Of a stretch of DNA of 50,667 nucleotides, positions 1-50,667 are shown one piece after another (position 1 is the stretch's first letter; every line of letters starts with the position of its first letter). Source of the DNA: Terriglobales bacterium. Its GTDB lineage: Bacteria > Acidobacteriota > Terriglobia > Terriglobales > Acidobacteriaceae. Location: the NCBI GenBank assembly GCA_025934735.1, contig JAICWP010000028.1, positions 1 to 50,667 of the forward strand, in the 5' to 3' direction. The notes under the pieces are model-generated. The model was given only the letters and a program-made list of their open reading frames with translations, had not been told where the DNA came from and searched no databases. A program made the position numbers and the translations under genes.

Positions 1-108
1 CGGCCCCTTGCCCCACACCCCCATCCCCGCTACGCCGTCAGCGTTGCGGGGCGAACAAAACGCGGAGAAAGTCTCATTATCCGTGGACTAAAGATGGGGG
101 GCAGGTCA
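1..108 (+). repeat. Terminal inverted repeat, left copy (candidate IS end)
   Basis: These 108 bases are a perfect reverse complement of positions 50548-50655. The inner boundary reads GGGGGGCAGGTCA, so seen from outside the terminus begins TGACCTGCCCCCC, which resembles IS3-family termini. Inside it lies an imperfect hairpin (25-51: CCCCGC-T-ACGC, loop CGTCA, GCGT-T-GCGGGG). The element body would lie outside the window. The IS3-like assignment is from memory; the inverted identity is seen directly. Confidence 0.75.
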
Positions 109-160
109 GTCAATTGCGCCAGATAAGGAACTTTCCCTCCCCCTCTCCCGTACCTCCCGC

Positions 161-166
161 TACAAT
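161..166 (+). promoter_or_regulatory. Candidate -10 element (TACAAT) of the DUF4386 gene
   Basis: TACAAT lies 19 bases before the ATG at 186, with a Shine-Dalgarno AAGGAG (175-180) between them. No convincing -35 box is visible in the C-rich DNA upstream. Confidence 0.3.
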
Positions 167-185
167 CCCGCCTCAAGGAGCGCAT

Positions 186-887
186 ATGACCACGCTCAGC
201 CGTAACGCCAGAGTCGCCGGGCTCCTCTACCTCACGCTGATGACCGCGCCCTTGCGCCTCATCTACATTCCCAGCAAGCTGTTTGTGACCGGCAATGCGG
301 CCGCTACGGCCAGCAACATCGCCGCCCACCAGACGCTCTTCCGCTTGGGCATCCTCAGCGATCTGTTCACCGCGGTCATGGCCATCTTCCTCACCCTGGC
401 GCTCTACCGCCTGTTCAAGGGCGTGGACCAGTTCCTGGCCACGATGATCGTGGTCCTCGGCGCCCTGATGGTCACCCCCATCTACTTCCTCAACACCATC
501 AACGACGCTGCCGCGCTGCTGCTGGCGCGCGGCACCGACTTCCTCTCTGTCTTCGACAAGCCGCAGCGCGAAGCCCTGGCCATGCTCTTCCTCCGCCTGC
601 ATGGCCACGGAATAGTGGTGAACGAGGTCTTTTGGGGACTGTGGCTGCTGCCCTTTGGCCTGCTGGTGTACAAATCGCGCTTCTTGCCCCGGTTCCTGGG
701 TGTTTGGCTGGTGCTCAACTGCTTCGCCTACCTGGCGCAAAGCGTTACCGGCATCTTGTGGCCGCAATACGAGGCCACCGTCTCCAACTACTCCTTTCCT
801 GTCATGTTCGGAGAGTTGGCCATCATGCTGTGGCTCATCATCATGGGCGCCAGGGAGCGGCAGCCCGTGGCCGCTGCAGCTGCGTGA
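186..887 (+). CDS. DUF4386 family integral membrane protein
   Basis: A 233-residue hydrophobic protein with about six predicted transmembrane helices. Its opening (RVAGLLYLTLMTAPLRLIY) and the pattern of short loops match the DUF4386 family, whose function is unknown. The start is the ATG at 186, preceded by AAGGAG at 175-180; an earlier in-frame ATG at 114 would add a low-complexity leader and lacks a ribosome site. It is the first gene inside the left terminal repeat, 78 bp from the repeat boundary, and reads away from it. A stretch of alanines ends the protein. The family call is fairly firm; the role is not known. Confidence 0.75.
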   Translation: MTTLSRNARVAGLLYLTLMTAPLRLIYIPSKLFVTGNAAATASNIAAHQTLFRLGILSDLFTAVMAIFLTLALYRLFKGVDQFLATMIVVLGALMVTPIYFLNTINDAAALLLARGTDFLSVFDKPQREALAMLFLRLHGHGIVVNEVFWGLWLLPFGLLVYKSRFLPRFLGVWLVLNCFAYLAQSVTGILWPQYEATVSNYSFPVMFGELAIMLWLIIMGARERQPVAAAAA

Positions 888-890
888 AAA

Positions 891-1112
891 TTTTTTTAGG
901 AAGCAAGTGCCCGGAATACCGCTTCAATTCGCTATCATGAAATTGGAACATTGGGGAACCTGGGCCTTAGCTGCCGACTCCGCCGGCAAAATCCTGGTTC
1001 TAAAGATCTTGCGGGTAAATTCTTTGTCTTGAAGATTTTGGCGGTGCCTGCCGCGGCTAACCCGCTGAAATCAAAGATTCGCCTTCATCAGCCGGGGGGC
1101 GGGGGTGCTTGT
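891..1112 (+). repeat. Dispersed leader-type repeat, copy 1 (orphan)
   Basis: About 220 bp that align, with many substitutions, to the reverse complement of 48781-48995. Shared blocks include TGCCCGGAATACC (909-921), GCTATCATGAAA, GGTTCTAAAGAT, AAATTCTTTG and TGAAGATTTTG, CAAAGATTCGCC, and a terminal G-rich tract. The core holds two or three imperfect tandem units of the form AAATTCTTnGnTCTnAAGATTTT. In the other copy the repeat ends directly at the start codon of the zinc-motif gene; here no such gene follows. It fills most of the 365-bp gap between 887 and 1253; nothing else was recognised there. Confidence 0.8.
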
Positions 1113-1252
1113 GACGGTGTGTCTGGTGGTCAGACCACTCCTCAATCGCCGTCACTTTCAACAGCTTGCGCCGATGGTTCTCTTTTTCCTCCGGCTTACT
1201 CGCCGCCTCGGGCGCTGTGTGGTAGGCTTTGCGGACGGGCTGAGCCTGCCTT

Positions 1253-1612
1253 ATGGATGAGTCCCTGGTAGTTGAGAAATTTCACGGGTCCCTGGGAACG
1301 CAGCGGGTTTACCGCCTCAGCGGGCCGCTCACCTTTGAAACCCTGCCGCCGCTGCAGAACGCCTTGCGAGTGGAAACCGCCAACAGCCTTTTCCTCGACC
1401 TCACCGACGTGCCCTACATAGACTCCGCCGGCTTGGGCTCGCTGGTCTCCGCTTGCGTTTCCTGCAACAAAACTGGGCGCCAGTTCGTGCTCAGCGGCGT
1501 GCAGCCCCGCGTGGAACGCGTCTTCCACATTACCGGCGTGGAGCGCCTGTTCGTGATGTTCGATAACATTCAGGACGCCCTGGACGCTCTCACCCGCCCG
1601 GCAGACGCGTAG
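1253..1612 (+). CDS. STAS-domain anti-sigma factor antagonist
   Basis: A 119-residue single-domain STAS protein (SpoIIAA/RsbV type). The signature D-S-A-G-L-G at residues 57-62 carries Ser58, the position phosphorylated by the partner anti-sigma kinase in this family. Such proteins free a sigma factor by binding the anti-sigma factor when dephosphorylated. No kinase or phosphatase partner lies in the window, so it probably acts in trans. The ATG at 1253 has no clear Shine-Dalgarno sequence; upstream is the 891-1112 repeat. The family call is strong, the target unknown. Confidence 0.85.
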   Translation: MDESLVVEKFHGSLGTQRVYRLSGPLTFETLPPLQNALRVETANSLFLDLTDVPYIDSAGLGSLVSACVSCNKTGRQFVLSGVQPRVERVFHITGVERLFVMFDNIQDALDALTRPADA

Positions 1613-1665
1613 GAGTATTTGTCAGCCGCCAGGTTGTCAATGATGCGGAAACGCGAGTGGCACTG

Positions 1666-1727
1666 CTTTCGAAACTTTGAAACCTGGGAAACCTTGAAAT
1701 CTGGCTCCTCTGCGCCCTCTGCGTTAA
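1666..1727. repeat. Word repeat plus TTAACGCAGAG-type repeat at a stop codon
   Basis: Two repeat motifs abut. First comes a GAAACTTTGAAACC word (1670-1683, then AAACCTTGAAAT), which recurs at 42020-42052. Then CTCTGCGCCCTCTGCGTTAA (1708-1727) recurs at 45813-45832 downstream of purN. The TTA inside GCGTTAA is the reverse-strand stop codon of the DUF4440 gene. Confidence 0.7.
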
Positions 1728-2200
1728 TCTTTCGCTGCTACGGAATCGTGCGAGGCCACGCACTTCCACTTCCCACCCCGCTTCACGTAGGTGTCGGTGA
1801 ACCGGCCGGAGGTCATGGTGTGCTTGCCATTTGACTCGCGCCTTTCCGTATAGCTGCCCATGATGACCGCGGCATCGCCATAGCTCTGGGTTTTCATGTC
1901 GGCCAGGTCCACCGCCTTAAGCGTGGGATCGCCTTTGCCAATCCCGTCCAGCACTTCTTTGCGCGCGGTCACGCTGCCGTCGGGGTTGGTTTGCACCATG
2001 GTGTCATCCAAATAAGGCGCAATCATCGCGGGATCGGCTTTAACCTCGGCCTCCGCCCATTTGTGCTCAATCTGCTCGAGTTGCGTGCCTACGTCGCCCT
2101 GGACGGGCGTGCTCGTCTCTGGCGCATTCTTCTTGTGCTGCGTCGCGCTTGCCCCCGCGGCAATGCCCAGCGCTAGGACCATCACAATGATTGGTTTCAT
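1724..2200 (-). CDS. Secreted DUF4440 (SnoaL-like, NTF2-fold) protein
   Basis: A 158-residue protein with an N-terminal signal peptide (hydrophobic residues 4-20, then ASA) and a DUF4440/SnoaL-like domain. The pattern IEHKWAEAEVKADPAMIAPYLDD followed by a Gly-rich turn and a C-terminal GGKWKCVASHDS strand is typical of these NTF2-fold proteins. The function is not known; some relatives bind small ligands. The ATG at 2200 follows AAGGAG; an earlier start at 2227 is less likely. Its TAA stop lies inside a dispersed repeat shared with purN. Confidence 0.8.
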   Translation of the reverse strand: MKPIIVMVLALGIAAGASATQHKKNAPETSTPVQGDVGTQLEQIEHKWAEAEVKADPAMIAPYLDDTMVQTNPDGSVTARKEVLDGIGKGDPTLKAVDLADMKTQSYGDAAVIMGSYTERRESNGKHTMTSGRFTDTYVKRGGKWKCVASHDSVAAKD

Positions 2201-2352
2201 GGCTGTCTCCTTAGCTTGCAGAGACAATATATCGTATGAAGTAGCTGGTGGTTAATGGTGGGGAGGCACAATCAGCCGCTACCCACGATCAGCCACCAAC
2301 TACCCCTTTGCGTTATCCTGAACCAATTCCATCTCGCGGAGGAGACGCACTC

Positions 2353-2820
2353 ATGGCCAAAACGAAGCCCATTCCCGACGGATACCACAGCATCACGCCC
2401 TACCTGGTGGTCAAAGGCGCGGCCAAGGCGATTGACTACTACAAGAAGGCTTTCGGCGCGACGGAAATCATGCGCATGGCCGCGCCCGACGGCACTGTCG
2501 GCCATGCCGAACTCAAAATTGGAGACTCCATTTTCATGATGGGCGATGAGGTGCCTCAGATGGGCTATCGTGCCCCGCAAGGCAGCACGCCCGTCGGCCT
2601 CATGCTCTACGTGGAGGACGTGGACCGCATCTTCAAGCAGGCAATTGCCGCTGGCGGACGCGTGGACAAAGAAGTGACGGACCAGTTCTACGGCGACCGC
2701 AATGGCACGCTGTACGATCCTTTCGGCCACATGTGGACCGTCGCCACCCATATGGAAGACGTTTCGCCAGATGAAATGAAGCGGCGCATGGCCAAGTACA
2801 TGGCCGAGCAGAAGGCATAG
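2353..2820 (+). CDS. VOC-family (PhnB/glyoxalase-like) protein
   Basis: 155 residues of the vicinal-oxygen-chelate superfamily, PhnB-like branch. The opening (YHSITPYLVVKGAAKAIDYY), the VGHAELKIGDS strand and the closing DRNGTLYDPFGHMW motif are typical. Members range from metal-dependent dioxygenases and lyases to resistance proteins, so no substrate can be given. The start ATG at 2353 has GGAGGA at 2338-2343. The gene is followed by a palindromic repeat and then a convergent SYLF gene. Confidence 0.85.
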   Translation: MAKTKPIPDGYHSITPYLVVKGAAKAIDYYKKAFGATEIMRMAAPDGTVGHAELKIGDSIFMMGDEVPQMGYRAPQGSTPVGLMLYVEDVDRIFKQAIAAGGRVDKEVTDQFYGDRNGTLYDPFGHMWTVATHMEDVSPDEMKRRMAKYMAEQKA

Positions 2821-2852
2821 TGCCGAGTATCAGAGGGTTTTGGAGAAAGGGA

Positions 2853-2902
2853 GCGGCCGTCAGCCCGAAGGCCAACGGCTTTTCGCCATCGGCCTTCGGC
2901 CG
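2853..2902. repeat. Palindromic GGCCTTCGGCCG repeat between convergent genes
   Basis: CCCGAAGGCC (2864-2873) pairs with GGCCTTCGG (2891-2899), and the outer CGGCCG copies extend the arm. The hairpin lies between the stops of the VOC and SYLF genes and may end transcription from either side, although no U-tract follows. Confidence 0.5.
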
Positions 2903-2914
2903 TTCACCGTGTTC

Positions 2915-3628
2915 TTATGACTTGTCCTTGGCCTGCACCTTGGCGCCCCGCACCGCGGCCAGGAACCCTTCAGCGGAACACGGCGCTTTCACCTTGCCCG
3001 ACAGCACCGATTCCGCCGTGACCGCGCGCCCGTAATAAACCCGGTTAGAATCCTGGTCAGGCTGAACATAGGACCCGCCCACGGTCACGCCGGCAAAAGC
3101 CCCCTTGGCGCGCGAGTAGGTCAGGATTTGCGTGTTGACCTTCCAGTCCGTGCCGGCCGAAGCGTGCCGTCCGATCGGTCCGGCGGCCGCCGAAGCTTCG
3201 GCCCCCAGTTGGAACTTTGCGTCCAGCAGATGCCGTGCCCCCTGCTCGGTCATGAACATCATGACCAGGTCAATGCCCTCGACGCCAATTTGCGCTCCCC
3301 AGTCGCCGCCGGTAATAGTGAAGAATGCGGGCGCGCTCCACCCGCCGCCAGGGACGCGGCACGTCGCCACACCACGGCCGCGGCGAGCTCCCACAATGAA
3401 CCCGCCCTTCAGCATGTGCGGCACTACAGCCACGCATTTGGCGCCGGACATCACCTCTTCCGGGATGCCCTTTTCCGGCGCGTTCATGATGCTGTTCAGC
3501 ACCGTGGTGGCGCTTTCGAGGCGCAGTTCTGTGTCTGTCTTGTTCTGCTCGCCCCAGGAAAGCGCGGCCAGCCCGGCCACCCCCAGCAGGGCAATGCCGA
3601 GCGCAAATTTACGAAATGACGGGTTCAT
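2915..3628 (-). CDS. SYLF/Ysc84 lipid-binding domain protein, secreted
   Basis: 237 residues with a signal peptide (MNPSFRKFALGIALLGVAG) and one SYLF (DUF500/Ysc84 actin-binding) domain. The domain is recognised from PEKGIPEEVMSGAKCVAVVP, the GFIVGARRGRG turn, FFTITGGDWGAQIGVEGIDLV and the C-terminal AFAGVTVGGSYVQPD. SYLF domains bind phosphoinositides in eukaryotes; the bacterial role is unclear but the protein is probably exported. The ATG at 3628 has a modest GGAGA site; longer in-frame extensions upstream lack a signal peptide. Confidence 0.85.
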   Translation of the reverse strand: MNPSFRKFALGIALLGVAGLAALSWGEQNKTDTELRLESATTVLNSIMNAPEKGIPEEVMSGAKCVAVVPHMLKGGFIVGARRGRGVATCRVPGGGWSAPAFFTITGGDWGAQIGVEGIDLVMMFMTEQGARHLLDAKFQLGAEASAAAGPIGRHASAGTDWKVNTQILTYSRAKGAFAGVTVGGSYVQPDQDSNRVYYGRAVTAESVLSGKVKAPCSAEGFLAAVRGAKVQAKDKS

Positions 3629-3795
3629 AGACTCAATCTCCGAGCGAAGCCAGCAGCTTGACCCCTGGTAGCCGGCCAATGGCCGGTGAGTAGGGCTGTC
3701 AGCTATGCGCAGTCGCTGCTTCATTAGAGGGGCAACAGGCAAGTGGGGTTCGCCCCGCACGCACAGAAACCAGTGCTGTCCAGCCAAAGAATTGG

Positions 3796-3801
3796 CATAA
3801 T
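3796..3801 (+). promoter_or_regulatory. Candidate -10 (CATAAT) for a leaderless zinc-ribbon gene
   Basis: CATAAT ends seven bases before the ATG at 3809, so transcription could begin at the start codon. No Shine-Dalgarno and no good -35 box are visible. Two other genes (12406, 25379) show the same spacing. Confidence 0.3.
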
Positions 3802-3808
3802 GCGGAAC

Positions 3809-4003
3809 ATGGAGCCGGGAGAGAAGAAACAGGCTACCAACAGCAACTCCGGCCGTGTCCGGCAGCAGGGCACACCTGCAACCAACGGCGGAGTAGAAGC
3901 CATGCGGGTCTGCCCGAATTGCTCGGCTGAGTTGCAGGAGGTGCGCTGCAAGCTGAGTTGCCCCCGCTGCGGCTTTTTCCTGAGCTGCTCGGACTTCTAC
4001 TAG
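3809..4003 (+). CDS. Small zinc-ribbon protein
   Basis: A 64-residue protein whose last 33 residues form a compact zinc ribbon: CPNC at the start of the module, then [14 protein letters not shown] at the C terminus. Both CxxC knuckles are intact, so a bound zinc is likely. No function is known; I believe the C-terminal motif is conserved in Acidobacteria. Starts at 3800, 3809 and 3902 are all possible: 3902 has a GCGGAG site eight bases upstream, while 3809 fits a leaderless mRNA. Codon use between 3809 and 3902 looks coding, so the longer form is preferred. Confidence 0.55.
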
Positions 4004-4198
4004 GGATAGCTGGCCTGTTGCCGCAGGCGCGCATCCTGCATCTTAGAAATGTCGGTCTTTGGCCAACACTGGCGGGAGCGGCGGAGACAGGTTTTTATCG
4101 TTTCCCTGTCCTGGGCGCGGCCGAAGCACAACGATGTCAGGCTGCCCACGCCCCTCCGCCGGTTTTTATTCTTCGGAGTAGCGACACCTCGCACAAAT

Positions 4199-4236
4199 CT
4201 TTACCGACGGCGCTGCTCTTTACCGACGGCGCTGCG
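4199..4236. repeat. Short tandem duplication of TTTACCGACGGCGCTGC
   Basis: The 17-base word TTTACCGACGGCGCTGC occurs twice in a row, one base apart (4200-4217 and 4218-4235 approximately), just past the kdsA stop. No function can be assigned. The rest of 4004-4240 shows nothing recognisable. Confidence 0.5.
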
Positions 4237-4240
4237 GAGG

Positions 4241-5062
4241 TCATCTGCGTGCGGGTTCAGCGGCGGGATGGGCTGCTTTCTGCACCGCCAGAATTTCCTG
4301 CAGCACACCGCGCAGCCGCTTCAATTCCAGCGCGTTGGCCCCGTCGGACTTTGCCTGAGCTGGATGGTCATGCACTTCCAGGAACAGGCCATCCACCCCC
4401 GCGGCCACCGCAGCCCGGGCCAGCAGAGGAATGAATTCGGGCTGGCCGCCGCTGACCGCGCCATCGCCGTTGCTGGCGGCGGATGGCAACTGCACTGAAT
4501 GGGTGGCGTCGAACACTACCGGTGCGAACTCGCGCATGATGGCCAGCGACCGCATGTCCACGACCAGGTTGTTGTAGCCGAAAGATGTCCCGCGCTCGGT
4601 GACAAACACCTGCTCATTGCCGGCGGCGCGGCATTTCTCCACCGCGTGCCGCATGTCCCAGGGCGAAACGAATTGCCCCTTCTTGATGTTCACCGCGCGC
4701 CCGCTGCGGGCGGCCGCCACCAGCAGGTCGGTTTGGCGGCAGAGAAACGCGGGAATCTGGATGACGTCGGCGATTTCCGCTACCCGCTGCACGTCCACCG
4801 CTTCGTGCACGTCGGTCAGCACCGGCACGTGCACCGTACGCGCAATTTTGTTCAGGATGCGCAGCCCCTCGTCCAGCCCGGGCCCGCGATAGCTCTTGAG
4901 CGAGGTGCGGTTGGCCTTGTCATAGGAGGCTTTAAATATCAAAGGAAGCCGCAAGGCGCGAGCCACTCCGCCAACCGATTCCGCCATCTTGATGGCGTGC
5001 TCTTCGCTCTCAATGACGCACGGCCCGGCGATGAGAAACAATTCACCCCCGCCGATCTGCAC
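4241..5062 (-). CDS. kdsA: 3-deoxy-8-phosphooctulonate synthase (Kdo-8-P synthase)
   Basis: Condenses phosphoenolpyruvate with arabinose-5-phosphate to give Kdo-8-phosphate for the lipopolysaccharide inner core. The 273-residue protein carries the family landmarks in order: FLIAGPCVIES near the N terminus, FKASYDKANRTS, LTDVHE, QIPAFLCRQTDLL, VNIKKGQF, TERGTSFGYNN, FDATHSVQ and a C-terminal LEVHDHP. It starts with GTG at 5062; the reading frame stays open a few codons upstream (FKVGDV), which fits the usual KdsA opening, so the true start may be slightly earlier. It lies 197 bp downstream of pyrG on the same strand, a common pairing; the gap is filled by a palindromic repeat. Confidence 0.95.
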   Translation of the reverse strand: MQIGGGELFLIAGPCVIESEEHAIKMAESVGGVARALRLPLIFKASYDKANRTSLKSYRGPGLDEGLRILNKIARTVHVPVLTDVHEAVDVQRVAEIADVIQIPAFLCRQTDLLVAAARSGRAVNIKKGQFVSPWDMRHAVEKCRAAGNEQVFVTERGTSFGYNNLVVDMRSLAIMREFAPVVFDATHSVQLPSAASNGDGAVSGGQPEFIPLLARAAVAAGVDGLFLEVHDHPAQAKSDGANALELKRLRGVLQEILAVQKAAHPAAEPARR

Positions 5063-5123
5063 ATCGCCGACTTTAAAGGTAGTTGTCAGTTGTCAAATCC
5101 CAGTTGGAGTTTAGAACCTTTCT

Positions 5124-5252
5124 ACCGCCGAGACGCAGAGAAGGCAGAGAAGGGCAAAATTCATTTTATTCGCGATGGAAATCCTCGGCATGAATGGAAA
5201 AGACTTTCAAGCATTATTCCTAAGTCTCGGCGCACTCGGCGTTTCGGCGGGG
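5124..5252. repeat. Palindromic ACCGCCGAGACGC repeat between pyrG and kdsA
   Basis: ACCGCCGAGACGCAGAG (5124-5140) is mirrored by CTCGGCGTTTCGGCGG (about 5235-5250), forming a large imperfect hairpin of about 130 nt. Related copies lie at 7731-7760 (half) and 10608-10703. It starts eight bases past the pyrG stop, so any pyrG-kdsA transcript would carry it. Confidence 0.7.
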
Positions 5253-5259
5253 AATGATT

Positions 5260-6942
5260 CTATCGCCGGCCCACCTTCTCCGGCCGCAGGAACAGCTCCA
5301 CTTCCGCCCGCTCCTTCTGCTCCCGCCGCTGCAATCCATGCTGGTAGGCCGCTCCCACGAATTCCTTAAACAGCGGATGCGGCTCCAGAGGCTTGGATTT
5401 GAACTCGGGGTGGAACTGGCACCCCAGGAAGTAGGGATGCCCGGGTATCTCCACGATTTCGACATAGGTGCCGTCCGGGGTTGATCCGGAAATGCGCAGC
5501 CCGGCGGCGGTCAGCGGCCCTTCGTACTCGCGGTTGAACTCATAGCGGTGGCGATGGCGTTCGCTGATTTCCAGTTGTCCGTAAACCTTGTGCGCCAGCG
5601 TGCCGGGTTCGAGTTTGCACGGCCAAGCTCCCAGGCGCATGGTGCCGCCCAGTTCCTCCACGCCCCGCAACTCGCGCAGCTTGTAAATGACGCGGTGCGG
5701 CGTCGCGGGATCGAATTCGCTGGAGTTCGCGTCTTCCAGCCCACACACGTTGCGCGCGTACTCGATGCACGCCGTCTGCATGCCAAGGCAGATGCCGAAA
5801 TACGGCACCTTCTTCTCCCGGGCATAGCGGATGCCGTTCAGCATTCCGGCAATGCCGCGCTTGCCGAAGCCGCCCGGCACCAGGAGTCCGTCATAGTCCT
5901 CTAACTGTGCCTCGTAGCTGCGGTCGTCCTTGTCCCTGGTTTCCAGCCCCTCGGCCTCAATCCAGTTCACGTTCAGCTTCAGGTTGTGGGCCAGCGCCCC
6001 GTGTACCAGCGCTTCCTTCAGCGACTTGTAGGAATCCTCATACTCCACGTACTTGCCCACAATGCCGATGGTGACCTCATCCTTGGGGTTATAGACGCGG
6101 TGCACCAGCTCTTCCCAGGGGCGCAGGTCGCGCTCGCGGGCGTCAATGTGCAGATATCTCAGGACGAGCGTGTCCACTTCCTCACGCGCGAACACCAGCG
6201 GCACTTCGTAGATGGAGGCCACGTCCTTGGCCGTGATCACCGCCTCCTCTTCCACGTTGCAGAACAGCGCGATCTTGGATTTGATTTCTTTGCTCAGGAA
6301 ACGGTCGGTGCGGCAGAGCAGGATGTCGGGCTGGATTCCCACGCTCAGCAGCTCTTTCACCGAGTGCTGCGTGGGCTTGGTCTTGAGCTCGCCGGCAGCG
6401 GCGATGAACGGCACCAGCGTGGTGTGCACGAACAGCGTGTTCTCGCGGCCAATTTCCTGGCGCATCTGGCGGATGGCTTCAATAAACGGCAGCGACTCAA
6501 TGTCGCCTACCGTGCCACCGATCTCGATAATCGCAACGTCCACCTCCTGCGAGATCTTCTTCATCGCGGCCTTGATCTCGTTGGTGACGTGGGGAATCAC
6601 CTGCACCGTCTTGCCCAGGTAGTCGCCGCGCCGCTCCTTGGCGATGATCTGCTCGTAAATGCGGCCGGTCGTCCAGTTGTTTTCGCGAGTGAGGCGGGCG
6701 TGGGTGAAGCGCTCGTAGTGGCCCAGGTCAAGGTCGGTTTCGGCGCCGTCGTCGGTGACAAAGACTTCGCCGTGCTGGAAGGGCGACATGGTTCCCGGAT
6801 CCACGTTCAGATACGGATCCATCTTCTGCATGTTAACTTTGAGCCCGCGGCTTTCCAGCAGGCAACCGATGGAGGCCGCCGCCAAGCCCTTGCCCAAGGA
6901 AGACACTACCCCGCCGGTCACGAAGATATACTTTGCCGACAT
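5260..6942 (-). CDS. pyrG: CTP synthase
   Basis: Makes CTP from UTP, ATP and glutamine. At 560 residues it is slightly longer than the E. coli enzyme. The N-terminal synthetase domain (about 1-280) has the P-loop-like [11 protein letters not shown] at 10-20, [12 protein letters not shown] and [13 protein letters not shown]. The C-terminal class-I glutamine amidotransferase domain (about 292-550) has GICLGMQ with catalytic Cys385 and CQFHPEF with His511 and Glu513. The ATG at 6942 gives the canonical [11 protein letters not shown] opening. It is transcribed toward kdsA and away from the gene at 7271. Confidence 0.97.
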
Positions 6943-7212
6943 CGTCGCCTCGCTCTGAGTTGTAGTAGGGATTGCGTGCAGGCTGGGTGCACAATCAATT
7001 ATGGCAGAATTTCCAGCCGGGAACTAGCCCCAAAAGAGGACGAAAAAATGGCTCCCCTACCCGAGCAGGCGCGACGTTGAAATTTGGATGGAGCGGGGCC
7101 TCGGCCCTGCGCGCTGAAAGCCTTCGCACCCGTATGGCGCAGGACCTACTCCATACGCTGCCCAAAGGGGGCATTACTCTCGTGACTTGGGCAAGTGACT
7201 GATTTTCCTTAC

Positions 7213-7218
7213 TATAAT
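7213..7218 (+). promoter_or_regulatory. Candidate -10 element (TATAAT)
   Basis: A perfect TATAAT lies in the 328-bp divergent gap between pyrG and the gene at 7271. A TTGGGC at 7187 is a poor -35 with a 20-bp spacer. Nothing else was recognised between 6943 and 7270. Confidence 0.3.
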
Positions 7219-7270
7219 GGTGAAATAGCGCAGGTCCCCGTGTGCCCGCAGGACAGGCGCAAGCGCATCT

Positions 7271-7711
7271 ATGTCTTATCTGGCCAGCTTACGAACCAAG
7301 CTCCCGGCGACCATGAACCCGGGCAGGGCCTTGATCTGCGTTCTCGCTATATTGCTGCTGGCGGGGCTAGGCTGGTGGCTCTGGCCGCTGGGTAGCGGTT
7401 CTGGGGCTACCCAGGCCCGCGTCCAGCCCTCTGCGCTGCGGCCCGTGGCACAACGCGTTGCCACTGGCCCGCCCACCCCCAAGCTGAAGATCACCGATGT
7501 GCGGCAAACCGGCCAAATCGTGGAAATCAAAGGCACCGCCGAGTGCGATGCGGCGGTGATGATCAATGGCGAGCACGTGCCGCTGATTTTCGAAAACTGT
7601 GGCTTCAAGCACTTCCTGGTCCTGCCGGAAGGCCCCTCTACTGTCGCCGTTACCGCGCAGGGACCCGCCGGCGGCGTCAATACTCAACTGCTCAGGGTGA
7701 CCGTGGAGTAA
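7271..7711 (+). CDS. Membrane-anchored protein with an Ig-like/glucodextranase-B-like domain
   Basis: 146 residues: one N-terminal transmembrane helix (ALICVLAILLLAGLGWWLW), a Pro/Gln/Ala linker and a C-terminal beta domain of about 75 residues. That domain (ITDVRQTGQIVEIKGTAE, AAVMINGEHVPL, FKHFLVLPEG, STVAVTAQGPAGG) has the strand pattern of glucodextranase-B/bacterial Ig-like modules. A single-pass periplasmic protein is likely. Starts at 7271 and 7313 are both possible. It precedes the transketolase genes by 165 bp, a gap that holds half a palindromic repeat, so co-transcription is doubtful. Confidence 0.6.
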   Translation: MSYLASLRTKLPATMNPGRALICVLAILLLAGLGWWLWPLGSGSGATQARVQPSALRPVAQRVATGPPTPKLKITDVRQTGQIVEIKGTAECDAAVMINGEHVPLIFENCGFKHFLVLPEGPSTVAVTAQGPAGGVNTQLLRVTVE

Positions 7712-7730
7712 AGGTCCAAAAGCATTTTTC

Positions 7731-7760
7731 ACCGCCGAGAAGCCGAGTTCACCAAGAACT
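7731..7760. repeat. Half copy of the ACCGCCGAGA palindromic repeat
   Basis: CACCGCCGAGAAGCCGAGTTCACCAAGAA resembles one arm of the repeats at 5124-5252 and 10608-10703. It begins 20 bases after the stop of the gene at 7271-7711. The mirror arm is not visible. Confidence 0.5.
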
Positions 7761-7876
7761 CCTGAAAAATCTGGCTGAGAAGTTCGAAGGTGATCTCTGC
7801 ACTTGCCCGTTGTTCCTCCAATCCTATAGAGTGCTGCGCACTTATTTGGCGTTCAGGAATCGAGGCAGCAAGGGCC

Positions 7877-8692
7877 ATGACTGGGCAGCAGCAGGCAATC
7901 TGCGATTTGCGCCGATTAGCGGCGCGCGTCCGTCTGAATGCCACGCGCATGGTCGCCATCCAGGGCTTCGGCTATCTCGGGCAGGCCTTGTCCTCCGCGG
8001 AAATATTTGCCGTCCTGTTCGGCAGCGGTTTGCTTCGACCCCGCCGTGACCGGTTCGTCCTGGCGCCCGGCCACTACGTCATTGGCCTCTATGCCGTCGC
8101 CGCCGAGGTAGGGCTGCTCGACCCCAGGGAACTTGAGTCCTATGGCAAAGATAGCGCGCTGCTGGAGGCCATCGGCACGGAACGCACGCCGCTGGTGGAC
8201 CTGGTGTGCGGCTCGCTGGGCCAGGGGCTCTCTGGCGCGATCGGTTTCGCGCTGGCTACTCACCTCGCGGGCGAGGACCGCGACACCTACGCCTTCGTCA
8301 GCGATGGCGAAATGCAGGAAGGGCAAACCTGGGAGGCTGCCATGTTCGCCGCCCACAACCGCCGCCGCATGGGCCGCCTTGTGGTAGTCGTGGACGTTAA
8401 CAATTCTCAGGTGGATGGCCCGGTCACATCTGTGATTGCCATCGAGCCGTTGGCGCAGAAGTGGCGCTCCTTCGGATGGCGGGTGCTGGAGGTGGATGGC
8501 CACGACGTGGACGCGCTCTCCAGTGCTTTGGCCAGCCGCTCTGCCGACGCTGAGCCGCTGGTAATTCTGGCTCGAACGGAAATCTTCGGCCGCATGCGCT
8601 CCCTTCCGTCCAGCGCAGATGGCCACTTCATCAAGCTCGACGCCACTCTGGAGCGCGCCCTGATCGCCGAATTGGAGGCTGCGCTTGCGTAA
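7877..8692 (+). CDS. Transketolase, N-terminal (TPP-binding) subunit
   Basis: 271 residues, equal to the N-terminal third of a full-length transketolase. It carries the thiamine-diphosphate/Mg region: SDGEMQEGQTWEAAMFAAHN followed by LVVVVDVNNSQ, in the usual G-D-G-E...N-N layout with Ser in place of the first Gly. LVCGSLGQGLSGAIGFAL is also typical. The partner subunit follows with an eight-base overlap, so the two are translationally coupled. Split transketolases may serve the pentose-phosphate route or specialised ketol transfer; which applies here cannot be decided. The start is the ATG at 7877. Confidence 0.9.
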   Translation: MTGQQQAICDLRRLAARVRLNATRMVAIQGFGYLGQALSSAEIFAVLFGSGLLRPRRDRFVLAPGHYVIGLYAVAAEVGLLDPRELESYGKDSALLEAIGTERTPLVDLVCGSLGQGLSGAIGFALATHLAGEDRDTYAFVSDGEMQEGQTWEAAMFAAHNRRRMGRLVVVVDVNNSQVDGPVTSVIAIEPLAQKWRSFGWRVLEVDGHDVDALSSALASRSADAEPLVILARTEIFGRMRSLPSSADGHFIKLDATLERALIAELEAALA

Positions 8693-9692
8693 CCCGCCTT
8701 ACGAAATCACGCTCAAGCCTTATGGCCAGGCGCTGCTGGAGCTGGCGCGGCAAAGGCCGGAAATCATCTGCCTGGGCGCCGACCTGACCCGCCAGACCGA
8801 GACCGACATATTTCGCGACGCCCTGCCCGAGCGCTTCATTAATGTGGGCATGGCCGAAGCCAACATGATGGGCATTGCCGGCGGCTTGGCGCGCGCCGGA
8901 CACGTGGTGTTCGTCAACACTTTCGGCGTGTTCTGCACCCGCCGCTGCTTTGACCAGGTCGCCATGGCGGTGGCGTATCCCGCGCTGAATGTAAAAATCG
9001 TCGGTTTCATGCCCGGCCTGTCCAGCCCGGGAGGCCCCAGCCACCAGGCTATTGAGGATGTGGCCCTCATGCGTGCTCTGCCCAACATGGCGGTGGTGGA
9101 GCCCGCGGATGCGCTCGAGGTCCGGCAGGCAGTGGCCGCCATTGCCGATCGCCCTGGTCCCGTGTACATGCGGCTCAAGCGCGGCGAGACCCCCATCATC
9201 TTCGACGACGGTCACCGCCTTGATCTGGATAAGGCCCAAGTGTTGGCGGGCAGCGGGCGCAGCGACGTGTGTATTATCGCGGCCGGGATGATGATTCCGG
9301 CGGCGCTGGCCGCGGCGCGCGTGTTGGAGAACAACCAGGTCGGTGTCACGGTCCTCAATGTTCCGGTCATTAAGCCGCTTGATGCGGTCACTATCGTGGC
9401 GGCGGCCCGGTACAGCCGTATCGTAATCACCGCTGAAAACCACAGCATTATAGGTGGGCTGGGCTCGGCCGTGGCCGAAGCCTTGGCCGAAGCTGGGCTG
9501 GGTGTCCCCTTGCGACGGCTCGGCATCGGCGACGTTTTTGCCGAATCTGGCAGCCGCGAATTTCTCTTCCAGCGCTACGGCCTGGGAACTCAGAACATTC
9601 TTGATGTGGCCTGGCGCGGGCTGGGGCTGGATCGGCCGGTGCCCTCCGCTCCGATAATCGAAAGCTCGCCCGGCGCTTATGCGCCGGTGTGA
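8685..9692 (+). CDS. Transketolase, C-terminal subunit
   Basis: 335 residues holding the pyrimidine-binding and C-terminal domains. Landmarks are LGADLTRQTETD, RFINVGMAEANMMGIAGGLA (the Glu that activates TPP), FVNTFGVFCTRRCFDQVA and the C-terminal VTVLNVPVIKPLD and ITAENHSIIGGLGSAVAE. Translation begins at a TTG (8685) inside the last codons of the N-terminal subunit, with GGAGG six bases upstream, so the start is well placed. The two halves should assemble as a heterotetramer. Forty-three bases separate it from a crotonase gene. Confidence 0.9.
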   Translation: MRNPPYEITLKPYGQALLELARQRPEIICLGADLTRQTETDIFRDALPERFINVGMAEANMMGIAGGLARAGHVVFVNTFGVFCTRRCFDQVAMAVAYPALNVKIVGFMPGLSSPGGPSHQAIEDVALMRALPNMAVVEPADALEVRQAVAAIADRPGPVYMRLKRGETPIIFDDGHRLDLDKAQVLAGSGRSDVCIIAAGMMIPAALAAARVLENNQVGVTVLNVPVIKPLDAVTIVAAARYSRIVITAENHSIIGGLGSAVAEALAEAGLGVPLRRLGIGDVFAESGSREFLFQRYGLGTQNILDVAWRGLGLDRPVPSAPIIESSPGAYAPV

Positions 9693-9735
9693 ACGGGTCG
9701 AGGGCGACCGAAAATTGCAAGGAAGGAAACAGACC

Positions 9736-10587
9736 ATGGCTTTCATTCAAACTCCCGAATTTGAAGAATACAAAGAGCGTTTCAAGGAGCACTACAAATT
9801 GCAGCGCCGGGATGATGGCGTCATCCTGGTGCAGGCCCATACCCGTGGCGGCCCCATCCAGCTGAGCGTGGAGAACCACCGCTCGCTGGGGCAGCTGCTG
9901 AAGACCATCGGCGCCGATCCCCAGAACGAAATCATGATTCTGACCGGCTCCGGCGAGGAATTCATGATGGATTCCGACAGCGACGGCTTCAAACTGGAGC
10001 AAGAAGACCTGGCGTATTGGGCGTATGAATACGCTTATAAGGATGGCCGAATCAACGTCAGCGCACTCATCAACGACCTGGAGATTCCTACCATTGGCGT
10101 TTTCAACGGCCCCGGATTTCACAGTGAAATTTGTCTGATGTGCGACCTCACCATCTGCAGCGAGGACGCCATCATCTACGACCTCCACTACGACATCGGG
10201 TCCGTGCCCGGTGACGGCATCCACTGCTGCTTCCAGGAACTGTTGGGGGTGAAGCGGGCCGCCTACGCGCTGCTGACCGGCGAAGCGATTGACGCCAAGA
10301 AGGCGCTGGAATACGGAATGGTGAACGAAGTTGTGCCCCGCGCCAAACTCCTGGAGCGCGCCTACCAGTTGGCCGACCACATCATGACCCAGCCGCGCAC
10401 TACCCGGCGGCTTACCACTCAGATCGTGCGCCGGCCTTGGCGGCAGCGCATCACCAATGATTTGGACGGCGGGTTTGGTATCCAGATGTTCGGCCACCTG
10501 GCGAAGAAGAAGGCCGTGCACAGCCGCAACCACATTGGCGAGACGGTGGCCTACGTGCGGAAAGGGAAGAAGAACAACTTCCACTAA
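9736..10587 (+). CDS. Crotonase-fold hydrolase, 6-oxocamphor-hydrolase-like
   Basis: 283 residues of the enoyl-CoA hydratase/isomerase superfamily. The core VPGDGIHCCFQELLG, YALLTGEAIDAKKALEYG and MVNEVVPRAKLL closely matches what I recall of 6-oxocamphor hydrolase, a crotonase that cleaves beta-diketones without CoA; candidate catalytic residues are His129 or His151 and Asp160. The N-terminal helix (FEEYKERFKEHYKLQRRDDG) is also like that branch. The ATG at 9736 follows AAGGAAAC. It lies 43 bp behind the split transketolase, so the three probably form one operon. The true substrate is unknown; an ordinary enoyl-CoA hydratase is less likely. Confidence 0.7.
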   Translation: MAFIQTPEFEEYKERFKEHYKLQRRDDGVILVQAHTRGGPIQLSVENHRSLGQLLKTIGADPQNEIMILTGSGEEFMMDSDSDGFKLEQEDLAYWAYEYAYKDGRINVSALINDLEIPTIGVFNGPGFHSEICLMCDLTICSEDAIIYDLHYDIGSVPGDGIHCCFQELLGVKRAAYALLTGEAIDAKKALEYGMVNEVVPRAKLLERAYQLADHIMTQPRTTRRLTTQIVRRPWRQRITNDLDGGFGIQMFGHLAKKKAVHSRNHIGETVAYVRKGKKNNFH

Positions 10588-10607
10588 TATCGCGGGCAGG
10601 CAAAAGT

Positions 10608-10703
10608 CTACCGCCGAGCCGCCAAGAGCGCCGAGAAGGACTTCTTAAACCAAAATCACATCGTTCAAAAATTCCTCTCGGAACTCGGCGTCTCGGCGGT
10701 GAA
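10608..10703. repeat. Palindromic ACCGCCGAG repeat between convergent genes
   Basis: ACCGCCGAGCCGCC (10610-10623) is mirrored by GGCGTCTCGGCGGT (10687-10700). It belongs to the same family as 5124-5252. It lies between the stops of the crotonase and M28 genes, ending about 10 bases from the latter. Confidence 0.7.
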
Positions 10704-10709
10704 TGAGAT

Positions 10710-12275
10710 TTACTTCCCGCCCGTCTTCGTTTTCTCGGCTGCGCTGCCGCCCAGGTCTCCAAAGGGCCACATCCCAAACATCTTCAGGATCTGGTCTTCA
10801 TGTTTTTTCGTGAGCATGGCGGCCGTCTGCTGCGGCGACCAGGGGCTGGCCAGCCGCTCCGGCCGGTCCGCAATCCAGAACGAGGTCAGCGCCATCAGCG
10901 TGCTGTCGCGGGTGAGCAGGTCGGGCTTCACTTTGTCGAAGGTGTCCACCGCGGAGTGATGCGTGTACTTGTACTCGGGCGAGTCCTGTCCCATGTTAAT
11001 GCCCGGCAGCCCCGCCAGAATGAACGGCCCGGCATCGGTGCCGAACACAGTACGGTCGTCCACCTTAACCTCGCCAAACGCCTTAACCGAATCGGTGAAT
11101 TTCTTTACCGCCGCAATCAGGTCATCACGCCCGCCCAGGTTCAGGCTGACCACCGGCCCCTGGCCGTTATCTAGGATCACCGCGCCCACGTGGTTCTTCA
11201 TCTCGTCTTTGTGCATCTTGGTGTAGGCCAGCGAGCCCAGCAGGCCCTGCTCTTCGCCGGTGAACAGCACAAACCGCATGGTGCGGCGTGGCCGTTGCCC
11301 GGATTTCATAATCGCCTCGGCGGCGCCCAGGGTAGTGGCTACGCCCACTCCATCATCGGTGGAGCCTTCGGCCAGGTCCCAGGAATCCAGGTGCCCGCCG
11401 ATCACCACCACCTGTTCCGGCTGTTCCGTTCCCGGAATCTCGCCCACCACGTTGGCGCTCTCCACCGGACCGGTCACCCGGTTCTGCACATCCAGCTTCA
11501 CCCGCACGGTCTTGCCGTGATCGAGGAAGCGCTCCAGTTGCTCCTGGTCCTCCGCAATCATGCTGACCACGGGGAGGTCGTAATAGGTGTCGAAGCCCAG
11601 CGCGCCGGTATGCGTCAGGTGCATGCCCTCGGCCATGGAACCGCCCTGCCCCCCGATGACTCCCGCCGCGTGCGCCGCATAGGCGGCCTTCAGGAAGGGT
11701 CCGAACTTGCCGAACATCTTCATCATTTCTTCTCGGCTCGGCTTATCGCCCTTCTGCACAATCAGCAGAATCTTTCCCGCCCACTTGCCCCTGTTGTCTT
11801 TTATCTCCTGGTCCAGTTGGTACATGTTGACCGGCACCAGTTCGCCCTCACTTCCGCCCTTGGGCGTGGAGCCCACCCAGCCCATCGAATCCACGCTCAG
11901 CTTCCGCTGTATGGGGGCGGTGAGCTCGGCGGTGGCGGAAAGCCTCGTCCAGCCATGCGAAAGCTGCCACTTCTCAGCGTGGACGTTGCTCAGGCCAATG
12001 GCCCGCATCCGCTCTTGTCCCCACTCGATGGCTTTGGCCGCCTGGGGCGAACCGGTGAGGCGCCCGCCAATGTTGTCGCTCAGGTCTTCCAGTTCATCGT
12101 AGGCATGGGTATCCATCATGCCTTGGCCGGCGATGGCGGTCAGGGCCGGCATGGTGCCGTCTTCAGCCGGAGAGGGGGGCGCCGACGGCGCGGGATTCGG
12201 CCCAGAGCCACACACTGCGACTCCAGTAAGAAAACAGAGGACGACGGCCAGAATGAGGGCAAATTTGATTCGCAT
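10710..12275 (-). CDS. Secreted M28-family zinc metallopeptidase
   Basis: 521 residues: signal peptide (IKFALILAVVLCFLTGVAV), a Pro-rich linker, an inserted PA-type domain and an M28 catalytic domain. Metal ligands and catalytic residues are recognisable: GGHLDSWD (His, Asp), STDDGVG (bridging Asp), FTGEEQGLLGS (catalytic Glu and ligand), VILDNGQG (Asp) and YTHHSAVDT (His). It should act as an aminopeptidase or carboxypeptidase in the periplasm or outside the cell; a lipid anchor at the Cys after the signal peptide (GVAVCGSG) is possible. The ATG at 12275 follows GGAGA. Confidence 0.9.
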   Translation of the reverse strand: MRIKFALILAVVLCFLTGVAVCGSGPNPAPSAPPSPAEDGTMPALTAIAGQGMMDTHAYDELEDLSDNIGGRLTGSPQAAKAIEWGQERMRAIGLSNVHAEKWQLSHGWTRLSATAELTAPIQRKLSVDSMGWVGSTPKGGSEGELVPVNMYQLDQEIKDNRGKWAGKILLIVQKGDKPSREEMMKMFGKFGPFLKAAYAAHAAGVIGGQGGSMAEGMHLTHTGALGFDTYYDLPVVSMIAEDQEQLERFLDHGKTVRVKLDVQNRVTGPVESANVVGEIPGTEQPEQVVVIGGHLDSWDLAEGSTDDGVGVATTLGAAEAIMKSGQRPRRTMRFVLFTGEEQGLLGSLAYTKMHKDEMKNHVGAVILDNGQGPVVSLNLGGRDDLIAAVKKFTDSVKAFGEVKVDDRTVFGTDAGPFILAGLPGINMGQDSPEYKYTHHSAVDTFDKVKPDLLTRDSTLMALTSFWIADRPERLASPWSPQQTAAMLTKKHEDQILKMFGMWPFGDLGGSAAEKTKTGGK

Positions 12276-12393
12276 GGGGGTTCTCCAACTCTTCCTAAGT
12301 GCTTTTCCGACCGCCCATTGTACTCGACTCCTTTTTCTTCGCAGTCGCTTCCCGGCCACCCGCATCTAACCAGCACAGACTTCCTGGAAGCGC

Positions 12394-12399
12394 GATAAT
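12394..12399 (+). promoter_or_regulatory. Candidate -10 (GATAAT) for a leaderless gene
   Basis: GATAAT ends six bases before the ATG at 12406; no Shine-Dalgarno sequence lies between, so the mRNA may start at the start codon. The -35 region is not convincing. Confidence 0.3.
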
Positions 12400-12405
12400 A
12401 CTGGT

Positions 12406-13422
12406 ATGCGGAGATGGTTCTCCATCGTGGCGGCCGCCCTACTGGCCGTGGCCTTGTTTGCGCCCGCCCAGGCGCAGGAACTGGCCAAGCGCCTCATCCT
12501 CAAGGATGGCTCCTATCAGGCCGTCACCAAGTGGGAGCTCAAGGGTGACCGGGTGCGCTATTACAGCGCCGAACGCAACGAGTGGGAAGAAATGCCCAAG
12601 TCCCTGGTGGACTGGGACGCGACCAATAAGTACAACCAGGCACGGGAGACCGGCGCTCCTCCGCCGGAAATTCAGCAGAAGGTAGATAAGGAGCTTGATG
12701 CTGACACTGCCGATGCGGCGCCCACGCCCCAGGCCGCTCCCGGGCTCAACCTGCCCGACTTCGAAGGTGTGTTTGTGCTCGATGCCTACCAGGGTCAGGC
12801 TCAGCTGCTGGAAATGCAGCAGACGGCGGGCGACCTGAACCGCAATCTGAAGCGCAACATCCTGACCGCTACCATCAATCCCTTATCTGCCGGCAAGCAA
12901 CTTATCGAACTGCCGGGTGGGCACGCAGCCATTCAAGTGCACACGCCCCGTCCCGGCTTTTTCATCAATTCTTCCGACGTGCAGCCTCAGGCTGCCCCGG
13001 CCACCGCCAGCACAGAGCCATCCAAGTCGAGCGGGAAATCGCCGGCTCCGAAGCAAGCACAGCCGCCAAATTCAACCGCCGCTCAATATCGGCTGGTGCG
13101 TCTCCAGCCCAAGGATGGCAAGCGCATCCTCGGGGACCTCAAGATCGCCGTCTATGGCAAGGTCACGCAGGAGCAGAAGTTTGTGCCCAGCACCGCCGAG
13201 CGCATGACCGGCAACTGGGTGAAGATCACCCCCACCGCCGACCTGCAGCCCGGGGAATATGCGGTGGTGGAAATGCTCAGCCCCAAGGAAATGAATTTGG
13301 AAGTTTGGGATTTCGGCGTCAATCCCAGCGCTCCCGCTAATCCGCTGGCCTGGAAGCCGGCCGCTCCCAAGCCCGCCAGCAACCAGCCTCCCATTCTTCA
13401 GCCCCGTCCCAAGAGCCAGTAA
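12406..13422 (+). CDS. Secreted protein of unknown function
   Basis: 338 residues with a clear signal peptide (MRRWFSIVAAALLAVALFAPAQA). Three parts can be seen. The first is a short N-terminal beta motif (KRLILKDGSYQAVTKWELKGD, RVRYYSAERNEWEEMP) that reads like a response to dimensional strain in a beta sandwich. A central domain (about 105-185, FEGVFVLDAYQ to FFINSSD) follows. After a Pro/Ala/Gln linker comes a C-terminal beta domain ending LQPGEYAVVEML and MNLEVWDFGVNP. I do not recognise a named family. It is probably periplasmic or surface-exposed. Nothing in the neighbourhood fixes its role. Confidence 0.6.
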   Translation: MRRWFSIVAAALLAVALFAPAQAQELAKRLILKDGSYQAVTKWELKGDRVRYYSAERNEWEEMPKSLVDWDATNKYNQARETGAPPPEIQQKVDKELDADTADAAPTPQAAPGLNLPDFEGVFVLDAYQGQAQLLEMQQTAGDLNRNLKRNILTATINPLSAGKQLIELPGGHAAIQVHTPRPGFFINSSDVQPQAAPATASTEPSKSSGKSPAPKQAQPPNSTAAQYRLVRLQPKDGKRILGDLKIAVYGKVTQEQKFVPSTAERMTGNWVKITPTADLQPGEYAVVEMLSPKEMNLEVWDFGVNPSAPANPLAWKPAAPKPASNQPPILQPRPKSQ

Positions 13423-13481
13423 GCGCAAGGAACGAAAGCGCCTGCTTCCATAGTGCCTTCCGACGTGCCGCGCAGCTCCTG

Positions 13482-13511
13482 TTGACAACTACCCTGCCAT
13501 TGCCATATATG
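13482..13511 (+). promoter_or_regulatory. Promoter of the padR-ADOP operon
   Basis: A consensus -35 TTGACA (13482-13487) is followed after 18 bp by TATATG (13506-13511). Transcription would begin near 13518, leaving a leader of about 15 bases before the ATG at 13533. The -10 lies inside the first operator half, which fits repression. Confidence 0.55.
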
Positions 13512-13529
13512 TTTATGCCATATATGGCA
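13501..13529. promoter_or_regulatory. Probable PadR operator
   Basis: TGCCATATATG occurs twice as a direct repeat 15 bases apart (13501-13511 and 13516-13526). The second copy extends to a perfect 14-bp palindrome, TGCCATATATGGCA (13516-13529). AT-rich palindromes over the promoter are typical PadR-family sites, so autoregulation of padR and its permease is likely. Confidence 0.6.
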
Positions 13530-13532
13530 GGC

Positions 13533-13865
13533 ATGCTGGATCGCGAACTGAAGAAGGGAAGCGCGGAGCTGCTCATCCTCTCGCTGCTGGAGCACCGCGC
13601 CCGCCACGGCTATGAGATCAATAGCTTGATTGATCAGCGCTCCGGCGGCGCTCTTCACTTTAATGTCGCGTCGCTTTACCCGCTGCTTTATCGCCTGGAG
13701 AAGCGCGGCTGGATCCAGGGCCGCTGGGTTGAAAAATCCGGGCAGCGCCGGCGCCGCTACTACCGCCTGACCGCCGCCGGCCGCGCAATGCTCAAGTCGC
13801 AGCGCGGCATCTGGCGCGAATTTGTGGCCGCCATGAACCGCGTCACGGGAATGGAAAATGCCTGA
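13533..13865 (+). CDS. PadR-family transcriptional regulator
   Basis: 110 residues forming a winged helix-turn-helix of the PadR family. Typical segments are LKKGSAELLILSLLE, HGYEINSLI, FNVASLYPLLYRLEKRGWI and the wing RRRYYRLTAAGRAML. It should repress its own operon, whose promoter overlaps the palindromic site just upstream. The ATG at 13533 is chosen because the operator ends immediately before it; 13524 is also possible but would place the start inside the operator. The gene overlaps the next by eight bases, the usual regulator-permease pair in Acidobacteria. Confidence 0.9.
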   Translation: MLDRELKKGSAELLILSLLEHRARHGYEINSLIDQRSGGALHFNVASLYPLLYRLEKRGWIQGRWVEKSGQRRRRYYRLTAAGRAMLKSQRGIWREFVAAMNRVTGMENA

Positions 13866-16605
13866 CTGGAAACACCAGATCCGCTCGCGGCTCAGCGGCG
13901 CCGGCCTGTCGCTGGCGCGCGAGTCGGAAATCGTTGAAGAACTCTCCCAGCACCTCGACGATCGTTACCAGGAGTTGTGCCGTTCCGGCATGTCGGAAAC
14001 GGAAGCGGCTCGCGCCGCTCTGGAGGAGTTCTCCGAGGAGGAACTGCAACAGCAATTCTCCCGTCGCGAGTACGCCTATTCTCAGCCGCCGGTACTAGGC
14101 GCAGACACAGGCTCCGCGCTGGGAGCACTCTGGCAGGATCTGCGTTACGCTGCCCGCCTTTTTCGCGCCAATCCTGTTTTCACTGCGGCTGCCATCATTT
14201 CTCTCGCGCTGGGCATCGGCGCCAACACCGCCATCTTCCAGATGCTGGACGCTGTGCGCCTGCGCCTGCTGCCGGTGAGAGAACCGCAGCAGCTTGCGCG
14301 CATTAGGATTCCCGAATCGCACGGCCGCACCGGCAATTTCAACGGACCCTACGCCGACTTGACCTATCCCCAGTTTGAGCAGATCCGCGACCGCCAACAG
14401 GGTTTCTCCAGCGTGTTTGCCTGGTCCGGTGACTCCTTCAACTTGAACCGGGGCGGGGAAGTGCGCAAATCCCAAGGTCTACTCGTAAGCGGCGATTTTT
14501 TCAACGTGCTTGGCGTCGGCCCGGCCCTGGGGCGCGTCTTGGAGCCCACGGACGATCGCTCCGGCTGCGGGTCGCCGGTTGCCGTACTGGGCTACGGCTT
14601 CTGGCAGCGGCAATACGGAGGCAAGGCTTCCGTTCTCGGCAGTACCCTTACCCTGAATGGGCAACCGTTCCAGATCGTGGGTGTTACCACCGCCGGTTTC
14701 TTCGGACTGGAAATCGGCCGTGCGTTCGATGTCGCGGTGCCGCTTTGCGCCGACTCCATTCTCAACCCCGAGGACCACCGCCTCACGGACCGCTTCACTT
14801 GGTGGCTGTGCGCCATGGGACGCATCAAACCAGGATGGCCGCTGGCCAAGGTCAACGCGCAACTGCAGGCGATTTCGCCCGCCGTGTTTCGGGAAACGGT
14901 GCCTCCCGCCTATGCCGCGGGAGAGGTGAAACACTATCTCGGCTTTCGCCTGGGCGCTCTGCCGGCAAGCAACGGCGTTTCTGAGTTGCGCAGCGATTAC
15001 GAAACGCCACTATGGCTGCTGCTGGGCATTGCCGGGCTCGTGCTGCTCATCGCCTGCGCTAATCTCGCCAACCTGATGCTGGCGCGCGCCAGCGCGCGCG
15101 AACGCGAAATCGCGGTGCGGCTCGCCCTGGGCGCCGCCCGCGGCCGCCTCTTGCGCCAGTTGCTGACCGAAAGCCTGTTCCTCTCCGCCATCGGTGCGCT
15201 GTTTGGGTTGGGGGTGGCCGGTCTGACCAGCCGTTTTTTGGTGCGTTATCTCAGCACCCGGGAAACCCACGTAGTTCTGAACTTGGGCACCGATTGGCGC
15301 ATGCTGGCCTTTACGGCTGCGCTGGCGGCGCTTACCTGCCTCCTGTTCGGGTTGACGCCCGCCCTTCGGGCGGTGCGGACGCCTCCCGCAGTGGCCATGA
15401 ACACCGCCGGCCGGGGCCTCACCGCCACTCGCGAGCGCTTTGGCGCGCGTCGCGTTCTGGTCGTCTGCCAGGTGGCGCTGTCGCTGGTCCTGGTGGTGGC
15501 CGCGCTCTTATTCGTGCGCAGCCTGCACAAACTGCTCACCCTCAACGCCGGCTTCCAGCGCACTGGGATTCTGGTGGTCAATACTGATTTCACGCGGCTG
15601 AATATTCCTTCCGCTCAGAGGCTGGAGTTCAAGCGCGAGCTGCTGGAGCGGATACGCGCGCTGCCCGGTGTGGAGGAGGCGGCCATCGCCATGAACGTCC
15701 CCCTCGGCGGCAATTTCTCCAACAACAATATTTTTATCAATGGCGAAAAAAAGGAGCCAGCGGACCTGAACCAGGTCAGCGATCATTTTTTCAGCACCAT
15801 GGGAACGCCGCTGCTGGCCGGCCGCGATTTCGACAACCGCGACAGCTTGAATTCGCCCGCGGTCGCGATCGTCAATCAAGCGTTTGTCCAGAAGTATTTT
15901 CCCGGCAGCAACCCGCTGGGCAAGACCTTTCGTGTCGGCGATAGCCCCGACCAGCCGCACCCACTGACAGAAATTATTGGAGTGGCCAAGAACACCAAGT
16001 ACGACGATCTGCGCAAGGATTTCCCGCCTATATCGTATTCGCCGGCCGCCCAGGACAGAGAACCCGACCCCGATGCCAGAATGCTGGTGCGCTCAACTCT
16101 CGGCCTGGGTTCGCTGATGGAGGAAGTCAAAACCGCCATCGCCCAGACCAATCCCACCATTGATTTGCAATTCAGGGTTTTCGCCGACCAGATCCAGGAG
16201 AGTTTGCTGCGCGAGCGTCTGCTGGCCATGTTGTCGGAATTTTTCGGCTTCCTGGCGGCGCTTCTGGCCACCATCGGACTCTATGGCGTGATCTCCTACA
16301 TGGTGGCGCGCCGCACGGGTGAAATCGGTATCCGCATGGCGCTCGGTGCCAACCGCCGCGACATTGTGGCCATGGTAATGCGCGAGGCGGCAACTCTGCT
16401 CGGGCTGGGATTGGTAGTAGGCGCGGTCCTGTCCTTGTTTGCCGCCCGCGCTGCTGCCGCCCTGCTTTATGGTTTGAAGCCCGACGACCCCCTGACCCTC
16501 ATCGCCTCAGCCGTTATTCTCGCCGCCGCTGCTGCTGCTGCGAGCTTTCTGCCCGCTCGGCGCGCCGCCCGCCTCGATCCCATGACTGCCCTGCGCGAAG
16601 AGTGA
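13858..16605 (+). CDS. ADOP-type ABC transporter permease (MacB/FtsX-like, orphan)
   Basis: 915 residues. An N-terminal prefix of about 85 residues (the PadR-linked permease prefix: EIVEELSQHLDDRYQEL, SETEAARAALEEF) is followed by two MacB-periplasmic-core plus FtsX-domain units. The first FtsX block has LVLLIACANLANLMLARA and REIAVRLALGAARGRLLRQL; the second, at the C terminus, has YGVISYMVARR and GEIGIRMALGANRRDI. No ATPase is encoded, which defines the acidobacterial duplicated orphan permease family. Substrate is unknown; related MacB proteins are mechanotransmitters for efflux. It is co-translated with padR. Confidence 0.92.
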   Translation: MPDWKHQIRSRLSGAGLSLARESEIVEELSQHLDDRYQELCRSGMSETEAARAALEEFSEEELQQQFSRREYAYSQPPVLGADTGSALGALWQDLRYAARLFRANPVFTAAAIISLALGIGANTAIFQMLDAVRLRLLPVREPQQLARIRIPESHGRTGNFNGPYADLTYPQFEQIRDRQQGFSSVFAWSGDSFNLNRGGEVRKSQGLLVSGDFFNVLGVGPALGRVLEPTDDRSGCGSPVAVLGYGFWQRQYGGKASVLGSTLTLNGQPFQIVGVTTAGFFGLEIGRAFDVAVPLCADSILNPEDHRLTDRFTWWLCAMGRIKPGWPLAKVNAQLQAISPAVFRETVPPAYAAGEVKHYLGFRLGALPASNGVSELRSDYETPLWLLLGIAGLVLLIACANLANLMLARASAREREIAVRLALGAARGRLLRQLLTESLFLSAIGALFGLGVAGLTSRFLVRYLSTRETHVVLNLGTDWRMLAFTAALAALTCLLFGLTPALRAVRTPPAVAMNTAGRGLTATRERFGARRVLVVCQVALSLVLVVAALLFVRSLHKLLTLNAGFQRTGILVVNTDFTRLNIPSAQRLEFKRELLERIRALPGVEEAAIAMNVPLGGNFSNNNIFINGEKKEPADLNQVSDHFFSTMGTPLLAGRDFDNRDSLNSPAVAIVNQAFVQKYFPGSNPLGKTFRVGDSPDQPHPLTEIIGVAKNTKYDDLRKDFPPISYSPAAQDREPDPDARMLVRSTLGLGSLMEEVKTAIAQTNPTIDLQFRVFADQIQESLLRERLLAMLSEFFGFLAALLATIGLYGVISYMVARRTGEIGIRMALGANRRDIVAMVMREAATLLGLGLVVGAVLSLFAARAAAALLYGLKPDDPLTLIASAVILAAAAAAASFLPARRAARLDPMTALREE

Positions 16606-16634
16606 CTTGATCGTGTCAGCCGTACTTCCCAATG

Positions 16635-16668
16635 AAAAGGGCCGGCGCTGAATGCCGGCCCGTGTTTT
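16635..16668. terminator. Bidirectional intrinsic terminator
   Basis: A perfect 8-bp stem GGGCCGGC/GCCGGCCC (16639-16646 and 16654-16661) with a 7-base loop is preceded by AAAA and followed by GTGTTTT. It sits between the convergent ADOP and OmpA-like genes and can serve both. Confidence 0.8.
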
Positions 16669-16685
16669 CCCTCGCTGTATGCAGC

Positions 16686-17261
16686 CTAGGGAACCAATTG
16701 CATAACGGCTTCCTCAGGGCCTTGCATCTGCCCCGCCTTCTCCACCAGCCTGCGGCTCTGCCACTCGGCATCCCGCAGCAGCTTTACGTCTTCCACATGG
16801 TGGGGGAAGAACTGTGCTGACGCCGTCCCCTTGGGCAGCAGCACGATGTCCACCCGCCGGTTGTAGGCCCACGCGATCGTTTGCCAGTTGGCCCGCATGC
16901 GCGAAGGCTTGTCCGGATTTTGCTGCTCCAGCCCTCGAACTTCGCTGCCGCTGAGCTGATAATCTTTGCCCTGCGCAATTGTCTGAATGCTGGCCGCGGG
17001 CACGCCGGCTGCAACCAGGTAATCCTTCACCCGGGCTGCCCGCCGTTCGCTCAAAGCCTGGTTGCGCCGCCGGGAGTCTCTCTCGTCAGTGTTGGCCACC
17101 AGCTTGAGTTGCGCCGCCGAGTCATACTCCAGGTACTTCTTGAATTCCTCGGCTGCCTGCATCAGCACTTTCTGCTGGCTGCGGACCAGGCCAATTGCGG
17201 GGTGGTGCTGATCGGGATAGCCGGTGGGGAAGAACACGCTGCCCAGGGCGATTTCCGGCAA
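16686..17261 (-). CDS. OmpA-like C-terminal part of a frameshifted PEGA/OmpA gene
   Basis: This frame encodes an OmpA/MotB-type peptidoglycan-binding domain: LGSVFFPTGYPD, VLMQAAEEFKKYLEY, LKLVANTDERDS, NQALSERRAARVKDYLVAAGV and NRRVDIVLLPKG. It overlaps the end of the upstream frame (17162-18433), but that frame loses meaning at 17270. Reading through with one extra A in the AA run at 17270-17271 joins the two parts as ...TAQIEALPEIALGS. The TTG at 17261 is therefore unlikely to be a real start. The fragment is best seen as the 3' part of one gene broken by a single-base deletion or by an assembly error. Confidence 0.75.
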   Translation of the reverse strand: MPEIALGSVFFPTGYPDQHHPAIGLVRSQQKVLMQAAEEFKKYLEYDSAAQLKLVANTDERDSRRRNQALSERRAARVKDYLVAAGVPAASIQTIAQGKDYQLSGSEVRGLEQQNPDKPSRMRANWQTIAWAYNRRVDIVLLPKGTASAQFFPHHVEDVKLLRDAEWQSRRLVEKAGQMQGPEEAVMQLVP

Positions 17262-18433
17262 AGCCTCGATTGCGCGGTGAGGTGAACCGTCGCGGTGCGC
17301 GTTTCCGTGCCCCCACAGTTGTTTTTGGCCGTCAAGGTATAAGTCTGGGTTTCATCCACCGTACCCTCTTTAGACTGTTGCGGCGCCGGCTGCACTGTCT
17401 GCTGGCCGGCAGGGGTCACCGTTCCCACCGGCTCGAGGGTTACCGAGTCGGCGTTGGCGGCTGACCACTGCAGGTTGGCGGAACCCTGTTCCACCACCTT
17501 GTCGCCGATGCGGCGATAACGCACTTCGCCCGGGGTTACCGCCAGCGAGCTCTGGATCGCGTTGTTCACATCCACGGTCGCGTTCGATTTGGCAATGCCG
17601 CCCGGTCCGGCGGCTTGCATGTTGTAGGTTGTGGTGTGCGCGGGCTGCACGGAGCGTTCGCCGGTGGCTGGCAATTCGTTCAGCGTCTCGCTATCGGAAG
17701 TGATGGAGGTGTGCAGCGCTTCTTTGGAGGTCCAGGCCAGCTGGGTGGACTGGCCGCAGTTTACCTGCCCGGGAGCGGCATTCAAGCTGCTGCTCACAGG
17801 CGCAACTGCAACCGTGGCGCTGGCGATGCCCGCCTTGAACCGGGGTAGCGACTTGATCTCTGCGCCCGCGGACCATGGCTTAACCGTCTGCTTGCTTCCG
17901 TGCGCCACGTCCACGATGACGCGCTGGTTCGCGGCCACCGTGACCGGTCCCGACCACACCTCTTTGTCTTTTTCCATGAGCGTGAGCTGGTGGGTTCCGG
18001 GCGGAACAATCAGTTGCTGTTTCCAAAGGAAGTTGTGGTCGAATTCATCACCATGGCCGACCATGTATTCCGGGGTTTTTCCGTTCAGCAGAACGACGGC
18101 TCGCGGCGCGCCTTCAATCTGAATGCGTCCCCACGGCCCGGCAACGTCTTCCCCGGTCTTTTCCAGCCTGACTTTAAGCGGTAAATTGCTGCCCTCCTTG
18201 AGCGTGAGGGCATGCACCTGCGGCGCGTAACCGTAGTTATAAATAGCAAAATGATGTTCCCCGGGCGTGAGCGCCAGTGTGTGGCTGCCCTCGCCCATAG
18301 CCTGGCCGTCCACGAAAACGTATGCTTGCGGCGGCGCCACTTCCACCCGCACCTTTGCCTGCTGCGCCAATGATGCCACGCTGGCGCAGAGCAGAAGTGC
18401 GGGAAGCACAAAGATCCTGGTCCTGGTATGCAT
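17162..18433 (-). CDS. PEGA/OmpA-like envelope protein, N-terminal part (frameshifted)
   Basis: A signal peptide (RIFVLPALLLCASVASLAQ) starts the protein, followed by a PEGA-like domain (VRVEVAPPQAYVFVDGQAMGEGSH, then TPGEHHFAIYNYGY). Two or three Ig-like beta modules follow, each opening with APGQVNCGQSTQLAWTS or TPGEVRYRRIG. From 17270 downward the frame is out of register: the peptide becomes Pro/Ser/Cys-rich and the OmpA-like domain continues in the -1 frame. The intact protein would be about 580 residues, exported, and peptidoglycan-bound at the C terminus. The ATG at 18433 has GAGGAGG upstream. Confidence 0.75.
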   Translation of the reverse strand: MHTRTRIFVLPALLLCASVASLAQQAKVRVEVAPPQAYVFVDGQAMGEGSHTLALTPGEHHFAIYNYGYAPQVHALTLKEGSNLPLKVRLEKTGEDVAGPWGRIQIEGAPRAVVLLNGKTPEYMVGHGDEFDHNFLWKQQLIVPPGTHQLTLMEKDKEVWSGPVTVAANQRVIVDVAHGSKQTVKPWSAGAEIKSLPRFKAGIASATVAVAPVSSSLNAAPGQVNCGQSTQLAWTSKEALHTSITSDSETLNELPATGERSVQPAHTTTYNMQAAGPGGIAKSNATVDVNNAIQSSLAVTPGEVRYRRIGDKVVEQGSANLQWSAANADSVTLEPVGTVTPAGQQTVQPAPQQSKEGTVDETQTYTLTAKNNCGGTETRTATVHLTAQSRLCRKSPWAACSSPPAIPISTTPQLAWSAASRKC

Positions 18434-18673
18434 TTGCGTTGCCTCCTCAGCCTGGGCTCTTCGATCGGGGGAGTCGAGTGGCGCAGACACTCGCTTTTAC
18501 TATTGCAGGCGGGCAATTGTTCTGCTGTGATGTAGCGCACTGAAGGCAAGCCCAAAGCCGCACAATTCCCATTTTGGGCAACCCGGTACTCTGGATTTTC
18601 GCTCTGATATTGCGGCGTGCGGCCGCATCTGCCACCGCCAACTTCGTCCAATCTGCAATGTGAGGAAAGTGCA

Positions 18674-19741
18674 ATGGGCCGTCACCTGCTGTTGGTTTGC
18701 TGTATCACCCTGCTTTGCTTCCCGTCCTACGCCGATCAGATCGCCCTCCAGAATGGCGATCGGCTTAGCGGCACCATCGTCAAGTCCGACGACAAGCAGC
18801 TCGTCATCAATACGGAGTACGCCGGCCCTGTGACTGTCCAGTGGACGGCGGTGCAATCCATTTCGTCCAGCGCGCCTTTACATCTGCAATTGAAGGATGG
18901 CCGCACCCTGGTGGGCCAGGTAGTGGCCCAGGATGGCACCTGGAAAGTGCAGGAGAGGAATGGGGAAAGCGTGCCCGTTGCCAAATCCGACGTATCTGGC
19001 ATCCGCAGCCAGACCGAGCAGGCCACCTACGATCAGGCGCAAAATCCTGGCTGGCTGCAGAACTGGGAGGGCGGCACTAATTTCGGCTTTGCCCTTACCC
19101 GCGGCAATAGTGAGAGCAAGAATATGGCGCTGAGTTTCACCGCCGATCGCAAGACCCTGCACGACAAACTCGGCCTCTATGCCAACTCGGTTTACGCTAC
19201 TAACGACGCTCCCGGCGCTTTTCCGGCCACCACCGCCAATGCGATCCGGGGAGGAACCCGGTACGACCATGACTTGACCCAGCGCCTGTTCGGCTTTGGC
19301 AGCGCGGATTTTGCCACGGACGACTTGCAGAACCTGGACCTGCGCTCGGTCCTAGGCGGCGGCCTGGGCCTGCACGCCATCAACAATCCTGCCACCACCC
19401 TCGATCTTCTCGCCGGCTTGAACTACACCCACGAGGCCTACACCACCTTCACGCGCAACTTTCCCGCTGCCATCCTGGGCGAAGAATTGACTCACAGGCT
19501 GGGAGCCGGCACTCTGCTGTCTGAAAAATTGGGCTTCTTCCCCGATCTGAGCGACCTGGGGGAATACCGCGGCACTTTCGACCTGGGCACGGTGACTAAA
19601 ATCAGCAAATGGCTGGGATGGCAGAACTCGGTCAGCGATGTTTATGTCACCAATCCACCGCTCGGCAAGAAGAAGAATGACGTGATTTTCACCACCGGAC
19701 TGAACATATCGTTCACCCGGCCGACGGAGCCCGCGAAATAG
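18674..19741 (+). CDS. DUF481 family outer-membrane beta-barrel protein
   Basis: 355 residues: signal peptide (HLLLVCCITLLCFPSYA), an N-terminal beta region of about 105 residues (IALQNGDRLSGTIVKSDDKQ, LQLKDGRTLVGQVV), then a DUF481 beta-barrel beginning NWEGGTNFGFALTRGNSESKN. Alternating strands end in FTTGLNISFTRP, a plausible outer-membrane insertion signal although the final residues are PAK. The function of DUF481 (YdiY-like) is unknown. The ATG at 18674 follows GAGGAAAG. It reads divergently from the PEGA/OmpA gene. Confidence 0.85.
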   Translation: MGRHLLLVCCITLLCFPSYADQIALQNGDRLSGTIVKSDDKQLVINTEYAGPVTVQWTAVQSISSSAPLHLQLKDGRTLVGQVVAQDGTWKVQERNGESVPVAKSDVSGIRSQTEQATYDQAQNPGWLQNWEGGTNFGFALTRGNSESKNMALSFTADRKTLHDKLGLYANSVYATNDAPGAFPATTANAIRGGTRYDHDLTQRLFGFGSADFATDDLQNLDLRSVLGGGLGLHAINNPATTLDLLAGLNYTHEAYTTFTRNFPAAILGEELTHRLGAGTLLSEKLGFFPDLSDLGEYRGTFDLGTVTKISKWLGWQNSVSDVYVTNPPLGKKKNDVIFTTGLNISFTRPTEPAK

Positions 19742-19775
19742 CATTTCCGACTTGCGTCGGCAGTCGCGTCGTATC

Positions 19776-19864
19776 AGGGCACGGCTGCAGCCGTGCCGCG
19801 GTGCCTGCTTAAGAGACTTGCCTTCAGGCGCTGACGACGCATGCCTGAAGGCATGCCCTGGTAC
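19776..19864. repeat. GGCACGGCT palindromic repeat, copy 1
   Basis: GGCACGGC-TGCA-GCCGTGCC (19778-19797) is a perfect 8-bp hairpin, followed by a second hairpin GCCTTCAGGC/GCCTGAAGGC (19820-19829 and 19843-19852) and TGGTACCACC. A related copy is at 25231-25310. It lies 35 bp past the DUF481 stop. The rest of 19742-20020 shows only GTCAG-type words. Confidence 0.7.
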
Positions 19865-20020
19865 CACCCCTCCCGCATAGGCGTCTGTCGTTTCTGCATA
19901 AGCGACTGTCGTATCTGTGGATGCCCCGGCTTGAGGGACGCGCTCAGCGCAGGCTGCACGTTCGAAGAGAGCAGACAGCTTCCGGGAATTGAGACTGACG
20001 GCTAAGAACTGGCAACTGCT

Positions 20021-21073
20021 TTACTTCACCATCCCCCGCTGGGCGACGCTGATGTTGTCGCGGGTGGTGTTCTTCACTGCGTACATCATCTCGTCGGCCT
20101 GGCGGATGATGTCATGCGCGGTCTGCGCGTCCGCGGGGAAAGTAGCCAATCCCATGCTGGCGCGTACATTCAGGTTCAGCCCTTCGGGACCGCAGAAGGC
20201 GCTGGTGCGGAATAAATCGCGCAGGCGCTTGGCCACGATCAGCGCCTGGTCTTTTCCCGTCTGCGGCAGCAGCACCACAAACTCGTCGCCGCCATAACGG
20301 AACGCCGAATCAATCAGCCGCAGGTTTTCCTTGATTGCGTTGCCCACCTCGGCCAGCAACTTGCTTCCCACCAGGTGTCCGTGGGTGTCGTTCACCTGCT
20401 TGAAGTGGTCCAGGTCTATGAACAGCACCGTGAACTCATGTCCAAAGCGGGCGGAGCGGTACACCTCGGCGTCCAGCATCTGGTAGAGATGACGGGCGTT
20501 GAACAGTCCGGTGCAGTCGTCGGTGATAGTGAGTTCCTGGATCTTCTCCACCGCCTTGGCGTTGTCAATGGCGATGGCGGCGTAATCGCAGAGCGCCTGC
20601 AGGAAGAAGAGTTCGTTTTCCCCAAATCCCTCCATGTTGACGTTGATCAACTGGATAACAGCCAGCACCCGGTGTTTGGACCGCAGTGGCAGACAGATGA
20701 TGGAGCGCGTCTCCCACTTGGTCATCTCGTCAACCCGGCGCGCAAACCGCTGGTCGTTATAAACGTCGGGTACCACCAAGCCTTCGCCGTGCCGGGCCAC
20801 CCAGCCGGCGATCCCCTCGCCTACCTTAAGCCTCATCTCCTTAAGGCTTTGCGCCGCATCCCCGATGGCGATAGCGAAATACAGTTCGTCCCGCTCCTCG
20901 TCCACCATGAGCAGGGACCAGGTGTCCGGGCGGAAGTATTCCGCCATCTTTTCCATAATGGTCTGCAGGACGGAATCCAAGTCCAGCGACGAAGTCAGGG
21001 CTTTCGCTACGTCATGGAAAATGCTCAGTTCCTGGAGGTACCGCTTCCGCTCGGTGCCCGTGGCCTCGGTCAT
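20021..21073 (-). CDS. GAF-GGDEF diguanylate cyclase
   Basis: 350 residues, cytoplasmic. A GAF sensor (about 25-175: SLDLDSVLQTIMEKM, VGEGIAGWVARHGEG, RSIICLPLRSKHRVLAVIQL) is joined to a GGDEF domain (about 185-345). The active site is intact (RYGGDEFVVL), and an inhibitory RxxD I-site (RLID) lies five residues before GGDEF, so product inhibition by c-di-GMP is expected. The tandem PilZ protein at 28177 is a possible effector in this window. The ATG at 21073 has AAGGAAG six bases upstream. A promoter is visible at 21111-21140. Confidence 0.9.
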   Translation of the reverse strand: MTEATGTERKRYLQELSIFHDVAKALTSSLDLDSVLQTIMEKMAEYFRPDTWSLLMVDEERDELYFAIAIGDAAQSLKEMRLKVGEGIAGWVARHGEGLVVPDVYNDQRFARRVDEMTKWETRSIICLPLRSKHRVLAVIQLINVNMEGFGENELFFLQALCDYAAIAIDNAKAVEKIQELTITDDCTGLFNARHLYQMLDAEVYRSARFGHEFTVLFIDLDHFKQVNDTHGHLVGSKLLAEVGNAIKENLRLIDSAFRYGGDEFVVLLPQTGKDQALIVAKRLRDLFRTSAFCGPEGLNLNVRASMGLATFPADAQTAHDIIRQADEMMYAVKNTTRDNISVAQRGMVK

Positions 21074-21110
21074 CACAGCTTCCTTAAGAGCTTGCAAAGG
21101 GGGTTGGCGT

Positions 21111-21140
21111 ATTATAGGCAGCGCCTTCGCGAAGGGGCAA
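21111..21140 (-). promoter_or_regulatory. Promoter of the diguanylate cyclase gene
   Basis: On the reverse strand a perfect TATAAT (21116-21111) is preceded after an 18-bp spacer by TTGCCC (21140-21135), which matches four of six -35 positions. The start would be near 21104, 31 bases before the ATG. Confidence 0.5.
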
Positions 21141-21347
21141 CAAACCTTTGTAACCCCGGCATCCAGGCTGCCAATCCGTTCCCGCCTGCGCCTAGTTCCA
21201 CCCCTCTCAATCCCTAAATGGTCCCATCCGCTGAAGGTGCCATTGCCCCGCCTTAGGGCGCTCTGCTACCCTCATTGAGCCTGTTTTAGCGGGCCCGCCG
21301 TGGGGATGCTAACTCCATCAATACCCACCTGATAAGGAGATTCTGCC

Positions 21348-22538
21348 GTGCCTTCTAGAAAGCGTTACCTGTTTACCTCGGAATCCGTCACCGAGGGGCA
21401 TCCGGACAAAATTGCCGACCAGATTTCCGATGCCATTCTTGACGCCTGCCTGGCCGAGGATGCTTATAGCCGCGTCGCTTGCGAGACCTTGGTGACCACC
21501 GGCCTGGCCTTCATCGCCGGTGAAATTACCACCAATGCTTATGTGGACTTCCCCGCGATTGTGCGCGGCACCGTCAGCGCCGTCGGCTATACCGACGCCA
21601 CCTACGGCTACGACTGCAATACCTGCGCGGTCATCTCCTCCATCCACGAGCAGTCTCCGGACATCGCTCAGGGCGTTGACCCGGGCGGCGCTGGCGACCA
21701 GGGCATGATGTTCGGCTATGCCACCAACGAAAATGATCAGCTCATGCCGACCCCCATCATGCTGGCGCACAAGCTGACCCACCGCCTGGCGGACGTCCGC
21801 AAGAGCGGTGAACTGGAGTGGCTGCGCCCTGACGGCAAATCGCAGGTCACCGTCGAGTACGACGAGAACCATAAGCCCATACGCGTGGACGCCGTGGTCA
21901 TCTCCACCCAGCACTCGGAGTTGGTGGATAACAATAAGATCCGCACCGACGTTCTCAAACACGTAATCCAGCCCGTGATTCCCAGCCACATGCTCGATGC
22001 CGATACCAAGTACCACATCAATCCCACTGGGCGGTTCGTGGTGGGCGGCCCCATGGGCGATACCGGCCTTACCGGGCGCAAGATCATTGTGGATACGTAC
22101 GGCGGCATGGGCCGCCACGGTGGCGGCTGCTTCAGCGGCAAGGATCCCACCAAGGTGGATCGTTCCGCCTGCTACATGGCCCGTTACGTGGCCAAGAACG
22201 TGGTGGCAGCCGGCTTGGCTGACCGCTGCGAAGTGCAGGTGGCTTACGCCATTGGCGTCGCCGAGCCAGTCAGCGTGCTGGTTGATACTTTCGGCACGGG
22301 CAAGATCGGAGCGGAAAAGCTGCAGGAGCTGGTCCGGGCCAACTTCGACCTGACTCCCAAGGGCATCATCACCTCGCTCAACCTGCGCCGCCCCATCTTT
22401 AAGAAGACGGCGGCTTACGGCCACTTCGGCCGGCCCGATCCCGATTTCAGCTGGGAGCGTACCGACAAGGCGGCCAAGCTGAGCAGCGATGCCGGCACGG
22501 GCGAGGTTCGCGAGCCTGCCCACGCCGCTAAGAAATAG
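21348..22538 (+). CDS. metK: S-adenosylmethionine synthetase
   Basis: Makes S-adenosylmethionine from methionine and ATP. 396 residues with the canonical motifs: [21 protein letters not shown] at the N terminus, [12 protein letters not shown], and the phosphate-binding [22 protein letters not shown] (Cys where Ala is usual). The GTG start at 21348 is set by AAGGAGA at 21334-21340. The gene precedes ahcY by 159 bp on the same strand, but a terminator at 22561-22585 suggests separate or attenuated transcription. Confidence 0.97.
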
Positions 22539-22560
22539 GAACCGCTGGAAAGGCATATCC

Positions 22561-22585
22561 GGGGGCGCATCCTCGCGCCCCCTTC
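22561..22585 (+). terminator. Terminator-like hairpin after metK
   Basis: GGGGGCGC (22561-22568) pairs perfectly with GCGCCCCC (22575-22582) across a 6-base loop, followed by TTCTC. The U-tract is short, so termination may be partial. Confidence 0.6.
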
Positions 22586-22633
22586 TCATCTCCCCACCTT
22601 TCCTTTATTCTGATGAGTGTGTTGTTGTGGGCC

Positions 22634-22664
22634 AGTTTGCGCCGCTGGATCCCCACCAGGTTGC
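22634..22664 (+). promoter_or_regulatory. Structured leader hairpin before ahcY
   Basis: GTGGGCCAG...CTGG...CCCAC can fold into a stem with an internal bulge ending about 35 bases before the ahcY start. It does not match the SAH riboswitch consensus as I remember it. It may be a regulatory leader or chance pairing. Confidence 0.25.
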
Positions 22665-22679
22665 TGAAATAATTCATAG

Positions 22680-23975
<1,296 letters not shown>

Positions 23976-24008
23976 ACCAGGAGTCGGCGGTCAGTGAAAA
24001 GTGTGTGG

Positions 24009-24059
24009 GGATGGGGCTGTGCCCCGTCCAGGCGGGTCGCAGATCCGCTTCGTGGATCT
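24009..24059. repeat. GGGGC-GCCCC and AGATCC-GGATCT hairpins
   Basis: GGATGGGGC-TGT-GCCCCGTCC (24009-24029) is a strong hairpin, followed by AGATCC-GCTTCGT-GGATCT (24041-24059). A GGGGCTTTGCCCC relative is at 41957-41971. These lie between the convergent ahcY and YihY genes and may end transcription. Confidence 0.5.
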
Positions 24060-24089
24060 CTGAAGCAAGCCGCCCTTTCTTTTCGTACT

Positions 24090-24131
24090 GTCGTGCTGAG
24101 CGAGGGCGCATGCCCGAGTCGAAGCACCCCT
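24090..24131. repeat. TGAGCGAGGGCGC...GAGTCGAA repeat, copy 1
   Basis: GTCGTGCTGAGCGAGGGCGC...GAGTCGAAGCACCCC matches 49059-49099 at nearly every position. I know this sequence type as a dispersed short repeat in many soil bacteria. It lies between ahcY and the YihY gene. Confidence 0.7.
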
Positions 24132-24180
24132 TACGACCTTCATTTATCATCTGCCGCCCCAGGGACTTCAAACCGTTGAC

Positions 24181-25077
24181 TCAGGCCGCTTTTCTGGAGC
24201 CAACCAAGGCGCTCTCCTTGGGTGTCTCTGCTTCTTTCACCGGAATGCGTTTGCCTGATACGTGAAGCAGATCAGCATTGATCTCGCCGCCCAGGAGAAC
24301 GGCAAATGCTGTCCAGTACAGCCAGACCATTAACGCAATCGCGGCAGCGAGAGTGCCGTAGGTCTTATTCAGATTGGCGAAGTGCTGGAAGTACAAGCCC
24401 AAAGCCCATGAAAGCAGAATCCAGAACCCGACCGCGATCATCGCACCGGGCAGAGTTCGTGTGAACCGTTGCTTCACGTTAGGAGCGAGAAAATAGATCA
24501 GTTCCACCGCAAGCACGGTGAAGGCGACAGCTATGGACCAGCGCAGATAAGGCCATGCCGCCATGAAAATCGAGCCCAACCCCACCTTGCTGGCGAGCCA
24601 TCCGCCGAAGTTCGGGCCAACCAGCATCGCGCCAAGGGCGACTATCAGCAGGAACCCGATCAAAAATGTAAGTCCAAGAGCCAGCGGACGCGTTTTCCAG
24701 AAGGGACGGTTCTCCTCAACGTCGTAGGCCACATTGAGGGCTTCCATCATGCTGGCGAAGCCCCCCGACGCGGCCCAGATCGTGCCGATAATTCCCAGAG
24801 ATAAGAAGTGTCCGCGATAGGGCGTAATCACCTGACTGAGAACTCCCCTTACCAGCCCCATACTGTCTGTGGGCATAAAGCGCGCCATGAAGGAGAGGGC
24901 CTGATCGAAGAGATTAGGAACGGGCAAATACGCGACAACGGCCGCGAACACAATTAGCAGCGGAAAGAGAGACATCACGAAGTAGTACGACAGGCCCGCA
25001 GCCATCTGCATCGTGTGTTTTCGCTGCACGTCATCGTAAGTACGTCCCACTGCCGCTTTGATTTGACTGAACCGCAT
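24181..25077 (-). CDS. YihY/UPF0761 family inner-membrane protein
   Basis: 298 residues with six predicted membrane helices. The family pattern is clear: AAGLSYYFVMSLFPLLIVFAA near the N terminus, LGIIGTIWAASGGFASMMEALNVAYDVEE in the middle and FQHFANLNKTYGTLAAAIALMVWLYW near the end. The family was once annotated as ribonuclease BN by error; its true role is unknown. The ATG at 25077 gives the usual short basic N terminus. The cytoplasmic C-terminal tail is charged. Confidence 0.88.
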   Translation of the reverse strand: MRFSQIKAAVGRTYDDVQRKHTMQMAAGLSYYFVMSLFPLLIVFAAVVAYLPVPNLFDQALSFMARFMPTDSMGLVRGVLSQVITPYRGHFLSLGIIGTIWAASGGFASMMEALNVAYDVEENRPFWKTRPLALGLTFLIGFLLIVALGAMLVGPNFGGWLASKVGLGSIFMAAWPYLRWSIAVAFTVLAVELIYFLAPNVKQRFTRTLPGAMIAVGFWILLSWALGLYFQHFANLNKTYGTLAAAIALMVWLYWTAFAVLLGGEINADLLHVSGKRIPVKEAETPKESALVGSRKAA

Positions 25078-25230
25078 GGCTGGACACGCTCAGGAATAAT
25101 AAGATGCTGGGCCCGCCTTGGCTGGCAACTCTGAAGGAGAGAACGTGTAGCAACCAGGCGCAGCACGACTGAACGTGGACGTGGAGTGCCCTGCCCAGTT
25201 ACTGGAAGCTATCCCATAGATGATTTCGGA

Positions 25231-25310
25231 AGGGCACGGCTTCAGCCGTGCCGACGGGAGCCGCCTAGAATGCGGGCTTTAGCCCCTTGAGGAAGAGGGT
25301 GGTACCCAGG
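25231..25310. repeat. GGCACGGCT palindromic repeat, copy 2
   Basis: GGCACGGC-TTCA-GCCGTGCC (25233-25252) is the same hairpin as at 19778-19797, with the loop changed. It is followed by GCGGGCTTTAGCCCC and GGTGGTACCC. It lies in the 301-bp gap 25078-25378; the remainder of that gap shows nothing else except the -10 at 25367. Confidence 0.7.
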
Positions 25311-25366
25311 CTGTTTATATGAGACCAGTTACCAGCGTAATTTAGTGATCCGTCCCGCCTGCACCC

Positions 25367-25372
25367 TACAAT
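25367..25372 (+). promoter_or_regulatory. Candidate -10 (TACAAT) for a leaderless gene
   Basis: TACAAT ends six bases before the ATG at 25379, with CTTTCC between and no ribosome site. The spacing equals that at 12394-12406. Confidence 0.3.
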
Positions 25373-25378
25373 CTTTCC

Positions 25379-25981
25379 ATGCTTGTTCCGCTCGCTCTCG
25401 CTTTTTCATTCTTGCTGCAAAGTACAGCGATCGTAAGGGAGGCGCCTCGGCAGGCCACGCCCAAGCCGTACATTGCCCCCTATACCGCCATGCCGCAGCC
25501 GCCCGCGTTGCCCAAGGTGGATTTGAACTCCTGCCCTTTCGAGGGCTGCCAGTTCGGTAAATGGACAGCGACGGCAAAGGTGGTGATCTACTCCAGTTGG
25601 GAATCCACGCGCAAGCCGGTTGCCAGCCTGGCCAAGGGCAACGAAGTAACCGCGCTCACCGGCGTCAGTGTCGTCTTCGAACCCGGCAAAGGCGTTTTTA
25701 ATCGCGATGTTCCGATGTACGGCGCCAGCAAGGGCGACCCCGCCTACATGTACCAAAACTGCGGGGAGGGCGAGGTGGACCTATGGGTGCACGGTCGCTT
25801 CCTCAAATGCGCGGATCTGAAGTTTTCCTGGCACGGTGTCGAGGGTTGCCGCAAAGACTGCGATGGCCGCTGGTTATCCATGGGTAGGTCAGAGTGGTGG
25901 GCTCAGATACGCCTCAAGAACGGCACCACCGGGTGGGTGCTGGTTAACGACAACTTCGGCGGTGTTGACGCACTCGGGTAA
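25379..25981 (+). CDS. Secreted SH3-like domain protein
   Basis: 200 residues with a short N-terminal hydrophobic segment (LVPLALAFSFLLQS) that looks like a signal peptide. The rest has a bacterial SH3-like pattern: CPFEGCQFGKWTA, VVIYSSWESTRKPVASLAKGNEV and a closing WWAQIRLKNGTTGWVLVND. Six cysteines in the mature part suggest disulfides and export. A cell-wall or sensory binding role is typical of such modules, but no specific ligand can be named. Confidence 0.6.
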   Translation: MLVPLALAFSFLLQSTAIVREAPRQATPKPYIAPYTAMPQPPALPKVDLNSCPFEGCQFGKWTATAKVVIYSSWESTRKPVASLAKGNEVTALTGVSVVFEPGKGVFNRDVPMYGASKGDPAYMYQNCGEGEVDLWVHGRFLKCADLKFSWHGVEGCRKDCDGRWLSMGRSEWWAQIRLKNGTTGWVLVNDNFGGVDALG

Positions 25982-26019
25982 TCGTAGCTATCCCTCTCGG
26001 GAAGAGAGAGCAACGGCTG

Positions 26020-27156
26020 TTACCTCTTGGCGAACGCCTCACCGACTGCCTCAACATCTTCGATTTTCCACGGCGCGTCTCCCAGGTTTGTCACTAGTAC
26101 GACAGCGACTCCGGTGTCGGGGTAAATGATCAACTGGCTGCTCCCTCCAACCGAGCCTCCAGCATGCTCATAGATGCGCTGCCCGCTCTGGGACTTGTGA
26201 ACGAACCAGCCCATGCCATAGCCGGTCTCCGGTCCGGCAGTTGTCCTTTGTGAAGTGAACAGGAGTCGCAGCGAATCGGCTTTCAGAAACCCTGGTTTCA
26301 GCAGGGCCGAGCCAAATCGCACCAGGTCTTCGGAGGTAGAGAGGAAGCCGCCTCCCGCCCACTTATAGCTGTTATCAACGTAGGGAGCATTGTCGAGGGT
26401 GCCGTCTTTCTCATGCTCGTAGAAGCGCGATCGCTGCTCGATGATGGGGCGGTTCTGATCGGCAAGAGTGTCAACCAGTCCAAGCGGCGCAAAAACGTGC
26501 TGCTGCATGTAAGAAACAAAATCTTCCCCGGAAACGCCCTGAATGACCGCGCTCAACAGATTGAATCCGTAACTGGAATAGCTGAACTTCGTGCCGGGTG
26601 GGGCTATGAGCGGATCATTTTCAAAAATTTTCAATCCCTCCAGCACGGAGTCGTAGTGCTTCGCAATCAGGAATTCGTCATCCTTGTAGTGGCGGATTCC
26701 GGCAAGATGGCCGGCTAGCAGGCGCGGCGTAATTGTTGCGCCTTTATCGGGGAAAGATGGTACGTATTTTTGCACCGGAGCATCGAGATCAACTCTTCCT
26801 TGCTCGACAAGTTGCATGAGGGCAACCGCGGTCAAGGGTTTGGAGATGCTGCCGATGCGAAATTTGGTAGTCGGCCAGGCAGGAACGCGCTCTTCCAGGT
26901 CGGCGTAGCCGAAACCGTGGGCATAAACCAATCGGCCGTTCACCGCCACCGCCAGCGCCAGGCCAGGAATGCCTCGGGCTATGAGTTCCTTGCCGATTTT
27001 GTCTGCGTTTGCCCGAGCTTCCGCGTAGGGCTGCGCTGCCTGGGCGGGCGCGGTACCAGCCTGCGCCGAAGCTCTGGCGCCAACCAGGCACACGCAGGAG
27101 AGCAGAAAGATCGCCCGTGACGTACTCTTCAAAGAAAATGTGGATCGGTTGCGCAT
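26020..27156 (-). CDS. Secreted serine hydrolase of the beta-lactamase/LACTB type
   Basis: 378 residues with a signal peptide (SRAIFLLSCVCLVGARASA) and a class C beta-lactamase fold. The nucleophile motif SxxK is S103-I-S-K106 in FRIGSISKPLTAVALMQLVEQG. The second motif is Tyr193 in FSYSSYGFNLL (YSS rather than YSN). The third is HAGG near the C terminus (HxG). These match LACTB-like serine peptidases better than true beta-lactamases, so antibiotic resistance is not implied. The ATG at 27156 follows GGAGA. Confidence 0.85.
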   Translation of the reverse strand: MRNRSTFSLKSTSRAIFLLSCVCLVGARASAQAGTAPAQAAQPYAEARANADKIGKELIARGIPGLALAVAVNGRLVYAHGFGYADLEERVPAWPTTKFRIGSISKPLTAVALMQLVEQGRVDLDAPVQKYVPSFPDKGATITPRLLAGHLAGIRHYKDDEFLIAKHYDSVLEGLKIFENDPLIAPPGTKFSYSSYGFNLLSAVIQGVSGEDFVSYMQQHVFAPLGLVDTLADQNRPIIEQRSRFYEHEKDGTLDNAPYVDNSYKWAGGGFLSTSEDLVRFGSALLKPGFLKADSLRLLFTSQRTTAGPETGYGMGWFVHKSQSGQRIYEHAGGSVGGSSQLIIYPDTGVAVVLVTNLGDAPWKIEDVEAVGEAFAKR

Positions 27157-27274
27157 CGGTTTCTCCAGCCGCTCGCGCCACTCAACGCGGCAAAAAAGGA
27201 ATGCGCTATGGTAAATCCGTGACAAGCAGGGATGAATACTTTTCGCCGAAAATTGCTCTCGCCTCGGGCTTGCA

Positions 27275-27928
27275 TCACAGGCACATTCCCCCGCGGGCAT
27301 GCAATGCGTATTCGCGAACCCTGGGGGTAATCGCGCTGCCATTCGCAAGAAACTGGTCAATAATGCGCTGCGTTTCGGCAGCATAGTGCAGATGCCAGTG
27401 GTTCAGGCCATGGAGCGCGCTGATCTGGCACAGCTCCGAAGGCAACAGCAGTACTTCCTCCATCACCTTCAGGCAGGCTTGGTGAATTTTCGGCTCTCCG
27501 GACTGTGCGCCGCCAAAGCTGGGAAAGATGTCCCACCACATGTAGCAGGCAATGTGAAAAGGGTCGGAGTCATACTGCGCTGTTCCGGTTGCGGCAGGAG
27601 CCACAAAACTGCGGAAAAACTGCGACATCGCCTGGATGCATGCGACCCGCTCCTTGAGGGGCACTTCTGGCTCCAGCAAAGTATGGCAGGGCTGGGCCGG
27701 AGATGATTCGCCAATAAGAAACCAGATTCCCTGCGCTACCTGTTCCAGAGAGAAGGGCTTCAGTTGCGAACTGTCGAGGAACAGGCGGGTAAGGTAATTA
27801 ACGGTAAGGGTATCGGAGATCTCGAGACTGTCCCAAAATTCATCGAATCCTGGGTCCCAGTACCACTCCGGCTTTTGCGCCGGATGATCGAACACCGCCC
27901 TCATCCAGCCTTCAAAACTCACGCTCAC
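27275..27928 (-). CDS. Conserved-looking protein of unknown function
   Basis: 217 residues, cytoplasmic, without signal or membrane segments. It is rich in aromatic residues, Trp especially (WYWDPGFDEFWDSLEISD, CYMWWDIFPSF), and contains ALHGLNHWHLHYAAETQRIIDQFL near the end. I do not recognise a named family. Codon use and length support a real gene. It starts with GTG at 27928; the next methionine is several residues in. It is transcribed in the same direction as the serine hydrolase but 118 bp upstream of it. Confidence 0.65.
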   Translation of the reverse strand: MSVSFEGWMRAVFDHPAQKPEWYWDPGFDEFWDSLEISDTLTVNYLTRLFLDSSQLKPFSLEQVAQGIWFLIGESSPAQPCHTLLEPEVPLKERVACIQAMSQFFRSFVAPAATGTAQYDSDPFHIACYMWWDIFPSFGGAQSGEPKIHQACLKVMEEVLLLPSELCQISALHGLNHWHLHYAAETQRIIDQFLANGSAITPRVREYALHARGGMCL

Positions 27929-28176
27929 GCTGCACCCTCTTCGCCGGAAGAGCTCAAGATAACACCCTCGGGGACCTGCTCAGCCGTCAAGCTTCTTCTG
28001 GCCTGATTAAATGGGCCGTAGGCCGAACCAAAGCGAACCTTTTAGGAGGTGCACGTTGGTAACTTGGGCAGGCAAGGCGGTTGAGATGTAATGCTCAAAT
28101 TGAGTAAGTCGGGCCGGGCGTCATCGAAGGGGTCTAGCTGAGGGAACGATGACCTCAGTATCAGACCGGGTGCATT

Positions 28177-29034
28177 TTGAACGTTGGCAGACGGGAATCG
28201 CGATCCCAAGTCCGGCTCAAGGTCGAGGTGTGCGGACGCGATTCGCAGGGCAACCCGTTTGTTCAGAGCGCCTGTGCGAGAGACACCAGTTTTTATGGGG
28301 CGCGGCTTGACGGGATTGAATGTCTCAAGGGCCCAGGGGACATCGTTCAAATCAAGTACAAACGCACCAGTTCCAAGTTTCGTGTGGTGTGGGTAGGACT
28401 GCCGGGAACTAAAGAGCACGGTCATATCGGAGTCCGGAGCCTGGAGCCGCGGAAGAATATCTGGAATCTGAAGCAGGTTCCCGGCCCTCGAAGCTCTGAG
28501 GCTGTGCCCGGTGCATCGTCCAGTCCCGTCGTACTTGCAGCGGACCCTCAGAAATCCACTCCTAAAAATTCCTTACCGGAACCTCAGAACTCCGCTGACA
28601 AAGAATTCATACCCGAACCCGAGAAATCCGGTGCTACAAAGTCCACATCTTCCCAAACTAATAGGCGCCGCTTCACCCGCCATCGTTGCCTGGGGACGGT
28701 GGAGTTTCGCATCGCAGGCAACTGCACCGTCATGTCGGGAAAGCTCACCGACGTCAGCTTAGGCGGCTGTTATGTTCAGGCTCCAGTCACGTGCCTTCCA
28801 GGAACTCTAGTGGAACTGGCGCTGGACGCATGCAAGCTCCGGGTCCACTTGGATGGCCGCGTGGCCGTAGCCGAGTCCAGCAAGGGCTTGGGTATCGAGT
28901 TTGTTTCCGGCTGCGCCGGGCTTAAGCAGCTTCCCAGGCTTATTGAGGCGGTTCGCCGGCACACCAACGCTGTTCCGGCAGGCTCCACAGGGGCGGCTAC
29001 ACGGTTGCAGCGAACGAAACCACGTCCTAGCTGA
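28177..29034 (+). CDS. Tandem PilZ-domain protein
   Basis: 285 residues with two PilZ-like halves joined by a Pro/Ser/Glu linker (about 105-165). The first (RRESRSQVRLKVEV, then ARDTSFYGARL) lacks a complete RxxxR. The second has the full c-di-GMP signature: RRRFTRHRCLG (RxxxR) at about 167 and LTDVSLGGCYV (DxSxxG) about 30 residues later. The start appears to be the TTG at 28177; a stop codon lies seven codons upstream, so it cannot be much longer. It may read the c-di-GMP made by the cyclase at 20021, although they are not adjacent. Confidence 0.8.
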   Translation: MNVGRRESRSQVRLKVEVCGRDSQGNPFVQSACARDTSFYGARLDGIECLKGPGDIVQIKYKRTSSKFRVVWVGLPGTKEHGHIGVRSLEPRKNIWNLKQVPGPRSSEAVPGASSSPVVLAADPQKSTPKNSLPEPQNSADKEFIPEPEKSGATKSTSSQTNRRRFTRHRCLGTVEFRIAGNCTVMSGKLTDVSLGGCYVQAPVTCLPGTLVELALDACKLRVHLDGRVAVAESSKGLGIEFVSGCAGLKQLPRLIEAVRRHTNAVPAGSTGAATRLQRTKPRPS

Positions 29035-29173
29035 GCCGAGATTCAATGCAAACTACCCGCTTCTAAAACGGCCGGCACTCTGTCGCACGTTGCTTGCGCT
29101 CCAGGCAAGCACAATTGAAATCCACAATCCCGTCCCACAAAACTCTCGCCACCATTTATCATCATTGTTTGCC

Positions 29174-30646
29174 ATGAGCATGAAGCAGATTGCCGAGTGG
29201 GCTCTCAACCTTACCAACCAGCACGGCGTCTCCTATGCTGACGTGCGCATCGTGGACGAGCGCAATCGCGCCCTGGCCACCAAAAACGGCCGCGTGGGCC
29301 ACGCCTCCGACTCTACTTCTCTGGGAATTGGAATTCGCGTGCTGGCCGATGGCGCCTGGGGCTTTGCCGCCACCGAGGACTTGACTCGCATCGCGGTAGA
29401 AATGACCGCAGCCAAAGCGGTGGAGATTGCGCGCTCCTCCGCCCGGGTGAAGCAGCACGACGTGCGCCTGGCTCCAGAGAAGCCGTTCACCGACGAGTGG
29501 GCCACGCCTTACAGGACCGATCCCTTCTCCACCTCGGTGGAGCAGAACATTGACCTGCTGCTGCGGGTGGATAAGGAACTGCGCGCGATTGAAGGCATTA
29601 CTTTGGCGGAAACCAACATGAATTTCCGCCGCTACGAGCAGTGGTTTTTCTCCTCCGAAGGTTCCAGCATCCACGAAACCAAGATGACCACCGGCGCCGG
29701 CTACACCGCCTATGCCTTCGCCGGCACCGAAATTCACAAGCGCTCCTACCCTAACTCCTTCGGCGGCCAGTATCAAAACAAAGGCTACGAACTGATCGAG
29801 GAGCTAAAACTGGTGGAGAACGCCCGCCGCATCGCGGAAGAGTGCGTGGCCCTGCACAAGGCCGACCAGTGTCCCGAGGGCAACTTCACCATCGTGCTCG
29901 ATTCCTCCCAGCTCGGCCTGCAGATTCACGAGTCCATCGGCCATCCCATCGAGCTCGACCGCGTGCTGGGCATGGAAGCCAACTTCGCCGGCATGTCGTT
30001 CCTCACCCTCGAGAAGTTGCGCCAGCTGCGCTACGGCAGCGACCTGGTAAACGTGGTGGCCGACGCTACCCGCAATCACGGACCAGGCCTGGGCACTTTC
30101 GCCTACGACGACGAAGGCGTGCCCGCGCAATGCACGCCCATCATCACCGACGGCCTTTTCACCGGCTACTTGTCGTCGCGCGAAACCGCGCATGCCATCG
30201 GCTCCAACCGCTCTGGCGGCACCATGCGGGCGGAGGGCTGGAACCGCATTCCCATCATCCGCATGACGAATATCAGTATTCTGCCGGGCGAGAAGCCGCT
30301 CACTTTCGAGCAGCTCATTGCCGATACCGACCGCGGCATCTACATGCAGACCAACCGCTCCTGGTCCATTGATGACAAGCGCTACAACTTTCAGTTCGGC
30401 ACCGAAATCGGCTGGGAAATCAAGGGCGGCAAGCTGGGGCGAATGCTGAAAAATCCATCGTATTCCGGAATCACAACAGAGTTCTGGAATTCCATGGATG
30501 CCATCTGCTCCCGCGACCAGTGGACGCTGTGGGGCACGCCTAACTGCGGCAAAGGACAGCCCATGCAGACCATGGGTACCGGGCACGGCGCCTCACCGGC
30601 ACGGTTTCGGAACATTAAGGTGGGCTCGGCGTACAAGGGGACGTAG
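29174..30646 (+). CDS. tldD: Metalloprotease TldD
   Basis: 490 residues of the TldD subunit. The zinc-binding HExxxH is HESIGH in LQIHESIGHPIELDRVLG. The N-terminal WALNLTNQHGVSYADVRIVD and the late GTFAYDDEGVPA and RETAHAIGSNRSGGTMRAEG are typical. With its partner TldE it forms a heterodimeric protease that degrades unfolded peptides and, in other bacteria, trims peptide leaders. Starts at 29174 and 29180 are both plausible. The TAG stop is followed at once by a CACAGAG-type repeat. Confidence 0.93.
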   Translation: MSMKQIAEWALNLTNQHGVSYADVRIVDERNRALATKNGRVGHASDSTSLGIGIRVLADGAWGFAATEDLTRIAVEMTAAKAVEIARSSARVKQHDVRLAPEKPFTDEWATPYRTDPFSTSVEQNIDLLLRVDKELRAIEGITLAETNMNFRRYEQWFFSSEGSSIHETKMTTGAGYTAYAFAGTEIHKRSYPNSFGGQYQNKGYELIEELKLVENARRIAEECVALHKADQCPEGNFTIVLDSSQLGLQIHESIGHPIELDRVLGMEANFAGMSFLTLEKLRQLRYGSDLVNVVADATRNHGPGLGTFAYDDEGVPAQCTPIITDGLFTGYLSSRETAHAIGSNRSGGTMRAEGWNRIPIIRMTNISILPGEKPLTFEQLIADTDRGIYMQTNRSWSIDDKRYNFQFGTEIGWEIKGGKLGRMLKNPSYSGITTEFWNSMDAICSRDQWTLWGTPNCGKGQPMQTMGTGHGASPARFRNIKVGSAYKGT

Positions 30647-30677
30647 CCACAGAGTCACGGAGACACGGAGAAGAGAA
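30647..30677. repeat. CACGGAGACACGGAG repeat between tldD and tldE
   Basis: CCACAGAGTCACGGAGACACGGAGAAGAGA begins at the base after the tldD stop and ends four bases before the TTG of tldE. It supplies the GGAGAAGAG ribosome site of tldE. Related words are at 37951-37979 and 46483-46510. Confidence 0.7.
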
Positions 30678-30681
30678 CGAA

Positions 30682-32067
30682 TTGCTTACGCGAGACAAAG
30701 CTTCCGAAATCTTCGAACGCCTGACGAAGTTCTCCACCGCCGACGAGATCGAAGCCCTCATCGCCGGCGGCCAAAGCGCCCTCACCCGCTTCGCCAATAA
30801 CACCATCCACCAGAACGTGGCCGAGGAGAACTATGTAGTCTCCGTGCGCACCGTCTTTGAGGGCCGCACCGCCCGCGCGACCACTAACAAGTTCGACGAT
30901 GAAAGCCTGAAGCAGGCGGTGCTTGCTTCCGAGGCGCTGGCGAAGGTGCAGGAACCCGATCCTGACCTGCTGCCCGCGGCCGGATCCGAGGACACCGACG
31001 GCGCCCCCCCAGTAGGCCGCGCTTTCTTTGAAACCTCGTCGCTCACCCCCGGCCAGCGCGCCCAGGCGGTAGACAGAATCGTCAACATCGCCAAAAAGCA
31101 GAAGCTCACCGCCGCCGGCATTTTTTCCAATTCTGAATCTGTGGAAGCGGTGCTGAATTCGCGCGGCCTGGCGGCTTACCACACCCAGACCTCTTCGGAA
31201 ATTTCCGTCACCATGCTGGGCGGCGACTCCTCCGGCTGGCAGAAATCCAACTCGCCCGACGTGCGCAACCTGAATCCGGTGGCGCTCGCCGAAACCGCCG
31301 CCAAAAAGGCGCTGCAGTCGGCCAAGCCCCGCGAGCTGCCGGCAGGGAAGTACACCGTGATTCTCGAGCCTGCCGCCGTGCTCGACCTGGTCGGCTTCAT
31401 GTTCTGGGACTTTGGCGGCATGGCCATCCTCGACCAGCGCTCCTTCCTCAACAATCGCGTGGGCACCAAGGTGTTCGGTGAAAACATCACCGTGTGGGAC
31501 GACGTATCGCACTCTCTGCAGTCGGGTGCTCCCTTTGACGGCGAAGGCGTGCGCCGCCAGCGCGTGCAGTTGGTGGAAAAAGGCGTGGTCAAGCGCCTGG
31601 TGTACGCTCGCTCCACCGCCAAAAAAATGCTGGAATCGGAGTACGCCGCCAAGGTTGGTCCGGTCGAGCCCACAGGTCACGGATTTCCCCTGCCCAACGA
31701 AGTAGGCGAGGCTCCCATTAATATTGTGTTTGAAGGACCCGGCCAGTCGGCGGCGAAAGGCGTGGACCAGATGATTGCCGCCACCGAGCGCGGCGTGCTC
31801 ATCACCCGCTTGTGGTACATCCGCGAAGTTGACCCCTACGAAAAAATTCTTACCGGCATGACCCGCGACGGCACCTTCCAAATCGAAGACGGCCAGCTCA
31901 AAAACGGCATCCGCAACTTCCGCTTCAACGAGAGCCTGCTGCACATGCTCTCCAATGTGGAGGAGATGGGCACGCCGGTGCGCGCCAGCGGTGAAGAGTC
32001 ATTCGACATGGTGGTCCCGCCCATGAAGGTGCGCGACTTCAACTTCACCGAAGTGACAAAATTTTAA
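30682..32067 (+). CDS. pmbA: TldE/PmbA partner subunit
   Basis: 461 residues of the TldD/PmbA family, without the HExxxH motif, as expected of the non-metal subunit. Landmarks are ALIAGGQSALTRFANNTIHQNV at the N terminus, VYARSTAKKMLESEYAAKVGPVEPTGH and the C-terminal RDGTFQIEDGQLKNGIRNFRFNESLL. It follows tldD by 35 bp, all repeat sequence, and starts at a TTG (30682) whose ribosome site comes from the repeat. The two subunits should form the active protease. No peptide-precursor gene was found nearby. Confidence 0.9.
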   Translation: MLTRDKASEIFERLTKFSTADEIEALIAGGQSALTRFANNTIHQNVAEENYVVSVRTVFEGRTARATTNKFDDESLKQAVLASEALAKVQEPDPDLLPAAGSEDTDGAPPVGRAFFETSSLTPGQRAQAVDRIVNIAKKQKLTAAGIFSNSESVEAVLNSRGLAAYHTQTSSEISVTMLGGDSSGWQKSNSPDVRNLNPVALAETAAKKALQSAKPRELPAGKYTVILEPAAVLDLVGFMFWDFGGMAILDQRSFLNNRVGTKVFGENITVWDDVSHSLQSGAPFDGEGVRRQRVQLVEKGVVKRLVYARSTAKKMLESEYAAKVGPVEPTGHGFPLPNEVGEAPINIVFEGPGQSAAKGVDQMIAATERGVLITRLWYIREVDPYEKILTGMTRDGTFQIEDGQLKNGIRNFRFNESLLHMLSNVEEMGTPVRASGEESFDMVVPPMKVRDFNFTEVTKF

Positions 32068-32210
32068 GAGCGGCATTTTAGCTAGAAACGGCTCAAGGGC
32101 TAAGTGCCAAATGCTAATCGCTAATTGCTGCTTTTCAGGCAAAACCCTCCCCATGCGTCGCATCCGTTTAGATAGCGCAGCCTGGCGCGTGTTCCCCGCG
32201 GGGAGGAACG

Positions 32211-32660
32211 ATGAAAACATTTTTTGTGGGATTGGCTCTGGGGCTCGGAATTGGCTTTCTACTGCTGCCCAAAAGCAGCGACGAACACGATCAGTTGATC
32301 CGCGAGCGCACCCGCGAGTTGCAGCGCAGCCTGCCTAAAACGCAGGAGCGCGCGCTGCAGAGTGCCGCCATCCAGGAGCGTGACCGCTTTAGCCATCCGC
32401 GTCGCCCCGAGTACATCAGCCGCGCCGGCGCTATCAGGGCCGGCATTCACCCCATGGTGGCCCTGAATACCGCACCCGAAAAGGAACTGGTTTCCTTCTA
32501 TGGCGTGAGTCCGGAAGAGGCCGCTCGCATCACCGCAGCCCGGCCGTTTACTTCCATACAGGACGCCCGCGACCGAGCCGGCCTCTCTGAGGAAGCGCTG
32601 GCCAATATCCGCCAAGGCGCGCAGGCCAAAGAACCCCAGCCCATTCAGCCCACCGCCTAA
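32211..32660 (+). CDS. Membrane-anchored helix-hairpin-helix protein
   Basis: 149 residues: a hydrophobic N-terminal anchor (FFVGLALGLGIGFLLLP), a charged region and a ComEA-like helix-hairpin-helix segment (VALNTAPEKELVSFYGVSPEEAARITAARPFTSIQDARDRAGLSEEALANI). Such segments usually bind DNA or act in protein-protein contacts, but one copy of the hairpin alone does not prove DNA binding. GGGGAGGAACG gives the ATG at 32211 a strong ribosome site. It follows tldE by 143 bp. Confidence 0.65.
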   Translation: MKTFFVGLALGLGIGFLLLPKSSDEHDQLIRERTRELQRSLPKTQERALQSAAIQERDRFSHPRRPEYISRAGAIRAGIHPMVALNTAPEKELVSFYGVSPEEAARITAARPFTSIQDARDRAGLSEEALANIRQGAQAKEPQPIQPTA

Positions 32661-32733
32661 CTGCCTTGCCGGGAACCAGAAGAGTACTAGCCCATCCCTC
32701 GCCAGCACGGGAAACTGAGAGCGTGCGATTAAG

Positions 32734-32863
32734 GGTTTTCGATTGATGATTGACGGTTGCGATTCCCGGGCAGACGCAGCGTGTCGTTCTCTCGCACGAC
32801 GGCTGTTTATCTGGCTGGGCGCCACATGCGCTTTTCAATCGTCAATCCCCAAATCATCAATCT
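32734..32863. repeat. Inverted TTGATGATTGA repeat
   Basis: GATTGATGATTGACGGTTG (about 32741-32759) is mirrored by CAATCGTCAATC and AAATCATCAATC (about 32836-32863), enclosing a GC-rich centre. The same design appears at 46519-46603, with a single arm at 45699-45733. It lies in the gap between the helix-hairpin-helix and endonuclease-like genes. Confidence 0.65.
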
Positions 32864-32902
32864 CTTTCCCAGTGAGGCGGTTTCCTCGCGGTCTCAAATT
32901 AA

Positions 32903-33442
32903 ATGACCCACGCCCAAATGGTCGCTCACGCGGTTGATTGGCTGCGCCGCTACCGCTGCGGCGTGGTGCTCTCGGAGCAGGCCTGCGCCAGCGGCGAGGT
33001 GCCTGACGCGATTGGCTGGAAAGGGAAGTGCCATTCCGTGGTGGTGGAGTGCAAGGTGAGCCGGGCTGATTTTCTGGCCGACCGCTGCAAGCCCTTCCGC
33101 GAGAACTCCGAAATCGCCCTGGGCTGCGAGCGCTTTTACCTGGTCCCCGCCGGTCTCATTGCGCCGCAGGAACTCCCCCCGGGTTGGGGTTTGCTGGAGT
33201 GCACTGGCCGCAAAGTGGAAACGCGCGTCAAACCCACGCGCCGGAGCCTGCGCACGCCGGCCGGCCTGGAATACGAAATGAACCTGCTGCTGGCCAGCCT
33301 GCGCCGGGTGGAAATCCGCATTGAGCCGCAAACCATCACCGAGTTTCTTAAATGGAAGAACCGGCTGCTGGAATACAACGGTGGCGTTTATCCCCGGGAA
33401 CTCACGCCCGTGATCGAGGAGCCCAACCCCCATCTGGACTAG
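32903..33442 (+). CDS. PD-(D/E)XK nuclease-like protein (MmcB-like)
   Basis: 179 residues. An N-terminal helix (MVAHAVDWLRRYRCGVVLSEQ) is followed by the restriction-endonuclease core: VPDAIGWKG with Asp35 and SVVVECKVSRADFLADR with Glu49 and Lys51, then LGCERFYLVPAGL. This P-D...E-x-K order, with the trailing S-R-A-D-F helix, resembles MmcB-type DNA-repair nucleases. The C-terminal part (TRVKPTRRSLRTPAGLEYE) is basic and could bind DNA. The ATG has no ribosome site. It is convergent with and six bases from the next gene. Nuclease activity is inferred from the motif only. Confidence 0.7.
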   Translation: MTHAQMVAHAVDWLRRYRCGVVLSEQACASGEVPDAIGWKGKCHSVVVECKVSRADFLADRCKPFRENSEIALGCERFYLVPAGLIAPQELPPGWGLLECTGRKVETRVKPTRRSLRTPAGLEYEMNLLLASLRRVEIRIEPQTITEFLKWKNRLLEYNGGVYPRELTPVIEEPNPHLD

Positions 33443-33448
33443 CGGGTT

Positions 33449-33940
33449 TCAGGCGAGCGGATCGTGGTGCTCGTGGCTTTTGGAATCCTCCGAGCCGTTG
33501 GCCCGCGGCTTGCGCACCCGCGTCACCGGCCCTCCCACCGTGCGGTACTGCTGATAAAGCTGGTGCAGGTCCTCGCTGAGCGCACGGACCAGTTCCAGGC
33601 AGAGACTGCAGTTCTGGCGCAAATAACTGAGGAAATCCTCTCGCCGCAGGAAGGCCAGTTGGCAGGGCTCCAGCGCCTCCACCGTGGCTTCGTAAGCCGC
33701 CCCGGAGATCGTCTCGCCCAGTCCCAGCAGGGCGCCGGACCCAGCCACGTGCAGGGCCAGGCTGGTGGCGCCTTCTCCCAGGGAGAGCCGCACCCGCCCT
33801 TTTTGGATCAAAAACACCCCGCGTACCGGCCGTCCCCGGCGGTACACCGTGCTCCCCCGGCGGTACTGCCGCACTAGGGTTGTGCCCTCAAAGGCACGTA
33901 ACAGTTCGGGTTGGATACTGCCAAGATTGGGATGCAACAC
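33449..33940 (-). CDS. Cyclic-nucleotide-binding (Crp/Fnr-like) domain protein without HTH
   Basis: 163 residues forming one cNMP-binding beta-roll: YRRGSTVYRRGRPVRGVFLIQKGRVRLSL, GSGALLGLGETISG and the closing EPCQLAFLRREDFLSYL. There is no winged-helix DNA-binding domain, so it is not a complete Crp/Fnr regulator; a short helix and a basic, His-rich tail end the protein. The phosphate-binding cassette is not a good match to cAMP binders. It may be a partial regulator or a ligand sensor for another protein. Confidence 0.75.
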   Translation of the reverse strand: MLHPNLGSIQPELLRAFEGTTLVRQYRRGSTVYRRGRPVRGVFLIQKGRVRLSLGEGATSLALHVAGSGALLGLGETISGAAYEATVEALEPCQLAFLRREDFLSYLRQNCSLCLELVRALSEDLHQLYQQYRTVGGPVTRVRKPRANGSEDSKSHEHHDPLA

Positions 33941-34019
33941 GCTCGCTCACCCGGCGAATCTGGATAAGCAAAATATCGCAGCAGGAGCGTCCCTACTGTG
34001 ACGGCCATCACAATTAGCA

Positions 34020-35516
34020 GTGATGATTCCCGCCGCCTCCGCGGTTCCCCTGCAATCCCCTTGTGTACCGCGCAGTATAGATTTACCTTCTGTCGCCATC
34101 CCGTTTACACTAGTCGTAGCACGAACTAATAGCCTTTCGAAACGTCACCATTTGGAAACCAGTCAAGAAGCGGTATGTCCCATTTGTAAGCGGCCCTTAT
34201 CGCAGGCGGATGCCCCATGCCGCTACTGCGGCGAGGGCTCGCTGGGAACTTTCCATGTCCGGCCGCTGTTTCTGGCGCTGGTGCTGATCGTTTCCGCTGC
34301 GTTTGGCACGGCCACTGTATTCGCCAACCGTTTCTATCAGGCTAAGCAGATACGTTTAGGGCAGATGTGGTTTGGGCGCGGCCAAGCATCGCTCTCCGCC
34401 GGAGACCCGCAATCCGCCATTCAGGAATTCCGCAACGCGCTTTACTACTCCCACGACGATCGCAGTTATCGGCTGCGCCTGGCCGAAGCCCTGGTGGCCG
34501 CCCACGACATCCCTGAAGCCCAGTCTTACCTGTTGACCCTGTGGCAGGATGAACCCAGCAACAGCACCATCAACCTGCAACTGGCGCGTCTTGCCGCCAG
34601 CCAAGGTCAAACCCAGGTGGCGCTGCGCTACTATCACGGCGCCATTTATGGCCTATGGTCGGACGGCGATGTCGCCGCTCGCCGGCAGCAGACCCGGCTT
34701 GAGCTAATCCACTACCTGCTTGGCCTGCACGCTACCACCCAGGCCGATTCCGAACTGATTGCCCTCACTCCTGAACTTCCCCGCAGCCCTGATGAGCACA
34801 TCCAGGTCGGCCGCTTGTTTGTGCAAGCCGGCGACCAGGAGCGTGCGTTGCAGCAGTTTGAGCAGGCGCTGCGCCTGAATCCAAGCGACCCAGCCGCCTT
34901 GCAGGGCGCGGGCGAGGCCGAGTTCCAGTTGGCGCGCTTTCGCGACGCCATCCATTACCTGGAGCGCGCTGTGCGCGCCGGCCAGCATGACCCCAGAACG
35001 CAAGAACTGCTGGCCACCAGCCGCCTGGTGCTGGAGTGGAACCCTTACGCCAAAAACGTTACTTCCAGGCAGCGAGCGGCACGCATCGTGCAGGCATTTC
35101 GTCAAGCCAGCCAGCGGCTGCAGCAATGTGCCGCCACTAAGGACATCTCTTTGACGCCGGCTCCCTCGCCGGCGCAGCCCACTGGCGTCACGCCGGCCAC
35201 GCCCGCCCACCCCAGCTCTCGCTCCGGGCTTGTGGCCAAAATCTTCGGCAAGATAAAGCCGGGAGAGAGCGCGAGCCCCGCGGCGCAGCCAACGCCCAAC
35301 CAGCCTGATGCTGGCAAAATCCAGCAACTGCAGCAGCAGCTCATCCAACTTAGCCCCGGGGTGCGCACTTACAAATTGGAACGTGACCCGCAGCTTGGTG
35401 ATCTCGCCATGGGGCTGGTCACCCAGATCGAAACCATAACCGCGCAGCAGTGCGGCACTCCCACGGGCGCTGACCTGGCCCTGCTTCTGCTGGCTCATCA
35501 GGCGGAGGAGCAGTGA
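34020..35516 (+). CDS. Zinc-ribbon, single-pass TPR protein
   Basis: 498 residues. A zinc ribbon (CPICKRPL...CRYCGEGS) precedes a transmembrane helix (FLALVLIVSAAFGTATVFA). About six TPR-like repeats follow, for example ARLAASQGQTQVALRYYHGA and ALRLNPSDPAALQGAGEAEF. The protein ends in a Pro/Ala-rich tail and a Gln-rich helix. It is anchored with the TPR part probably outside the cytoplasm. The start is uncertain (GTG 34020, ATG 34023 or a later TTG near the zinc ribbon), because the first 50 residues look noncoding. It is translationally coupled (GTGA overlap) to the ClC channel. Confidence 0.65.
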   Translation: MMIPAASAVPLQSPCVPRSIDLPSVAIPFTLVVARTNSLSKRHHLETSQEAVCPICKRPLSQADAPCRYCGEGSLGTFHVRPLFLALVLIVSAAFGTATVFANRFYQAKQIRLGQMWFGRGQASLSAGDPQSAIQEFRNALYYSHDDRSYRLRLAEALVAAHDIPEAQSYLLTLWQDEPSNSTINLQLARLAASQGQTQVALRYYHGAIYGLWSDGDVAARRQQTRLELIHYLLGLHATTQADSELIALTPELPRSPDEHIQVGRLFVQAGDQERALQQFEQALRLNPSDPAALQGAGEAEFQLARFRDAIHYLERAVRAGQHDPRTQELLATSRLVLEWNPYAKNVTSRQRAARIVQAFRQASQRLQQCAATKDISLTPAPSPAQPTGVTPATPAHPSSRSGLVAKIFGKIKPGESASPAAQPTPNQPDAGKIQQLQQQLIQLSPGVRTYKLERDPQLGDLAMGLVTQIETITAQQCGTPTGADLALLLLAHQAEEQ

Positions 35517-37297
35517 GCCAGGGCCAGACTCCACCGGTTCCCGTTCAAACCGCGGGTGCATCTCCTACGACTCTGGAGCAACACGCCAAACCCACCCGCC
35601 ACCGGCTTATCCGGGAAGAGCCTTTCTTCCTGGTGCTGGCCATTTTTATCGGCATTCTTTCCGGCTTGGCAGTGGTCGGTTTCCGCATCACGTATCTTTC
35701 TGTTCGTACCTACCTTTTGAGCACCTCGCTCTCGCCTTCGCCTTCGCACCTGCTGCTGGTGCCTTCGCTGACTGGAATCGTCATTGCTGCGCTGGTGATC
35801 TACGTTTTCCCGCGCGTGCGCGGCAGCGGCGTCAACCAGACCAAAGCGGCGCTCTACATCTATAACGGCCACATTCCCTTTCGCACCGTGGTCGGGAAAT
35901 TCATCTGCTCGGCGCTGGCTATCGGGAGCGGGCAATCTTTGGGACCGGAGGACCCCGCCCTGCAGATTGGTGCCGGCATAGCTTCGCTGCTGGGCGAAAA
36001 ATTGCGCCTTTCCCGCGAACGCTTGCGGCTAATTGCTCCGGTGGGCGCGGCGGCCGGATTGGCCGCGGCTTTCAATGCTCCCATTTCCGCCGTGCTCTTC
36101 GTTATCGAAGAGGTCATCGGCCGCTGGAGTGCCGGGGTTCTGGGCGCGGTAGTGCTGGCCGCTGTCTCCAGCGTAGTGGTGGAACGCTATCTGCTTGGCT
36201 CGGCGCCGCTGTTCCGCATTCCTCCCATCGGTCCTGTGAATGCCAGTGAACTGCTGGCTTATGCCGTGCTGGGCGTGGTGGGTGGCATCGCATCCGTCGT
36301 CTTCGTCAAGCTGATCCTCTATTTCCGGCTGCGGCTGAAGAACGCTCCCGCCTGGACGCAGCACTTCCAGCCGGGCATCGCCGGACTGCTCATCGGTCTC
36401 ATCGGCTATCTCGGATTTCCCCAGGTCATGGGCGCGGGCTACGCCTACATGGATCAGGCCATGCACAGCCAGTACGCCTGGCAGATGCTCGGCATTCTGG
36501 CCGGCCTGAAGATTCTCGCCACCACTATCTCTTTCGTGAGCGGAACCCCAGGTGGCATGTTCGCGCCCACGCTTTTCATTGGGGCCATGTTGGGGGGCTG
36601 CGTCGGTTCTCTGGAGCACCAACTGCTTCCTCAGCTCTCCGGGCCTATCGGCGCTTACGCCCTGGTGGGCATGGGAACGTTGTTCGCCGGTTTTATTCGC
36701 GCTCCGATGACTTCGGTGTTCATGGTGCTGGAAGTGAGCGGCGACTACACCATCATTGTGCCCGTCATCATCTCCAACGCGATTGCTTACGTGATTTCGC
36801 GCGCCGCCCAGCCTGTCCCCATCTTCGACATGCTTTCGCGCCAGTCCGGCCTCGACCTGCCCTCCATGGAGGAGCAGCGCGAGGAGCCGCTATTGCGCGT
36901 GGAGGACGCGATGCGTGCCCCGCGCGTGCCCCTGCTCACGGGTGAGGAGCCGGTGAAGGTGGCGTTGAGCGAGTTGGAGCAATCCACGGAGCCGCTCCTT
37001 TTGTTTCGATCCTCGGACGGCCTGTGGCGGGGGGTCACGCGCAAGAAGCTGGCCGATATGGCGGATCAGGGCGATGCCGAACTGCTGCTCAAGAGTGCGG
37101 TCGCGCCAGATAGCCCGGCCCCGCTGCTTCACCCTGACCATCCCCTGGATACGGCCCTGCGGCACATCTACGACTGGCCGCTGCTACCGGTGGTGCACCG
37201 TGCCGACCTCACCCAGTTGCAGGGCGTCGTGTCCTTGCCCGATATCCTGAGCGCCTATCGCCGTCGCGCCGTCCGCGGCCGAAGCCGTGGCGATTAA
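35513..37297 (+). CDS. ClC-family chloride channel/antiporter with C-terminal CBS pair
   Basis: 594 residues: a cytoplasmic N terminus, about ten to twelve membrane helices of the ClC fold, and two C-terminal CBS domains (about 470-590). The three anion-pore segments are GSGVNQTK (usual GSGIP), LGPEDPALQIGAG (usual GREGP; the gating Glu is kept, the second Gly is Asp) and GTPGGMFAPTLFIGAMLGG (GxFxP kept). The deviations in the first two suggest altered ion choice or coupling. The GTG start overlaps the TGA of the TPR gene. Whether it is a channel or an H+/Cl- exchanger is open. Confidence 0.9.
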   Translation: MSQGQTPPVPVQTAGASPTTLEQHAKPTRHRLIREEPFFLVLAIFIGILSGLAVVGFRITYLSVRTYLLSTSLSPSPSHLLLVPSLTGIVIAALVIYVFPRVRGSGVNQTKAALYIYNGHIPFRTVVGKFICSALAIGSGQSLGPEDPALQIGAGIASLLGEKLRLSRERLRLIAPVGAAAGLAAAFNAPISAVLFVIEEVIGRWSAGVLGAVVLAAVSSVVVERYLLGSAPLFRIPPIGPVNASELLAYAVLGVVGGIASVVFVKLILYFRLRLKNAPAWTQHFQPGIAGLLIGLIGYLGFPQVMGAGYAYMDQAMHSQYAWQMLGILAGLKILATTISFVSGTPGGMFAPTLFIGAMLGGCVGSLEHQLLPQLSGPIGAYALVGMGTLFAGFIRAPMTSVFMVLEVSGDYTIIVPVIISNAIAYVISRAAQPVPIFDMLSRQSGLDLPSMEEQREEPLLRVEDAMRAPRVPLLTGEEPVKVALSELEQSTEPLLLFRSSDGLWRGVTRKKLADMADQGDAELLLKSAVAPDSPAPLLHPDHPLDTALRHIYDWPLLPVVHRADLTQLQGVVSLPDILSAYRRRAVRGRSRGD

Positions 37298-37393
37298 TGC
37301 AGCGCTTGCCACTGCGCCGGCAGTCAGAAACCAAGAGCCCACTACTCACTTCCCGCTAGCAATTACCTTCTTCTACGTTTTTCTTTCCGCAGG

Positions 37394-37399
37394 TATAAT
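37394..37399 (+). promoter_or_regulatory. Candidate -10 element (TATAAT)
   Basis: A perfect TATAAT lies 41 bases before the ATG of the DUF2203 gene at 37441. The -35 region is weak. Confidence 0.3.
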
Positions 37400-37440
37400 C
37401 TGAGTACGTCAGCCACCCCAGGCACGAGTCAAATCACCCT

Positions 37441-37881
37441 ATGTCAGAACGGACGTTTACCCTGGACGAAGCCCACGAATTATTGCCGGTCCTGGAAAGC
37501 TTGCTGCGCCAGGCCATCGGCGGCAAAAAGCAAATTGAAGAAATTGACAAGGAGTTCAAGGAAATTGCCCACCGCGTCTTCCTCACTGGCGGCATGCTCC
37601 TGCCCCTGGTGCGCCTGGCCCGCCGCAAGGCGGAACGCGAGAAAACGGCGCAACAGATCAAGGACGCGGTCAGTGAAATCAACGCCACCGGCGTGCAGGT
37701 AAAGGACCTCGACATCGGCCTGCTCGATTTCCCATGTCAGATGGATGGCCGCACCGTCCTGCTGTGCTGGAAATTAGGTGAGAAGCAGATCACCCACTGG
37801 CACGGTCTGGAGGAGGGCTTTGCCGGGCGCAAACCGGTTGACGAACGCATCCCACGCGTCCGGCCTCGGCGGCAGACTTAG
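37441..37881 (+). CDS. DUF2203 family protein
   Basis: 146 residues, cytoplasmic, largely helical. The family signature is the opening FTLDEAHELLPVLESLLRQA, the coiled-coil middle (ARRKAEREKTAQQIKDAVSEI) and the closing WKLGEKQITHWHGLEEGFAGRKPV. DUF2203 has no known function. The ATG at 37441 starts immediately upstream of the conserved opening. It lies 143 bp past the ClC gene and may have its own promoter. Confidence 0.85.
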   Translation: MSERTFTLDEAHELLPVLESLLRQAIGGKKQIEEIDKEFKEIAHRVFLTGGMLLPLVRLARRKAEREKTAQQIKDAVSEINATGVQVKDLDIGLLDFPCQMDGRTVLLCWKLGEKQITHWHGLEEGFAGRKPVDERIPRVRPRRQT

Positions 37882-37950
37882 CCTTCTTTTCCCGCGCAAT
37901 CGGCCCCGCTTCGTCCGTTCTTATCCCGAGGCGCCATGGGAAGCCATTTG

Positions 37951-37979
37951 TTCTCTGTGGCTTCGTGTCTCTGTGGCCG
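37951..37979. repeat. TTCTCTGTGGCTTCGTGTCTCTGTGG repeat
   Basis: This is the reverse complement of the CACAGAGACACGAAGCCACAGAGAA type seen at 30647-30677 and 46483-46510. It lies in the 230-bp gap between the DUF2203 and BIG2 genes. Confidence 0.6.
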
Positions 37980-38111
37980 ATTTAAGCGCCGTGTCCAGGC
38001 TGGTGCCGGGCTCTGGGCCGCTGCTTTAAGGGCGCCCCGGTTTGCTAAAATGCGGGCAGCGCGACCACTCACATTGAACCCTGGCCCTGCTGGGCCGTGG
38101 AGCCCTGGACG

Positions 38112-38726
38112 ATGCCGAAAAGACCTGTGCTGCCGCTGCTCGCGCTCGCCTTCCTGGTCGCGCTTGGGGGCGTCTCCTGCCGGGGTTTCTTTGTTAACCC
38201 CACTTTGACCTCCATCACCGTGGCCCCGCAGAACGCCTCCGTGAATATCGGCGCCACCCTGCAGTTCACTGCCACTGGGGTAAACAACGACGGCACCAAC
38301 GCCTCCCTCCACAACCTCACGTGGACTACTTCCGCCAGCAACATCGCCAGCGTAACCAGCGCCGGTCTGGCCAAAGGTGTCGGGTCCGGCACCGCCACCA
38401 TCACCGCTACCGACGGCGGCGTCACCGGTTCTTCCACGCTCACGGTGGGTTCCACCTCCAACACGCTCACCATTTCTCCTGCGAACCAGACGGTCAGCCT
38501 ATCGACCAACGGCACTACCCTACAGTTCAACGCGACTTTGAATGGCCAGGACGTGACTTCCTCCACCAACTGGAGTTCGTCGAACAGCAGCGTAGCCGTC
38601 TTCTCCGCCTCGAGTCCCGGCCTGGCTACCTTGCAAACGGCAGGCTCGACCACCATCACGGCCACGCACACGCCCGCCGGCGGGAGCACCGCCTCGGGCA
38701 CCACCAGCCTTACTGTTACCCAGTGA
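38112..38726 (+). CDS. BIG2 (Ig-like) domain surface protein
   Basis: 204 residues. An N-terminal export signal (LPLLALAFLVALGGVSC) could be a lipoprotein signal, although G-V-S-C is a poor lipobox. Two tandem bacterial Ig-like group 2 domains follow: LTSITVAPQNASVNIGATLQFTATG to TATITATDGG, then LTISPANQTVSLSTNG to TTITATHTPA. The strands repeat every 90 residues or so. Such modules mediate adhesion or act as spacers in surface proteins. The ATG at 38112 is preferred over 38097. Confidence 0.75.
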   Translation: MPKRPVLPLLALAFLVALGGVSCRGFFVNPTLTSITVAPQNASVNIGATLQFTATGVNNDGTNASLHNLTWTTSASNIASVTSAGLAKGVGSGTATITATDGGVTGSSTLTVGSTSNTLTISPANQTVSLSTNGTTLQFNATLNGQDVTSSTNWSSSNSSVAVFSASSPGLATLQTAGSTTITATHTPAGGSTASGTTSLTVTQ

Positions 38727-38785
38727 TATTCTCGGCTCGTGAATATCCGCACCATCGGCATCGGCACTAGCTGCGTAGAGGCGGG

Positions 38786-38820
38786 TGCTCCATCCTTTGC
38801 AGATTTTGCAAAGGGTGAGA
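38786..38820. repeat. CATCCTTTGCA hairpin repeat
   Basis: CCTTTGCA (38794-38801) pairs with TGCAAAGG (38807-38814) across a 5-base loop; it is flanked by GTGCTCCAT and GTGAGAAG. I recognise it as a member of a repeat family common in Acidobacteria (CATCC...GGGTG). It lies between the BIG2 and lipoprotein genes. Confidence 0.55.
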
Positions 38821-38956
38821 AGAAGAAACGTTGCCGTTGATCTCGCCACCTTCGCGATAACGCGCGTGCCCCAGGCTCACTGCTGACTGCCACGTGCCAA
38901 CAACTCCACTCCCCGCCACCCCTCGGCGGCGCTATATTGAAAGCAGCAACCCAGTC

Positions 38957-40018
38957 ATGAGGTCGGTCCCAACACTTCTGGCGCACCAGCCTGCGCAATC
39001 TCCCCGGTGGAAAGCGCTGCTGCTGTCGCTGCTCGCCTTGGCGCTGCTGGCCGGCTGCTCCGGGCGTGGCCGGCCCCGTGAAACCGCCTACGTCACGGTG
39101 CCCCAGGTCTATCTCCGCGATCGCATTGCCGCCGTTTACAATCGCGTCGCCCTGGTCCAGAACGGCGACCGTCTGCAGGTCCTGGGCCGGTCCCGCCGTT
39201 TTGTGCGCGTGCGCACCCCCGAGGGTAAGGAAGGTTGGGTCGAAGAGCGGTACCTCGTCGGTCAGGATGTTTACGACCAGATGCAGCAGATGGCGGCGGA
39301 TAATCGCAGCACTCCGCTGGTGGCCACCGGCATCACCGAAAACGACACCAATATCCACCTCTCTCCCGGCCGCGACAGTAAGCACCTCTACCAGATTAAA
39401 GGCACTACCAAAGTTCAAATCCTTAAGCGCGCCACTGCCCCTAAGCCTCAGCCTGCCGCCATCCCGGTGCGTGAGGATGTCAGCAGCAAGCGACCGCCTC
39501 CCGCTCCCATGGAAGACTGGTTGCTAGTGCGCGATCCCGAGGGCCGGGTGGGCTGGGTGCTCGCCCGCATGGTGGACATTGATGTGCCTCTCGAGGTGGC
39601 TCAGTACGCCGAAGGCCAGCGCATCGTCGCCGCTTTCGTTCTCGACCAGGTGCAGGATGGCGACAAGCAAGTTCCGCAATATCTCATGGTCCTCACCGAT
39701 TCCCATGAAGGCATGCCTTTCGACTACAATCAGATCCGCGTTTTCACCTGGAACGTTAAACGACACCGCTACGAGACCGCCTACCGCGAGCGCAATCTCT
39801 TTGGCGTGTTTCCCATAACCGTTACCAAGGAAAGTTTCGATAAGGAAGGCGTCCTGCCCGTTTTCATCCTGCGGGTACAGAACGACAGCGGCCAGGTAGT
39901 CGAACGCAAGTACAAGCTGAACACCCCCATCATCCGACGCGTGCTCTCCCCCGCGGAAGAGGCGGAAAAGGCTGCCCATCAGCCACTTCGGCGCACCCGC
40001 CGTCCCACGTCCCGTTGA
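38957..40018 (+). CDS. SH3-domain lipoprotein
   Basis: 353 residues. The N-terminal signal ends in a good lipobox (LALLAGC), so the mature protein is probably lipid-anchored. Two SH3-like modules follow: VYLRDRIAAVYNRVALVQNGDRLQVL...VRTPEGKEGWVEERYLV and TNIHLSPGRDSKHLYQIKG...LVRDPEGRVGWVLARMVD. A C-terminal domain (about 215-330, RIVAAFVLDQVQDGD to RKYKLNTPIIRRVL) is of unknown type. The ATG at 38957 is chosen for the signal peptide; TATATT at 38933 is a possible -10. Confidence 0.75.
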   Translation: MRSVPTLLAHQPAQSPRWKALLLSLLALALLAGCSGRGRPRETAYVTVPQVYLRDRIAAVYNRVALVQNGDRLQVLGRSRRFVRVRTPEGKEGWVEERYLVGQDVYDQMQQMAADNRSTPLVATGITENDTNIHLSPGRDSKHLYQIKGTTKVQILKRATAPKPQPAAIPVREDVSSKRPPPAPMEDWLLVRDPEGRVGWVLARMVDIDVPLEVAQYAEGQRIVAAFVLDQVQDGDKQVPQYLMVLTDSHEGMPFDYNQIRVFTWNVKRHRYETAYRERNLFGVFPITVTKESFDKEGVLPVFILRVQNDSGQVVERKYKLNTPIIRRVLSPAEEAEKAAHQPLRRTRRPTSR

Positions 40019-40084
40019 AGCCCTTTTCTGCTCAGGGCGAGGCATCAGCCTGCCCCTGGTCCGAATCAAAGTGGAAGCGAGGTC

Positions 40085-40315
40085 ATGCCTATGGCGGAAA
40101 AGGTCAAGAAGCTAAACCTGGAACGCGATTATAAGAGTTACCTCTATTACCTCGATGGCGAAGGCAATGTCTGCCAGAAGTCCAAGTCTGGCAAAGGCGA
40201 TTCCAAGATCCTGGTGCCGCATGCCGTCGAGCGCGACAATCAATTTCTGTACTTCATTGATAAGGACGGCGACGTAGCCCGTTCGCGTCGCGGCAGTAAA
40301 AAGAACGCCGCCTGA
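40085..40315 (+). CDS. Small protein with two beta-hairpin repeats
   Basis: 76 residues. An internal duplication is visible: SYLYYLDGEGNVCQKSK and QFLYFIDKDGDVARSRR share the pattern LYYxDxxGxVxxxxR. Each looks like a beta-hairpin with a D-G turn. The protein is basic, with no signal peptide. It lies nine bases before the phosphoribosyltransferase fusion, so the two are surely co-transcribed. No function is known to me. The ATG at 40085 or 40091 could be the start. Confidence 0.65.
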   Translation: MPMAEKVKKLNLERDYKSYLYYLDGEGNVCQKSKSGKGDSKILVPHAVERDNQFLYFIDKDGDVARSRRGSKKNAA

Positions 40316-40324
40316 ACCATCTCC

Positions 40325-41947
40325 ATGCTCGTGTTTCGCGAAGGCCGGCGCGTCCACTCCGGAAGCGCGTTGCTCGAAGCGCTGGTGCCGCTCTTTCGCC
40401 AGCTTAGCGCCGGCCCCGCTTCTCAGCCCGACCGGTTGATGGAAGCCCTGCTGCGCTCCGGCGAACTGGAGTGTGGCTTGGCCGATACCAGGTCTACGCA
40501 CGCGGCTAGCATGGCCGTCGTCACCGATGCGCTCGCGGAAATGCTTCTCGGACGTCGCCTTGACTGTTCCAAACTCCTTGAGCGCCTTGCCGCCGTGGGT
40601 CCGCCCCCGCAGATCACTGTCTCCACTCCGGAAGGCTTTGCCTACTACTCGCTTCATCCTCGGCGCTACGCCGACCTGGCCGGGGCTTTGCCTTTGGCTT
40701 CGCCGCATGCCGCCGTGCTCGGCATTCGCAGCATCGGCACTACCTTGAGCGCGGTAGTCGCAGCCGCCCTGCGCCGGCGTGGGCTCGCCGCCGAGCGTAT
40801 CACCGTTCGGCCCGCCGGCCATCCCTTCGATCGCCAAACTGAATTCAGCTCTGATGCGCGCCGCTGGATCGCCGCCCAGCGTGCCCGCCAGGCCGAATTC
40901 CTTGTCGTGGATGAAGGCCCGGGCCTCAGCGGCTCTTCTTTCCTTTCCGTCGGCGACGCCCTGCTCCAGGCTGGTGTGCCCCGCAACAGCATTGCCTTTC
41001 TGTGCGCCGCGCAGCCCAATCTCTCTCGACTCCGCGCCCGTGACGCCGCTCGCCGCTGGCCTCAATTCCGCTCCTACGCCGTGCTCCCCCAGGCCGCCGT
41101 GCCCGGTGATGCTGAGCTTGACCTCAGCGGCGGCAACTGGCGCCGCCATTCTTTTGACTCGGCCTGCAGCTGGCCCGCTTCCTGGATCACCTTCGAGCGT
41201 TCCAAATTTCTTTCCCGCGATGGCCGGCGCCTCCTCAAATTTGAAGGGCTCGGGCATTTCGGTGCCCAGGTCGCTGAGCGCTCGCGCACTCTGGCAGACG
41301 CCGGGTTTGCTCCGGCTGCCGAAAACGCCGGCGATGGTTATCTCAGTTATCGTCACCATCGCGGCCTGCCGGCCACGCGCATGGATCTGTGCCCACCTCT
41401 GATCGACCGCATCGCCGAATATTGTGCTTTCCGGGCGGTGAGGTTTTCCCATCCGGGGGCTCAATCCGATGACCTCTCTGCCATGGCCGCTTGGAACCTG
41501 CACGAAGAGTTTGGCTTGCCCAACGATCCGCATTCCGCCGGCCTGGAAATCAAAGTTCCGGTCGTTGCCGATGGCCGAATGCAGCCCCACGAGTGGTTGC
41601 TCACCCCGGCCGGCATCCTCAAGACCGATGGCGCCTCCCACGGCGATGACCATTTTTTCCCCGGGCCCGCTGACATTGCCTGGGACCTGGCTGGAGCCAT
41701 CGTGGAATGGGATCTGGGACGCGACGCCGCCGGTTATCTCGTGCGCCGATACACGCAGCTGAGCGGCGATCATATCAACCACCGGTTGCCTTCCTGGCTG
41801 CAGGCTTACACTGCTTTTCGTATGGGCTACTGCAAAATGGCCGCCGAGAGCCTTTCCGGCACCGCCGAAGAGGAACGCCTCCTCCGCGACTATCGCCGTT
41901 ACCGCGCCCGTGCTTCCGCCACTCTGGCCCAGCCCGCCGCCGCCTGA
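40325..41947 (+). CDS. Phosphoribosyltransferase / kinase-like fusion of unknown function
   Basis: 540 residues, cytoplasmic. Residues about 95-255 form a type-I PRTase-like domain: AVLGIRSIGTTLSAVVAAAL at 130-149 and a PRPP-loop-like FLVVDEGPGLSGSSF at 192-206 (usual VVDDVxxTGxS). Residues about 290-510 resemble an aminoglycoside-phosphotransferase-like fold: RRLLKFEGLG (301-310), ERSRTLADAGFAP and ILKTDGASHGDDHFF (431-445) followed by GPADIAWDLAGA. The first 90 residues (RSGELECGLADTRSTHAASM) are a separate unknown region. The domain calls rest on motif shape and are moderately sure. The 76-aa gene is its likely partner; no further neighbours indicate a pathway. Confidence 0.6.
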   Translation: MLVFREGRRVHSGSALLEALVPLFRQLSAGPASQPDRLMEALLRSGELECGLADTRSTHAASMAVVTDALAEMLLGRRLDCSKLLERLAAVGPPPQITVSTPEGFAYYSLHPRRYADLAGALPLASPHAAVLGIRSIGTTLSAVVAAALRRRGLAAERITVRPAGHPFDRQTEFSSDARRWIAAQRARQAEFLVVDEGPGLSGSSFLSVGDALLQAGVPRNSIAFLCAAQPNLSRLRARDAARRWPQFRSYAVLPQAAVPGDAELDLSGGNWRRHSFDSACSWPASWITFERSKFLSRDGRRLLKFEGLGHFGAQVAERSRTLADAGFAPAAENAGDGYLSYRHHRGLPATRMDLCPPLIDRIAEYCAFRAVRFSHPGAQSDDLSAMAAWNLHEEFGLPNDPHSAGLEIKVPVVADGRMQPHEWLLTPAGILKTDGASHGDDHFFPGPADIAWDLAGAIVEWDLGRDAAGYLVRRYTQLSGDHINHRLPSWLQAYTAFRMGYCKMAAESLSGTAEEERLLRDYRRYRARASATLAQPAAA

Positions 41948-41956
41948 TTTTGTAAC

Positions 41957-42052
41957 GGGGCTTTGCCCCGCCCTGCTGCTGGTCCGAATCTGCTTCGGTC
42001 CACTGACCCGGAGTTGATTGGAAACTTTGAAATTTGAAACTTTGAAACCTGA
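41957..42052. repeat. GGGGCTTTGCCCC hairpin and GAAACTTTGAAA words
   Basis: GGGGCTTTGCCCC (41959-41971) is a hairpin like that at 24009-24029. GGAAACTTTGAAATTTGAAAC (42019-42039) and ACTTTGAAACC follow, matching 1670-1697. This segment lies between the PRTase and AI-2E genes and extends the AI-2E frame without being real coding sequence. Confidence 0.6.
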
Positions 42053-42104
42053 TCCATGCTCCCAATCCCTGTTCTCTGGCCCCGCATCCAATCACAGGCG
42101 CCTC

Positions 42105-43247
42105 GTGACCGACTATCCCAATCGCCGGCTCCACCCCGCCGATTCCGGCAACGCTCCCGCCACGCTGTCCATCTGGGATAAGAAGACGGTTTGCGTCCTG
42201 TTTACCGTTCTCACTTTTCTCGCCGTAGGGGCCTTTATTTACGCTGCCTGGAAGGTCATCGTGGCCTTCATTTTCGCCGTGCTCGTGGCCTACCTGCTGG
42301 ATCCCGTCGTCGCTTTTGTTGAGCGCAGGTCGTGGCTGTCCAAAGGCCGCCGTTCGCGCGCCGTCTTGCAGGTCTATGTCGGGATTGGAGTGCTGCTCGC
42401 CGTGCTTATCATCGTCGCCGGCCCCCGCCTGGTCACGGAAGGTCGCACGCTCGCCGGCGAGCTCCCGGTCTGGATGGAAAAACTCACCAGCGGTCAGATT
42501 GCCTGGCAAATCGGCGCCCGGCAGGGCTGGAGCCATAACACCCAGCAGTACGTGCAGCAGTGGCTTTCCGAGCACAGCCACCAGATCGTCGCCTGGGCTC
42601 AACATGTCGGCACTTTCGCCGCCCAGTTCGCGGTCAAAGCCGTCTGGATCATCCTGGTTCCCATTCTCGCCATCTTTTTTCTGCTCGATGGGAATCTGTT
42701 CGCCCAAAATGTGGTCGAGTTGGTGGACCGCCGCCAGCAGCGCCAGTTCTTGCGCGGCCTGCTCGCCGATCTGGATACTATGCTGGCCCACTACATCCGC
42801 GCCCAGCTTTTCCTGGCGGCGCTCACCCTGGTGGTGTTCACCCCGCTGCTCACCCTGATTGGCTTGCCGTATGGCACCGTGCTGGGCGTCATTGCCGGCG
42901 TTCTGGAATTCATCCCCCTGGCCGGACCGCTCGCCGCAGCGGTCATGATCCTGGGCGTAGCGTTTCTCACCAGCTACCACCACATTCTGCTGCTCGCCAT
43001 CCTGCTGGGCGCCTGGCGCATTATCCAGGATTACGTCAACTCGCCTCGCATCATGGGCAAGAGTCTGGAACTCCACCCTCTGGCCACGCTGTTCGCTATC
43101 CTCTCCGGCGGCGAGGTGGCCGGAGTGATTGGCGTGTATCTCTCCATTCCCATTGCCGCCACCCTGCGCATCTTCTGGCGACGCTGGCGCGCCTACAATG
43201 AAGCTAACACCGCCTCCCAGCCCATGCCCACCAAGCGCACCGCGTGA
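42105..43247 (+). CDS. AI-2E family transporter (PerM/TqsA-like)
   Basis: 380 residues with about seven to eight membrane helices and the family layout: helix 1-2 (TVCVLFTVLTFLAVGAFIYA, VIVAFIFAVLVAYLLDPVV), a large hydrophilic middle region and the C-terminal block LTLIGLPYGTVLGVIAGVLEFIPL followed by RIMGKSLELHPLATLFAILSGGEVAGVIGVYLSIPIAA. Family members include the AI-2 exporter TqsA and Na+/H+ antiporters, so the substrate is open. The GTG at 42105 is preferred; upstream codons come from a GAAACTTTGAAA repeat. Confidence 0.85.
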   Translation: MTDYPNRRLHPADSGNAPATLSIWDKKTVCVLFTVLTFLAVGAFIYAAWKVIVAFIFAVLVAYLLDPVVAFVERRSWLSKGRRSRAVLQVYVGIGVLLAVLIIVAGPRLVTEGRTLAGELPVWMEKLTSGQIAWQIGARQGWSHNTQQYVQQWLSEHSHQIVAWAQHVGTFAAQFAVKAVWIILVPILAIFFLLDGNLFAQNVVELVDRRQQRQFLRGLLADLDTMLAHYIRAQLFLAALTLVVFTPLLTLIGLPYGTVLGVIAGVLEFIPLAGPLAAAVMILGVAFLTSYHHILLLAILLGAWRIIQDYVNSPRIMGKSLELHPLATLFAILSGGEVAGVIGVYLSIPIAATLRIFWRRWRAYNEANTASQPMPTKRTA

Positions 43248-43425
43248 TTCTTCCTTGTCTGCCACTTGATGCAAACGGCTATGATCGCGAGGGTGCGGAT
43301 AGCGGTGTCATATTGATCGAGAACGGTCACGCCAATTCGCGCCAGAGTCGAAGAACGTATACGTTTGCTGCTGCTCGCAAAGCTATTCAGGTCCTAGCGT
43401 TGGAGGGACTTGCATCGGTTCTCGA

Positions 43426-44250
43426 TCATTCGGACGTTTTTACGTCTTTCTGAATGCCGAATTTGTGCAGGATATCCAGGGCAAATTCACTGACGAAGTT
43501 GTAGCCACTGCCGATCCCGGCTTGCAAGACCACATTTAAAGCGCCGCCTTTCCAGATGGTATGTTGACCGGGAAGCCACGAATTGTAGATCATGCCCGCG
43601 CCGAATGCCCCCACATAGGTGGGGACCTGTGGTCGCAGCTGCCGCTCGGTCCGGTTATAGGCCACAAAGTTTCTCGATATGGCATGGAGGGTGCGCGGCC
43701 AAAAACCAGTGCAGCGACAAAAATCGTAGCGAGGCTCGTATCCCAGCAGCGCATTTCCTGCCGCTACCATACTGTTCTGAACCACGAATTGGCCATAGCG
43801 TGCCGCGTAACGTCTGCCGTAGCCCGCCATGCCTCCGGGCCACTCAGAAGGCTGGCCACGTGCCTGGTCAAGACCGGCAGAAAAGCCTCTCGCCGCGTAT
43901 GAACCGACGGTCAGAAACGTCTGCCGCACATAGATCTGTTCGCGTTCACGGTTCGTGAGCGGATGGAGAGTCGCCTGAATGGGAATGTACGGACCGATCA
44001 GCCATTCGATCGGCAGCCGGCCCAGCCTTGCGGGCGTGGATTTTTTATTCGGATTCCCGTTCTTGTGGTTCTTCACAGCCGGAATCGGGGTGCCCTGCTG
44101 TGCGGCAGCGGCCGATATCAGGAATCCGACGGAAAGGCACAAGGCCAGGAAATAGCGAGCCCAAACCGAAACCTCTGCACGCGATTTCGGCGAGCTTGGT
44201 TTGCTTGGATGAGCACCTCTCGAACGCTGCACCGATTTACCGGTAGGCAT
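43426..44250 (-). CDS. Secreted protein of unknown function
   Basis: 274 residues with a basic N terminus and one hydrophobic segment (ARYFLALCLSVGFLISAAAAQ) that is probably a signal peptide with a long n-region. The mature part has PIEWLIGPYIPIQATLHPLTNREREQIYVRQTF, then GYEPRYDFCRCTGFWPRTLHAISRNFVAYNR with paired cysteines, and Gly-rich short helices toward the end. I recall similar proteins in Acidobacteria but no named family. An outer-membrane or periplasmic location is likely. The ATG at 44250 is the only good start. Confidence 0.6.
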   Translation of the reverse strand: MPTGKSVQRSRGAHPSKPSSPKSRAEVSVWARYFLALCLSVGFLISAAAAQQGTPIPAVKNHKNGNPNKKSTPARLGRLPIEWLIGPYIPIQATLHPLTNREREQIYVRQTFLTVGSYAARGFSAGLDQARGQPSEWPGGMAGYGRRYAARYGQFVVQNSMVAAGNALLGYEPRYDFCRCTGFWPRTLHAISRNFVAYNRTERQLRPQVPTYVGAFGAGMIYNSWLPGQHTIWKGGALNVVLQAGIGSGYNFVSEFALDILHKFGIQKDVKTSE

Positions 44251-44344
44251 AGGCTTCTGCTGCTGAACTAGGTTGACATTGCGAATCCAGGAAAGAAGCC
44301 AATTGTACCTCTGAGACCTTAATAACCGGCGTGAAGTAACGCGG

Positions 44345-44350
44345 TATAAT
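44345..44350 (+). promoter_or_regulatory. Candidate -10 element (TATAAT)
   Basis: A perfect TATAAT ends ten bases before the ATG at 44361; there is no ribosome site between them, so the leader would be very short. Confidence 0.35.
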
Positions 44351-44360
44351 CGCCCCGTTC

Positions 44361-45281
44361 ATGCGCACCCTTGTCGCCTGCCTTCTATGTGCGACTCTAT
44401 CTGCTGCCGCCACCATCCCGGACTGGTGCCGCGCCCTCCCCCGTCCTGAATACGAAACGCTCGCTCGCGTGCCAACTTCCGACCCCTGGTTTGAGGTGTA
44501 TAGAGTCGCGCCCGGCGTCTTCGCCATCTACGAGCCGCACCAGGCAGAAGAGACCATCAGCTATCTCATCGTTGGCAGCAAGCGCGCCCTGCTTTTCGAT
44601 ACGGGCATGGGCATCAGCGACCTGAAAAAGGTTACCGATCGGCTGACTCGTCTGCCCATCGTGGTTCTGAATTCCCATACTCACGACGACCACGTCGGCG
44701 ACAACTGGGAGTTCCACACCATATACGGCATGAATACTGAATTCACCCGCCAGAATGCGCGCGGCTCGCGCGACGATGCCCAGGCCGAAATAGCCCCCGG
44801 GCAGATTTGCGGCTCCCTGCCAAAGGGATTTGATCCTAAAACTTATGCGACTCGTCCGTGGAAGATCTCCGCCTACATTCACGATGGCTCTCGCATCGCT
44901 CTCGGCGGGCGCAGCCTGCAGGTGATCGCCACGCCCGGGCACACCCCGGATGCCATCTCGCTTCTCGATCGCGCTAACCGGTTGCTCTTCACCGGCGATA
45001 CCTACTATCCCGCCACCATCTGGCTTTACCGGCCGGAAACGGATCTGCGCGCCTACGATGCCTCCATCCGCCGCTTGGCCGCGCTCGCGCCCCAAGTGAA
45101 GCTGGTGCTGGGCGCGCACAATATTCCTGTGGCAGCGCCCTCGGTCCTGCCCCGTCTGGTGACCGCCTTCGAGCAGGTCCGCGACGGCAAAATTCCCCCA
45201 ACTCCTGATTCTGACGGCAAGGTCATCTACCACTCCGGACAGTTTTCTTTTCTTATGCGCGCCTTGGCGTCGAAGCCCTGA
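44361..45281 (+). CDS. Secreted metallo-beta-lactamase-fold hydrolase
   Basis: 306 residues with a short signal peptide (RTLVACLLCATLSAAA). The MBL active site is complete: SHTHDDHVG at 105-113 (His106, His108, Asp110, His111), IATPGHTPDA, LLFTGDTYYP and a late LGAHN. The layout is that of a general MBL hydrolase; resistance to beta-lactams is not implied. It begins 110 bp from the divergent secreted protein at 43426-44250. Confidence 0.85.
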   Translation: MRTLVACLLCATLSAAATIPDWCRALPRPEYETLARVPTSDPWFEVYRVAPGVFAIYEPHQAEETISYLIVGSKRALLFDTGMGISDLKKVTDRLTRLPIVVLNSHTHDDHVGDNWEFHTIYGMNTEFTRQNARGSRDDAQAEIAPGQICGSLPKGFDPKTYATRPWKISAYIHDGSRIALGGRSLQVIATPGHTPDAISLLDRANRLLFTGDTYYPATIWLYRPETDLRAYDASIRRLAALAPQVKLVLGAHNIPVAAPSVLPRLVTAFEQVRDGKIPPTPDSDGKVIYHSGQFSFLMRALASKP

Positions 45282-45334
45282 GCCTGAAATCGCGCCAGCT
45301 AGAGCGACTTGGGTACGTTCTCCTGACTTAGGTT

Positions 45335-45694
45335 CTATGTGGAATCGCCTCCATGGTGGGTGTCAAGGCGCGGCAATTGCGGCACGGCTCTTTTCTCCGC
45401 CAGGGCACTGACCCACTCCTGCAGTTGCGTCCGCAATCCCGCCAAATCAATCCCGTCGTGGCGCGCGGGATACGCACTCAGGTTGCGGTGCGCCCGCGCC
45501 AGCAAGGAGCGTGCCCCTACCAGGTTGCCGCGTGAATAGTGGTGCAGACCCACCGCCACCTGGATCAGTCCCTGCAGGAAGTTCTTCTCTTCGGCCGGCG
45601 CCGCCCGCCACACGTCTTCCAGAACTTCGTGGGCGTCAAAGAATTCGCCTTGATTGAAAAGTTCCAGGCCGCGCTGGTAGGCCACGTCATCCAT
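45335..45694 (-). CDS. DUF309 family protein
   Basis: 119 residues, helical, with the DUF309 hallmark FNQGEFFDAHEVLEDVWR and NFLQGLIQVAVGLHHYSRGN. Function is unknown. The ATG at 45694 begins the conserved domain; five bases upstream lies a GATTG-type repeat, so longer starts are not credible. It follows purN on the same strand but 163 bp of repeats separate them. Confidence 0.88.
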   Translation of the reverse strand: MDDVAYQRGLELFNQGEFFDAHEVLEDVWRAAPAEEKNFLQGLIQVAVGLHHYSRGNLVGARSLLARAHRNLSAYPARHDGIDLAGLRTQLQEWVSALAEKRAVPQLPRLDTHHGGDST

Positions 45695-45698
45695 AGAA

Positions 45699-45733
45699 CT
45701 GACGATTGTAGATTGCCGATTGAAGATTGAAAA
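45699..45733. repeat. GATTGTAGATTGCCGATTGAAG word repeat
   Basis: ACTGACGATTGTAGATTGCC then GATTGAAGATTGAAAA form one arm of the GATTGA-type repeat at 32734-32863 and 46519-46603. It ends five bases from the DUF309 start codon. Confidence 0.6.
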
Positions 45734-45734
45734 A

Positions 45735-45862
45735 TTTAACGCTGAGCGTCGCAGAGGTCTCGCACGGTTCGCGGGGGAAGGCACAAATGAAAAGCCTCAA
45801 GGCGCAGAATTTCTCTGCGCCCTCTGCGTTAAGGTTTTTTGCTGTGCGCGCTCTGCGTTAAG
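45735..45862. repeat. TTAACGCAGAG repeat at the purN stop codon
   Basis: TTAACGCTGAGCGTCGCAGAGG (about 45735) faces CTCTGCGCCCTCTGCGTTAA (45813-45832), and CTCTGCGTTAAG (45851-45862) follows. The last TTA is the stop codon of purN on the reverse strand. The 1708-1727 copy ends the DUF4440 gene in the same way. Confidence 0.7.
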
Positions 45863-46472
45863 CCTTTGCAGTTGCCCGCCGCACCAGCCTTCGCCCCATC
45901 AATTCGAACCCGCCGCTCAGCACTATGTTGATCGCTTCGGTGTAGGCGATGTGTTCCTGTTCCAGAATGCGCGCGGCTAGGGAGTGCTCGTCGTCATCGT
46001 CCAGCACCGGCACCGCCTTCTGCAGGATGATGGCGCCGTGGTCGAGTTGCTCATCCACGAAGTGCACGGTGCAGCCGCTGACCTTGGCCCCGTACTCCAG
46101 CGCCTGCTTCTGCGCCTCCAGCCCAGGAAAAGCCGGCAGCAGGGAAGGATGAATGTTCAGAATGCGGTTGGGAAACTGGCGCACGAACCAGGGCGAGAGC
46201 AGCCGCATGTACCCGGCCAGGCATACCAGGTCCACCTTCTTTTCCTGCAGCGCCGCCACCACCTCGGCGTCGTGCTGCTCGCGCGGTTTGCCTTTGGACG
46301 GGATCACCCGGGCCTCCAGGCCGCGGCGCCGTGCCAACTCTATTCCCGGCGCCTCCTCCCGGTTCGAGATCACCACCGCGATGGCGCCGCGAATGCGTCC
46401 CGCCGCGACGGAGTCCGCGATGGCCTCAAAATTCGACCCGCGGCCGGAGAGCAGGATTCCCAGATTCTTCAT
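45858..46472 (-). CDS. purN: Phosphoribosylglycinamide formyltransferase
   Basis: Transfers a formyl group from 10-formyl-THF to GAR in purine synthesis. 204 residues with the complete family signature: ILLSGRGSNFEAI, VVISNREEAPGIELARRRG, the catalytic NIHPSLLPAFPG (Asn, His) and SGCTVHFVDEQLDHGAII (catalytic Asp). The ATG at 46472 is typical. purM lies upstream on the same strand, 135 bp away, the gap being filled with repeats. The TAA stop is part of a TTAACGCAGAG repeat. Confidence 0.96.
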   Translation of the reverse strand: MKNLGILLSGRGSNFEAIADSVAAGRIRGAIAVVISNREEAPGIELARRRGLEARVIPSKGKPREQHDAEVVAALQEKKVDLVCLAGYMRLLSPWFVRQFPNRILNIHPSLLPAFPGLEAQKQALEYGAKVSGCTVHFVDEQLDHGAIILQKAVPVLDDDDEHSLAARILEQEHIAYTEAINIVLSGGFELMGRRLVRRATAKA

Positions 46473-46482
46473 GAGTTAATTA

Positions 46483-46603
46483 TTCACCACGGAGGCACGG
46501 AGACACAGAGGAAATAGTGATTGATGAATTTCGATTGAGGATTGACGAGCGGGACGGGTGGCGAGCTTTTCAATCTTCGATCGTCAATCTTCAATCATCA
46601 ATT
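46483..46603. repeat. CACGGAGACAC and GATTGAAG inverted repeats between purM and purN
   Basis: TTCACCACGGAGGCACGGAGACACAGAG (46483-46510) is followed by an inverted GATTGA-type repeat: CGATTGAGGATTGACGAG (46530-46547) is mirrored by CAATCTTCGATCGTCAATC and CAATCATCAATTG (about 46571-46603). Together they fill the purM-purN gap. The last base touches the purM stop. Confidence 0.7.
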
Positions 46604-46607
46604 GCAC

Positions 46608-47654
46608 TCACGCGTACTGCACTTTCCTGTCGCCCTTCACGATCCGGCCAATGGTATAGCCCTTCTCGCCCACCCGCTCCAGTACCGTTTGCACTTTTTT
46701 GAAGTTGTTGGCGGGCAGCACCACCACCATGCCCACGCCCATGTTAAAGGTGCGGTACATCTCGGTCTGGGGAATATTGCCTAGCCTCTGCAGGTGCTCG
46801 AAGACCGGCGGCACCGGCCACGAGTTGACCTCAACCACCGCCGCCATGCCGCGCGGGAGCACCCGCGGCAGGTTCTCCGTAATGCCGCCCCCGGTAATGT
46901 GCGCCATGGCCGAGAGCAGACCGCCATCCACCAGCTTTTTCACCACCGGCCAGTAGCTTTTGTGGGTGCGCATCAGCTCATTGCCCACTTTATTCTTGAT
47001 CTCGCTGACGAAGGTTTCCGGCGTATAGCGCGCCACCTCGAACAGCAGCTTGCGGGCCAGCGAATAGCCGTTGGTGTGCAGCCCGTTGGAGGGCAGCCCA
47101 ATCAGCACGTCGCCCGGCTGCACGTTCTTGCCGGTCAAGATCCGTTCCCGGTCGGCAATGCCCACAATGAATCCCGCCAGGTCGTATTCGCCCTCGGGAT
47201 AGAAGCCCGGCATCTCGGCGGTTTCGCCCCCGATGAGGGCGCAGCCGTTGGCCTTGCAAGCCTCGGCGATCCCGGTCACGACTTTTTCCGCGATCTCCGG
47301 CTGCAGCCTGCCGGTGGCCAGGTAGTCCATAAAGAAGAGCGGGGTCGCACCCTGCACGGCAATGTCGTTGACGCAGTGGTTCACCAGGTCGGCGCCGACC
47401 GTGTGGTGCAGGTTCATTTCGAAGGCGACTTTCAGCTTGGTGCCCACCCCGTCCACGCTGGAAACCAGCACCGGCTCGCGGTATTTGGGGTTGATGGCAA
47501 ACAGCCCGCCGAAGCTGCCAATTTCGCTGAGCACGCTGCGCGAAAACGTTTTGTGGGCCAGGTACTTGATGCGCTGCTTGGTGCGGTTGGCGCGGTCAAT
47601 ATCCACGCCGGCGTCGGCGTAGGTCACCACGTTGGGCGTCGAATCCTGTGCCAC
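46608..47654 (-). CDS. purM: Phosphoribosylformylglycinamidine cyclo-ligase (AIR synthetase)
   Basis: Closes FGAM to AIR in purine synthesis, using ATP. 348 residues, near the family norm. Landmarks are YADAGVDIDRANRTKQRIK at the N terminus, VSSVDGVGTKLKVAFEM, NDIAVQGATPLFFMDYLA, GCALIGGETAEMPGFY and HITGGGITENLPRVLP. The start is a GTG at 47654. The operon partner purN lies downstream; between the two lies a block of inverted repeats. Confidence 0.96.
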   Translation of the reverse strand: MAQDSTPNVVTYADAGVDIDRANRTKQRIKYLAHKTFSRSVLSEIGSFGGLFAINPKYREPVLVSSVDGVGTKLKVAFEMNLHHTVGADLVNHCVNDIAVQGATPLFFMDYLATGRLQPEIAEKVVTGIAEACKANGCALIGGETAEMPGFYPEGEYDLAGFIVGIADRERILTGKNVQPGDVLIGLPSNGLHTNGYSLARKLLFEVARYTPETFVSEIKNKVGNELMRTHKSYWPVVKKLVDGGLLSAMAHITGGGITENLPRVLPRGMAAVVEVNSWPVPPVFEHLQRLGNIPQTEMYRTFNMGVGMVVVLPANNFKKVQTVLERVGEKGYTIGRIVKGDRKVQYA

Positions 47655-47798
47655 TCAGAGGGTCCTTTTTATTGAAGCGGAAATGCCTGCTGCTGCCGGG
47701 GAATTGCGCCAGGAAGGGCAATTTTAACACGGCGGAGCACCCCCGCCCCCGGGGAGCCTGTTCGCTTGCGCTCGGCCTGTGCGGGCGCTGGGCTGCGG

Positions 47799-48779
47799 TT
47801 AGGTTTCGAGGTCGGAGGGGGAGGCAGGGGAATTGAGGCGGGCGAAGTGGCGGCGGACTTCGCGCTGAAACATGAGGGAAAGGGCGGGACGGGGAGTGGT
47901 CAGCGGCCGGTGGTCAGTAGTCAGTGGAGCGGTGGGTGGGCGACGGGCGGGGCGCTTCGGAGGGCGTTGGGCAGCAGTCGCCGGTGGGCGGGGCTCAGCA
48001 GGCATTTGGGGGGAATCGGGCGGGGCAGTTGCCAGTTGGCAGGTGTCAGTCGCCAGTTGGGCGGGCAAGGACAGTTGCGGCGGAGCAGGGGATGGAGGTT
48101 CTTCGGTGGTTGGCGCGACGGGCGGAAGTGATAGAGGCGGCTGCTTATCAGTTTCGGGAGAGGCAGGTCCATTGTGAGTAGCGCCGGCATCTTGCCGGCT
48201 GTCGCGAGGGCGTCCCGCCCTCGCCGGTGCGGAAGTTTCGAGGGGTTGTTCGCTCGCAGCGGTGGACGGTGCCACTGCGGCGGGCGAGACGCCCGCCGCG
48301 ACAGCCGCCGGGACGGCGGCGCTACTTTCGGCGGGGAGGGAGCGGATGATGTCGTCGTAGTAGGGCTCGAAATGGGTGTGCTTGATGTTGGCGGCGGCGA
48401 TCTGGAGGCCGTATAGGAGGAGAGAGGCCTGGCGGCGGTCAATGGTGGCGGCAAGGATGTGGCGCAGGACCCATTGCAGGGCGCAATGAATGGAGTTGGC
48501 GTCTTCCAGGAGAAAGAGGTCAGGGGGAGGTAACGGTGGAGATGGGCGGTTGGTGGGAGATGGGTCGTCGGTTGTTAGTGGCTGGTCGCTGGGAAAACCG
48601 GCGGTTAACGGTTGGCTGTTGGGGCCTGGCAAAACCGGCAGAGGGGAGGAGGCGCTAGTACGGTTGCGGTAGTGGAAGTAGCAATAGGCATTGCCCTTGA
48701 GGGCGGGCGAATCGCAGCGGGTGCCGTTGACCTTGACATGGTGGCAGCGTGGCACGCCGCGCGGCAAAGAAGTGTTCAT
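47799..48779 (-). CDS. Zinc-motif / proline-rich protein with in-frame palindromic repeats
   Basis: 326 residues. The N terminus has a zinc-binding-like motif C12-x9-C22-x10-C33-x2-H36 (CHHVKVNGTRC, YCYFH), as in DUF5763-type proteins. A helical region (about 88-148, LLEDANSIHCALQWVLRHIL) follows. Residues 150-300 are Pro/Ala/Thr-rich and largely made of repeat DNA: two 53-54-bp palindromic elements (48177-48229 and 48273-48326) and GTCAGT/CCAGTTGG words that also occur between genes. A short basic tail (FQREVRRHFARLNSPAS) ends it. The ATG at 48779 lies directly after a 215-bp repeat. I believe relatives with that leader occur in other Acidobacteria. Function is unknown. Confidence 0.65.
   Translation of the reverse strand: MNTSLPRGVPRCHHVKVNGTRCDSPALKGNAYCYFHYRNRTSASSPLPVLPGPNSQPLTAGFPSDQPLTTDDPSPTNRPSPPLPPPDLFLLEDANSIHCALQWVLRHILAATIDRRQASLLLYGLQIAAANIKHTHFEPYYDDIIRSLPAESSAAVPAAVAAGVSPAAVAPSTAASEQPLETSAPARAGRPRDSRQDAGATHNGPASPETDKQPPLSLPPVAPTTEEPPSPAPPQLSLPAQLATDTCQLATAPPDSPQMPAEPRPPATAAQRPPKRPARRPPTAPLTTDHRPLTTPRPALSLMFQREVRRHFARLNSPASPSDLET
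48177..48229 (+). repeat. Palindromic element A, in frame in a coding region
   Basis: AGTAGCGCCGGCATCTTGCC... holds two hairpins: GCCGGC-ATCTT-GCCGGC and CGAGGGCG-TCC-CGCCCTCG. It aligns base for base with the reverse complement of element B (48273-48326), with paired changes in both stems. On the reverse strand it encodes about residues 184-201 of the zinc-motif protein. Confidence 0.75.
48273..48326 (-). repeat. Palindromic element B, in frame in a coding region
   Basis: The inverted partner of element A: GCGGCGGGCG-AGA-CGCCCGCCGC and GCCGCC-GGGAC-GGCGGC. It encodes about residues 152-169 (Ala/Val/Pro-rich). Relative to A the stems differ by compensatory G-C swaps, so structure seems conserved over sequence. 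Confidence 0.75.
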
Positions 48780-48780
48780 G

Positions 48781-48995
48781 TGTACCCCCCCACCCCCTGC
48801 CTGCGGCGGCGAATCTTTGTTTTGAGTGATTTAGCCGGACGGGTCCGGGCAAAATCTTCAGAGCAAAGAATTTAGCTGAAAAATCTTTAGAACCAAGAAT
48901 TTGCCGCTGCGGGCGGGTGGTGTCTGGTTGGATTTACTGTTCTATTTTCATGATAGCAAATTGAGGTGGTATTCCGGGCAGCGGAGCAAAAGAAA
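48781..48995 (-). repeat. Dispersed leader-type repeat, copy 2 (upstream of the zinc-motif gene)
   Basis: The second copy of the 891-1112 element, inverted. On the coding strand it runs from GGAATACCACC and CTATCATGAAAA through the imperfect tandem units AAATTCTTGGTTCTAAAG and AAATTCTTTGCTCTGAAG to a G-rich run that meets the ATG at 48779. It may carry the promoter or a structured leader of that gene. It occupies about half of the 451-bp gap 48780-49230. Confidence 0.8.
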
Positions 48996-49058
48996 TTTCC
49001 CGTGGAGAAGTCCCCACGCTGATTGCGCACCACGACCTTCTACCATTCCCATTTTGGT

Positions 49059-49099
49059 GTCATGTTGAGCGAGGGCGCACGTCCGAGTCGAAACACCCC
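49059..49099. repeat. TGAGCGAGGGCGC...GAGTCGAA repeat, copy 2
   Basis: GTCATGTTGAGCGAGGGCGC...CGAGTCGAAACACCCC matches 24090-24131 with a few changes. It lies in the gap upstream of the endonuclease-like gene. Confidence 0.7.
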
Positions 49100-49209
49100 G
49101 CGCTGCCTGGATTACGATGCTGCTTAGAGGCGTTCCCATGCTCCTCTGCTCTCATCCCGAGCCAACCTCTCCTTCCGCAGGACTCACGCGATGAGTAAAC
49201 TGTTTCTTC

Positions 49210-49215
49210 TATAAT
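49210..49215 (+). promoter_or_regulatory. Candidate -10 element (TATAAT) of the endonuclease-like gene
   Basis: A perfect TATAAT lies 15 bases before the ATG at 49231. No -35 is evident, and no strong ribosome site follows. Confidence 0.35.
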
Positions 49216-49230
49216 GAAATCCGGAACAAC

Positions 49231-50187
49231 ATGCGACTGCCCGCGGATATGTCGAACCTACTTGCCGTCACAGTCCGAGACGTCATCTGGTATCGGGACG
49301 CTGTCTACGCTTTCCTGCGCGACTGTGATCTGCCAGCTGACGTTCTACAGTTAGCCGGTCGCCTCCGCGACGAAAAGATGCCCACAATTAAACTTATTCA
49401 CAGAGTTCTGGGCGAACTCGATGGCTTGGGAGACCCCGGATGGCTTGCTGCCAAACGCATGCTGACAAAAATGCACTATTGGAAAGATGTTCACACGATA
49501 GACGCAGACCGGAAATCCCAAGCTCTGCGATCTCTCGGCGAACTGCGTGCCGCCTGCGATAAATACCTGCATCAGATTGAGAAAGATGAACGCAATGTCC
49601 GCGAAGAGCAAGAACGAAGAATGCACGAAGAGCGCCTTGCGCGCGGACGAATTTCCGATCTCGACCATACCAGATTACAGCAATTCCGCGACGAATTTGA
49701 CCACGTGTACGGCATGTCCGATCCACAGGAACGTGGGAACAGGTTTGAGCAACTCATCAACAAGATTTTCAGCTACTACAGTGAGCGATCAGAGGGATCG
49801 TTCCGAAGAAAAGGCGAGCAGGTTGATGGCTTGTTTTACTTCGATAAGCATCACTACTATGTTGAGATTCGCTGGAGGAAAGAGAAGACCAATGCTGCGG
49901 ATGTATCCGTCCTTCGCGATCGTGCCAGCGCCGGGTTTGGCGGCGACACGAAGGCACTGTTCGTCTCGTTCGAAGGATTCACGAAGGAGTGCTTGGATAG
50001 CTTGCACGGCCGAACTGAAGAGAGAGTCGTACTTCTGGACGGAGCGGACCTGCGGCTGGTACTCGACTGCCAAATCGCCCTCGACGTCTTATTAGCCGAG
50101 AAACAACTCGATATGGTAAAAACTGGTCGACCGTTTAAGAGCGGGCACGAAATACTGCGCGAGCGCCAGGAGAAATCCACTACCTAA
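49231..50187 (+). CDS. Mrr-like restriction-endonuclease-fold protein
   Basis: 318 residues. The C-terminal half (about 165-285) is a restriction-endonuclease-like domain: GNRFEQLINKIFSYY, then EQVDGLFYF with Asp199 and YYVEIRWRKEK with Glu212 and Arg214 in place of the usual Lys, then TKALFVSFEGFTKECLD and a late VVLLDGADLRLVLD. The N-terminal 115 residues (VIWYRDAVYAFLRDCDLPADVLQLAGRL, then PTIKLIHRVLGELDGLGDPGWLAAKRMLTKMHYW) form an unknown helical domain, joined by a charged coiled coil (119-140). It may be an antiphage or methyl-dependent nuclease; the missing Lys leaves activity open. Its codon use is more A/T-rich than its neighbours, which hints at transfer. Confidence 0.65.
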   Translation: MRLPADMSNLLAVTVRDVIWYRDAVYAFLRDCDLPADVLQLAGRLRDEKMPTIKLIHRVLGELDGLGDPGWLAAKRMLTKMHYWKDVHTIDADRKSQALRSLGELRAACDKYLHQIEKDERNVREEQERRMHEERLARGRISDLDHTRLQQFRDEFDHVYGMSDPQERGNRFEQLINKIFSYYSERSEGSFRRKGEQVDGLFYFDKHHYYVEIRWRKEKTNAADVSVLRDRASAGFGGDTKALFVSFEGFTKECLDSLHGRTEERVVLLDGADLRLVLDCQIALDVLLAEKQLDMVKTGRPFKSGHEILRERQEKSTT

Positions 50188-50519
50188 AGTACCCTGTACT
50201 CGGGCGACAAGAGGAGCACACCAGAGGCTAGTATAAGCAAGTACAAAAACAGCTGCAGCCACCAGGAGTATTTTCGGGCAGCACCGCGCACGATAATCAC
50301 AAAGAGAATTAAAACAGCAAGCTGAAGTGCGACCGCAATCCATCCACTCGCCCCTCCCCTAATTGCGAGCCTTCCCGGCAGCAAGTCAAATGCCAGAAAT
50401 ATAATGGCCAGGACCAACACCCCAGGCCAGAGCCAGCCGTAACGCGCAGCAGCTCCGTGCCACTGGTCTTTGATGTCATCCCGTCGAACTGGATCTACCT
50501 CCTTTCCATCGATCAGCAA
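50184..50519 (-). CDS. Small membrane protein, three predicted helices
   Basis: At least 111 residues, hydrophobic, with three membrane helices (WPGVLVLAIIFLAFDLLPG, WIAVALQLAVLILFVIIV, WLQLFLYLLILASGVLLL) after a charged N terminus. The frame stays open upstream as N-Y-Y-S-S-K-A-E-L before it enters the terminal repeat, where it meets a stop without an ATG. The TTG at 50519 is the only start left; the repeat may have displaced the native one. The last four bases overlap the stop of the endonuclease gene. Function unknown. Confidence 0.5.
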   Translation of the reverse strand: MLIDGKEVDPVRRDDIKDQWHGAAARYGWLWPGVLVLAIIFLAFDLLPGRLAIRGGASGWIAVALQLAVLILFVIIVRGAARKYSWWLQLFLYLLILASGVLLLSPEYRVL

Positions 50520-50547
50520 CTCAGCTTTCGACGAATAGTAATTCCGA

Positions 50548-50655
50548 TGACCTGCCCCCCATCTTTAGTCCACGGATAATGAGACTTTCTCCGCGTTTTG
50601 TTCGCCCCGCAACGCTGACGGCGTAGCGGGGATGGGGGTGTGGGGCAAGGGGCCG
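50548..50655 (-). repeat. Terminal inverted repeat, right copy (candidate IS end)
   Basis: Perfect reverse complement of positions 1-108, reading TGACCTGCCCCCC inward to the element. Twelve further bases (50656-50667) continue beyond the matching part. It lies 28 bases upstream of the TTG of the membrane gene, and like the left copy it points the same way relative to the adjacent gene. Confidence 0.75.
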
Positions 50656-50667
50656 GCGTTTGAGGTC

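What the first reader, a model, noticed from the sequence alone, without database searches (positions are those of the whole stretch)
48177..48326. Two palindromic elements in frame in one gene, with compensatory stem changes
Elements A (48177-48229) and B (48273-48326, inverted) share the same loops and flanks (AGTAGCGCCG..., GGCTGTCGCG...), but their two stems differ by matched changes: CCGGC/GCCGG against CCGCC/GGCGG, and GAGGG/CCCTC against GCGGG/CCCGC. Selection therefore seems to act on the hairpins while the DNA is also translated. This resembles Rickettsia palindromic elements, which enter genes in frame; I know of no such report for this phylum.
Basis: partly seen in the sequence, partly recalled or inferred. 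Interest (0 to 1): 0.75.

Follow-up and report, generated by a model that had tools for sequence, protein, structure and literature searches.

The report
Inverted REP pair inside a gene
A bacterium, probably a soil acidobacterium, carries inside an open reading frame a pair of short mirror-image DNA repeats of a known mobile kind (REP elements), and the same repeats also sit in frame in well-known enzyme genes of its relatives.

Summary
A (48178-48225, +) and B (48277-48325, -) are inverted copies of a 48-nt two-hairpin element in a 326-codon ORF (47799-48779, -). Both begin with GTAG at a hairpin foot: GTAG-tagged REPs, head to head. The family has 27 matches (E up to 1) in this genome and occurs in 33 of 80 genomes of its bacterial family.

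The stem difference is not a private compensatory change. Pairs elsewhere also combine a CCGGC arm (like A) with a CCGCC arm (like B): 45 of 97 pairs, none CCGCC with CCGCC. Stem covariation across the family is strong.

In-frame insertion is confirmed in relatives: 15 units in 11 ORFs with Pfam domains, including uvrA, tsaD, valS and metH. For the window's own gene it is unproved: no close orthologue, and no coding signature in the tail.

At one site (PIG-L gene, four genera) the in-frame arm changes less than synonymous sites around it, a lead towards hairpin-level constraint. Intragenic GTAG REPs are already known elsewhere (PMC3733652).

The parts
47799..48779 (-). Host ORF, 326 aa; N-terminal DUF5763-like Cys/His domain (residues ~12-39), linker, two-helix region (~87-150), then a low-complexity tail
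   Evidence: Pfam DUF5763 E 0.001 with 19 bits, below its 26.3-bit cut-off; residues 1-152 match in 18 of 61 genomes, own included; the best-scoring relative is 36% identical over residues 11-147
48327..48779 (-). Part of the ORF similar to homologues (residues 1-151), ending at the edge of element B
   Evidence: query cut at residue 152; full ORF as query; tail alone 0 matches in 765 ORFs at E <= 0.1
48178..48225 (+). Element A: GTAG tag, hairpin 1 (48183-48199, CCGGC type, 'G arm'), linker TGTC, hairpin 2 (48204-48224)
   Evidence: 76.7 bits, best of 27 own-genome matches; fold; 16 of 16 model pairs intact
48277..48325 (-). Element B: GTAG tag at 48325-48322, hairpin 1 (48320-48304, CCGCC type, 'C arm'), linker TGTC, hairpin 2 (48299-48277)
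   Evidence: 58.9 bits; fold; 13 of 16 pairs in the model alignment, where its longer stem is shifted by one column; the only exact C-type hairpin in this genome
48226..48276 (.). Spacer between the arms, about 51 bases
   Evidence: no other DNA match in the genome covers it; pair length 148, while 24 of 45 mixed pairs measure 93-98
48178..48325 (.). Head-to-head REP pair (tags outside) encoding about 50 residues; B is read on its own strand and A on the opposite strand, both with the tag's first G at codon position 2
47799..48176 (-). Low-complexity C-terminal tail; GC at codon positions 1/2/3 is 0.74/0.66/0.62, against 0.66/0.35/0.83 in the helical region

Best explanation
A and B are the two arms of one GTAG-tagged REP head-to-head heterodimer (a REPIN- or BIME-like miniature element). 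Each arm is itself a tandem of two small hairpins: a nearly invariant GTAG-proximal hairpin and a variable distal one. The element was most likely copied into the 3' part of a DUF5763-like gene by a RAYT (REP-associated HUH transposase) acting in trans on single-stranded DNA; this step is inferred. It stayed because the unit is open in five of six frames and because the site is a poorly conserved tail. What look like compensatory stem changes between A and B are the two standing arm types of the heterodimer. Unequal arms keep each hairpin but avoid one long perfect palindrome, which would be prone to removal; PMC3733652 suggests this for heterodimers. Shown here: the family, the two arm types, the stem covariation, in-frame insertion in other ORFs, empty sites in homologues of some of them. 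Inferred: the RAYT step, the palindrome-avoidance reason, and that this particular tail is translated.
For: GTAG tag: exact in A and B and in 7 of the 9 model copies. Family in 33 of 80 genomes of the bacterial family, up to 76 matches in one genome (at most 76 candidates were scored per genome). Pattern with up to 3 mismatches in the own genome: 25+15 against 4+6 for the reversed control; the exact C-type pattern occurs in 14 of 80 genomes with 0 control hits. Arm types: 97 distinct head-to-head pairs = 45 mixed, 49 GG, 0 CC, 3 ambiguous; of 53 exact C arms 34 have a G partner, 1 an ambiguous one, 18 none, 0 a C partner; among the 24 of these in loci fetched by the C pattern alone, 13 have a G partner and 11 none. 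Covariation: the free pair of hairpin 1 is standard in 136 of 139 copies (10000 shuffles: mean 69, max 89); hairpin 2 in 25 copies 165 of 225 cells (2000 shuffles: mean 138.5, max 156). In-frame insertion: 15 units in 11 ORFs with Pfam domains; inserts fall in gaps of solved homologues for UvrA, TsaD, ValRS and an own-genome FAD subunit. RAYT link: in G092 a 204-aa RAYT gene has single GTAG hairpins in opposite orientation on both sides; in G074 a double-hairpin unit forms the 3' end of a RAYT ORF; genomes with elements have more Y1_Tnp matches (median 5 against 2, p = 0.004).
Against: No RAYT lies within 1.5 kb of an element in the own genome (5 Y1_Tnp matches). The 30 RAYT loci returned for the family show no good element (one match, 10.8 bits), and of 30 RAYT loci from element-rich genomes only 3 show one at E <= 0.1. 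One genome with elements has no Y1_Tnp match. The window's 51-base spacer is unusual, so A and B might be two separate insertions. The gene has no close orthologue, so no empty site can be shown for this insertion. Most loci were chosen for a G-type hairpin, so C arms and decayed copies are undersampled.
Confidence: 0.85

Rival explanations
1. The ORF beyond about residue 151 is not a selected protein: the REP pair sits at the 3' end of the gene, the usual REP location, and the frame merely happens to stay open through REP and intergenic DNA. 'In frame' is then an accident of stop-poor DNA.
For: Similarity to homologues fades where B starts. GC at codon positions 1/2/3 is 0.78/0.78/0.68 in the REP part and 0.74/0.66/0.62 in the tail, against 0.66/0.35/0.83 in the helical region. 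Stops are few in the other five frames of the same stretch too, 2 to 6 in about 175 codons.
Against: A proline- and alanine-rich protein raises position-2 GC by itself, and another ORF of the window (49231-50187) has position-3 GC of only 0.59, so the signature is a weak test. The linker at residues 46-86, which lies between two conserved parts and so must be translated, has the same flat pattern (0.66/0.66/0.56). The last 31 codons are more coding-like (0.71/0.55/0.77). Homologues also carry variable tails, 10 to 221 aa after the last aligned residue.
Confidence: 0.4
2. A and B differ by true compensatory mutations after duplication, under selection for hairpins in this very gene.
For: Each pair differs by matched changes and both elements fold fully.
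Against: The same CCGGC/CCGCC contrast recurs between the arms of 45 of 97 pairs, and in a second family of the class. It is an inherited arm type.
Confidence: 0.05
3. A and B are two independent REP insertions rather than one dimer.
For: The 51-base spacer has no match elsewhere in the genome, and the pair is 148 bases long where 24 of 45 mixed pairs are 93-98.
Against: They show the head-to-head order and the G/C arm pairing of the standard dimer; two of the other 44 mixed pairs are also long (117 and 143 bases; 18 are shorter than 93). B is the only exact C arm in the genome and sits opposite the best G arm.
Confidence: 0.2
4. Stem perfection and matched changes come from template switching inside quasi-palindromes (one arm copied from the other), not from selection.
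For: The process is established for bacterial quasi-palindromes (recalled, no call). It would also make both sides change together.
Against: It does not by itself explain why a unit at the PIG-L site stays nearly unchanged in four genera while flanking fourfold sites differ by 53-70%.
Confidence: 0.25

Closest known systems
GTAG-tagged REPs of Di Nocera, De Gregorio and Rocco 2013 (PMC3733652; abstract, sections 5, 14, 15 and passages read)
   Same: GTAG foot, short hairpin with a small loop, dispersed copies, head-to-head dimers, dimers with different stems, mostly intergenic, some inside genes including uvrA and tRNA synthetase genes
   Different: Reported there for Proteobacteria, Cyanobacteria, Chloroflexi and the PVC group; the only acidobacterial item among the passages I saw is Koribacter's TIR-flanked transposases. 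The unit here has two hairpins per GTAG tag and a recurrent G-arm/C-arm pairing. Their Figure 1 is not held, so I cannot say whether a listed family matches.
REPINs and RAYTs (Bertels and Rainey 2011, PMC3116915; search listing and start of abstract only, the rest recalled)
   Same: Two REPs in inverted orientation as one mobile unit; RAYT genes flanked by such repeats
   Different: Each arm here is a double hairpin, and no RAYT adjoins the elements in the own genome
E. coli BIMEs, alternating REP types (recalled, no call)
   Same: Inverted pairs built from different REP types
   Different: Different stems and loops; not in genes as a rule
Rickettsia palindromic elements (RPE; seen through passages of PMC3733652)
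   Same: Palindromes inserted in frame into functional genes
   Different: [quoted passage not shown] the units here carry GTAG

Membership tests
GTAG-tagged REP | GTAG tetranucleotide at the 5' foot of a hairpin | tested here: met
   A and B exact; 7 of the 9 model copies have GTAG, the other two GTCG and ATAG
GTAG-tagged REP | Short palindrome with complementary stem variation | tested here: met
   136 of 139 standard at a free pair; 10 of 16 pairs with changes on both sides in 107 distinct rows, rows selected by the model
GTAG-tagged REP | Many dispersed, mostly intergenic copies | tested here: met
   Own genome 27 at E<=1, up to 76 in a relative; 27 of 262 units have coding-like flanks on both sides against 524 of 1070 random windows of the same loci
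REPIN / REP dimer | Two REPs in inverted orientation as a recurrent unit | tested here: met
   97 distinct head-to-head pairs in the loci held
REPIN-RAYT system | A cognate RAYT gene flanked by the repeats | tested here: inconclusive
   One RAYT in G092 with single GTAG hairpins on both sides, two others with a match on one side; none near elements in the own genome or in the 30 loci
REPIN-RAYT system | Mobilisation of the repeat by the RAYT | not testable with these tools
   needs an experiment
Rickettsia palindromic element | CGTC tag | tested here: not met
   Tag is GTAG; RPE tag from PMC3733652 passages
Rickettsia palindromic element | In-frame copies inside functional genes | tested here: met
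   15 units in 11 ORFs with Pfam domains; for the window's own gene the translation of the tail is not proved
DUF5763 (host protein) | Pfam gathering score reached | tested here: not met
   19 bits against 26.3

The most novel reading that the evidence does not exclude
Inside translated genes the G arm of this REP is kept by selection on its DNA or RNA hairpin, beyond what the protein needs. The gene then carries a working nucleic-acid signal within its coding sequence, while the partner C arm is free to decay. The PIG-L site in four genera is the first case, and the window's gene would be another.
Probability: 0.3. Interest if true: 0.7.

Novelty: new variant of a known kind. Interest (0 to 1): 0.45.

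Why it matters
It extends in-gene REPs to a phylum where I found none in print, and adds a comparative handle: one orthologous in-frame insertion in four genera, with the insert missing in other genomes. That makes the old question of whether REP hairpins are parasites or useful signals testable in one gene, because synonymous sites in the repeat and in its flanks can be compared directly. The recurrent pairing of two arm types also gives a way to ask why REP dimers are so often asymmetric.

Tried and rejected
Rejected: 'compensatory change between A and B' as evidence of selection in this gene. Rejected: a frame-seeking insertion. Units in Pfam-supported ORFs use all five open frames (14 units: antisense 1 x5, sense 1 x4, antisense 0 x3, sense 0 x1, antisense 2 x1; one search adds L323, antisense 2); the blocked frame is never used. 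A slight excess of phase 1 (9 of 15) I judged not significant by a rough estimate that no call made. Rejected: an RNA family, no Rfam match up to E = 1 in 47700-48900. Not supported: the tail as homologous protein (0 of 765 ORFs). My idea that the low-complexity tail and linker are arrays of ACTG-like intergenic repeats was not supported: my array search found none in the window, and no second genomic copy of those parts was found. A claim of a cognate RAYT in the own genome was dropped.

Pfam scans: of ten ORFs, 9 had a domain and L313 had none. Of ten, 2 had one (L323; L078, already matched) and 8 had none. L114, also among the 27 units, was not scanned. The 15 counted units are 14 of those 27 plus the second arm in L327, whose downstream flank was too short. 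In 6 of the 11 ORFs domains span or lie on both sides of the insert (L277, L279, L299, L320, L323, L078); in 5 they lie on one side only (L276, L291, L317, L327, L354), though for PIG-L (L291, L317) orthologues match on both sides. L291 and L317 are the same gene in two genera. One of the two TsaD units is a partial unit overlapping the other.

Limits: most loci of relatives were chosen as top scores of model R1 or by an exact hairpin pattern, so intact pairs lean towards structure; copies are related and the two arms of a pair both count. Three of the four PIG-L copies (G074, G008, G071) came through R1 and so were picked for an intact G arm; the fourth (G082) came from a protein search. Fourfold sites in the repeat number only 7-8 per pair, and the six comparisons are not independent. 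Conversion among genomic copies is not excluded, though the hairpin-2 stem at this site (CCTGAGGGC) occurred in 4 of 331 distinct units, all four at this site, and only part of each genome's copies was held.

Full report
What is there. The window holds, inside ORF 48779..47799 (-, 326 codons), two inverted copies of a 48-nt element. Read from its tag, A is GTAG, hairpin 1, TGTC, hairpin 2; B is the same on the other strand. Folded apart, each gives these hairpins with z near -3.8; folded together, the arms pair mainly with each other, z = -5.33. A DNA search of the own genome with the stretch gave 13 rows, which are the window itself and 7 other places. A covariance model from nine copies found 27 places at E <= 1, the nine included, 12 of them at E <= 0.001. 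In the window nothing but A and B scores above 11.3 bits.

What family. GTAG at the foot of a short GC-rich hairpin is the mark of GTAG-tagged REPs (PMC3733652; abstract, three sections and passages read). The model finds the element in 33 of 80 genomes of the bacterial family at E <= 0.001, own included, and, in a wider draw of the class, in 10 of 151 genomes at E <= 1e-6, own included, from two families. In those 80 loci every model match of 50 bits or more is in a record named Acidobacteria, Acidobacteriaceae, Acidobacteriales, Terriglobia, Sulfotelmatobacter or Thermoanaerobaculia. The phylum of the window is inferred: a 95-base dimer in a record named Acidobacteria gp1 (L165) is identical to one in genome G074, which is in the window's family.

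Why A and B differ. In relatives the unit often stands head to head with a second one, tags outside, with a few bases between. One arm has CCGGC/GCCGG, the other CCGCC/GGCGG. Among 97 distinct head-to-head pairs in all loci held, 45 are mixed, 49 are CCGGC with CCGGC, 3 are ambiguous and none is CCGCC with CCGCC. The GG class includes single-hairpin pairs from other phyla, and many loci were picked for a G-type hairpin. Of 53 exact CCGCC arms, 34 have a CCGGC partner, 1 an ambiguous one and 18 none; among the 24 in loci fetched by the C pattern alone, 13 have a G partner and 11 none. A mixed pair also occurs in the second family of the class (L505). A is of the first type and B of the second, so their difference is inherited. 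The window's pair differs from the standard in its length, 148 bases, where 24 of the 45 mixed pairs have 93-98, 18 fewer and two others more.

Do the stems covary? Yes. In 139 copies fetched by a pattern that leaves one pair of hairpin 1 free on both sides, that pair is standard in 136 (72 C-G, 41 A-T, 8 G-C, 8 G-T, 7 T-G); shuffles give 69 on average and at most 89. In the 25 of these copies that have the TGT linker, hairpin 2, not used for fetching, pairs in 165 of 225 cells; shuffles give 138.5 with a maximum of 156, and sliding the partner by one or two bases gives 108-127. The copies are related, so the shuffles overstate independence. A larger set of 107 distinct rows, chosen by the model and therefore biased, gives 97.1% standard cells and 10 of 16 pairs with changes on both sides; none of 500 shuffles reaches either value.

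Is in-frame insertion real? For the family, yes. Of 262 distinct units with enough flank, 65 lie in an ORF with at least 50 residues on each side and 27 have coding-like base composition on both sides; random windows of the same loci give 524 of 1070 by the same rule, so genes are avoided. Fourteen of the 27, plus a second arm in L327, lie in 11 ORFs with Pfam domains: UvrA, TsaD (one full and one partial unit), ValRS, MetH, an FG-GAP/UnbV protein (pair), PIG-L deacetylase in two genera, glutamate racemase (pair), an AMP-binding enzyme, a RecA-like protein, and in the own genome a molybdenum-hydroxylase FAD subunit (L078). In 6 of the 11 the domains span or flank the insert; in 5 they lie on one side. 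Alignments to solved homologues show the inserts as extra residues: TsaD 127 to 174 against 124 to 125, ValRS 244 to 278 against 509 to 511, UvrA 159 to 207 against 179 to 189, the FAD subunit by two gaps of 18 residues in all at the element. For MetH the printed alignment runs through the insert without a clean gap, and for the racemase the printed best alignment stops before the insert. The UnbV, AMP-binding, RecA-like and PIG-L cases were not compared with solved structures.

Frames. A unit is open in sense frame 1 in 100% of 112 copies, sense 0 in 83%, the three antisense frames in 92-96%, and sense 2 in 3%, where GTAG gives a stop. The in-gene units use every frame except the blocked one. 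In-frame status is therefore what random insertion followed by removal of damaging cases would leave; no frame-seeking mechanism is needed.

The window's gene. The two conserved parts have GC at codon position 3 of 0.80 and 0.83, while the linker, REP part and tail have 0.56, 0.68 and 0.62 with high position-2 GC. This is a weak test, because proline and alanine raise position-2 GC and another ORF of the window has position-3 GC of 0.59. The best-scoring relative is 36% identical over residues 11-147; shorter matches to one part reach 60%. Searches used residues 1-152 only; with the full ORF 8 of 51 rows run past residue 152, the longest to 209, and the tail alone has no match at E <= 0.1 in 765 ORFs. 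So neither an empty site nor selection can be tested here, and whether residues 152-326 are a selected protein stays open.

The strongest comparative case. PIG-L orthologues were found in 70 of 80 genomes, own included. In 37 of them the match breaks at query residue 142-159 and resumes at 160-178, that is, most of the REP part has no match. Among the 30 loci fetched, 4 hold a full unit at the loop between AGL-KLD and HRPFK, in four genera, and one more has a weak partial match (E 0.019); the loop is variable in all 30. The G arm shows 0-2 changes in 47 bases among three of them and 5 in the fourth, while the C arm is degraded or lost in different ways (my reading). Flanking fourfold sites differ at 53-70%; in the repeat they differ at 0 of 8 for the three pairs without G082 and 2 of 7 for the three with it. 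Fisher p for third positions is 1e-4 to 0.15 in the six dependent comparisons, five of them below 0.05. The hairpin-2 stem at this site occurred in 4 of 331 distinct units, all at this site, which speaks for common descent and against copying from other units. Three of the four copies were picked for an intact G arm, so this is a lead, not proof.

Mobilisation. Y1_Tnp matches occur in 70 of 80 genomes and 5 in the own genome, none near an element there. The 30 RAYT loci returned have no good element. Of 30 RAYT loci from seven element-rich genomes 3 have a match at E <= 0.1; one RAYT (L389, G092) is bordered by single GTAG hairpins on both sides in opposite orientation, and in L411 (G074) a double-hairpin unit forms the 3' end of a RAYT frame. 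Element genomes have more Y1_Tnp matches (median 5 against 2, p = 0.004), an association not corrected for relatedness or genome quality; one element genome has none. RAYT transposition in trans is the likely mechanism and is inferred.

Print. Searches listed no report of REPs inside acidobacterial genes; most subscription papers and all preprints are outside the library. PMC6006769 (passages read) places class 3 of the HUH transposases mainly in Planctomycetes, Acidobacteria and Proteobacteria.

Noticed in passing
L078:723-1757 (own genome, contig 19): A second in-frame unit in the same genome, inside a molybdenum-hydroxylase FAD subunit gene; absent from the solved homologue.
   Followed up: yes
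L389:1141-1849: RAYT gene bordered on both sides by single GTAG hairpins in opposite orientation: a candidate cognate transposase for this element family.
   Followed up: partly
L411:1399-1698: A RAYT frame whose C-terminal residues are encoded by a double-hairpin REP unit.
   Followed up: no
L475, L476, L477, L481 (PIG-L gene): A hypervariable loop that holds a REP unit in four genera, with the G arm kept and the C arm decayed.
   Followed up: partly
L320 (UvrA): UvrA carries a unit here; PMC3733652 reports REP inserts in uvrA of Opitutus terrae and Thioalkalivibrio. Recurrent insertion in the same gene across phyla is unexplained.
   Followed up: no
window 48522-48644: The linker between two conserved parts of the host protein has the same flat codon-position GC as the REP part and the tail.
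   Followed up: partly
relatives: The host gene belongs to a family with up to 15 matches per genome (two parts of one gene can count twice), with a conserved Cys/His start, a helical region and variable tails.
   Followed up: no
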